This document shows, in pieces, positions 1 through 34,516 of a stretch of 34,516 nt of DNA (position 1 is the first letter of the stretch; each line of letters starts with the position of its first letter). The notes below the pieces were generated by a model, which was given only the letters and a program-made list of their open reading frames with translations, did not search any database and was not told where the DNA came from. The DNA is taken from assembly GCA_002897935.1 (NCBI GenBank), contig BDTA01000089.1, positions 5,001 through 39,516 on the forward strand, read 5' to 3'. The stretch is from a bacterium BMS3Abin08 (lineage in GTDB: Bacteria; Nitrospirota; Thermodesulfovibrionia; Thermodesulfovibrionales; JdFR-85). Both the position numbers and the translations under genes were made by a program.

Positions 1-1035
1 CACATTGCCATCCCAGGAGACAAAGGCACTCATTGACTCAACAAATTCGCATCTCCTGTTGTTCTTTGGTGCCATCTCCGGAAGGATGATCTCGATACCC
101 TCATGGTCTGCTATCCGTCTTGTCTCTTCAAAGACCTCCCCAACCTTCCTGAACCACTCTTCATCCCTGTCATAGAGTCTCTCTAAGTGGAGGGCTATGT
201 TCTGATAATGGGCATCGCTCTTCATCCGTTCAACAAAATTACAAAGCCTCACTTCGTAACTGTTTTTAAAGAACTTCATAAAGGTGTCAAAGTACCGAAG
301 AATATCCACCCCCTCACTCCCCGCCTTTTCCTTCCATTGATTGAATACGGAAATTGCTCCAAATGTGTTTGTATCATAGACAGCCTGTTGGGAGGTGGAT
401 TTGTCATAGGGGAGCAGTTGCGTTACAATGGCAAAGGTTGCACCATGCCTGGAGGCCCAACGGATTGTCTCGGGGAGTTCAAAGAGGTTGTCCTTCATCA
501 GAACAAACTCGATGCCCACTTCCGGACGGTGAGTGCCCCTGCTTGCCTTTGCGACGGACAGGGAAGTGAACGCCCTTTCAATGTCACCCACATCCCCTCC
601 CTCACGTATTCTGCGGAAGTTATCATGGGTGATGGAATCTATAGAGAGGCAAATTCTGTCCAGACCTGCGTCAATCAGCGAAAAGGCCCGCTCTTCGTTT
701 AATAACATTCCGTTTGACTGAAAACCAACCCAGGCACCTTCAGACAATAAGTCCTTAGCCCTCTTTATAAACTCCTCAAGGTCAGGATGAAGTAGGGGTT
801 CCCCGATACCGTTAAGGATAAGTACGTCAAGATGGGGGAAGGCCGGTTCGAGATTCCTGAAGAGTTCAGAAGGAAGATTGCCTTCACGTATATCACCCGT
901 GGGCTTACTTTTTACGCACATGCCGCATTTGAGGTTGCACTTAGTGGTAACCTCAACAAAGAGTTTGGAAGGATAAGGAGTGTCAGGGCTTAGAGGCCGT
1001 CTACTTTTGTCTTTTTCTTCAATCCGGGATCTCAT
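1..1035 (-). CDS. Radical SAM/SPASM-type maturase, C-terminus cut by window edge
   Basis: The minus-strand frame is open from ATG at 1035 to base 1 (345 codons) with no stop, so the C-terminus lies outside the window. Near residue 30 it has the radical SAM iron-sulfur motif CNLKCGMC (CxxxCxxC), followed by NGIGEPLLHP (a GE motif for SAM binding) and SIDS. Near the window edge RRCEFVESMSAFVSWDGNV looks like the start of a SPASM-type auxiliary cluster region (Cys followed by a W/DG turn). Such enzymes usually mature peptides or metalloenzymes. The general layout recalls the putative metalloenzyme/tungsten-enzyme maturases that sit near MoaD-like proteins, and a MoaD-like gene lies divergently at 1459. 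That assignment is inference; the radical SAM call is firm. The region upstream of the ATG has no strong Shine-Dalgarno sequence. Confidence 0.85.
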   Translation of the reverse strand, partial: MRSRIEEKDKSRRPLSPDTPYPSKLFVEVTTKCNLKCGMCVKSKPTGDIREGNLPSELFRNLEPAFPHLDVLILNGIGEPLLHPDLEEFIKRAKDLLSEGAWVGFQSNGMLLNEERAFSLIDAGLDRICLSIDSITHDNFRRIREGGDVGDIERAFTSLSVAKASRGTHRPEVGIEFVLMKDNLFELPETIRWASRHGATFAIVTQLLPYDKSTSQQAVYDTNTFGAISVFNQWKEKAGSEGVDILRYFDTFMKFFKNSYEVRLCNFVERMKSDAHYQNIALHLERLYDRDEEWFRKVGEVFEETRRIADHEGIEIILPEMAPKNNRRCEFVESMSAFVSWDGNV

Positions 1036-1085
1036 CTTTAGCGTATATGGTCATCAGATACTTGAATGATAAGATTATTTCCTAA

Positions 1086-1278
1086 TTAGTGTCTGTGTAT
1101 AAAGTCAGTCTCTCTATCTGTCATTCCGGCAGTCCTTAAGCCGGAATCCAGTCTTTTCAATAAGTTCTGGATACCCGACTACAGACTTCGGGTATGACAA
1201 AAATAAAAAATCAACCGGTTCTGGATTCCGCATCAAGTGCGGAATGACGGAATAGATGGGTTTATGGACAGACACTAA
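1086..1278. repeat. Palindromic MITE/REPIN-like element A1
   Basis: The element is bounded by TTAGTGTCTGTGTATAAA (1086-1103) and its imperfect inverse TTTATGGACAGACACTAA (1261-1278). The interior has gtcattccgg-type inverted repeats. Bases 1091-1210 recur almost unchanged at 19636-19755, about 18.5 kb away. No ORF or transposase is inside, so it must be non-autonomous if it is mobile. Confidence 0.8.
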
Positions 1279-1388
1279 TTAGTGTCCGAGTATAAAGTCG
1301 AACAGTTGTCGTTTTTCCGTCATTCCGACTCCCGAATGCGTTCGGGATTGCGGGAATGACTAATAACTGTATTTTATACACAGACATT
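1279..1388. repeat. Palindromic MITE/REPIN-like element A2
   Basis: It directly abuts A1. The left end TTAGTGTCCGAGTATAAA (1279-1296) is a diverged copy of the A1 end, and the right end is TTTATACACAGACA. The interior carries the hairpin CCCGAATGCGTTCGGG, shared with element A3 near 19580. The A1/A2 junction forms the perfect palindrome CACTAATTAGTG (1273-1284). Confidence 0.75.
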
Positions 1389-1443
1389 GATTATACCTTA
1401 AATAATATACAAATTATGGAAAGACATCTGCCTTGGCCGGATC

Positions 1444-1452
1444 TGATATAAT
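1444..1452 (+). promoter_or_regulatory. Extended -10 promoter of the MoaD-like gene
   Basis: TGA-TATAAT is a perfect -10 hexamer (1447-1452) with a TGn extension and no recognisable -35. Exactly six bases separate it from the ATG at 1459, so transcription would start at or next to the start codon. No Shine-Dalgarno sequence is present, which fits a leaderless mRNA. Confidence 0.6.
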
Positions 1453-1458
1453 AGTTAT

Positions 1459-1860
1459 ATGAAAATAACTGTAAAACTCTTTGCAACACTGAAGCAGTTT
1501 GGTCCTGAATCTCAGGAGCTTACCGTTGATGACAATGCAACTGTTTTGGATGTAATAGAGAATTTAAAGATCCCTGAAAAAATACCCTACCTCAGGATTG
1601 TCAACGGAGTGCACGTTGATCTAAAATACAGGCTCAAAGAGGGTGACGTTGTCGCCCTTTTCCCGCCTATTGCAGGTGGGGGTATAAAAGGGTTAAGTAA
1701 TTCCTCTCCCAGCATCTCATCTGTTAGTCCTCTATATGAGGGCAATCGCACCCGGATACGAAAAGTCTTTCTCGTTTTTCTCCGCCTCTGCTCGAATGAC
1801 GGCAGGCGGTGTTTGATGAAGCCCTCTCATCCGTACAGTAGCCGTATAGTGCTTCAGTAA
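1459..1860 (+). CDS. MoaD/ThiS-family ubiquitin-like sulfur carrier with abnormal C-terminal tail
   Basis: Residues 1-74 form a typical MoaD-like beta-grasp domain (starts MKITVKLFATLKQF; ends VVALFPPIAGG). In the family the terminal diglycine is adenylated and thiocarboxylated to give sulfur to molybdopterin or a related cofactor. Here Gly73-Gly74 is not terminal: the frame runs on for 59 residues of low-complexity, non-family sequence to a stop at 1858-1860. The diglycine lies next to a run of five G (1677-1682 region); one G fewer would give AGGV followed by a stop. Either the reading frame is shifted (sequence error or mutation), or the tail must be proteolytically removed. The tail looks like read-through into intergenic DNA. 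The gene is probably leaderless (see the -10 element) and lies divergent from the radical SAM gene. A general role in Mo/W cofactor synthesis is likely; specific assignment is not possible. Confidence 0.75.
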   Translation: MKITVKLFATLKQFGPESQELTVDDNATVLDVIENLKIPEKIPYLRIVNGVHVDLKYRLKEGDVVALFPPIAGGGIKGLSNSSPSISSVSPLYEGNRTRIRKVFLVFLRLCSNDGRRCLMKPSHPYSSRIVLQ

Positions 1861-1895
1861 TGGAAAAGAAAAGATACGCCTGTATTGTTTTTTGC

Positions 1896-1929
1896 ATTTT
1901 TGCAACTTGATTTGCAGGGATGCAAAAAT
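1896..1929. repeat. Inverted repeat
   Basis: ATTTTTGCA (1896-1904) and TGCAAAAAT (1921-1929) are perfect 9-bp inverted arms around a 16-base loop. A second hairpin, AGATCTG-gaa-CAGATCT, lies at 1963-1979. Both sit in the gene-free stretch 1861-2193, which otherwise contains only repeat element B1. Neither is followed by a clear T-run, so I do not call a terminator. Confidence 0.5.
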
Positions 1930-2002
1930 TGAGAGTAAGAGATCCTTAATATCAAAGGGGTTAGATCTGGAACAGATCTTGCTTTCTTGATGATACCAGG
2001 AA

Positions 2003-2169
2003 TGATGGACTCGTAAAAAGTCCATAGTACCGTTTTAGGATGGCTAAGTAAAAATTCGATATACAAGGAGTAGTGGTGTCGCCCAGGCGGAGACATACAT
2101 ATGGTATGTTGAGCATTGGGTGTACCCGCTACGACGCAGGAGATCGATTTTTTACGACGCCATCAAGAA
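2003..2169. repeat. Terminal-inverted-repeat element B1
   Basis: The left end has GACTCGTAAAAAGTC (2008-2022) and the right end has TTTTTTACGACGCCATCAA. The ends are inverse copies, and the same ends bound element B2 at 2928-3060. The interiors of B1 and B2 differ. No ORF is carried. It sits immediately upstream of the two-CW gene. Confidence 0.65.
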
Positions 2170-2193
2170 TGATACAAAAAGAAGGTATCAAAC

Positions 2194-2517
2194 ATGATGA
2201 ATAACAAAAACAATTTTTCTTCCATGCAATTTCAAATGGAAAAACTCAACTGTTGGGAGTTCAAGAAATGCGGCCGGGAGCCCGGCGGTAGCAGGGTTGT
2301 TGAACTTGGTGTCTGTCCCGCTCCCATTAATACATCCATGAATGATATAAACGGAGGTATTAATGGGGGGAGAATCTGCTGGTTGATAGCCGGAACGTAT
2401 GGCAAGTACAAGGTGGAGCATGCCGACTGCACAGCCGTTCAGGATATATTATCCTGTTATGATTGTGAATTCCACCGAATTGTTTTAAATGAGGAAGGTT
2501 ATGAATTTGCCGACTAA
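2194..2517 (+). CDS. Small two-CW domain protein
   Basis: This 107-residue soluble protein has seven cysteines: Cys20, 26, 41, 62, 79, 88 and 91. Two Cys-Trp pairs (NCWEFKKCG at 19-27 and RICWLIAGT at 60-68) define the two-CW domain type, which is found alone or attached to signalling proteins in anaerobes. The CYDC pair at 88-91 suggests metal or cluster binding, though this is not shown. There are two adjacent ATGs (2194 and 2197); GAAGG at 2181-2185 supports either. It is a single-gene unit flanked by repeats on both sides, so context gives no function. The family is only a domain label, and no biochemical role is assigned. Confidence 0.75.
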   Translation: MMNNKNNFSSMQFQMEKLNCWEFKKCGREPGGSRVVELGVCPAPINTSMNDINGGINGGRICWLIAGTYGKYKVEHADCTAVQDILSCYDCEFHRIVLNEEGYEFAD

Positions 2518-2600
2518 TAAATCAGCAATGAAGGCCAAATCTTCTGTCCTGTTATCCATTCCAACTGCCTGAGTATCAAAACTATCCAATGTGAAGTTGT

Positions 2601-2818
2601 ATTTTTACAATGCACCTTGCCGAAAGCCCTGACCTTTGGTCGGGGATGAAGGCAAGGAATGTAATTAATCAAGTTTTCCTTACAATGTTCTTTGCCGAAA
2701 GCACCGAAGTGCTGGAGGCAAATATAAAGATAAAATATCAAAACCTTACATTGCTATGCTGTCAGGCATGCCATTGGCAAGCTCCGACCTTTGCTCGGAG
2801 AGCTTGACTGTCCCGAGT
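2601..2818. repeat. Cluster of palindromic repeat family C
   Basis: Three related pieces lie here. At 2604-2647, TTACAATGCACCTTGCCGAA is followed by a GACC/GGTC hairpin. Near 2678-2719 there is a diverged copy (TTACAATGTTCTTTGCCGAA). Near 2773-2818, CTCCGACCTTTGCTCGGAG is followed by AGCTTGAC. A fourth copy on the opposite strand lies at 9503-9558 beside tRNA-Ser. No real gene is visible between 2518 and 3086; this region holds only family C pieces and element B2. Confidence 0.7.
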
Positions 2819-2927
2819 ATTTAATCCATTTTGGCGGGTCCTGTTTTTGAGTAGCTTTTTTGATGAGGCAATTCGTCGGGTGGATTTTTTTATTCAGGAA
2901 TTTTTATAATTTCTAAAGTAAGAAAGA

Positions 2928-3060
2928 TTGACTCGTAAAAAGTCTGAAAAAGTGTTTTTTTGTCATTCCCGTGGAAACGGGAATCCAGTCTTTTCAGATA
3001 GTTACACGCTTCCTGGATTCCCGCTTTCGCAGGAATGACGACTTTTTACGAAACCATCAA
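2928..3060. repeat. Terminal-inverted-repeat element B2
   Basis: The ends GACTCGTAAAAAGTC (2930-2944) and GACTTTTTACGAAACCATCA are inverse copies. Inside is a second nested pair, GTCATTCCCG...GGGAATCCAG with its inverse CTGGATTCCCGC...GGAATGAC. The whole 133 bp can fold on itself. It ends only about ten bases before the ribosome binding site of the ferredoxin gene. Confidence 0.75.
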
Positions 3061-3086
3061 GAAAATTATCAAGGAGGTGAACCAGC

Positions 3087-3278
3087 TTGTACATCGTTAC
3101 CGTGGAAAATGACAAATGCGAAGGCTGCGAGGAGTGTGTGAACATCTGCCCCCAGGGTGTCTTTGAGATGACTAATGGAGACGGAAAGTCAGCCCCGGCT
3201 AACTCGTCGGAGTGTGTTTACTGTGAAAGCTGTCTTGGTGTCTGCCCGACAGACGCAATAACCATTACCGAGATGTAA
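3087..3278 (+). CDS. Two-cluster [4Fe-4S] ferredoxin
   Basis: This 63-residue cytoplasmic ferredoxin has two complete CxxCxxCxxxCP motifs: CEGCEECVNICP and CVYCESCLGVCP. Each motif's fourth Cys completes the other cluster in the bacterial fold. It is a low-potential electron carrier. The start is TTG at 3087, chosen because a perfect AAGGAGGTGA (3071-3080) lies six bases upstream and there is no in-frame ATG. The gene converges on the TusA-DsrEFH-like operon with a shared terminator between them, so co-function with the sulfur relay is suggested only by proximity. Confidence 0.9.
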   Translation: MYIVTVENDKCEGCEECVNICPQGVFEMTNGDGKSAPANSSECVYCESCLGVCPTDAITITEM

Positions 3279-3303
3279 TCATCCCATTAGGGAAAGTGAC
3301 AAG

Positions 3304-3332
3304 AAAAGGGGGCTCCGCCAGCGTCCCCTTTT
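3304..3332. terminator. Bidirectional intrinsic terminator
   Basis: AAAAGGGGGCT...AGCGTCCCCTTTT forms a GC-rich stem with A-tract and T-tract flanks. It lies between the stop codons of the convergent ferredoxin (+) and TusA-like (-) genes and can serve both strands. Confidence 0.8.
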
Positions 3333-3351
3333 CAGTTTGTTTTGATGGCCG

Positions 3352-3603
3352 TTATTTCTTCTGGATGTAGATCTCCCAGTATCCCTTATCCTCAAGCTTT
3401 ACCACCTCCAAAGCGAATCCCTTTTTTTCACAGAACCTCGGTATGGAATCCTCAGCAGAGGCCGGGGCATCGCTTAGGATCTTCAGAATGTCTCCGCTGT
3501 TCATCTTCTCAAGCTTCTTCTTTGTGAGCACGAGGGGATATGGGCAGACCCTCCCGAGGACATCCAGTGTATCTGAGGGTTCCATGGTTTTTAACTCTGG
3601 CAT
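3352..3603 (-). CDS. TusA/SirA-family sulfurtransferase
   Basis: This 83-residue protein has the family signature at Cys20 (GRVCPYPLVLTKKKL), the CPxP motif whose cysteine carries persulfide sulfur. TusA relays sulfur from cysteine desulfurases to DsrE/TusD-type proteins, and in sulfur-metabolising bacteria between rhodanese and Dsr proteins. The ATG is preceded by AAGGAGG at good spacing. It is the last gene of a minus-strand operon behind DsrH-, DsrE- and DsrF-like genes, an arrangement that strongly suggests direct persulfide transfer with them. Whether the relay serves tRNA thiolation, cofactor synthesis or sulfur respiration is not decided by the sequence. Confidence 0.9.
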   Translation of the reverse strand: MPELKTMEPSDTLDVLGRVCPYPLVLTKKKLEKMNSGDILKILSDAPASAEDSIPRFCEKKGFALEVVKLEDKGYWEIYIQKK

Positions 3604-3627
3604 TTTGTTCCTCCTTGGTTTAAGTTT

Positions 3628-4041
3628 TTAGAAATAGAGTATATGGTCTGAAGAGTCCATCTCCTGAAGAATTGTATCATAGGGTACCACCTTTGTGGTC
3701 TCTTCACCGCCGATCTCTTCAGCGTCCATGACAATCGAGTCCTCAGTAAGCCCGAACCCCTCAAGGTCTTCCTTGCATACGAGTACCTTTAGGTCAAGGA
3801 GGAGGGCGTTCTTTAAATGCATCTCCATGCTTGATACGCTGTAGTGATCGAGGGCCTTCTGATCCTTCAGGCAGTTGAGCACGCCATCACCGACAAATGC
3901 GAGCACAGGCTCGACATTGTCACCATCCTCCAGATAGATCTCCACGGTCTGGCTCGAGATTGCATGGGTGAGTGCCAGCCTCGAAGTCTCTGCTTTATAT
4001 GGTAATTTATCCACGATGAATGCAACTTTCTTGATCGGCAT
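3628..4041 (-). CDS. DsrF/TusC-like DsrE-superfamily protein
   Basis: This is a protein of about 137 residues of the DsrE/F fold (starts MPIKKVAFIVDKLPYKAE). It has cysteines in VLNCLKDQ and VLVCKEDLEGFG, the second in a strand-loop position common in DsrF-like proteins. I chose ATG at 4041 because AGGAGGT lies eight bases upstream; a GTG at 4050 overlaps that Shine-Dalgarno sequence and is unlikely. The gene begins one base after the stop of the DsrE-like gene, so translation is probably coupled. In DsrEFH/TusBCD complexes this subunit pairs with DsrE and DsrH in a heterohexamer. The exact subunit label (F/C rather than another DsrE paralog) is inferred from order and length. Confidence 0.8.
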   Translation of the reverse strand: MPIKKVAFIVDKLPYKAETSRLALTHAISSQTVEIYLEDGDNVEPVLAFVGDGVLNCLKDQKALDHYSVSSMEMHLKNALLLDLKVLVCKEDLEGFGLTEDSIVMDAEEIGGEETTKVVPYDTILQEMDSSDHILYF

Positions 4042-4042
4042 C

Positions 4043-4405
4043 TTATTCACCTCCTATATGCAAGACTCTGTCTGCATCAAAGGCACTTGCAAGGTACCAG
4101 TCCATGCTATGGATTCCGAACCCTTCCATGGTGTCCTCCTTGTTAATGCCACGTGCCTTTGCGCAGGCTTCACAGTTGGTTACCTTGAATTTCCCTGTCT
4201 TCAGCAATTCCTCAACCGGTCCGGCCAGGTATGAGTAATCCCTGAATTTGCTCTGCTTGGTCTTTCCGAGCATAATGCCGTTACCTGAAAGCCAGAGGTC
4301 AACCTCATGTCCCTTCCTGACTGCCGCCTCAGAGAGCTTTACGGCGAAATCAAGCGTCATGGACCCTACAAGAGATGAAAAACAACCTAAAGTCAGTTTA
4401 CCCAT
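4043..4405 (-). CDS. DsrE/TusD-like sulfur carrier
   Basis: This 120-residue protein of the DsrE family has Cys78-x-x-Cys81 in TNCEACAKARGI. Its position and context match the sulfur-accepting cysteine of DsrE/TusD. AAGGAGGT precedes the ATG. It lies between the DsrH-like and DsrF-like genes, 12 bases from the former and one base from the latter. In known systems TusA passes its persulfide to this cysteine. It is the only member of the trio here with a canonical acceptor motif. Assignment to the family is firm; the pathway served is open because no dsrAB, dsrC or tRNA-thiolation gene lies in the window. Confidence 0.88.
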   Translation of the reverse strand: MGKLTLGCFSSLVGSMTLDFAVKLSEAAVRKGHEVDLWLSGNGIMLGKTKQSKFRDYSYLAGPVEELLKTGKFKVTNCEACAKARGINKEDTMEGFGIHSMDWYLASAFDADRVLHIGGE

Positions 4406-4417
4406 TTCAGACCTCCT

Positions 4418-4711
4418 TTATAGCCAAATGTTTTTTTCATAGTCGTTAAAGATCAAGTCTACGAGGTCGTCGTAGTTGATCACCTTTACCTTTGAGTCTA
4501 CATCTGCATCGGTAAAACCCCTTGACTGAAGGTCCTCTGAAAGGGCATAAAAGTTGGCATCTTTGGATAGGACCGATGAAGCCCCTCCATCCTTCTTCAG
4601 GGCAGCGTGATATACACCGTTCTGGACAAGGACAATCCCGAGCTTTTCAGCCGTTAACCTATCAGGCACGGCCGGTTCACTATAATTATTGACAAAAACT
4701 GCCAGCTTCAT
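4418..4711 (-). CDS. DsrH/TusB-like protein lacking cysteine
   Basis: This is the first gene of the sulfur-relay operon: 97 residues, with length and fold pattern like DsrH/TusB (starts MKLAVFVNNYSEPAVPD; contains LVQNGVYHAAL). DsrH proteins of sulfur oxidisers carry a conserved redox cysteine, but this sequence has none anywhere. It is therefore probably structural, or diverged. AGGAGGT lies nine bases before the ATG, and a strong promoter lies upstream. An out-of-frame ATG closer to the Shine-Dalgarno sequence runs into a stop at once and is not the start. Confidence 0.75.
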   Translation of the reverse strand: MKLAVFVNNYSEPAVPDRLTAEKLGIVLVQNGVYHAALKKDGGASSVLSKDANFYALSEDLQSRGFTDADVDSKVKVINYDDLVDLIFNDYEKNIWL

Positions 4712-4745
4712 AACATTACACCTCCTTATAAAGATTTAGCTTCTC

Positions 4746-4775
4746 TTTATAACAATTAAGGGTAGGCATTGTCAA
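4746..4775 (-). promoter_or_regulatory. Sigma-70 promoter of the sulfur-relay operon
   Basis: On the minus strand there is a perfect -35 TTGACA (4770-4775), an 18-base spacer and a -10 TATAAA (4746-4751). The predicted start is near 4738, about 27 bases before the DsrH-like ATG and just upstream of its AGGAGG. Confidence 0.75.
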
Positions 4776-4897
4776 TAAAAAACCCCGGATTTGTGCTCTA
4801 TAAGCTATTAAAAGTTAAGAGTATTTTATAAGATAATTTTATACCGGACCTTTCCGGTGACGGATTCTCTTTATCTTTCATGATTATTACGGTTCTG

Positions 4898-4906
4898 TGT
4901 TAAAAT
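4898..4906 (+). promoter_or_regulatory. Extended -10 promoter of truA
   Basis: TGT-TAAAAT gives a TGn-extended -10 with no good -35. The predicted start lies some 20 bases before truA. The small palindrome ACCGGA-cct-TTCCGGT lies further upstream near 4843-4858. Confidence 0.45.
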
Positions 4907-4933
4907 ATCCCCTATCTCTGAGGAGGAAACCTT

Positions 4934-5725
4934 TTGAAGCATATAAGGCTAACGATACAGTATGACGGAACGGGTTATGCCGGCTGGCAGGTTCAGCCCG
5001 ACATGCCGACCATACAGGGACTCCTTGAGGGGGCACTGGAGCAGGTCACGGGAGAGAACACGCAGGTTATCTCCGCCGGCAGAACGGATGCCGGGGTGCA
5101 TGCCATTGAACAGGTTGCTTCCTTCAGGTCTTCATCCCGGCTGACACCCGAGGTCTTCCAGCGGGCCTTAAACAGCCTCCTTCCTCCCGATATCAGGATC
5201 ATGGACGCCGGGTACTGTAGTGATGGTTTTAATCCCAGGTACAGTGCCCGTTCAAAGAGGTATTTTTATCTGATAGATAACTCTGCTGTCCAGAGCCCCT
5301 TCCTTTCGAGATATTCATACCACTTTCACGGGGCACTTGACCTTGGAGCCATGAGGGTGGCCTCCGGGCCTCTCATTGGAAGATATGATTTCAGGTCCTT
5401 CCAGGGAAGCGGGTGCGGGGCCAGGACTACGACACGGGAGATTTACCGTATTGAAATAACTCGACTGAACGAATTTGAGGTCTTTACAGTGAGGTTCCAT
5501 GGGAGACTTGTAAGAATTGCTATTGAGGCAAATGCCTTCCTCAGGCATATGGTAAGGAATATCGCCGGTACCCTGCTTGAGGTGGGCAGGGGTGTGATTG
5601 ATGCGCAGGCTATGGAGCGGATTGTTCTTGGGAGGGACCGGAGACTTGCAGGGCCGACCGCCCCGGCATGTGGCCTTTTTCTGGAATGGGTGGCATATCC
5701 ACAAGGGGATATGATCGATGATTAG
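4934..5725 (+). CDS. truA: tRNA pseudouridine synthase A
   Basis: This 263-residue enzyme isomerises uridines 38-40 of the tRNA anticodon arm to pseudouridine. The catalytic aspartate lies in GRTDAGVHA near residue 50. YDGTGYAGWQ at the N-terminus and FLRHMVRNIAGTLLEVGRG near the C-terminus are family hallmarks. The start is TTG at 4934, chosen because AGGAGG (4921-4926) is at ideal spacing and no ATG fits. Full length for the family. It ends four bases before the convergent dksA-like gene ends, with no room for a separate terminator. Confidence 0.96.
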   Translation: MKHIRLTIQYDGTGYAGWQVQPDMPTIQGLLEGALEQVTGENTQVISAGRTDAGVHAIEQVASFRSSSRLTPEVFQRALNSLLPPDIRIMDAGYCSDGFNPRYSARSKRYFYLIDNSAVQSPFLSRYSYHFHGALDLGAMRVASGPLIGRYDFRSFQGSGCGARTTTREIYRIEITRLNEFEVFTVRFHGRLVRIAIEANAFLRHMVRNIAGTLLEVGRGVIDAQAMERIVLGRDRRLAGPTAPACGLFLEWVAYPQGDMIDD

Positions 5726-5728
5726 AAG

Positions 5729-6145
5729 CTACCGCTCCATCTCTTCCAGCTTCTCCCTTTGCTCCATGCAGTCCACACAATAGATGGCAAAGGGGATAAC
5801 CTTGAGCCTCTCTTCATCTATCTCTGTCCCGCAGTCTTCGCAGATCCCGTAGGTCCCCTCATCGATCTTTCTGAGGGCCTCGTCGATCTTGTTGAGGTTT
5901 TCTTTGTGTATGGTGAGCTTCCGTAGGTTGAGGTCTTCTGCAAGGTCAATTACCGACCAGTCACCATCATCAAGGGCAGTCTCCACCAGTTCCTTGTTCT
6001 CGCCCCTTACGAGCCTTCCGATCTCTTCCTTTGCCTCTTTAAGGAGTTCTTCTCTCTTCGTGATGAGGAGTTTCCGGAGCTGTGCCTTCCGTTCCTCCGG
6101 GGATTCCTTTTGTGTCTCTTTTTTCTTACTCTTCTTTTTTGTCAT
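5729..6145 (-). CDS. DksA/TraR-family zinc-finger regulator
   Basis: This 138-residue protein has a lysine-rich N-terminus, a long helical region (about 20-100), and a C-terminal four-cysteine zinc finger, CEDCG...CVDCM. DksA-type proteins enter the RNA polymerase secondary channel and work with ppGpp. The putative coiled-coil tip reads DDGDWS, which matches the functional DxxDxA tip with Ser in place of Ala, so true DksA activity is plausible but not certain. It overlaps the upstream 51-residue ORF by 20 bases and ends the rpsB-tsf-pyrH-frr cluster. GAAGGGAAAG lies before the ATG. Confidence 0.85.
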   Translation of the reverse strand: MTKKKSKKKETQKESPEERKAQLRKLLITKREELLKEAKEEIGRLVRGENKELVETALDDGDWSVIDLAEDLNLRKLTIHKENLNKIDEALRKIDEGTYGICEDCGTEIDEERLKVIPFAIYCVDCMEQREKLEEMER

Positions 6146-6281
6146 CTTTCCCTTCTTTCTTTTCCGTATCTTCCTTGAAAACCTCGATTATGCTTCTGAC
6201 CTTGATCCCCGCGGCCTTCAAGGCCTTCTGGATATCGGGTAACCTGGCGTCTTCAACCTTTACTACGAAATTTGCATTCAT
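6126..6281 (-). CDS. Small hypothetical protein (51 aa) between frr and the dksA-like gene
   Basis: The ATG at 6281 has a perfect AGGAGG five bases upstream (AGGAGGATTT before the ATG), and the frame runs 51 codons to TAA at 6126. It starts MNANFVVKVEDARLPDIQKA, then KAAGIKVRSIIEVF, and ends in a highly charged Lys/Glu tail. The first 35 residues suggest a strand-helix-strand unit. The stop lies 20 bases inside the dksA-like gene in another frame, so the two are likely translationally coupled. I do not recognise a family. The strong ribosome binding site and operon position support it as real. Confidence 0.75.
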   Translation of the reverse strand: MNANFVVKVEDARLPDIQKALKAAGIKVRSIIEVFKEDTEKKEGKDDKKEE

Positions 6282-6328
6282 AAATCCTCCTGCCTGTAGT
6301 TTGGTTCAAGTATTCAGCCAACGCTTTG

Positions 6329-6886
6329 TTATACCTCCATGATCTCGTCCTCTTTATGCTTTAACGTCACATCAACATTCTTTATATGCTGATCAGTCAG
6401 TTCCTGAATCTCGTTAAGGGACTTTTTCAGCACATCTTCGCCGATTATCTTCGACTTTTCCATCTTCCTGAGTTCTTCATTGATCTCCCGTCTTATATTC
6501 CTGATGGCTACCCTTGCCTCCTCGGCACGTTTCTTTACCAGCTTAACAAGCTGTTTCCTCCTCTCCTCCGTAAGCGCGGGTATGGCCACCCTGATTATCT
6601 TCCCGTCATTTGACGGGTTAAGCCCGAGGTTCGACTGGAGGATTGCCTTTTCGATTGCAGGTATCAGGTTCTGGTCCCAGGGCTGGATGGTTATCATCAT
6701 CGGCTCCGGTACGGATAACGTTGCAACCTGATTCAGAGGGGTTTGTGTGCCGTAGTAATCCACCATTATTCCATCAAAAAGTGAAAGTGAGGCCCGTCCC
6801 GTCCTTACAGCTGCGAAGTCCTTTTTCAGGAATTCAATGGAATGGTTCATCTTCTCATTGGCCTTCTTTTTTAATTCCTTGTCCAT
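6329..6886 (-). CDS. frr: Ribosome recycling factor
   Basis: This 185-residue protein with EF-G splits post-termination ribosomes. It starts MDKELKKKANEKMNHSIEF and has the RRF signature VRTGRASLSLFDGIMVDYYG and NPSNDGKIIRVAIPALTEER. I chose ATG at 6886 because GGAGGAAGAT sits directly upstream and gives the standard family length; an in-frame start 12 codons earlier would add an unusual leader. It follows pyrH by about 40 bases in the classic rpsB-tsf-pyrH-frr order. Confidence 0.96.
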   Translation of the reverse strand: MDKELKKKANEKMNHSIEFLKKDFAAVRTGRASLSLFDGIMVDYYGTQTPLNQVATLSVPEPMMITIQPWDQNLIPAIEKAILQSNLGLNPSNDGKIIRVAIPALTEERRKQLVKLVKKRAEEARVAIRNIRREINEELRKMEKSKIIGEDVLKKSLNEIQELTDQHIKNVDVTLKHKEDEIMEV

Positions 6887-6925
6887 ATCTTCCTCCAGAG
6901 AGGGTTGGGTTAGTGGAAACAACAG

Positions 6926-7669
6926 CTACTTGGTTCCCACAAAGGTACCGATGTTCTTTCCCTCCACAGCCTTTCTTATGTTTCCCTTATTCTTTACATT
7001 AAATACCATAATGGGGAGGGAATTGTCCATACAGAGGGAGATAGCTGTCGAGTCCATTACATGAAGCCCTTTTTTCAGAACATCTATATAGCTGATCCTT
7101 CTGAACTTCTTTGCGTCGGGATGTGTTAGAGGGTCGGCCGAATATATCCCGTCAACCCTTGTTGCCTTCATAATTATTTCGGCCCCGATCTCCATGGCCC
7201 TCAGTGAGGCCGCTGTATCGGTTGTAAAGTAAGGATTTCCGGTTCCGGCTGCAAATATCACAACCCTGCCCTTCTCTAAATGACGAACCGCCCGGCGGCG
7301 GATATAGGGTTCAGCCAGTTCCCTCAACTCAATAGCAGACTGGACCCTCGTGGGTATGTCTACCTTTTCAAGGGCGTTCTGGAGGGCAAGGGCATTTATT
7401 ACAGTGGCCAGCATTCCCATATAATCCGCAGTTGCCCGCTCCATGCCCTTAACAGAGCCTTCGACGCCACGGAATATGTTCCCACCCCCGATGACTATCG
7501 CTATCTCGGTGCCGAGGTCATAAATCGATCTGACCTCCTGCGCCATATAATCAACAGTGGATGACTCTATCCCGTAGGACAGTTTACCCATAAGGGACTC
7601 GCCGCTTAACTTCAGGAGAATCCTTTTGTACTTTGGTTTTCCCCCCTTAGGCTTCTGTTGTTTCACCAA
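6926..7669 (-). CDS. pyrH: UMP kinase
   Basis: This 247-residue bacterial UMP kinase (amino-acid kinase fold) phosphorylates UMP to UDP for RNA, DNA and sugar-nucleotide synthesis. Motifs are [38 protein letters not shown] and [19 protein letters not shown]. The start is TTG at 7669 or the adjacent GTG at 7666; GAGG lies seven or ten bases upstream, and both lie inside the end of tsf (overlap about 20 bases). It has a short lysine-rich N-terminal extension. Confidence 0.95.
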
Positions 7670-8249
7670 GCTGGAACCTCACAAACCGTCTGATAACGAT
7701 GTTTTCACCTATCTTACCAACCATCGCGGTAAGGAGGTCTTTTATTGTTGTCTTCTGATCCGGGTCTTTAACGAAGACCTGCTCAAGAAGGCAGGATTCC
7801 GAATAGAATTTTTTGAGCTTACCTTCAACGATCCTGTCTATCACATGTTCAGGCTTGTCCTTGATCTGTTCACGGTAGATCTCTTTTTCTCTTTCCATGA
7901 CCTCCGGGGGAACGCTATCCCTTGAGAGATAGCGTGGGTTTGAAGCTGCAATATGCATGGCCACGTCCTTTGCAAACTGTCTGAACTCATCGGTCCGGGC
8001 CACAAAATCGGTCTCACAATTCACCTCAACAAGGACACCGATCTTTTCCATATGGATGTATGAACCTATAACTCCTTCAGATGCCTGCCTGCCTGCCCTC
8101 TTTTCTACGGCAGCAAGCCCCTTCTTTCTGAGGAAGTCAACGGCCTTGTCAATATCCCCCTCCGTCTCTGAAAGGGCCTTCTTGCAGTCCATCATACCGG
8201 CACCTGTCTGATCCCGGAGTTTTTTTACCGTTTCTGCTGTGACGCTCAT
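7647..8249 (-). CDS. tsf: Elongation factor Ts (short form)
   Basis: This 200-residue guanine-nucleotide exchange factor acts on EF-Tu. It has the N-terminal module [19 protein letters not shown] and the core motif [13 protein letters not shown], and ends after one core subdomain and a short C-terminal module. It is shorter than the 280-residue proteobacterial form but like those of Thermus and several other phyla. Its ATGA start overlaps the end of rpsB by four bases, with GGAGG upstream. Confidence 0.95.
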
Positions 8250-9064
8250 TCTGCAACCTCCTCCTTTGCTTGATTCCCTGGTCCTTCTCCACCCTTGCTT
8301 TCCGGGACCTCCGGTGATTCATCCATCTCTATTTTCTCATCGATCCGGGCCGCTTCTGCCTCTTCTTCCAGTTTCTTCTTCAGCATGTCCCTTCCCTCAA
8401 CGATGGCATTTGCCATGCGTGAAGTGAGGAGCTTGATAGCCCTGATGGCATCATCGTTACCGGGAATTACATAGTCTATCTCGTCAGGGTCGCAGTTGGT
8501 ATCAACAATGGCAACTATGGGTATTAAGAGCTTCATTGCCTCAAGCACGGCGATCCTCTCCCTTTTTGGGTCCACTATGAAGAGCGCTCCCGGGAGACCC
8601 TTCATCTCCTTGATGCCGCCAAGGTTTTTTTCCAGCTTTATCCTTGTTTTTTCCAGTTTTGCAACCTCTTTTTTTGTGAGGGCGTCATATGTTCCGTCAC
8701 TCTTCAGTTTTTCGATCTTTTTCAGTTTTTCGATGCTCTTTTTAATGGTTAAAAAATTTGTAAGCATACCACCGAGCCATCTCTGGTTTATATAGTATGC
8801 GCCTGACCGTTCCGCCTCTTCCCGTATGGAGTCCTGGGCCTGTTTCTTCGTGCCCACAAAGAGGATGTCCTGCCCGGCAGCGGCCATGTCCCGTATATAG
8901 TTATAAGCGGCCTCCACCCCCTTCATTGTTTTCTGGAGATCGATTATGTAGATACCATTACGTTCCCCGAAGATATACCTCTTCATCTTCGGATTCCATC
9001 GTTTTACCTGGTGCCCGAAGTGGACACCGGCTTCAAGCAGCTCTTTCATTGTTACTACCGGCAT
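8246..9064 (-). CDS. rpsB: 30S ribosomal protein S2
   Basis: This 272-residue S2 has the N-terminal signature [31 protein letters not shown]-like [14 protein letters not shown], and the central [12 protein letters not shown]. It ends in an acidic, Glu-rich tail of about 40 residues after the conserved core. AGAAGGAGGT precedes the ATG. It is the first gene of the rpsB-tsf-pyrH-frr-ORF51-dksA-like operon, with an untranslated leader of unknown length upstream. Confidence 0.97.
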
Positions 9065-9300
9065 TCTTTACCTCCTTCTGGTTTTTTTAGGCCTCCGCCG
9101 GTCTGCCGACCCCGGTCTAACAGATCCGGGAACCCGCCGGACAGACTTTATACGGCGTGTGTTTTATATGAGGTTACACCTCATTGTAAGATCAGCACAG
9201 AGTGCCAGAAAGATTAACATAACGGGGCATAAAAATTCAATTTTTTGAAATCCCGGAAATCATGTTCCTGTTTCCCGGACGCGGGACCCGGGTTTGGATA
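9065..9300 (-). promoter_or_regulatory. rpsB: rpsB upstream leader with perfect inverted repeat
   Basis: This gene-free stretch lies between rpsB and the tRNA-Ser promoter. It contains ATGAGGT-tac-ACCTCAT (9168-9184), a perfect 7-bp-arm inverted repeat about 105 bases upstream of rpsB, and GC-rich complementary pieces (CCGCCGG, CCGGTCTGCCGACCCCGG) between 9090 and 9145. These could form an autoregulatory r-protein leader or an operator. I could not settle a single promoter. Confidence 0.35.
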
Positions 9301-9323
9301 AGGGGGAATGATTGTGCTATAAT
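9294..9323 (+). promoter_or_regulatory. Promoter of tRNA-Ser
   Basis: A perfect TATAAT (9318-9323) with a TGC extension gives an extended -10. A weak TTGGAT -35 lies 18 bases upstream (9294-9299). The predicted start is about 55 bases before the mature tRNA 5' end. Confidence 0.6.
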
Positions 9324-9384
9324 TCCAGTCTGTAGATAAAATTTCACCTTCTCTATAAAAATTGATCCCGGTTCTTTTTACGAA

Positions 9385-9478
<94 letters not shown>

Positions 9479-9502
9479 GGTTTCTTTATTCCGTTGATGT
9501 AC

Positions 9503-9558
9503 CGTCAAGCTCTCCGACCAAAGGTCGGGGCTTTCGGCAAGATGCATTGTAAAAAGGT
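9503..9558 (-). repeat. Palindromic repeat family C, fourth copy
   Basis: On the minus strand it reads TTACAATGCATCTTGCCGAA, then a CCGACC-ttt-GGTCGG hairpin and AGAGCTTGAC. It matches the copies at 2604-2647 and 2773-2818. It lies just downstream of tRNA-Ser; the hairpin lacks a following T-run on the plus strand. Confidence 0.75.
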
Positions 9559-9653
9559 TTTTGTTCTGTGTCAGTACCCCGGTCCATGATGCATGTCATC
9601 GCTGGATTTGAGTTGCATCAGGCAGCTTGCGAATACCCGGTAACGGTCTTTAT

Positions 9654-9782
9654 CTCCTGGATGCAGTCGGGTAGCAGCCCTGCGCACGAGGAGGATGTGA
9701 ACCCCGCCAGGTCCGGAAGGGAGCAACGGTAAGCATCTCTAATCGGTGCCGCAGTCAGTTGTTGCCCGGCTGCATTGAGGAG
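9654..9782 (+). ncRNA. ffs: Signal recognition particle RNA (small bacterial type)
   Basis: The domain IV hallmark CGCCAGGTCCGGAAGGGAGC (GGAA tetraloop, asymmetric loop bases) lies at 9705-9724, followed by AACGG. The outer helix is visible: ATGCAGTCGGG (9661-9671) pairs with CCCGGCTGCAT (9765-9775), and CTCCT (9654-9658) extends it with GAGGAG (9777-9782). The RNA binds Ffh and targets nascent membrane proteins. The location directly before dnaX is a familiar bacterial arrangement. Exact ends are approximate. Confidence 0.92.
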
Positions 9783-9816
9783 ACAATAGATGCGCAGGCT
9801 TAAGACAGAGATGGAG

Positions 9817-9836
9817 GCGCGGGTTAAACCCCGCGC
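9817..9836 (+). terminator. GC hairpin between SRP RNA and dnaX
   Basis: GCGCGGG-ttaaac-CCCGCGC forms a perfect 7-bp stem followed only by TTCT. It could be a weak terminator or a processing/end structure of the SRP RNA transcript. Confidence 0.45.
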
Positions 9837-9875
9837 TTCTCAACCGCAACCTCAATCTTGAGCGTATAAAAAAAT

Positions 9876-11465
9876 ATGAGCTATATTGTTCTTGCAAGGA
9901 AATGGAGACCCAAGGGGTTTGACGAGCTTGTTGGACAGAACACTGTAAGTACGATCCTGAAAAACGCAATCTCGCAGGACAGGATTGCCCATGCCTATCT
10001 TTTTTCAGGTCCCAGGGGAGTTGGCAAGACCTCGACAGCCAGGATTCTTTCCAAGGCGCTCAACTGTGAATCCGGTCCCACGACAGATCCTTGCGGGGAG
10101 TGCAATGCCTGCAGGGCAATCTCCGAGGGGTACTCCGTGGATGTCATGGAGATCGACGGGGCGTCAAACAACAGTGTCGATGATATCCGCGATCTCAGAG
10201 AGCGGGTAAAATACGCCCCATCCTCGGGAAGGTACAAGGTCTATATAATTGATGAGGCGCATATGCTGAGCCAGTCAGCCTTCAATGCCCTCCTCAAGAC
10301 GCTTGAGGAACCACCACCCCATGTGATATTTGTCCTTGCAACAACCGCTCCTCATAAGATACCGATTACGGTGATGTCCCGCTGTCAACACCTTACTTTC
10401 AGCAGGGTGAGGTCCGGTGTCATGAAGGCGCATATAAAGAGGATAACCGATGAAGAGGGGATAGCAATAACAGGACAGGCGATAGAACTGATTCTTCGTG
10501 CAGCCGATGGCAGCATGAGGGATGCTCTGACCCTCCTCGACCAGCTCTCGGCCTTTTCTTCAGACATAACGGATTCCGCGGTGAGAGACCTCCTCGGGCT
10601 GTCGGATGTGGAAATAATCATAAGCCTGGCGGACTCTATATTGGGGGGTAACGGAAAGGAGATCTTTGCACAGATCGACAATGCCTACGAAAGGGGAATA
10701 GACCTGAAGAACCTCGTGAGGGACCTCATCCGCTTCATAAGGGACTTTTTGGCTGCCCAGGTTTCAGGAGGTGAAAACCTTCAGGAGCTTTCGGAAGGTG
10801 AACGCAATTACATAAAGAGCAAAATCCCGGCGACCACGGTAGAGGAACTTGCAGTGTTGCTTTCAGAGATGATAAAGGCAGAGGCCGATGTCAGGAATGC
10901 CTACTCCCCGAGAGTGGCTTTGGAGATGGCGCTCTTAAGGGCTTCAATGCTCGGGAGTTTAAGGCCCGTGGGCGAGATAATCGAGAGGCTTGAGAAATTC
11001 GGGTCGGCCTTAGCGGATCCTGTGCCCGAGGTACCACACCCTCAGGAAAGGAAGGCCCCCGAGGAGGTATCCGGTAACAGGAAGACGGATTCCGGGCGGG
11101 AATCATTGGATGCGGATACCCTTCAAACTGCGTGGGAGGGGGTGATTTCAAGGATTGATGAGGAGGATGCAATCCTTGCATCCAAGCTCCGTAATGCTGA
11201 GCCGAGGATTGACAAGGACCGGCTTTCCCTGGTCTTCAACGGCGGACATGCCATTCATGCCGAGTCGGTGCAGAAGCACTTTGATTCGCTTCTCGGCTGG
11301 TTACGGGAAAAGGGGGGGAGCGGATTTGAGAACATCAGCAGGATTGAGATAGTTAAAAAAAAAGCAAATAAAAGGAAGGAAAGATCAAAGATAACCCCTG
11401 CGGAGAGAAAGGTTTTGGAAGGCCTTGGGGGAAGAATCATCGAGAGGAGGAAGACAAATGTCTAA
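9876..11465 (+). CDS. dnaX: DNA polymerase III subunit gamma/tau
   Basis: This is the 529-residue clamp-loader ATPase. It has Walker A GPRGVGKT (45-52), a zinc module with Cys64, 73, 76 and 79, Walker B IIDEAH (124-129), and the sensor/SRC region (SRCQHL). The C-terminal third is a variable, basic tau-like region. A run of nine A (11355-11363) encodes Lys494-496, where slippage would truncate the protein. No Shine-Dalgarno sequence precedes the ATG; TATAAA ends five bases before it, so a leaderless start is possible. The 3' end overlaps ebfC by eight bases. Confidence 0.96.
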   Translation: MSYIVLARKWRPKGFDELVGQNTVSTILKNAISQDRIAHAYLFSGPRGVGKTSTARILSKALNCESGPTTDPCGECNACRAISEGYSVDVMEIDGASNNSVDDIRDLRERVKYAPSSGRYKVYIIDEAHMLSQSAFNALLKTLEEPPPHVIFVLATTAPHKIPITVMSRCQHLTFSRVRSGVMKAHIKRITDEEGIAITGQAIELILRAADGSMRDALTLLDQLSAFSSDITDSAVRDLLGLSDVEIIISLADSILGGNGKEIFAQIDNAYERGIDLKNLVRDLIRFIRDFLAAQVSGGENLQELSEGERNYIKSKIPATTVEELAVLLSEMIKAEADVRNAYSPRVALEMALLRASMLGSLRPVGEIIERLEKFGSALADPVPEVPHPQERKAPEEVSGNRKTDSGRESLDADTLQTAWEGVISRIDEEDAILASKLRNAEPRIDKDRLSLVFNGGHAIHAESVQKHFDSLLGWLREKGGSGFENISRIEIVKKKANKRKERSKITPAERKVLEGLGGRIIERRKTNV

Positions 11466-11799
11466 GAAGATGCTTGGAGATTTAATGCGTCAGGCCCAGA
11501 AGATTCAGGCAGAAATGGCCAAGGTTCAGGACGAGGCAAAATCAAAGACCGTGGAAGCCACGGCCGGGGGCGGCATGGTCACCGCAGTTGCAAATGGCGC
11601 CGGAGAACTCTTGTCGGTCAGGATTGAGAAAGAGGTGGTGAATCCCGAGGATCTGGATATGCTTCAGGACCTTGTGGTGGCTGCCTGTAATGAGGCACTC
11701 AGAAGGGCACAGGAGATGGTACAGGCGGAGATGTCCAAGTTGACCGGAGGTCTTCAACTCCCGGGTATGGGTAATCTCGGGGACATGTTCGGTAAGTGA
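11458..11799 (+). CDS. ebfC: YbaB/EbfC nucleoid-associated protein
   Basis: This 113-residue DNA-binding protein starts MSKKMLGDLMRQAQKIQAEM, the family's N-terminal helix, and contains the central GGGMVTAVANGAGELLSVRI. It ends in a Met/Gly-rich tail (LPGMGNLGDMFGK). I chose ATG at 11458 because GAGGAGG is directly upstream and the family begins here; an earlier in-frame ATG (11425) would lie inside dnaX. The dnaX-ebfC-recR order is conserved in many bacteria. Confidence 0.95.
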   Translation: MSKKMLGDLMRQAQKIQAEMAKVQDEAKSKTVEATAGGGMVTAVANGAGELLSVRIEKEVVNPEDLDMLQDLVVAACNEALRRAQEMVQAEMSKLTGGLQLPGMGNLGDMFGK

Positions 11800-12386
11800 A
11801 AGGCTTAATTGAGACACTGATCGAGGCCCTTACCCGACTTCCCGGTATTGGCAGAAAGACTGCACAGAGACTTGCGTATTTCATCCTTGCCATGCCCTAT
11901 GAGGAGGCCAGGGCGATTGCCGATGCAATAATCAATGTAAAGGAGAAGGCCGGTTTCTGCAAGAGGTGTTTCAATATCACGGAGGAAGACTATTGCAACA
12001 TCTGCCTTGACGGATCAAGAGACCAACAGAGGATATGTGTGGTTGAGGAGCCAAGCAACATAATGGTGTTTGAGCGGATCCGCTCCTTCAGAGGTACCTA
12101 TCATGTCCTTCTTGGCGCCCTTTCGCCCATCGACGGGATTACTCCTGAGAGGCTGAAAATAAAGGAACTTGAAGCCCGGGTGAAGAACTCCGACATCAAG
12201 GAGGTGATCATTGCTACAAATCCCAACACCAGGGGGGAGATGACCGCCCAGTACATAAAGGAGATACTATCGCCCTATAACCTCAACATAACACGGATTG
12301 CTTACGGTCTTCCAATGGGCGGGGATATTGAGTTTGCCGACGAGGTGACCCTGAGCAAGGCCCTTGAGGGTAGGAGGGAGTTATAA
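11796..12386 (+). CDS. recR: Recombination protein RecR
   Basis: This 196-residue protein acts in RecFOR recombinational repair. It has a helix-hairpin-helix LPGIGRKTAQRLAYF, a four-Cys zinc motif (CKRCFNI...YCNICLD), a Toprim domain (ICVVEEPSNIMVFERI; ATNPNTRGEMTAQY) and the C-terminal ITRIAYGLPMGGDIEFADEV. The start is GTG in a 4-nt GTGA overlap with ebfC. It ends six bases inside the convergent cytochrome b gene. Confidence 0.96.
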   Translation: MKGLIETLIEALTRLPGIGRKTAQRLAYFILAMPYEEARAIADAIINVKEKAGFCKRCFNITEEDYCNICLDGSRDQQRICVVEEPSNIMVFERIRSFRGTYHVLLGALSPIDGITPERLKIKELEARVKNSDIKEVIIATNPNTRGEMTAQYIKEILSPYNLNITRIAYGLPMGGDIEFADEVTLSKALEGRREL

Positions 12387-13028
12387 CCCGCCTGAGATCC
12401 CCTGCCGTTTAACCATATGAAAATGTGCCCACAGGAGCAGTATCATGATGAGCGGCAGCCAGAGGACATGCAGGCTGTAGAACCTGATCAGTGTGGCGCC
12501 GTCCACATCGGGGCCGCCTCTCAGGAGATAGAGCAGCCCCTTACCGATGAATGGAACGGTTTTTGCCATGGAGGTTCCTACCTCTGTAGCCCAGTAGGCC
12601 TTCTGATCCCACGGCAGCAGATACCCCGTAAACCCCGATGCCAGGGCCACCGCAAGGGTCAATGTGCCTGCAATCCAGTTCAGCTCCCTTGGCGGCCTGT
12701 AAGCACGGTGAAGGATTACACGGAGTGTATGAAGGATAATGGATAAAATGAGCAACTGGGCGCTCCACTTGTGGAGGCTCCGTATGAACCACCCGAATCT
12801 TACCTCCCTCGTGATCCTGAGTATGCTGTGAAAGGCCTCATCTTCAGATGGGATATAGTAAAAGGACAGTAGAAGGCCTGTCACAAAGAGGGAGATAAAA
12901 AGCGTCAATGCCACACCCCCGAGACAGTACAGATAACCGACCCTTTCCGGCAGGGGTCTTTCAAGGAATCTCCTGTGAGGCATCTTTATGCCGAACCGGC
13001 TGTCCAGCCAGTCGAGTATTTGTCCCAT
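12381..13028 (-). CDS. Cytochrome b6-like subunit of a Rieske/cytochrome b complex
   Basis: This 215-residue, four-helix quinol-oxidising cytochrome b is of the short, b6 (split) type. Ligand histidines for two b hemes are at His86/His187 and His100/His202. The 15-residue spacing of the second pair (187 to 202) is the b6 type. Cys35 in YLYCLGG aligns with the b6f cysteine that covalently holds the extra heme c_n/c_i. SLHKWSAQ, RPPRELNW, GYLLPWDQKAYWA and KRQGISG are shared with plant/cyanobacterial b6. It follows the Rieske gene by four bases. No subunit IV (petD-like), cytochrome f or cytochrome c gene follows; downstream is convergent recR. Confidence 0.93.
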   Translation of the reverse strand: MGQILDWLDSRFGIKMPHRRFLERPLPERVGYLYCLGGVALTLFISLFVTGLLLSFYYIPSEDEAFHSILRITREVRFGWFIRSLHKWSAQLLILSIILHTLRVILHRAYRPPRELNWIAGTLTLAVALASGFTGYLLPWDQKAYWATEVGTSMAKTVPFIGKGLLYLLRGGPDVDGATLIRFYSLHVLWLPLIMILLLWAHFHMVKRQGISGGL

Positions 13029-13032
13029 AATG

Positions 13033-13479
13033 CTATATCCTCAGACCAATATATGCCTTTCCATCCCGGACCCTGAGGGGCAGGCGCGTCAGGGGCGCGG
13101 GTGGTGGGCCTCCTATCACTTTACCCTCGATATCGTATTTCCCGCCGTGACAGGGGCAGAGGAACTTTTCCTTTGACCTGTGCCAGTTTACAAGACAGCC
13201 AAGGTGGCTGCATACAGGGGACAGTGCAAAGAGCCTGTCCTTATGTCTGACAACAAAGGCCCTGCTGTTGATGGTGCGGCGCTTCCTTTTGTAGGAGAAG
13301 ACCACCGTCTTGACTCCCCTGCGTGGAAGGTTGTCCTCATCGAGAACCTCTATAAAGTGGAGGGTTTTTTTCCTGATTCGGGACGGGTAGAGGAACGAGA
13401 TTGCGAGTGCGGCAAAAACCGCAAACAGGGCGGAAAAGAATACCTTGATTGAGAGTGCGAGAAAGTTCCTTCTGTTCAC
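13033..13479 (-). CDS. Rieske [2Fe-2S] protein
   Basis: This 148-residue membrane-anchored Rieske protein has cluster ligands Cys90/His92 in CSHLGC and Cys108/His111 in CPCHGG, with Cys95 and Cys110 placed for the stabilising disulfide. GKVIGGPPPAPLTRLPL is the family's proline loop. The N-terminus NRRNFLALS, followed by a hydrophobic helix, resembles an uncleaved Tat anchor. The start is GTG in a GTGA overlap with the HU/IHF gene. It transfers electrons from quinol to a periplasmic cytochrome c, which is not in this operon. Confidence 0.94.
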   Translation of the reverse strand: MNRRNFLALSIKVFFSALFAVFAALAISFLYPSRIRKKTLHFIEVLDEDNLPRRGVKTVVFSYKRKRRTINSRAFVVRHKDRLFALSPVCSHLGCLVNWHRSKEKFLCPCHGGKYDIEGKVIGGPPPAPLTRLPLRVRDGKAYIGLRI

Positions 13480-13763
13480 TTCATCTGGGGATTAAGCAAA
13501 TCCCTGAGTTCCTTTCCCGTCTTGAAATGTACGACCCTCTTTTCAGGGACAACAACGGACTCTCCGGTTTTAGGGTTTCGTGCCTTGCGTGGTTTTCTGT
13601 TTTTCAGTCTGAAGTTTCCGAATCCGCGCAGTTCGACCTTTTCGCCCTTGCTCAGGGCATCCTTTATTGAGTCAAAGAAGGTCTCAACGATGATCTCTGT
13701 CTGCTTGATAGTGAAGCCCTCCAGGCTTTCAGAAACCTTTTCTATAAGCTCGGATCTTGTCAT
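13476..13763 (-). CDS. HU/IHF-family DNA-bending protein
   Basis: This protein of about 95 residues starts MTRSELIEKVSESLEGF. It has the DNA-arm motif GRNPKTGE-like KARNPKTGESVVVPEKRVVHF and the core VELRGFGNFRLKNRKPRKA. The IHF-beta-like R-G-F-G-N-F pattern suggests an IHF-type subunit, but HU is possible. Two tandem ATGs occur at 13766 and 13763; AGGAGG is too close to the first, so I used the second. It sits between sppA and the Rieske gene, with a 4-nt overlap to the latter. Confidence 0.93.
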   Translation of the reverse strand: MTRSELIEKVSESLEGFTIKQTEIIVETFFDSIKDALSKGEKVELRGFGNFRLKNRKPRKARNPKTGESVVVPEKRVVHFKTGKELRDLLNPQMK

Positions 13764-13775
13764 CATACCCTCCTC

Positions 13776-14624
13776 TTAATAGTACATCATGTAGTTAAGT
13801 TTGATAAAGGTGAACAGCTCCCTGAATCTGTCAGGCGTTGAGCCCGTCAGGAATTCCAGCACCGAGGTTTTCTCCTTTTTAGTTACCACACGGGGTTCTC
13901 CCTTGATTCCCCCAAGCCTTGCCGCCTCCATGATGGCATCCTGCAGGTTACCGAGTTCATCTACGAGTCCCTTTTCCTTGGCCTGCCTTCCCGTGAAGAC
14001 CCTTCCATCGGCAATTTTCTTGATCACGTCATAGGGGATATTCCTTCCCTTAGAAACGGCCCGTATGAACTGTTTGTGGACATCGTCGAGGACATTCTGC
14101 AGGATCTGTCTCTCCTCTTTTCCGATCCCCCTGAATACCGAGGCAAGATCCTTATGCCTGCCGCTTTTTATGACCTCCGTCTTGATACCCAGCTTATCCA
14201 TAAGTCCCTTGACGTTTGGTATCTCCATGATCACCCCTATGGAGCCTGTAACCGTACCGGGGTTGGCAAATATCTTTGTGGCAGGGGCAGCGATGTAATA
14301 ACCGCCCGATGCGGCAACGGACCCCATTGAGACAACTACGGGCTTTTCCTTCCGGAGCTTTTCAACCTCCTCATAGATCTCCTGTGAAGGCGCTACTGCT
14401 CCTCCCGGGCTGTCCACCCTCAGGATAACGGACTTCACAGAGGAGTCTTTCCTGTATTTCGTCAGCTCATTAATAACATCAGAGGATGAGACTATCGGCC
14501 CCACAACCTTTACAAGCGCCACCTTCTCGCCTATGGGCATATTCCGGCTGATGAGTGCAAAGACTACGCTGAAGAGGATGGTGGCGAAAAGGAGACCGGA
14601 GATAATAAAACAAAGTTTTTTCAT
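13776..14624 (-). CDS. sppA: Signal peptide peptidase SppA (short form)
   Basis: This 282-residue membrane-bound serine protease degrades cleaved signal peptides. It has an N-terminal anchor (about 5-26), nucleophile Ser106 in GSVAASGGYY, and general base Lys158 in SGRHKD, 52 residues later as in Bacillus SppA. DSPGGAVAPSQEIY and GSIGVIME are family motifs. It is half the length of E. coli SppA and equals the single-domain 36-kDa type. The gene lies between rpsA and the HU/IHF gene, 10 bases from the latter. Confidence 0.94.
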   Translation of the reverse strand: MKKLCFIISGLLFATILFSVVFALISRNMPIGEKVALVKVVGPIVSSSDVINELTKYRKDSSVKSVILRVDSPGGAVAPSQEIYEEVEKLRKEKPVVVSMGSVAASGGYYIAAPATKIFANPGTVTGSIGVIMEIPNVKGLMDKLGIKTEVIKSGRHKDLASVFRGIGKEERQILQNVLDDVHKQFIRAVSKGRNIPYDVIKKIADGRVFTGRQAKEKGLVDELGNLQDAIMEAARLGGIKGEPRVVTKKEKTSVLEFLTGSTPDRFRELFTFIKLNYMMYY

Positions 14625-14669
14625 TGCAGTGAAGGTCCTCTATCCCGGGAGATTCCCCATGAATAATAT

Positions 14670-16259
14670 TTAAACCTCAACCTCCTGCTCATGGTTGGTA
14701 TTCTTCAGACTCAGACCGATCTTTCGTCCCTCGAAGTCGAGCTTGATTATCCTTGCAATCAGCTCGTCACCTTCCTTCAACTGCTCTTCCGTCCCTTTGT
14801 CGGAGGTGTCCATCTCGGACGAGTAGATAAGGCCTTCAACAAACCCTTCTATTTCAACAAAGATGCCATATTCAGTATGCCTGAGGATGCAGCATTTTAC
14901 ATCATCCCCGAGATGGAACCGGGAAGGGATCTCCTCTTCCCATGGATCGGATGCGAGCTGCTTGAATCCAAGTGCCATCCTCTCCTTGTCGGGCTCCAGA
15001 CTTAAGACAACCGTCTCAATCTTCTGGCCCTTTCGCAGGAGCTCCGAGGGGTGCTTTATATGCCGGGTCCATGACATATCGGATATGTGGAGGAGGGCAT
15101 CCACACCTTCCGGTATCTCTATAAAGGCGCCAAACTCCGTAAGGCTTCTCACCTTGCCGATCACATGCTGTCCGGGTTCGTATTTACGGGCGACCACATC
15201 CCACGGCTTGGGTTTAAGCTGCTTGATGCCAAGGGAGATCCTCTTCTGTTCCGGGATTACATTCAGCACCTTTGCATCTACATAATCTCCGATCTCTATA
15301 TAGTGTGAAGGGTGCTTGGGTCTCGATGACCAGTCAATCTCGGATACATGTACCAGCCCCTCGACACCTTCCTCAATCTCTATGAATGCCCCGTAATCGG
15401 TCAGGCTTACCACCTTCCCGTTTACCACCTTGCCCTCGGGGTATTTCTCGTCAATGTTTGTCCATGGGTCCGGTCTCTTCTGCTTATAGCCCAGGGTTAC
15501 CTTGTCCGTCTCGGGATCGAAACTGATGACAACAACCTCGACCTCCTGGTCGGGTTTAAACACATCAGAGGGGTGTCGTACCCGTCCCCATGAGATGTCG
15601 GAGATATGCAGGAGTCCGTCAATACCGCCAAGGTCGATAAAGACACCATAATCGGTGATGTTCTTGACGACCCCTTTTATCAGTGCGCCGGCCTTTAAAT
15701 CCGTAAGGGTTTTCTCTTTCAGTCTCTTCCTTTCTTCTTCAAGGACCTCGCGCCTGGATACAACGATATTGGTCATTTTGGGATTTAGTTTCAGCACCTT
15801 TACAAGTACCTTCTCGCCCAGGTGCGAGTCGGGATTCTTCAGTGGCTTTATGTCTGCATGGGAACCGGGCATAAAGCCCTTTATCCCCTTGATGCTGACC
15901 CTGTAGCCTCCCTTTATACGTTCCTGGACCACTGCCTCAAGGGGGACACCCGTCTTTTCAGCATCCTGGAGTTCCCGATAGACCCGGATCGTTCTTGCCC
16001 GCTCAATCGATACCTTAATCATGCCTTCCGAGTCGAGCCTTGACACATAAACCTCAACTTCACTTCCTACATGAATGTCTTCTCTCTCTTCCTTTGGGAA
16101 TTCATAGAGGGGGATAAATCCCTCAGACTTGAACCCTATATCGATAACAGCGGTGTCGTCTTTGATGGCTATAATTTTTCCTTTCAGAACCGTGCCTTCT
16201 TCAATCGCGGGAATTGTATCTGAATAAAGATCGGCTAATTCCTTTTCGTGTGTGTCCAT
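14670..16259 (-). CDS. rpsA: 30S ribosomal protein S1 (six S1 domains)
   Basis: This protein of about 529 residues has six S1 RNA-binding repeats: GTVLKGKIIAIKDDTAV; AVVQERIKGGYRVSIKG; GVVKNITDYGVFIDLGG; GKVVSLTDYGAFIEIEEG; GKVRSLTEFGAFIEIPEG; and the most diverged, CCILRHTEYGIFVEIEG. It binds mRNA on the 30S subunit. The start is either TTG at 16265 or ATG at 16259; GGAGGT is five bases before the TTG and eleven before the ATG, so this is ambiguous. cmk-ispH-rpsA-sppA is a common gene order in several phyla. Confidence 0.96.
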   Translation of the reverse strand: MDTHEKELADLYSDTIPAIEEGTVLKGKIIAIKDDTAVIDIGFKSEGFIPLYEFPKEEREDIHVGSEVEVYVSRLDSEGMIKVSIERARTIRVYRELQDAEKTGVPLEAVVQERIKGGYRVSIKGIKGFMPGSHADIKPLKNPDSHLGEKVLVKVLKLNPKMTNIVVSRREVLEEERKRLKEKTLTDLKAGALIKGVVKNITDYGVFIDLGGIDGLLHISDISWGRVRHPSDVFKPDQEVEVVVISFDPETDKVTLGYKQKRPDPWTNIDEKYPEGKVVNGKVVSLTDYGAFIEIEEGVEGLVHVSEIDWSSRPKHPSHYIEIGDYVDAKVLNVIPEQKRISLGIKQLKPKPWDVVARKYEPGQHVIGKVRSLTEFGAFIEIPEGVDALLHISDMSWTRHIKHPSELLRKGQKIETVVLSLEPDKERMALGFKQLASDPWEEEIPSRFHLGDDVKCCILRHTEYGIFVEIEGFVEGLIYSSEMDTSDKGTEEQLKEGDELIARIIKLDFEGRKIGLSLKNTNHEQEVEV

Positions 16260-16331
16260 GAGCAAAATGACCTCCTCCCTTTATTTATGCTTCTATATAA
16301 TAACAGATTCTTTAAAAGAATAAAGAATACA

Positions 16332-17174
16332 TTATTCATGGAAATCCTCGATCCTTTCCAGCACTTCTTTAATAATCCATTCGGGAGTGGATGCACCTGC
16401 GGTAATACCGACCTTGTTTATCCCTTTAAACCATGACGGACTCAGTTCCCCGGTAGTTTCAATGTGATGCGTCTCAACACCGATTCTCCTGCATAGAGTG
16501 GTCAGTTGTCTGGTGTTGGCGCTGTTTTTTCCTCCCACAACAACCATGATGTCAACCTTACCGGCAAGTTCTTCCGTCTCCCTGAGGCGCAAAGCAGTAG
16601 AACTGCATATGGTATTATAAACCTTTATCTCCCTGGAAGTCTCAACTATACTGTTTAAGAGTCTTTTCAGGGCATCAATGGGCTGTGTTGTCTGAACAAC
16701 CACACCGACCCTGTCCTTGAGCCCCGGCAGCTCATCATCACTCCCCACTACCAGTGCGCCCGCTCCGGCATAACTGAGTATTCCCTTTACCTCAGGGTGG
16801 TTGCCGTCGCCCAAGATTAATACCTGGTAGCCCTCCTCCTTCAGGAGTTTAGCATATTGCTGGGCCTTTTTTACAAATGGGCATGTGGCGTCTATCAGGT
16901 CGAATTTCCTCTCTTTCAGAGAGTCGAAGAGCCCGGAAGGGACACCATGTGTGCGGATAATGATTGTATCGAAATCGCCGACGTCTTCAGCATCTTCACT
17001 CAGCGGAAGAACACCTGACTCTTTAAGCATGTTGACTACCTGCGGGTTATGGATGATGGGGCCAAGGGTTCCCACCTTTCTGCCTGGGGCAGCGGTAGCG
17101 GTCTCAAAGGCGATTTCAACGGCACGCTTGACGCCGAAACAGAACCCGGCCATCTTGGCGATGTGTATTTCCAT
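16332..17174 (-). CDS. ispH: 4-hydroxy-3-methylbut-2-enyl diphosphate reductase
   Basis: This 280-residue iron-sulfur enzyme performs the last step of the MEP isoprenoid pathway, giving IPP and DMAPP for quinones and undecaprenol. Cluster cysteines are Cys12 (GFCFGVKRAV), Cys98 (DATCPFVKKA) and Cys190 (VYNTICSST). TTQ, GGKNSANTRQL and GITAGASTPEWI complete the active site. It lies 27 bases after cmk and 66 before rpsA; it has a weak Shine-Dalgarno sequence and is probably co-transcribed. Confidence 0.97.
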   Translation of the reverse strand: MEIHIAKMAGFCFGVKRAVEIAFETATAAPGRKVGTLGPIIHNPQVVNMLKESGVLPLSEDAEDVGDFDTIIIRTHGVPSGLFDSLKERKFDLIDATCPFVKKAQQYAKLLKEEGYQVLILGDGNHPEVKGILSYAGAGALVVGSDDELPGLKDRVGVVVQTTQPIDALKRLLNSIVETSREIKVYNTICSSTALRLRETEELAGKVDIMVVVGGKNSANTRQLTTLCRRIGVETHHIETTGELSPSWFKGINKVGITAGASTPEWIIKEVLERIEDFHE

Positions 17175-17201
17175 GGTATGGTAAAAGCCGATAATGGGGT
17201 A

Positions 17202-17846
17202 TTATAAAACTTCCATTATCTTTTTTACAGTATCCTCGATATCCATGGAGGTGGTATCGATATAGAGGGCATCGGAGGCCCTTTTCAGGGGGGCGATTTC
17301 TCGGCTTGAATCACGGATGTCCCTTTCCCTGATATCCTTGACAGCATCTTCCATGGTGATGTCCTTACCCGCGGTCTTGAGCTGAAGATATCTCCTCCTT
17401 GCCCGTTCCTCTCCGGAGGCATCGAGGAATAACTTCCTCCATGCCGTGGGGAACACCACTGTCCCCATATCCCTTCCTTCAACCACGGTGTCATGCCTCC
17501 GGGGATATCCCCTCTGGATATCAAGGAGGAATTCCCTGACAGGTCTTCTGGCTGAAAAGACAGAGGAGTAATGGCCGATCTCCGGCGTCCTTATTTCGTC
17601 GGAGACATCCTCACCGTTTATCAGGGTCCTGCCATCCGGGAAGTCTATGAAGAGATCATGAAGCGCCTCCCTGATCTGTTCATCCGTTATCCCGTCATCC
17701 AGTCCCTTTCTCCTGAGAAAAAGTGCAACGGCCCTGTAAAGGGCCCCGGTGTCAAGGTACTGAAACCCGAGCCTCTCAGCGAGTATCCTTGCAACCGTGC
17801 TCTTGCCGGCACCGGACGGACCGTCTATGGCGATTACTCTTTTCAT
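17202..17846 (-). CDS. cmk: (d)CMP kinase
   Basis: This 214-residue enzyme phosphorylates CMP and dCMP. P-loop IDGPSGAGKST starts at residue 7, followed by FQYLDTGALYRAVAL and VVEGRDMGTVVFP. RRYLQLKTAGKDITMEDAVKDI and IDTTSMDIEDTV complete the fold. Its ATG overlaps the TAA of the comM-like gene by one base (TAATG), so translation is coupled. Confidence 0.96.
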   Translation of the reverse strand: MKRVIAIDGPSGAGKSTVARILAERLGFQYLDTGALYRAVALFLRRKGLDDGITDEQIREALHDLFIDFPDGRTLINGEDVSDEIRTPEIGHYSSVFSARRPVREFLLDIQRGYPRRHDTVVEGRDMGTVVFPTAWRKLFLDASGEERARRRYLQLKTAGKDITMEDAVKDIRERDIRDSSREIAPLKRASDALYIDTTSMDIEDTVKKIMEVL

Positions 17847-19381
17847 TAAAACGTCCCCCTGTCCAGGGTACGGTACTGAATTGCCTCAGAGACATGGTAG
17901 GGCTGTATATGTTCAGACGCCTCAAGATCGGCAATGCTCCTTGAGACCTTGAGGATACGGGTGTACGCCCTTGCAGAGAGGGAGAGTTTATGCATAGCGG
18001 TTTCAAGGATACTCTTTGCCTCCTTTGTGAGTATACAATGCTTCTTGATATGCCTGGTCCTCATCTGTCCGTTACAGTAGATCTTATCCTTGCTGAACCG
18101 CTTAAGCTGGAGTTCCCTGGCCCTGATTACACGATCCCTGATAACCTCTGAACTCTCGCCTGTTGTGCTTGAAGACAGTTCCTTGTACTCAACGGCGGGT
18201 ACCTCAATATGGATATCTATACGGTCGAGCAAGGGCCCGGACACCCGGGTTCTGTACCTGTGTACCTGCGAAGGTGTGCATGTGCACTGATGCTTCTCGT
18301 CCCTGATGTAGCCGCAGGGACAGGGGTTCATTGCAGCGACAAGCATGAACCTCGCCGGATAATTCACCGAGGCTATTGCCCGCGAAACGGTTACCTCACC
18401 GTTTTCAAGGGGCTGTCTCAGGACCTCAAGGACGTTCCTCTTAAACTCCGGAAGTTCATCGAGAAATAAAACCCCATTGTGTGACAGTGATACCTCGCCG
18501 GGCTTCGGGAATTGTCCCCCTCCGATGAGGGCTACATCTGAGATGGTATGGTGTGGTGCCCTGAAAGGCCTTACGGCAAGGAGTGACTGGCCTGAGTTAA
18601 GGGTCCCCGCCACACTGTGTATCCTTGTTGTTTCAAGTGCCTCATCGAATGTCATGTTTGGTAGAATGGCGGACAGCCTCCTGGCAAGCATTGTCTTGCC
18701 GGAACCGGGCGGGCCGATCATGAGTATGTTGTGTCCTCCGGAGGCTGCAACCTCGAGTGCCCGTTTTGCATGTTCCTGCCCCTTTACCTCCGAGAAATCT
18801 TCATCATAGCAGGATGCGAGATTAAGGATGTCTTGAAGGTTTACCTCATGCGGAGAGGTGCTCCGGGAGTCGTTCAGAAACTCGATTACCTTAATGAGAG
18901 ACTCCATTCCATAAACGGACAGTCCCTCAACTACTGCTGCTTCGGGGGCATTTTTTTCCGGAAGGATGATTCCCTTCAGGCCCATCTCCCTTGCCTTGAT
19001 TGCCATTGAGAGCGCCCCTTTTACAGGCTTGAGTCTTCCGTCGAGTGAGAGTTCGCCGGTTATCATAAAGTCAGCGGAGGCTTCAGGCTTGAGGACCTCT
19101 TCAGATCCAAGTATACCAACCGCTATCGGAAGGTCAAAAGCGGAGCCCTCCTTCTTGAGATCGGCAGGTGCGAGGTTTACGGTTACCTGTTTGAGGGGAA
19201 AGATAAAACCCGAGTTCTTCAGGGCTGCCCGGACACGGTCCCTGCTTTCCTTGACCGCTGTATCGGGGAGACCGACCAGGGAGAAGTGGGGAAGTCCCTT
19301 GGAGGTAATGTCGACCTCCACCTCTGCAGGGAGGGCCTCTATTCCTATGAGGGTTGCGCTAATAGTCTTTGAAAGCACCAT
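17846..19381 (-). CDS. comM: ComM/YifB-family AAA+ ATPase (Mg-chelatase-like)
   Basis: This 511-residue protein has an N-terminal Lon-like fold (PHFSLVGLPDTAVKESRDR), then a AAA+ core with Walker A GPPGSGKT near residue 217 and Walker B VLFLDELPEF. AMNPCPCGY and the CxC-containing zinc region follow, and there is a C-terminal helical domain (LSLSARAYTRILKVSRSIADL). In transforming bacteria ComM is a helicase aiding branch migration of incoming DNA. A perfect -10 box ends three bases before the ATG (19381) and six before the next in-frame GTG (19376-19378), so a leaderless GTG start is possible. Confidence 0.94.
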   Translation of the reverse strand: MVLSKTISATLIGIEALPAEVEVDITSKGLPHFSLVGLPDTAVKESRDRVRAALKNSGFIFPLKQVTVNLAPADLKKEGSAFDLPIAVGILGSEEVLKPEASADFMITGELSLDGRLKPVKGALSMAIKAREMGLKGIILPEKNAPEAAVVEGLSVYGMESLIKVIEFLNDSRSTSPHEVNLQDILNLASCYDEDFSEVKGQEHAKRALEVAASGGHNILMIGPPGSGKTMLARRLSAILPNMTFDEALETTRIHSVAGTLNSGQSLLAVRPFRAPHHTISDVALIGGGQFPKPGEVSLSHNGVLFLDELPEFKRNVLEVLRQPLENGEVTVSRAIASVNYPARFMLVAAMNPCPCGYIRDEKHQCTCTPSQVHRYRTRVSGPLLDRIDIHIEVPAVEYKELSSSTTGESSEVIRDRVIRARELQLKRFSKDKIYCNGQMRTRHIKKHCILTKEAKSILETAMHKLSLSARAYTRILKVSRSIADLEASEHIQPYHVSEAIQYRTLDRGTF

Positions 19382-19384
19382 TAA

Positions 19385-19413
19385 ATTATAGGAACTGGGG
19401 AATAATATTGCAA
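19385..19413 (-). promoter_or_regulatory. Promoter of comM operon, start codon at +1
   Basis: On the minus strand, TTGCAA (19408-19413), a 17-base spacer and a perfect TATAAT (19385-19390). Six bases after the -10 lies GTG, the second in-frame codon of the comM gene, and there is no Shine-Dalgarno sequence. This would drive the whole comM-cmk-ispH-rpsA-sppA-HU-Rieske-cytochrome b run unless internal promoters exist. Confidence 0.65.
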
Positions 19414-19506
19414 GTTTTTCAGGGAATCCGGCGGCGATTCCGCAGCATTTAGGCCGCTGAGCCTGTCTAAAAACTCTGTAAATGTCACCCCTGAAATAAA
19501 TTTAGC

Positions 19507-19625
19507 ATGACAAACAACCGTGTTTTTTCTGTCATTCCGGCTTGTCCGGAATCTGTCTTTAAGAAGGATTCCCGACTCCCGAATGCGTTCGGGATTGCGG
19601 GAATGACTGTGGTTTATACACAGAC
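19507..19625. repeat. Palindromic element A3
   Basis: This copy shares the CCCGAATGCGTTCGGG hairpin and GATTGCGGGAATGACT with A2, and ends in TTTATACACAGAC (19613-19625). I see no matching left terminus, so it may be truncated or diverged. Its right end and the left end of A4 form a near-perfect 36-bp palindrome (19613-19648). The stretch 19382-19506 holds only the comM promoter and unremarkable sequence. Confidence 0.7.
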
Positions 19626-19634
19626 TTTATTTAA

Positions 19635-19775
19635 AGTCTGTGTATAAAATCAGTCCCTCTATCTGTCATTCCGGCAGTCCTTAAGCCGGAATCCAGTCTT
19701 TTCAATAAGTTCTGGATACCCGACTACAGACTTCGGGTATGACAGAAATAAAAAACGGCAGTTTATACACAGACT
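19635..19775. repeat. Palindromic element A4
   Basis: A 141-bp element with perfect 14-bp terminal inverted repeats, AGTCTGTGTATAAA (19635-19648) and TTTATACACAGACT (19762-19775). Its first 120 bases match A1 (1091-1210) at all but a few positions. No ORF is carried. Confidence 0.85.
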
Positions 19776-19813
19776 CTATTTAATGAGGTTTTTGGGAGGT
19801 AGAGTATAATAAT

Positions 19814-19858
19814 CACCTGAACCGTCAATGCACTTCGTGACTAACCCAGGTGTTTTTT
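19814..19858 (+). terminator. Orphan intrinsic terminator upstream of mltD
   Basis: CACCTG (19814-19819) pairs with CAGGTG (19847-19852), directly followed by TTTTTT; inner CAC-ttc-GTG pairing is possible. No plus-strand gene precedes it. A TATAAT at 19805-19810 ends three bases before the stem. It may end transcripts from the repeats, an unannotated short RNA, or be an attenuator for mltD. Confidence 0.6.
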
Positions 19859-19912
19859 CATGTCTTAAATCTGTTGATAAGATTGTGCCGGGGATTAAAG
19901 GCGTTGACAAAA

Positions 19913-19963
19913 GGGCATGGAATCGGGAAAAATTGTAAGGCTTCGGTCCTGTTCCGGATGCCC
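19913..19963 (+). promoter_or_regulatory. Stem-loop in the mltD leader
   Basis: GGGCATGGAA (19913-19922) pairs with TTCCGGATGCCC (19952-19963), leaving a two-base GG bulge; further pairing is possible in the 29-base loop. There is no T-run after it. It lies about 55 bases before mltD and may be part of a structured leader. It does not match a riboswitch class I know. Confidence 0.4.
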
Positions 19964-20018
19964 AGGGAGGGGAGTGTTTTTATAGATCTATCTGTTTATT
20001 GCGAGTCAGGAGGATTTA

Positions 20019-21458
20019 ATGCCGATAAGGAATAAAGTTACACTTCTCGATATAGTGGACAACCCTTTAATCCGCATACCCGTCTTTTTAGTATTCATAC
20101 TGATTGGTCCCCTTTTTCTTCCCGGGAAGGTTGCTGCAGATACCCCGGAGGGACTGGAGGGTTTTTCTCCCTTTCCGCCGGCCCAATCTGCCGGGGAGTT
20201 CTTTTTCCGTGAAGAGGATCAGGGGATGGTATGCCTGAACAATGAAATCTCTCAGGATGAAGATACGGTTATCTCCAGTATGGAGCAGCAGCGCAGTGAA
20301 TATGTGATTCTTGCGTCCTATTCACAGAACGTCCTTGCCCGTTCATCCATTGAGAGACAGATAGCCCTGTATACCACCAGGAGACGGAAAACATTTGCAA
20401 AGTGGCTTGAGCGCTCAGGAAGGTATCTGCCCCTGATCAGGGATATCTTAAAGGAGGAGGGTCTTCCCGAGGATCTGACCTTCTTGCCCCTGATCGAGAG
20501 TGGATATAATACAGCCGCCCGGTCGCACGCCCGTGCCGTGGGGCCCTGGCAGTTTATCTCGGCAACAGCCAAAAGGTATGGTTTGAAAATCAATTATTGG
20601 GTAGATGAGAGGCGGGATCCGGTAAAGTCAACAAGGGCTGCCGCCCGCTACCTGAGTTCCCTCTACGATCAATTCGATTCCTGGCCCCTTGCCCTTGCCG
20701 CCTATAACGCAGGTGAGGGCCGTGTGAGGAGGGCTATCAGAAGGAGCAGAACAGATGACTACTGGAAGATTGCCCGGTCGCATTATTACCTGAAGAGGGA
20801 GACAAGGAATTACGTCTCAAAGTTTATTGCTGCAGGGACTATCGCCTCCGATCCCGAGGCGTATGGATTTAATGATATCGACTACCACAGACCGATTTCC
20901 TTTGAAGCGGTAACCATAAATCATCCTGCATCCCTCTCGTTCATTGCCAGATGTGCCGCCACCTCGCTGAAGGTGATCAGGGGATTGAACCCTGAACTCA
21001 AAAGGTGGTGTACACCTCCGAATTTAAGGACCTATACCGTGAGGATACCCAAGGGGATGGGAGAGGTTTTCAGGAGGTGTTTTGAGAATGCCTCTGCAAG
21101 GGACAGGATGCCCAGGATACCTTATGTAATCAGGCAGGGGGACACCATCTCCGAGATTGCTGAACGTTACGGGGTGCCGCAAAAGGAAGTTTATGCCCTG
21201 AATAAGGGAATCAGTCCGAGAAGACTGAGGCCGGGCTCGATGATTTACCTGCCCCCTGTGAATGCCAAGAGGGGGCGTGTGATCAGTAGGCCCAACAGGT
21301 CGAGGTCCGTACCCTATGTAGTTCAGGCCGGGGATACCCTTTATGATATAGCCGGTAAATACCGGGTATCAAGAAGGAAGCTTTATGCCCTCAACAGCGG
21401 GGTGGATCCAAGGCGTCTGAGGCCCGGTGAACTTATCTACCTCCCCTATCGGGATTAG
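20019..21458 (+). CDS. mltD: MltD-like lytic transglycosylase with two LysM domains
   Basis: This 479-residue envelope enzyme cleaves peptidoglycan glycan strands to 1,6-anhydromuropeptides. It has an N-terminal signal/anchor (about 17-40) and an SLT domain with catalytic Glu160 in LTFLPLIESGYN, then AVGPWQFISATAKRYGL and AYNAGEGRVRRAI. Two C-terminal LysM repeats (YVIRQGDTISEIAERYGV and YVVQAGDTLYDIAGKYRV) bind glycan. The start at 20019 is supported by AGGAGG six bases upstream. It ends four bases from the convergent TPR gene. Confidence 0.94.
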   Translation: MPIRNKVTLLDIVDNPLIRIPVFLVFILIGPLFLPGKVAADTPEGLEGFSPFPPAQSAGEFFFREEDQGMVCLNNEISQDEDTVISSMEQQRSEYVILASYSQNVLARSSIERQIALYTTRRRKTFAKWLERSGRYLPLIRDILKEEGLPEDLTFLPLIESGYNTAARSHARAVGPWQFISATAKRYGLKINYWVDERRDPVKSTRAAARYLSSLYDQFDSWPLALAAYNAGEGRVRRAIRRSRTDDYWKIARSHYYLKRETRNYVSKFIAAGTIASDPEAYGFNDIDYHRPISFEAVTINHPASLSFIARCAATSLKVIRGLNPELKRWCTPPNLRTYTVRIPKGMGEVFRRCFENASARDRMPRIPYVIRQGDTISEIAERYGVPQKEVYALNKGISPRRLRPGSMIYLPPVNAKRGRVISRPNRSRSVPYVVQAGDTLYDIAGKYRVSRRKLYALNSGVDPRRLRPGELIYLPYRD

Positions 21459-21462
21459 CCCC

Positions 21463-22212
21463 TTATTTTTTAACGGCCTTCTTATTCTCTTTTTTGTCCG
21501 TCCCCTTTTTACCGGAAGGCCCTTCCTCATTCTTTATTCTGGCCAGGGCAGTGCTGTAATAGGGGGATTCCGGGAAGCTGTCAACAAGGATTTTGAATGC
21601 CCTCAATGCCTCATCCTTCCTGCCGAGGCTCTCGAGGATCCGTCCCTTTTCAAATAGCGCAACATCCTTAAAGAAGGGGCTGTTTTTCAGGTTGAAGAGT
21701 GTGTCGAGGGTCTTGAGGGCCGCCTCTTTATCGCCCTTTTCAAGCTCTATCATGGCAATCTTGTAGTACGCAACAGGGACGATTTCACTATCGGATGAAT
21801 ATTTCTTTACGAGCTTTTTTAAGGTAATGAGGGCTTCGTCTTTTTTGCCGAGTTTGTATTCGGTGTAGGACTTGTATAGAAGCCTTACCGGCGAACTTTT
21901 CATTTTCAGGGCAGCTTGAAAGTCTTTGTATGCCTTATTCAGCCGTTCTTTTTTCTTTGCGTCGTTTGTTGTATAAAGCCCTTGATATAACTTGTATCCC
22001 TCATACTCAAGGGTAGCAGCTTCATTGTTTAAACGCCTGTTGTAATATATGCTGAAGGAGACTGCTATGAGAACGAGTATCAGGATGCCGGCTACAATGT
22101 GGACAAATCGTCGGTTGCCTTCATAGTAGTCCCTGAATCTTTGATAAAAGGAGAGGACCTCTTGCTCTGCGATACCTTTCTTATGGGTTCGTTTTTTGAT
22201 CGGTTTCGGCAT
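21463..22212 (-). CDS. Membrane-anchored TPR protein
   Basis: This 249-residue protein has a basic N-terminus (MPKPIKKRTHKKGIAEQE), one membrane helix (about 37-57) and tetratricopeptide-like repeats. Examples are AYKDFQAALKMKSSPVRL, LGKKDEALITLKKLVKKY, KGDKEAALKTLDTLFN and LGRKDEALRAFKILVDSFP. A Lys-rich tail closes it. The topology resembles YfgM-like or BamD-like periplasmic scaffolds, though no specific partner can be named. It is a single-gene unit; the upstream interval 22213-22319 contains a TATAAT-like box on its strand, but no good -35. Confidence 0.85.
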   Translation of the reverse strand: MPKPIKKRTHKKGIAEQEVLSFYQRFRDYYEGNRRFVHIVAGILILVLIAVSFSIYYNRRLNNEAATLEYEGYKLYQGLYTTNDAKKKERLNKAYKDFQAALKMKSSPVRLLYKSYTEYKLGKKDEALITLKKLVKKYSSDSEIVPVAYYKIAMIELEKGDKEAALKTLDTLFNLKNSPFFKDVALFEKGRILESLGRKDEALRAFKILVDSFPESPYYSTALARIKNEEGPSGKKGTDKKENKKAVKK

Positions 22213-22319
22213 TTTTTTCCTCCATGTAGTCCGGGTCTTTCGTTATATATTGCACTGAGCAGGATTATTATAACCTAAACTGAGCGGTTCAGCGGTTTAG
22301 TTATTAAGCAAAGCAGTTT

Positions 22320-22961
22320 TTATATCTTTGATATTTTTTCGGCATTCCTAAAAATTGAGTCTATCTGTTTCCTGTCGAGCCCTGCCGAGAGGATTATCTC
22401 TTCAGCAAATGACCTGTTTATTAAATCTCCGGGGGAATGGGCATCGGTATTTATTACCAGTGTGGCGCCATGTTTAACAGCCAGGGAAGCCACATGGCCA
22501 TTGGAGAGACTGTGTCCCTTCCGGCCGCTCAATTCAAGGGAAACCCCCTTTTCTGCAGCAAGGATCACATCTTCTTCAGAAATAAGGCCGGGATGTGCCA
22601 GGATATCCGCACCCGCCTCTATGGAGGCCCTGTTTGTCCCCTCGATGACGGGTTCGACAATGGTTTCACCATGAACTACAACCACCTCGGCACCAAGTTC
22701 CCGGGCCTTTTTTACAAGGTCCGGAAGCTGCCCCGGGAGGGCATGGGTAATTTCGGTCCCCGGGATGACCCTTACCGGCTGGACCCCGTTGAACTCCCTG
22801 GCAATGGCTGCTATTCTCGGTATTATGAAATCCATGTTCGAGGAGTCCATATGATCGGTTATGGCTATTGCCCTGTATCCCTTAACGCAGGCCCGTCTAA
22901 TAAGCTCGGCAGGTATGAGTTCGCCGTCGCTGAAGATGCTATGAGTATGTAAATCTATCAT
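22320..22961 (-). CDS. PHP-domain phosphoesterase (histidinol-phosphatase-like)
   Basis: This protein of about 213 residues has the PHP metal-binding motifs MIDLHTHSIFSDGE, ITDHMD, VIPGTEITH, VVVHGET, ILAHPG and VINTDAHSPGD, i.e. a full set of His/Asp/Glu ligands for a trinuclear site. The family includes histidinol-phosphate phosphatases and other phosphoesterases; the substrate is unknown. I used ATG at 22961, where the canonical N-terminus begins. An in-frame TTG at 22991 with AAGGA four bases before it is a real alternative. It lies downstream of pyrE beyond an 80-bp inverted-repeat region. Confidence 0.88.
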   Translation of the reverse strand: MIDLHTHSIFSDGELIPAELIRRACVKGYRAIAITDHMDSSNMDFIIPRIAAIAREFNGVQPVRVIPGTEITHALPGQLPDLVKKARELGAEVVVVHGETIVEPVIEGTNRASIEAGADILAHPGLISEEDVILAAEKGVSLELSGRKGHSLSNGHVASLAVKHGATLVINTDAHSPGDLINRSFAEEIILSAGLDRKQIDSIFRNAEKISKI

Positions 22962-23013
22962 TACTCTATATTCTCTATTATTTTGGATCAAACGGTCCTT
23001 CGTTTCAGTAAAA

Positions 23014-23093
23014 AGACGGTTTCAGCCGTTTCAATAAGAAGAGGGTTTCAACCGTTTCAGTGGTTCAAACGGGTTAAACGGCTGGAACCGTCT
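23014..23093. repeat. Nested inverted repeat between pyrE and the PHP gene
   Basis: The outer arms AGACGGTTTCAGCCGTTT (23014-23031) and AAACGGCTGGAACCGTCT (23076-23093) are inverse with one mismatch. Inside, AACCGTTT and AAACGGGTT form a second hairpin around 23051-23076. There is no T-run on either strand, so it may stabilise or process mRNA rather than terminate it. Confidence 0.7.
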
Positions 23094-23104
23094 CTTAAAT
23101 AAAC

Positions 23105-23665
23105 TTAAGCTTTAATTATATCATTAATCGTAAGGATTGAATGAAAGGGATACCCTCTCCTTTCGATATTTTCCCTTCCCCCCTCTTCACACCTGTCAAG
23201 CAATGCTATTACCCCGAGTATCTCGAGGCCGAATCCCTCAGCCGCATCGATTGCCTTTATTGTCGATCCCCCGGTTGTTACAACATCCTCGAGGACCACC
23301 ACGGGGTCGCCGCTCCTGAGATTGCCTTCAACCTGCCTGCCCATACCGTGTCCCTTGGGCTCCTTTCTGATTACAAAGGCATCTATAGGGTTTTTCGTAT
23401 CAAAGGAATGTCTCGCCACTGCCATTGCTATGGGATCTGCCCCGAGGGTCAGTCCTCCGACGGCCCTGGGCCTGAGGCCCCTCTCCTGTATCTCCTCATA
23501 TACGAGTCTTCCCGTGATATAGAGGCCCTCGGGGGTATAGTTTACCTGTTTGAGGTTGAAGTAATATCTGCTTACATTCCCGGAGGAAAGTCTGAATGAA
23601 GGCTCCTCACTGTACTTGAAGGCCCTTTCCCTAACAAGTTCAATAAGACGGTCCCAGAGGTTCAT
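23105..23665 (-). CDS. pyrE: Orotate phosphoribosyltransferase
   Basis: This 186-residue enzyme makes OMP from orotate and PRPP in pyrimidine synthesis. The PRPP-binding loop is VVVLEDVVTTGGST, preceded by VGGLTLGADPIAMAVA and the catalytic-loop lysines in VIRKEPKGHGMG. SSGNVSRYYFNLKQVNYTP is the N-terminal substrate region. Its ATGA start overlaps the end of the galE-like gene by four bases. Confidence 0.95.
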   Translation of the reverse strand: MNLWDRLIELVRERAFKYSEEPSFRLSSGNVSRYYFNLKQVNYTPEGLYITGRLVYEEIQERGLRPRAVGGLTLGADPIAMAVARHSFDTKNPIDAFVIRKEPKGHGMGRQVEGNLRSGDPVVVLEDVVTTGGSTIKAIDAAEGFGLEILGVIALLDRCEEGGRENIERRGYPFHSILTINDIIKA

Positions 23666-24636
23666 TTTATTTCGTGATTGCCGGGTTCGATGATTTCATG
23701 TTTAATTGTCTCCTGAAGACCCCGTTTGAGGTCATATTCCGGTGACCATCCGAGTACTGCTGCCGCCTTGCTGATATCGAGGGCGCTTCTCCGCAGGTCC
23801 CCCGGTCTTGCAGTTCCCCTGAGGGGGGAATCGAATTTCCTGTCATCGGCGAGGCCGTGGCTTCTCATGATTTCCAGTATTTCGCGGTAGAGTGCCCCTG
23901 TGGTCGTCTCCAGGGAGGTGCCGATGTTTATTGTTTCTCCCTGCCCACTTGAAAGTGCAAGGATATTGGCCTTTGCCGCGTCACCCACATAACAGTAATC
24001 CCTTGTCATGCCGTCGGGGGCTTCAGGGTAGTTATAGATTTTGGGGACAACTGAATCACGGAGCTGTTTCATGAAGATGGCTACAACTCCCGCCTCACCA
24101 TGGGGGACCTGTCTGGGCCCGTAAATATTGGCATACCGTAACACCGTGTAATCGAGATCATAATGATTCCTGTAGAACTTCAGGTAGTATTCGGAAGAGA
24201 GTTTGGTTATGGCATACGGTGAAAGGGGTTCCGGTGCTTCTGTTTCAGGTGTCGGTATATTGTCCTTCTCACCATACACCGCCCCTCCGGTCGATATGAA
24301 GATAAACTTCTTCACCCCGAAACGAACAGAGTTCTCCAGGAGGTTCAGCAGGCCCATTATGTTGGTATCTGCATCAAAGAAGGGGTCCTCGACGGAAGCA
24401 GGGACGGACATCTGGGCGGCATGATGGTTTACAATGTCCGGCCTTTCAATGGCAAATACCTTCTCGACCTCCTCAGATCGTACATCAAGGAGGTAGAACC
24501 TTGCAGCGTGATTGATGTTTTCAGTCCGTCCGGTAAAAAGGTTGTCAATGATTACAACCTCATGTCCCGCCTCAATATAGCCATCAACTACGTTGGATCC
24601 AATAAAGCCCGCACCACCGGTAAGAAGGATTTTCAT
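23662..24636 (-). CDS. NAD-dependent sugar-nucleotide epimerase/dehydratase (GalE-like)
   Basis: This 324-residue short-chain dehydrogenase has the NAD-binding GGAGFIGSN at the N-terminus, the serine-containing ISTGGAVYGE and the catalytic YxxxK in SPYAITKLSSEYY. VLRYANIYGPRQ and DYCYVGDAAKA follow. It acts on UDP-sugars, most likely as UDP-glucose or UDP-N-acetylglucosamine 4-epimerase; the exact substrate cannot be told. CGGAG lies upstream of the ATG. It is the first gene of galE-like-pyrE, possibly also the PHP gene. The upstream interval 24637-24812 contains no gene I can support. Confidence 0.9.
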   Translation of the reverse strand: MKILLTGGAGFIGSNVVDGYIEAGHEVVIIDNLFTGRTENINHAARFYLLDVRSEEVEKVFAIERPDIVNHHAAQMSVPASVEDPFFDADTNIMGLLNLLENSVRFGVKKFIFISTGGAVYGEKDNIPTPETEAPEPLSPYAITKLSSEYYLKFYRNHYDLDYTVLRYANIYGPRQVPHGEAGVVAIFMKQLRDSVVPKIYNYPEAPDGMTRDYCYVGDAAKANILALSSGQGETINIGTSLETTTGALYREILEIMRSHGLADDRKFDSPLRGTARPGDLRRSALDISKAAAVLGWSPEYDLKRGLQETIKHEIIEPGNHEIK

Positions 24637-24812
24637 GATGACTCCGGATATTTAGGATTTCTCAAGTGATAATGATAACATATATCGTCATTCAAAGTGC
24701 TATAATTACCCCTGTTACGGGATCAACGGTTCAGTTTGCCCTGCCCGGGGTCCATGCAGAGAGAAACAGGACGATACTGCTCTATGTGATGGCAGGTATG
24801 ATCGTGGGACTT

Positions 24813-25511
24813 CTACCCAGGCTGCTGTGAAAGCAGCGGGTCAGGTAGTCCGGCTTCCTGAAAGCCCTTGTTCCTGTAACGGCAACTGTCACAGACAAGG
24901 CAGGGCCTGCCTTCGGGGGTCGGGTCATAGCAGCTCCAGGTGAGTCCGTAATCAAGCCCCAGTTCCCTGCCCTTACGGATGATCTCACCCTTTGTGAGGT
25001 AAAGCAGAGGCGCCCTGATCCTGAACCCGAGCTCTCCTTCCACAGAGGCCCTTGTCGCAAGATTTGCCATCTCTTCAAAGGCCCTCAGGTATTCCGGCCT
25101 GCAGTCCGGATATCCGCTGTAATCAACGGAGTTTGCTCCAATAAAGATATCCGAAGCCCCAAGCACCTCGGCCCAGCCGAGGGCGAAGGATAAGAAGATC
25201 GTATTTCTGGCAGGTACATAGGTTACGGGGATAGCCCCCGGGGATTTCTCCCTCGGTACGGATATGTCCGGGCTGGTAAGGGCAGAGCCTCCAATCTCCC
25301 GCAGATCAAAACTGATAACGAGGTGTTTATCCGCTCCGGTGGATTCAGCCACCCTCCCGGCTGATTCAAGTTCCCTTCCGTGCCTCTGTGAGTAATCGAA
25401 TGTCAGGGCGTAACACTGAAAGCCCTCGGATAAGGCTATTGCAAGGGTTGTGGAGGAGTCTATGCCGCCACTGAGAAGTATAACGGCCTTTTTTTTACCT
25501 GTTTCCGTCAA
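24813..25511 (-). CDS. queC: 7-cyano-7-deazaguanine synthase
   Basis: This 232-residue ATP-dependent enzyme converts 7-carboxy-7-deazaguanine to preQ0 in queuosine synthesis. The PP-loop is [15 protein letters not shown]; the family motifs are [15 protein letters not shown] and [18 protein letters not shown]. The C-terminal zinc site has SCYDP and PCLVCDSC. The start is TTG in a TTGA overlap with the stop of the preceding gene, so it is coupled. No queD/queE/queF lies in the window, and no preQ1 riboswitch was seen. Confidence 0.95.
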
Positions 25512-26557
25512 AATATATCATCCCCCGTATCAGGCTTTTTATCAGGTCCGGCGCTGAATAACCTGAATCCACTTTCCGTTGGTTCATAGAAAAACCGATT
25601 GTTCCAGGGGTCTTTTATCGTCCCTGCCGGCAAGGTCTCAGGATAGCGTCCCTTCAACATCCGGTACTCTTCGATGGATTCCCTCACATGTTCGATTTTA
25701 CTTGTTGCAGAGAGCCGTTTAAAAAGAGCAAACTCCCTCCACAGTAACGGGACCGTTGAGACTGCAAAGGCAAGCAGGAGCAGAACAGGTATAAGATATA
25801 TCAATATTCCGGGAACAAGGGTGCTCTTTTGTGCAACCGCCTCCTTTATCTCCTCGCCACGTTCAACCGGTTCTATCAACCCATTCTCAAGGAATGAAAC
25901 CAGGCTTTTTGAGATAGCCAGGTCATCACCCGCCGAGAGTTCTACAACGGTACTGACGTCATTTTCTCCATCAATGTATAACAAAGTCTCCTTTTCCTGT
26001 TCCGTCAGGTCCTCCTCAAGGGGTTTATCCGTCCTTTGGAAGACAGTATCCAGTGTCAGTATCCCGTCAACGACAGACCACTCATCAACTATCCTCAGCC
26101 CCTCCATCAGGATATGCTGGGTGTCAAGGGATATGCCGAGATCCTTATCTATCGGTACCCCCTGGGGTTCAAACTCATAGGTCCCCTCTTTCCAGGAGAA
26201 AATATGGACGACCTGGTCTATAATCTGCCTCGTTATGATCTCTGTCAGGTCCTCCCTTGTGACAAGACCCTTTTTGATTATCAGAGAGCCAAGTCTTGTA
26301 ACGGAACTCTTCTGTTCCTCGAGGAGTCCATTCAGGTCGTCTTCCGACAGCAGGCCCTTTTTAACCAGGATTCTCCCAAGCCTGCCGTCCTCGGGCCTCT
26401 TTGAAGACTTGGTGGCCACCACATTACCCTCATTAAAATACACCTTAACCCTGTCCAGGGTGCCTTCGACATAGAGAACGCCTGTTTTCTTCTGGTAGTA
26501 AAGAAGCTGGAGTATGTCGGCCAGGCCGAATTCCCTTATGGAGCCTTCTAAAGCCAT
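25508..26557 (-). CDS. PATAN/DUF4388 protein with membrane helix and GspG-like C-terminus
   Basis: This 349-residue protein starts with a DUF4388/PATAN domain (about 1-130: [37 protein letters not shown]). It contains two repeats like the N-terminal helices of GspE/MshE ([16 protein letters not shown] and [16 protein letters not shown]). A mid region (about 140-240) is followed by one membrane helix (248-268). The C-terminus (about 287-349) resembles the C-terminal part of type II secretion pseudopilin Gsp[29 protein letters not shown] and [15 protein letters not shown]. The combination looks like a signalling or assembly adaptor linking the cytoplasm to the periplasm. It overlaps its TPR/zinc partner gene by 10 bases and queC by 4. 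Confidence 0.82.
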
Positions 26558-28209
26558 CCCTTTTTCAACCTCTTGCGCGTATAAATTAATGACAGCGTAT
26601 ATGTAACGGCCATCATCAGAACGGACAGTAAAGTAAGCCAGCCGGGACTGTAAGGATAAATGTTGAAGGTGAATACCCGGGAAAGTAATGCCAGCAACGT
26701 GAAAAACAAGAAGGACGTCAGGAATACCGTGCCCGCAAGGAAGCGGTTTCCCAGTATGAGGGATGCTCCGGGTACAATGTAGGTGAGTACGGAAAGAACG
26801 GCTTTCCTCTGCTCCCGGTATCTATATGTCTGAAGTATGTGCTCTATCCTCTCTGCGGGGTTTGTTTCAAAGGTGATCATGTTCCTGAAACATTCAGAGC
26901 ACATGCCTCCCCAGAAGAGCCTCTTCTGGCACCTGAGGCAGAAGATCTTTCCGCACTTGGGACACCTCATTGCGTCTCCCGGTGATTTTCTCCGGATATA
27001 CAGTATCGCAATAAGGATTAGCGCAACAATGCTGAAGAGATAAAACTTCCACAGAGCACCCCCTTTCCCGGTATTGCCTATCTTCCGGGCAAAGCGTAAG
27101 AGTTCGGGCAGGGAGAGCCTTTCCGACATGAAGTGCATCGAATCTATGCTGCTCCAGACCTCTCTGAACCGGGTTATCCGTTGAAAATCCATCTTCACTG
27201 CCTTCGCAAACAGCTTGTCTCCTGAGATGAAATCGAGTCTCTCACGGGCAATTATGCTCAGGTTATAATAGGCGGAGGGTAGCGGGGTTATCTTAATTGC
27301 CTCCTGATACATTTTCCCGGCATTGTCAAGGTCTCCCTGTCCTGCATAGCAGTTGCCGAGGTTGATATAGACCCTGGCATCCCTTTTCTTTGACAGGATG
27401 CCTTTATATATTTTTATTGCCTCGTCAAAACTTCCGTTTTTCTGGAGTGAAAGTGCATATGAAAATCTCGATACGAAATCGGTCCTTTCCTTGATCTGTC
27501 CCCAAAAGGAGGGACTTTCCAGGCCTTCATTTATAGAGACGGCCGCCTTCAGGGCAGGCGATGCGCCGGAACCGATATATCTGTCAAGGTATCTGCCGAG
27601 AGGGAAGACGAGGATCAGCAGCGCAAGCAGGACATACCCTGTCAGGCGTGAATTTCCCCTTACATTCAGGAAGGCAAGAAACAGGAGGGAGGCAGTCAGG
27701 TACGGCAGTCCAAAAAAGGATATTGGTATAACAGCGAGGAAGGAGGCGTTCTTTAAATCCTCTTCAGCTTCATGAATGATCAGTTGAGTATCACCGGAAA
27801 GACGCAGCAGGGCAATAAACAGAGAGAGCAGAAAGAATGTGATAACTATTGTGGCGATCAGTAACCCCCTGAGGTTGAATCTCCACCAGAAGTTATCCCT
27901 GCATGCGGTCAGACCCTTGTAGAGATACCTTAGAGATGAAACGAACCCAGTTGGGTTGAGTGCAATGGTTTTTTTAAACAGCATAAAGTAGATGGCCGGA
28001 TTATCGGGATAGATCTTTGCAGCCGTTAAAAGAAGCCTCTCCGCCGTCAGGGGGTCTTTGTCCTCCGATTGCTTTAAGATGATATTCGACAGGATTTGGG
28101 GGTTTTTCAGTGAATCCTTATTGATGAGGTCGGCACGGACAACGCATGGGAAAGCGATTATTATAAAGACGACTATAAAAAAGACAGGGGTTACCGTCTT
28201 GCGAATCAT
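26548..28209 (-). CDS. Multi-pass membrane protein with TPR repeats and zinc ribbon
   Basis: This 553-residue protein starts with a signal/anchor (about 7-26), followed by a helical region and several membrane helices (about 115-215). TPR repeats (GSFDEAIKIYKGILSK; GDLDNAGKMYQEAIKI) lie in the middle, then another helix (about 390-407). The cysteine-rich ribbon CPKCGKIFCLRCQKRLF...CSEC is followed by C-terminal helices ending in a basic tail (KRLKKGWL). I recognise no named family. The 10-base overlap with the PATAN fusion gene suggests the two act together. The ribbon lies next to a membrane segment, so it is probably cytoplasmic. Confidence 0.78.
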   Translation of the reverse strand: MIRKTVTPVFFIVVFIIIAFPCVVRADLINKDSLKNPQILSNIILKQSEDKDPLTAERLLLTAAKIYPDNPAIYFMLFKKTIALNPTGFVSSLRYLYKGLTACRDNFWWRFNLRGLLIATIVITFFLLSLFIALLRLSGDTQLIIHEAEEDLKNASFLAVIPISFFGLPYLTASLLFLAFLNVRGNSRLTGYVLLALLILVFPLGRYLDRYIGSGASPALKAAVSINEGLESPSFWGQIKERTDFVSRFSYALSLQKNGSFDEAIKIYKGILSKKRDARVYINLGNCYAGQGDLDNAGKMYQEAIKITPLPSAYYNLSIIARERLDFISGDKLFAKAVKMDFQRITRFREVWSSIDSMHFMSERLSLPELLRFARKIGNTGKGGALWKFYLFSIVALILIAILYIRRKSPGDAMRCPKCGKIFCLRCQKRLFWGGMCSECFRNMITFETNPAERIEHILQTYRYREQRKAVLSVLTYIVPGASLILGNRFLAGTVFLTSFLFFTLLALLSRVFTFNIYPYSPGWLTLLSVLMMAVTYTLSLIYTRKRLKKGWL

Positions 28210-28221
28210 AACCTTATTATT

Positions 28222-28821
28222 TCACCCTTTATTACTTTGTCCCACTTTTGGTTCAGTCCCGTTTACGAGCCTTTTTATATTATTGCGGTGCTTGAAAAAG
28301 ATCAGGAAAGCCAGGAGTATCGATAAAATGAGTCCCTCTCTTGTTGAGTTGAATATTACCATATTTACAGGTAAAAGTCCAAACGCAACAAGGGCTCCCA
28401 AAGAGGAATACCTAAAAAAAAAGACCACTACAACCCACAATGCAACGGTTACAAGCCCGACCGCGGGCAGATATGCCAGAACTACACCAATCGAGGTGGC
28501 CACCCCCTTCCCACCCCTGAATCCAAGGAAGACGGAGAAGTTGTGCCCCAGTACCGCCAGGAGACATGAAAGTGCCGTATAAGGCTCCCCGTATCCCATT
28601 GACCGCAACAGGATTACAGGGAAGACCCCTTTGAGAATATCACCGGTGAGTGTGAAAAATGCCTCCTTTTTCCCTACACTTCGCAGTACGTTTGTTGCAC
28701 CGATGTTTCCGCTTCCTGCATTCATCAGGTTTATTCCCCTTGCCTTCGCTATCACCAGACCGAAGGGGATGGAGCCTGAAATATAGGATAAGAGCAGTAA
28801 AAATAGCGGGAATGGATTCAT
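28222..28821 (-). CDS. plsY: Acyl-phosphate:glycerol-3-phosphate acyltransferase
   Basis: This 199-residue, five-helix membrane enzyme acylates glycerol-3-phosphate using acyl-phosphate, the first step of phospholipid synthesis. The three motifs are present: SGSIPFGL, AGSGNIGATNVLRSVG, and LGHNFSVFLGFRGGKGVATSIG. It starts in an ATGA overlap with pgsA, so both lipid-synthesis genes are coupled. Confidence 0.96.
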   Translation of the reverse strand: MNPFPLFLLLLSYISGSIPFGLVIAKARGINLMNAGSGNIGATNVLRSVGKKEAFFTLTGDILKGVFPVILLRSMGYGEPYTALSCLLAVLGHNFSVFLGFRGGKGVATSIGVVLAYLPAVGLVTVALWVVVVFFFRYSSLGALVAFGLLPVNMVIFNSTREGLILSILLAFLIFFKHRNNIKRLVNGTEPKVGQSNKG

Positions 28822-29354
28822 GTCATTTCCTTCCAGAAAGAGAATGTGTATTTAATGCCTGAAAAAACAGCGAGTAGCAGTGAAAGCCAGATAAGTATGG
28901 TTCCGGTAAGATAGAGGTTGATGCCGAAAAAACTGTTTTTTAAGAGCAGTGCTAATATTGCAAATATCTGTGTCGTTGTCTTCAGCTTTCCACCGGTTTC
29001 AGCGGGAATGACTATATCCCTGGTAAGTGCTACAACCCGCAGTCCTGTTACCAGGAACTCCCGTATTATGATTATTATTGCCACAAATGAAGACAGACTC
29101 TCCATCTCGACAAGCAGCACAAGGGCTGTGATTACCAGGAACTTGTCCGCAATAGGGTCAAGAATTATACCGAACTTGGTGACCTGCCCGGTCCTTCTTG
29201 CAATATACCCGTCAAGAAAGTCGGTCAGGGATGCAATGGAAAAGATAACGGCCCCTAAAACCGGATGGTCAGGCGCAGCAACTATGAAAAAGGGTATGAA
29301 TACTATCCTGCTAAGGGTCAGAATGGTTGGCAGATTAAGCCTTACGGTAACCAT
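28818..29354 (-). CDS. pgsA: CDP-diacylglycerol-glycerol-3-phosphate 3-phosphatidyltransferase
   Basis: This membrane enzyme of about 178 residues makes phosphatidylglycerol phosphate. The CDP-alcohol phosphatidyltransferase motif DGx2ARx8Gx3Dx3D is complete: DGYIARR...GIILDPIAD near residues 48-71. LNLPTILTLSRI at the N-terminus is typical. I used ATG at 29354; an in-frame TTG lies one codon earlier, with GGAGAG upstream of both. It overlaps the 3' end of the kdsC-like gene by about 20 bases. Confidence 0.94.
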   Translation of the reverse strand: MVTVRLNLPTILTLSRIVFIPFFIVAAPDHPVLGAVIFSIASLTDFLDGYIARRTGQVTKFGIILDPIADKFLVITALVLLVEMESLSSFVAIIIIIREFLVTGLRVVALTRDIVIPAETGGKLKTTTQIFAILALLLKNSFFGINLYLTGTILIWLSLLLAVFSGIKYTFSFWKEMT

Positions 29355-29868
29355 CAATAATGCTCTCCCATAGGCCTTTTGCCTTCAGAATCAGGTCGGT
29401 AACCTCTCTTACAGCACCTCTGCCGCCTCTGTTTTCCGTTACCATTAATGAGTAGTCCTTGACATTGTTATCAGCGTCCATGACGGCAACCGGGAATCCT
29501 GCTCTTTTAAGGATTGGTATATCCACGATATCATCTCCGATATATGCGATATCCTCATCTCTAAGAGAGTACTTGTTCTTGATTTCCTCATAGGCGATCA
29601 CCTTGTTGAAGCATTTCTGGTATACCTCCCTGATTCCCAGCTCACGGGCCCGGCGTTCCACGACCTTTGAGTACCGTCCCGTTATGATGGCGACATCCAC
29701 CCCATTTCCGGCGAGGAGTTTAAGGCCATGTCCATCTCTCACATGAAATGACTTGACTTCGTTGGCCTCATTGTCGAGAATGATGCTCCCATCAGTGAGA
29801 ACGCCGTCAACATCGAGGATAAGGAGCTTCACCTTTTTTGCTGCTTCAAAAATTTCCCTTTTGTTCAC
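29335..29868 (-). CDS. kdsC: KDO-8-phosphate phosphatase (KdsC-like HAD)
   Basis: This HAD phosphatase of about 177 residues has LILDVDGVLTDGSIIL as motif I, VAIITGRYSKVVERRA as motif II and YIGDDIVDIPILKRAGF as motif IV. It has no cap domain, as in the tetrameric KdsC family that dephosphorylates KDO-8-P for LPS inner core. I chose GTG at 29868 (or TTG 29871): the predicted transcription start is near 29909, so the longer in-frame start at 29898 has almost no leader and no Shine-Dalgarno sequence. First gene of the kdsC-pgsA-plsY-TPR-PATAN-queC run. Confidence 0.92.
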   Translation of the reverse strand: MNKREIFEAAKKVKLLILDVDGVLTDGSIILDNEANEVKSFHVRDGHGLKLLAGNGVDVAIITGRYSKVVERRARELGIREVYQKCFNKVIAYEEIKNKYSLRDEDIAYIGDDIVDIPILKRAGFPVAVMDADNNVKDYSLMVTENRGGRGAVREVTDLILKAKGLWESIIDGYRKA

Positions 29869-29915
29869 CAAAACCCGCCTTTCCGAGAAGTTACTCAAGA
29901 GATATGATTCTTTTA

Positions 29916-29944
29916 ATTATACATTCATGGGGATTTTTTGACAA
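29916..29944 (-). promoter_or_regulatory. Sigma-70 promoter of the kdsC operon
   Basis: On the minus strand: TTGTCA (29939-29944), a 17-base spacer and a perfect TATAAT (29916-29921). The predicted start is about 29909. Its -35 overlaps that of the divergent hemL promoter. Confidence 0.8.
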
Positions 29945-29967
29945 ATCAGGAAGAGTTATGCTAAATT
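29938..29967 (+). promoter_or_regulatory. Sigma-70 promoter of hemL
   Basis: A perfect TTGACA (29938-29943) is followed by an 18-base spacer and TAAATT (29962-29967), with a TGC extended -10. The predicted start is near 29974, leaving a short leader with GAGGAATTAGAGA before the GTG. Confidence 0.7.
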
Positions 29968-30000
29968 TCAAAGATTTTTTATATTGCGAGGAATTAGAGA

Positions 30001-31284
30001 GTGAAGCTGAGAAGATCGAGAAAGTTATTCAAAAAAGCCGTTGATTTTATCCCCGGAGGGGTGAACAGTCCCGTAAGGGCATTCAAGGCCGTAGGTGGAG
30101 ACCCACTGTTTATCAGCCGTGCAAAGGGCTCAAGGATATATGATGTGGACGGCAACGCATATATAGACTATCTTCTCTCCTGGGGACCCATGATACTCGG
30201 ACATGCCCATCCAAGGGTCGTAAAGGCGCTGAAGAAGGCCATAGAAAACGGGACGAGTTTCGGCGCTCCTACCGAACTGGAGATTATCCTTGCACAGATG
30301 CTCATCCAGGCATATCCATCGATGGATAGGGTGAGGATGGTTAATTCAGGGACTGAGGCTGCCATGAGCGCCATAAGGGTTGCCAGGGGATATACGGGGA
30401 GGGAAAAAGTAATAAAGTTCGAGGGCTGTTATCATGGGCATGCAGATGGTCTCCTTGTGAAGGCGGGCTCCGGTGCAACAACCTTCGGGGTGCCTGACAG
30501 CCTGGGGGTGCCCAGGTCGTATGCGAGACAAACAATCACCCTTCCGTTTAACGATATCAAGGCAGTGAAAGAAGTTATCGAGAAGGGCTGGAAGGAGATT
30601 GCCTGTATAATACTTGAGCCGGTTGTTGGAAATATCGGCTGTGTTCTTCCGAAAAAGGGCTTTCTTACAGGGTTGAGAAAGATTACCAGGAAGTACGGTA
30701 TAGTGCTTATATTTGACGAGGTCATGACGGGCTTCAGGGTTTCTTACGGTGGAGCACAGGGGTACTATGGTATAAAACCGGACATGACCTGTCTGGGAAA
30801 AGTCATTGGTGGCGGTTTACCTGTAGGTGCCTACGGTGGGGAAAATGATATTATGTCGATGCTTGCACCTGAGGGTCCTGTTTATCAGGCGGGTACTCTC
30901 TCAGGCAACCCCCTCGCAATGACTGCGGGAATAGAGACCCTGAAGGTGCTCGCCGGGAAGAGGGCATACGAAAGACTTGAGGAGAAGGCATCAATGCTTG
31001 AAGCCGGGCTTAGGGACGTCTCAAAAAGGGCTGGTGTAAAAACGGTTTTCAACAGGGCCGGGACGATGTTTTGTACCTATTTTACAGATTCTCCTGTTTA
31101 TGATTATAATACTGCCAGAAAATGCGATACGGAGAGGTTCGCAAGGTTCTTCAGGGGAATGCTTAAAAGGGGAGTGAATATTGCTCCAAGTCAGTTTGAG
31201 GCAGGATTTATCTCCCTTGCACATACGGATAAGGATATAGAGAAGACAGTAGGGACCGCGTATGAGGCAATGAAGGAGCTTTAG
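30001..31284 (+). CDS. hemL: Glutamate-1-semialdehyde 2,1-aminomutase
   Basis: This 427-residue PLP enzyme makes 5-aminolevulinate from glutamate-1-semialdehyde, the C5 route to heme. The PLP lysine is Lys267 in [68 protein letters not shown] and FDEVMTGFR are family hallmarks. The GTG start gives the standard N-terminus [20 protein letters not shown], with GAGG twelve bases upstream. It directly precedes a multiheme cytochrome cluster, so heme supply and use are adjacent. Confidence 0.97.
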
Positions 31285-31349
31285 ATTTTTCCTTGACTCC
31301 GGGGGACTTGTATTCCCGGGGAAGGGGGTGAGTTGGTGAGGAGGAAGTT

Positions 31350-32327
31350 TTGAAAGGTCTTAGCTGGATCAGAGAAAGCCTGACGCTGAAGGGCAGAATT
31401 ATCATTGCCGTACTTTCTCTTGTGATAATTGTCGGGGGAGGAGTTATAGCCTTCAAGTTTTATGACTTTACCCAGAACAACCCGAAGTTCTGTGTCAGTT
31501 GTCATCTTATGAAGCCCGCATATGATGCCTGGAAGAAGAGCAAGCATGCAGGCATAAACTGTCACGAGTGTCATCATCTCACAATTCCCGAACAGAACAA
31601 GCTGCTTGTTACTTTCGTACTCCACAGGCCGAAGTCTGTGCCGCAGCGCCATGGAAAGGTTATCGTGCCGTGGAAGTACTGTATTAAATGTCACTGGGAT
31701 AAGGACAAGAGATATCCCAACGCCCCGCTTATTAATAGTTCGCCCGGGCATGCAAAGCATTACTTTATGGAGCAGATCGAATGTGCAAAGTGTCACGGAT
31801 ATATCACCCATAAATTTGTTGCTGCGGCGAGGTTCTGTCTCAGGTGTCACCAGGGGAAAGAGGTGCATGGTGCGGGGATGCAGAAGCTCGCCTGTCTGAA
31901 CTGCCATACTGACAGAACCCAGAATCTCAAACCGGGAAGAAAGAAATGCCTCTTCTGTCACGGGAACAGCTCGATAAGAATGGAGCTTGTAGCTGACGAC
32001 ACGCTTGATGTGAAGTATTTCCGGCCCTCTGAAGAGCTGATACAGAAGGCTATAAAGATTAATGTCCCAAAAGATGCACCCATGCAGTTTTATTGTTATA
32101 AATGTCATAAACCACATGAGAAGTTGCGGCCGGATTACGGTACCTGTATGAGCTGTCATAGTCAGATAGTGAATGTCGGCAGGCATAAGTTGCATGTACA
32201 GAAAATGGGGCTGCAGTGTACTACCTGCCATAAACCTCACTCATGGAGAGTAAGTAAGAAAGCAGCCAAAAAGATCTGTACGCAGTGCCACGAATACAGA
32301 AATCCCCTTTCCTTTATAGGCTCTTAA
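31350..32327 (+). CDS. Membrane-anchored 11-heme cytochrome c (NapC/NirT-like N-terminus)
   Basis: This 325-residue protein has an uncleaved N-terminal anchor (about 16-36) and eleven CxxCH motifs: CVSCH, CHECH, CIKCH, CAKCH, CLRCH, CLNCH, CLFCH, CYKCH, CMSCH, CTTCH and CTQCH. The first two, with KPAYDAWKKSKHAG between them, resemble the quinol-dehydrogenase NapC/NirT module. The rest is a dense heme chain. TTG at 31350 is the start, with GAGGAGG seven bases upstream. It faces the periplasm and likely exchanges electrons with the following 4-heme protein, ferredoxin and NrfD-like subunit. Confidence 0.93.
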   Translation: MKGLSWIRESLTLKGRIIIAVLSLVIIVGGGVIAFKFYDFTQNNPKFCVSCHLMKPAYDAWKKSKHAGINCHECHHLTIPEQNKLLVTFVLHRPKSVPQRHGKVIVPWKYCIKCHWDKDKRYPNAPLINSSPGHAKHYFMEQIECAKCHGYITHKFVAAARFCLRCHQGKEVHGAGMQKLACLNCHTDRTQNLKPGRKKCLFCHGNSSIRMELVADDTLDVKYFRPSEELIQKAIKINVPKDAPMQFYCYKCHKPHEKLRPDYGTCMSCHSQIVNVGRHKLHVQKMGLQCTTCHKPHSWRVSKKAAKKICTQCHEYRNPLSFIGS

Positions 32328-32340
32328 GGGAAAGAGAGGA

Positions 32341-32361
32341 CGGGGATCTTTATATGCCCCG
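32341..32361 (+). other. Intergenic hairpin between the cytochrome genes
   Basis: CGGGG (32341-32345) pairs with CCCCG (32357-32361), followed by TTTAAATTATAAAG rather than a T-run. It is probably an mRNA-processing or stability hairpin, not a full terminator. Confidence 0.35.
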
Positions 32362-32402
32362 CCCTTTAAATTATAAAGTAATTCAAGTAGGAGGCGCTTA
32401 TT

Positions 32403-32873
32403 ATGAAGAATCATGTGCTTCGGCCGTTGTTTGTTGTCATTGCCGTTATTGCTCTCATTCTGGTAGCCCGCTATTTCTATGTCCCTTCCGATTTTGGGAT
32501 CTATGAAAGGGGCTTTATGTACGGCTATCACCGGAAGAGTAACGAGGGGGAGTGGAAGGCCTTTAAGGTAAAGTATCGCACCCGGGAATACTGTAAAGAC
32601 TGTCATTCGGATAAATATAAGAGCATAATGGCCTCAAAGCATCGCATAATCCAGTGTGAAAACTGCCACGGACCTGCTATTGATCATCCTGAAAATCCGC
32701 CGAAACTGACTATCGACAGGAGCAGGGCTCTCTGTAAACGTTGTCATACCTACTTGCCCTATCCCACAAGTAAGCGGGCAACGATAAAGGGCATTGATCC
32801 GAAAAAGCATAACCCTGATATGGAGTGCAGTTCGTGTCATAACCCACACAAACCAGACATGGAGGGTTGGTAA
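32403..32873 (+). CDS. Membrane-anchored 4-heme cytochrome c
   Basis: This 156-residue protein has an N-terminal hydrophobic anchor (about 8-24) and four CxxCH motifs: CKDCH, CENCH, CKRCH and CSSCH. CKDCHSDKYKSIMASKHRIIQ looks like the start of a compact tetraheme fold. TAGGAGG lies before the ATG. Its TAA overlaps the ATG of the ferredoxin gene by one base, which argues for a fixed complex. The specific family is not clear to me. Confidence 0.92.
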   Translation: MKNHVLRPLFVVIAVIALILVARYFYVPSDFGIYERGFMYGYHRKSNEGEWKAFKVKYRTREYCKDCHSDKYKSIMASKHRIIQCENCHGPAIDHPENPPKLTIDRSRALCKRCHTYLPYPTSKRATIKGIDPKKHNPDMECSSCHNPHKPDMEGW

Positions 32874-33643
32874 TGAAGCTAACGAGAAGAGATTTTTTAA
32901 TGACAGCCCTGCGGGGAACAATTGCCACCGCACTTCCTATCGGTGCGTTTAAGTTTCTGAAGCCCTCGGAGGCGAGGGCGGCAATAGCGGGAACGAATGT
33001 CCGGTGGGGATTCCTTGTTAATACTTATAAGTGTATAGGTTGCGGTTTCTGTGTTAAGGCCTGCAAGCTTGAAAATGATGTGCCTTACAATGTTGAGGTA
33101 ACGAGAACCTGGGTTGAAAGGTACGTGATCCTGAAAGACGGTCGTTTTCTTGCCGATACGCCTATGGGAGGACGGGACGGTTTTACAGACTCGAAGGTGC
33201 AGGACGAGGAGGTAAAGAACGCGGAGATTGCAAAGGGCTTTTTTGTTCCAAAGCTCTGCAATCAGTGCGAAAATCCGCCATGTGTTCAGGTCTGTCCCGT
33301 TGGTGCAACCTACCAGACCGCCGATGGTGTCTCGCTTGTCGACAGGTCCTGGTGCATAGGATGCGGGTACTGCATCATGGCATGTCCCTATGGTGCAAGA
33401 TTCTTTCACCCTGTGTACAAGACTGCTGAAAAATGCACCTTCTGCTATCACAGGATTACCAAGGGCATGAAGCCTGCCTGTGTTGATGCCTGTCCGACCG
33501 GTGCAAGGCAGATCGGCAACCTCAAGGACCCGAACGACCCCGTCACAAAGGTGATTCTGAATGAGCGGGTTGGGGTGCTTAAGGATGAATATGGAACAAA
33601 ACCACAGGCCTATTATATTGGTCTGGATAAAAACGTGAGGTGA
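32873..33643 (+). CDS. Tat-exported four-cluster ferredoxin (NrfC/PsrB-like)
   Basis: This 256-residue iron-sulfur subunit has a Tat signal (TRRDFLMTALRG, about residues 4-15). Four cluster motifs are seen: CIGCGFCVKAC, CNQCENPPCVQVCP, CIGCGYCIMACP and CTFC...CVDACPTGA. The arrangement is that of the NrfC/PsrB/DmsB family, which passes electrons between a catalytic or cytochrome partner and an NrfD-type membrane subunit. GGAGGG sits just before the ATG. It is followed five bases later by the NrfD-like gene. No molybdopterin subunit is encoded up to the window end. Confidence 0.95.
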   Translation: MKLTRRDFLMTALRGTIATALPIGAFKFLKPSEARAAIAGTNVRWGFLVNTYKCIGCGFCVKACKLENDVPYNVEVTRTWVERYVILKDGRFLADTPMGGRDGFTDSKVQDEEVKNAEIAKGFFVPKLCNQCENPPCVQVCPVGATYQTADGVSLVDRSWCIGCGYCIMACPYGARFFHPVYKTAEKCTFCYHRITKGMKPACVDACPTGARQIGNLKDPNDPVTKVILNERVGVLKDEYGTKPQAYYIGLDKNVR

Positions 33644-33647
33644 TATC

Positions 33648-34516
33648 ATGATAGAGAGTTATGTTCAAGAAGCTCAGTGGACAATAAAGGAGCTCTTTGT
33701 ATATCCGAATGAGTTTATATACTGGAGTATCCAGATCGTTATGTACCCCCTTATGACAGGGCTTGTTGCGGGCGCCTTTGTGCTCAGTTCGCTGTATCAC
33801 GTATTCGGACAGAAGGACCTTAAGGATATGGCAAAGTTTTCCCTCGTTTTTTCTTTTGCTCTCCTGCTTGTTGCTCCCGTGCCGCTGCTGTTCCATCTCC
33901 AGCATCCGCTCCGGGGAATGCAGGTCTTCTTCACCCCCCACTTTACGTCTGCCATATCCGCCTTTGGTATCGTCTTCTTCGCCTACTCGATAATTGTTAC
34001 AACGGAGATATGGTTTGTTTACAGGAAGCACTTTGTTGAGAAAACCCTTGAGCTTAAGGGCAAGGAGGGCCTGGGCAACACCGCAGTGCGGCTTCTGTAT
34101 AACGTTTTAACCCTCGGCGCCTATGATATCGGTGAGGAGGCCCTGCAGAAGGACGAAAAGGCGATAAAGATACTTGCAGGGTTTGGTATCCCGGTTGCCT
34201 GTTTCCTCCACGGTTATGCGGGGTTCATCTTCGGCTCCGTCAAGGCAAACGCCCTGTGGATGACTCCACTTATGCCGGTTATTTTTATCATGTCTGCGAT
34301 TGTCTCGGGTATTGCACTATGCATGCTGACATATATAGTAATAATGGAATGGAAGAAGTTCAGGATAAAGACCTCCAGAAAGCCCTGGGAGGTTACAGCC
34401 GAAGAGGTTGCAGGTGTGGAGATCGATCTGATGAGTAAGACCTCCAAATACCTCGTAGGGTTCATGATCGCCGCCATTACCCTTGAGATCCTCGACCTCA
34501 TCTTCAGGGGATATAC
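33648..34516 (+). CDS. NrfD/PsrC-like quinone-interacting membrane subunit (3' end cut)
   Basis: The frame is open from ATG at 33648 to the window end (about 289 codons seen). GAGGTGATATC precedes the ATG. Many hydrophobic helices are visible, for example YPLMTGLVAGAFVLSSLYH, FSLVFSFALLLVAPVPLLF, ISAFGIVFFAYSIIV, FGIPVACFLHGYAGFIFG and PVIFIMSAIVSGIALC. FHLQHPLRGMQVF and FLHGYAGF carry residues typical of the NrfD/PsrC quinone site region. It anchors the preceding ferredoxin to the membrane and exchanges electrons with menaquinone. Any catalytic subunit or end of this operon lies beyond the window. Confidence 0.9.
   Translation, partial: MIESYVQEAQWTIKELFVYPNEFIYWSIQIVMYPLMTGLVAGAFVLSSLYHVFGQKDLKDMAKFSLVFSFALLLVAPVPLLFHLQHPLRGMQVFFTPHFTSAISAFGIVFFAYSIIVTTEIWFVYRKHFVEKTLELKGKEGLGNTAVRLLYNVLTLGAYDIGEEALQKDEKAIKILAGFGIPVACFLHGYAGFIFGSVKANALWMTPLMPVIFIMSAIVSGIALCMLTYIVIMEWKKFRIKTSRKPWEVTAEEVAGVEIDLMSKTSKYLVGFMIAAITLEILDLIFRGY

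Follow-up and report, generated by a model that had tools for sequence, protein, structure and literature searches.

A conserved tetraheme cytochrome, ferredoxin and NrfD trio with an 11-heme companion in Nitrospirota: a putative menaquinol:multiheme-cytochrome oxidoreductase

What can a cluster of multiheme cytochromes, an iron-sulfur protein and a membrane quinone subunit do when no catalytic subunit is encoded beside it? The question is raised by four genes that lie in one row on the plus strand at the end of the window, a stretch of 34,516 nucleotides from the draft genome (2.6 Mb, 96% complete) of the Nitrospirota bacterium BMS3Abin08 (Table 1). A preliminary description, made from the letters alone, had taken the four products for one coupled quinone/cytochrome complex of a composition that it could not name. 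We find instead that the core is formed by the last three genes (hereafter the trio), which the 11-heme protein accompanies in one lineage, and we propose, with a probability of roughly 0.6, that the trio functions as a menaquinol:multiheme-cytochrome oxidoreductase of the NrfBCD/SirCD type that lacks a terminal enzyme of its own.

Table 1 Features of the locus (positions in the window unless a contig is named)
Feature	Position	Strand	Remark
hemL, glutamate-1-semialdehyde aminomutase (heme biosynthesis)	30001..31284	+	upstream neighbour, context only
11-heme c-type cytochrome, 325 aa, N-terminal NapC/NirT/NrfH-like membrane anchor	31350..32327	+	11 CxxCH, PF03264
First heme motif CVSCHLM of the 11-heme protein (CxxCHxM)	31491..31511	+	as in the aligned NrfH stretch
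Tetraheme cytochrome c, 156 aa, N-terminal membrane anchor, NrfB/DsrJ position	32403..32873	+	4 CxxCH
Tat ferredoxin	32873..33643	+	RR motif LTRRDFLM, 16 cluster Cys
NrfD-like integral membrane quinone subunit, first 289 of 414 aa	33648..34516	+	PF03916
Rest of the NrfD-like gene	contig C84 (L006), 19200 down to 18706	-	contig join

Which genes are present and in what order, their cofactor motifs, and the signals and anchors of their products are read directly from the DNA. The 11-heme gene starts with TTG, preceded by GAGGAGGAAG, 65 bases after the end of hemL, and lies 75 bases upstream of the tetraheme gene. The tetraheme and ferredoxin genes overlap by one base (TAATG), and four bases separate the ferredoxin gene from that of the NrfD-like protein, so that the tight junctions first reported for the row are those of the last three genes and do not extend to the 11-heme gene. 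The window ends with contig C89, inside the NrfD gene; over its final 119 bases it agrees with the end of contig C84 at 118 of 119 positions, and the reading frame runs on across the join to 414 aa. In relatives the order NrfD-AtpI is found within one and the same contig, which makes the join very probably correct; together with the base overlap, this gene order led us to reject a contig-end artefact. Past the join, hairpin-like sites (consensus matches only) are followed by a gene for an AtpZ-like small membrane protein and then AtpI (PF03899). No gene for a molybdopterin protein, QrcB, NrfA or another catalytic subunit lies next to the trio on either side of the join. The preliminary description had named the genes beyond position 34516 as the place where a known complex would reveal itself; read there, they include AtpZ/AtpI-like genes and no Qrc, Nrf or Psr catalytic gene, which leaves its view of a quinone/cytochrome module akin to Nrf, Qrc and alternative complex III, with no catalytic subunit, standing.

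The 11 CxxCH motifs within 325 residues are not a product of chance, because 20,000 shuffles of the residues gave a mean of 0.10 and a maximum of 3. All 11 motif positions are conserved in a 33-row alignment of relatives, bar one Cys in one sequence, and heme 9 is CX3CH in a few relatives. The N-terminal helix and the match to PF03264 (31 bits against a cut-off of 24.1, covering only profile positions 7-73 of 174) place the protein in the NapC/NirT family, as its start had suggested from the outset, whereas the NrfH equivalog TIGR03153 scores below its threshold (49 against 134.2 bits). Similarity to NrfH (2j7a) spans residues 27-76, which comprise the anchor and hemes 1 and 2 with the CxxCHxM motif, and the remainder consists of c7/c3-like repeats. 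The AlphaFold model is poor (pLDDT 51) and usable only at the anchor and first heme region. CxxCHxM is present at heme 1 in 26 of 35 relatives, and a second subfamily at the same gene position has CxxCHVHD in its place; the motif gave no clear split between 11-heme proteins with and without the trio and was dropped as a marker of the latter. The protein could carry electrons as a wire, oxidise quinol in its own right, or do both.

The three proteins of the trio are likewise what they had first been taken for. The tetraheme protein has 63% mean identity over 22 sequences, and the 16 Cys of the four-cluster ferredoxin are conserved among its relatives. The NrfD-like protein matches PF03916 at 108 bits (cut-off 25.8), and this match, the adjacent 16-Cys ferredoxin and the ActC/PsrC fold match place it in the NrfD/PsrC superfamily with an NrfC-type ferredoxin partner. 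The trio NrfD proteins form a supported group in the tree (10 rows, 99/99, with one paralogue within as sister), separate from DsrP, DsrP-like, HybB and QrcD-like proteins; several reference branches are long, and the deeper order is unsure. Mean identity in two NrfD-like alignments (A1/A4) is 74%/72%. Single-sequence and profile searches of this protein against solved structures found no relative. The AlphaFold model of an orthologue (pLDDT 79.6) has nine long helices, and Foldseek places ActC of alternative complex III first (E 1.1e-7, TM 0.60-0.68), followed by ActF and PsrC; the top rank of ActC in part reflects which NrfD-family structures are solved.

In which direction electrons run is inferred from a handful of residues. 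Mutagenesis has shown QrcC Tyr113 and QrcD Ser138, Asp70, Tyr110 and Tyr150 to be essential, and the equivalent HybB and PsrC positions have been discussed (PMC13059093); the helix-2 residue has been tabulated (PMC8076601). In our alignments H83, S101, Y33, Y113 and R351 (window numbering) are invariant. H83 takes the position of E. coli NrfD His74, a helix-2 His as in NrfD and ActC, and S101 and Y113 those of QrcD Ser138 and Tyr150, in a comparison that contains a QrcD-like protein and HybB rather than the characterised QrcD itself. Y33 replaces the essential Asp70 of QrcD (Asp58 of HybB), where PsrC also has Tyr, and the position of the essential QrcD Tyr110 (Tyr99 of HybB) is not conserved. 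The quinone-site residues of the trio NrfD therefore look like those of NrfD/PsrC, not those of the quinone reductases QrcD and HybB. This pattern of a Tyr at the Asp70 position, a lost Tyr110 and a helix-2 His favours, from few positions, a quinol-oxidising site over a quinone reductase of the Qrc/Hyb type, although helix-2 His versus Asp gives no clean divide between quinol oxidases and quinone reductases in the literature.

The distribution of the genes separates the trio from its companion. Among 296 Nitrospirota genomes, the full-length 11-heme protein (>300 bits) was found in 73 and the trio NrfD in 88, with both in 65, the 11-heme protein only in 8, NrfD only in 23 and neither in 200 (raw counts, uncorrected for kinship). 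The order tetraheme, ferredoxin, NrfD is the same throughout the neighbourhoods of Nitrospirota, Desulfobulbales and Gammaproteobacteria, a survey in which a few loci were cut by contig ends or masked by the simple ORF caller. In most Nitrospirota the trio shares its row with the 11-heme gene, and to that extent the proposed quartet recurs; it occurs without that gene in some Nitrospirota and in Desulfobulbales and Gammaproteobacteria. The trio NrfD is carried by 45 of 116 Desulfobulbales genomes, none of which has a full-length 11-heme protein (one partial match is to a shorter relative), and among the groups tested the 11-heme gene occurs in Nitrospirota only. There, a same-strand hemL lies directly upstream of 25 of the 35 11-heme genes read. 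Because the trio keeps its order across groups while, of the groups tested, only Nitrospirota yielded the 11-heme gene, we take the trio as the core and the 11-heme protein as a lineage-specific companion. The idea of the four genes as one indivisible unit finds no support in this form: 11-heme genes occur without the trio and vice versa, and joint membership in a complex is therefore not required. Outside Nitrospirota the trio often adjoins a DUF2339-family membrane protein (31 loci), which we rejected as a universal partner since it was not found in the source genome.

Assemblies of a similar kind are already known (PMC7327174, PMC11434368, PMC13047784, PMC6303296), and the composition once left unnamed can be named, as that of an NrfBCD/SirCD-like quinol:cytochrome c oxidoreductase, for which the first three of these works hold precedents. 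E. coli NrfBCD, the quinol dehydrogenase part of periplasmic nitrite reduction, shares with the trio the order of periplasmic multiheme cytochrome c, four-cluster Tat ferredoxin and NrfD as well as the quinone-site His of helix 2, but NrfB is a soluble pentaheme protein whereas the tetraheme of the trio is membrane-anchored, and E. coli NrfD has eight helices against nine long ones in the model of the trio subunit of about 414 aa. An NrfABCD nitrite reductase is excluded, as is NrfA as a hidden partner: PF02335 has no match in the 96% complete genome in a search that detects the E. coli protein, and the NrfD equivalog TIGR03148, with its cut-off of 347.6, gives the NrfD-like protein 37-47 bits, 37 being the score of a full-length orthologue. 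As described, Shewanella SirCD and Geobacter CbcSTU (Cbc4) resemble the trio in combining a ferredoxin with a membrane quinone subunit and lacking a dedicated catalytic subunit; Cbc4 also has a c-type cytochrome, and no 11-heme subunit is mentioned for either (PMC11434368). SirCD functionally replaces CymA, according to work cited there. Clusters of NrfD, ferredoxin and multiheme proteins in Methanoperedenaceae, archaeal and likewise compared by description, belong to the same class of gene cluster and have been proposed as MK:cytochrome c oxidoreductases (PMC7327174). The dsrOhPh-tetrahaem locus of cable bacteria and their relatives also combines a stand-alone tetraheme protein with a ferredoxin and an NrfD-family protein, proposed to pass electrons from quinones to periplasmic cytochromes, but its proteins cluster near DsrP (PMC13047784); its equivalent in the source genome is most likely a separate set on contig C98 (L082:5846-8607), judging by a DsrP model score of 406 bits (cut-off 350), and not the window trio. 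Alternative complex III (ActABCDEF) shares the function of passing electrons from quinol to cytochrome c and, in ActC, the best fold match of the NrfD subunit, but no ActB-like gene (fused molybdopterin-like and Fe-S) or further Act gene accompanies the trio; its neighbours are hemL upstream and the AtpZ/AtpI-like genes downstream, and this complex is excluded. The trio is without description in the literature searched, a set with few subscription papers.

A paralogous trio offers a further comparison. In the nearest one (L168/L213), again of tetraheme protein, ferredoxin and NrfD, NrfD is 39% and the tetraheme protein 27% identical, and directly 3' of it (L213) lies an octaheme protein of the hydroxylamine oxidoreductase family (4qo5 6.6e-41, HAO 1.3e-12). 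This paralogous trio would exchange electrons with the octaheme multiheme enzyme, whereas the window locus lacks such a dedicated enzyme and has the 11-heme protein as companion.

According to the reading that we prefer, the three trio proteins would assemble into a membrane-bound complex. NrfD would oxidise menaquinol on the periplasmic side, and the electrons would travel by way of the four ferredoxin Fe-S clusters to the tetraheme cytochrome, itself tethered to the membrane. From there they would reach the membrane-anchored 11-heme cytochrome, a putative further member of the complex, which would spread them to periplasmic or outer redox partners. The conserved order of the trio, equal to that of E. 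coli nrfB-nrfC-nrfD, suggests such an oxidoreductase by analogy, and so does the strong co-occurrence of the 11-heme gene with the trio NrfD, kinship uncorrected. The invariant quinone-site residues, the fold match to ActC and the paralogue beside an octaheme enzyme suggest the same.

The trio could also run in reverse and, like Qrc, reduce menaquinone with electrons from periplasmic cytochrome c, thereby feeding the quinone pool, although we consider this rather unlikely; the periplasmic donors would be hydrogenase, formate dehydrogenase, sulfide or extracellular donors. QrcABCD of Desulfobacterota is a menaquinone-coupled assembly of multiheme cytochrome, ferredoxin and NrfD-family subunit, so that the trio shares building blocks with QrcA, QrcC and QrcD; from the Qrc site and path it retains the Ser and one Tyr (S101, Y113), and Tyr166 of the ferredoxin, in CIGCGYC, takes the position described for QrcC Tyr113. 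Relatives belong mostly to anaerobic lineages, and the ORF translations of the genome include DsrMKJOP-like proteins and one like DsrC, so that a partner able to reduce quinone would be of use. Against membership in QrcABCD, no QrcB-like gene is found on either side of the contig join, the full-length NrfD orthologue scores 22 bits on the QrcD model against a cut-off of 570, and Asp70 and Tyr110, key residues of the proposed QrcD proton path (PMC13059093), are replaced. The idea that the trio replaces Qrc gained nothing from the 116 Desulfobulbales genomes, in which QrcD matches were nil with or without the trio, as they were in the controls. We regard as highly improbable that the trio serves cytoplasmic sulfite/DsrC-trisulfide chemistry, as a DsrJOP-like set that would complete DsrMKJOP or add to it: order and protein types do match dsrJ-dsrO-dsrP, and the ferredoxin comes close to the DsrO cut-off (188 against 200), but the NrfD orthologue scores 31 bits on the DsrP model (cut-off 350) and lies outside the DsrP clade, a DsrMKJOP-like row is already present on contig C79, and an entire genus (f6/g10) within the same order lacks the trio.

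A further possibility, which we hold only tentatively, concerns the companion and is compatible with the oxidoreductase reading of the trio itself: the 11-heme protein may be an independent quinol dehydrogenase of the NapC/NrfH/CymA type and a periplasmic wire, and a mere neighbour of the trio. Its NapC/NirT domain above cut-off and the NrfH-like CxxCHxM at heme 1 are consistent with this, as are a second copy alone on contig C116 of the same genome (71% identical) and trio-less occurrence in several genomes, including one beside a PhsA-like molybdoenzyme; the genome also encodes a shorter 10-heme relative on contig C118. The shared row in most Nitrospirota and the strong co-occurrence argue otherwise, and the loss of CxxCHxM in the subfamily at the same gene position makes quinol oxidation by the 11-heme protein dispensable there. 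For the Lys/Asp of the NrfH quinol site we recognised no counterpart. Both quinol sites could even act together: the NapC/NrfH-type site at heme 1 and the NrfD-type site would then be two different quinol-oxidising anchors that share a single heme wire in a hybrid quinol oxidase. We think this improbable; we know of no described complex of such composition, and if the reading were true, it would describe a 15-heme chain with electrons entering at two points.

The trio is highly conserved (about 72% mean identity for NrfD, across three phyla) and widespread. The direction of electron flow, for which we favour menaquinol oxidation, decides whether periplasmic cytochromes serve such organisms as a route of respiration or as a source of electrons for the quinone pool.

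Within the Nitrospirota, the heme biosynthesis gene hemL (window 30001-31284) has kept its linkage to the 11-heme cytochrome gene or to the trio (4-heme cytochrome, Tat ferredoxin and NrfD-like protein) in the window and in 25 relatives. At two related loci, L063 and L064, the same 11-heme cytochrome adjoins a distinct complex. The heme 9 motif of the 11-heme protein is CX3CH rather than CX2CH in some relatives (L053:7700-8731, L060:5087-6076, L061:8227-9219 and L080:7824-9929), and in L057 one of the heme 6 cysteines has been lost.

Coordinates of features in the window and at related loci
Locus	Coordinates	Feature	Remark
Window	9385-9474	tRNA gene	
Window	9671-9768	Bacterial small SRP RNA	
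L006	17910-18500	AtpZ-like gene and AtpI gene, 3' of NrfD	
L063	7645-14375	11-heme gene, then other ferredoxin/NrfD pair, PhsA-like molybdoenzyme, 12-heme cytochrome	
L064	7630-14398	As L063	
L082	3405-8607	Rieske protein, cytochrome b, 5-heme, 4-heme, DsrO-like ferredoxin, DsrP-like protein, consecutive	Own genome, contig C98
L105	4374-6176	DUF2339-type polytopic membrane protein adjoining trio	
L157	9227-10909	As L105	
L213	3834-8163	Paralogous trio, then directly octaheme hydroxylamine-oxidoreductase-family protein	Desulfobulbales genome

The trio's NrfD is present in 27 of the 29 genomes that carry a cytochrome b of the C98 type, and the last three genes of the C98 set resemble the published dsrOhPh-tetrahaem locus (PMC13047784). 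In several relatives (e.g. L089, L092, L094, L112, L121 and L131), a window-type trio is followed directly by a set like the one on C98. The AtpZ-like and AtpI genes on L006, which continues the NrfD gene past the window end, stand without the remaining ATP synthase operon alongside; AtpI likewise lies 3' of the trio in relatives.

The DUF2339-type gene is mostly divergent from the trio in Desulfobulbales and co-directional with it in Gammaproteobacteria. Proteins of this type adjoin the trio at 31 loci (L105, L157 and 29 more), a gene neighbourhood that suggests the DUF2339-type protein as a candidate partner of the trio.
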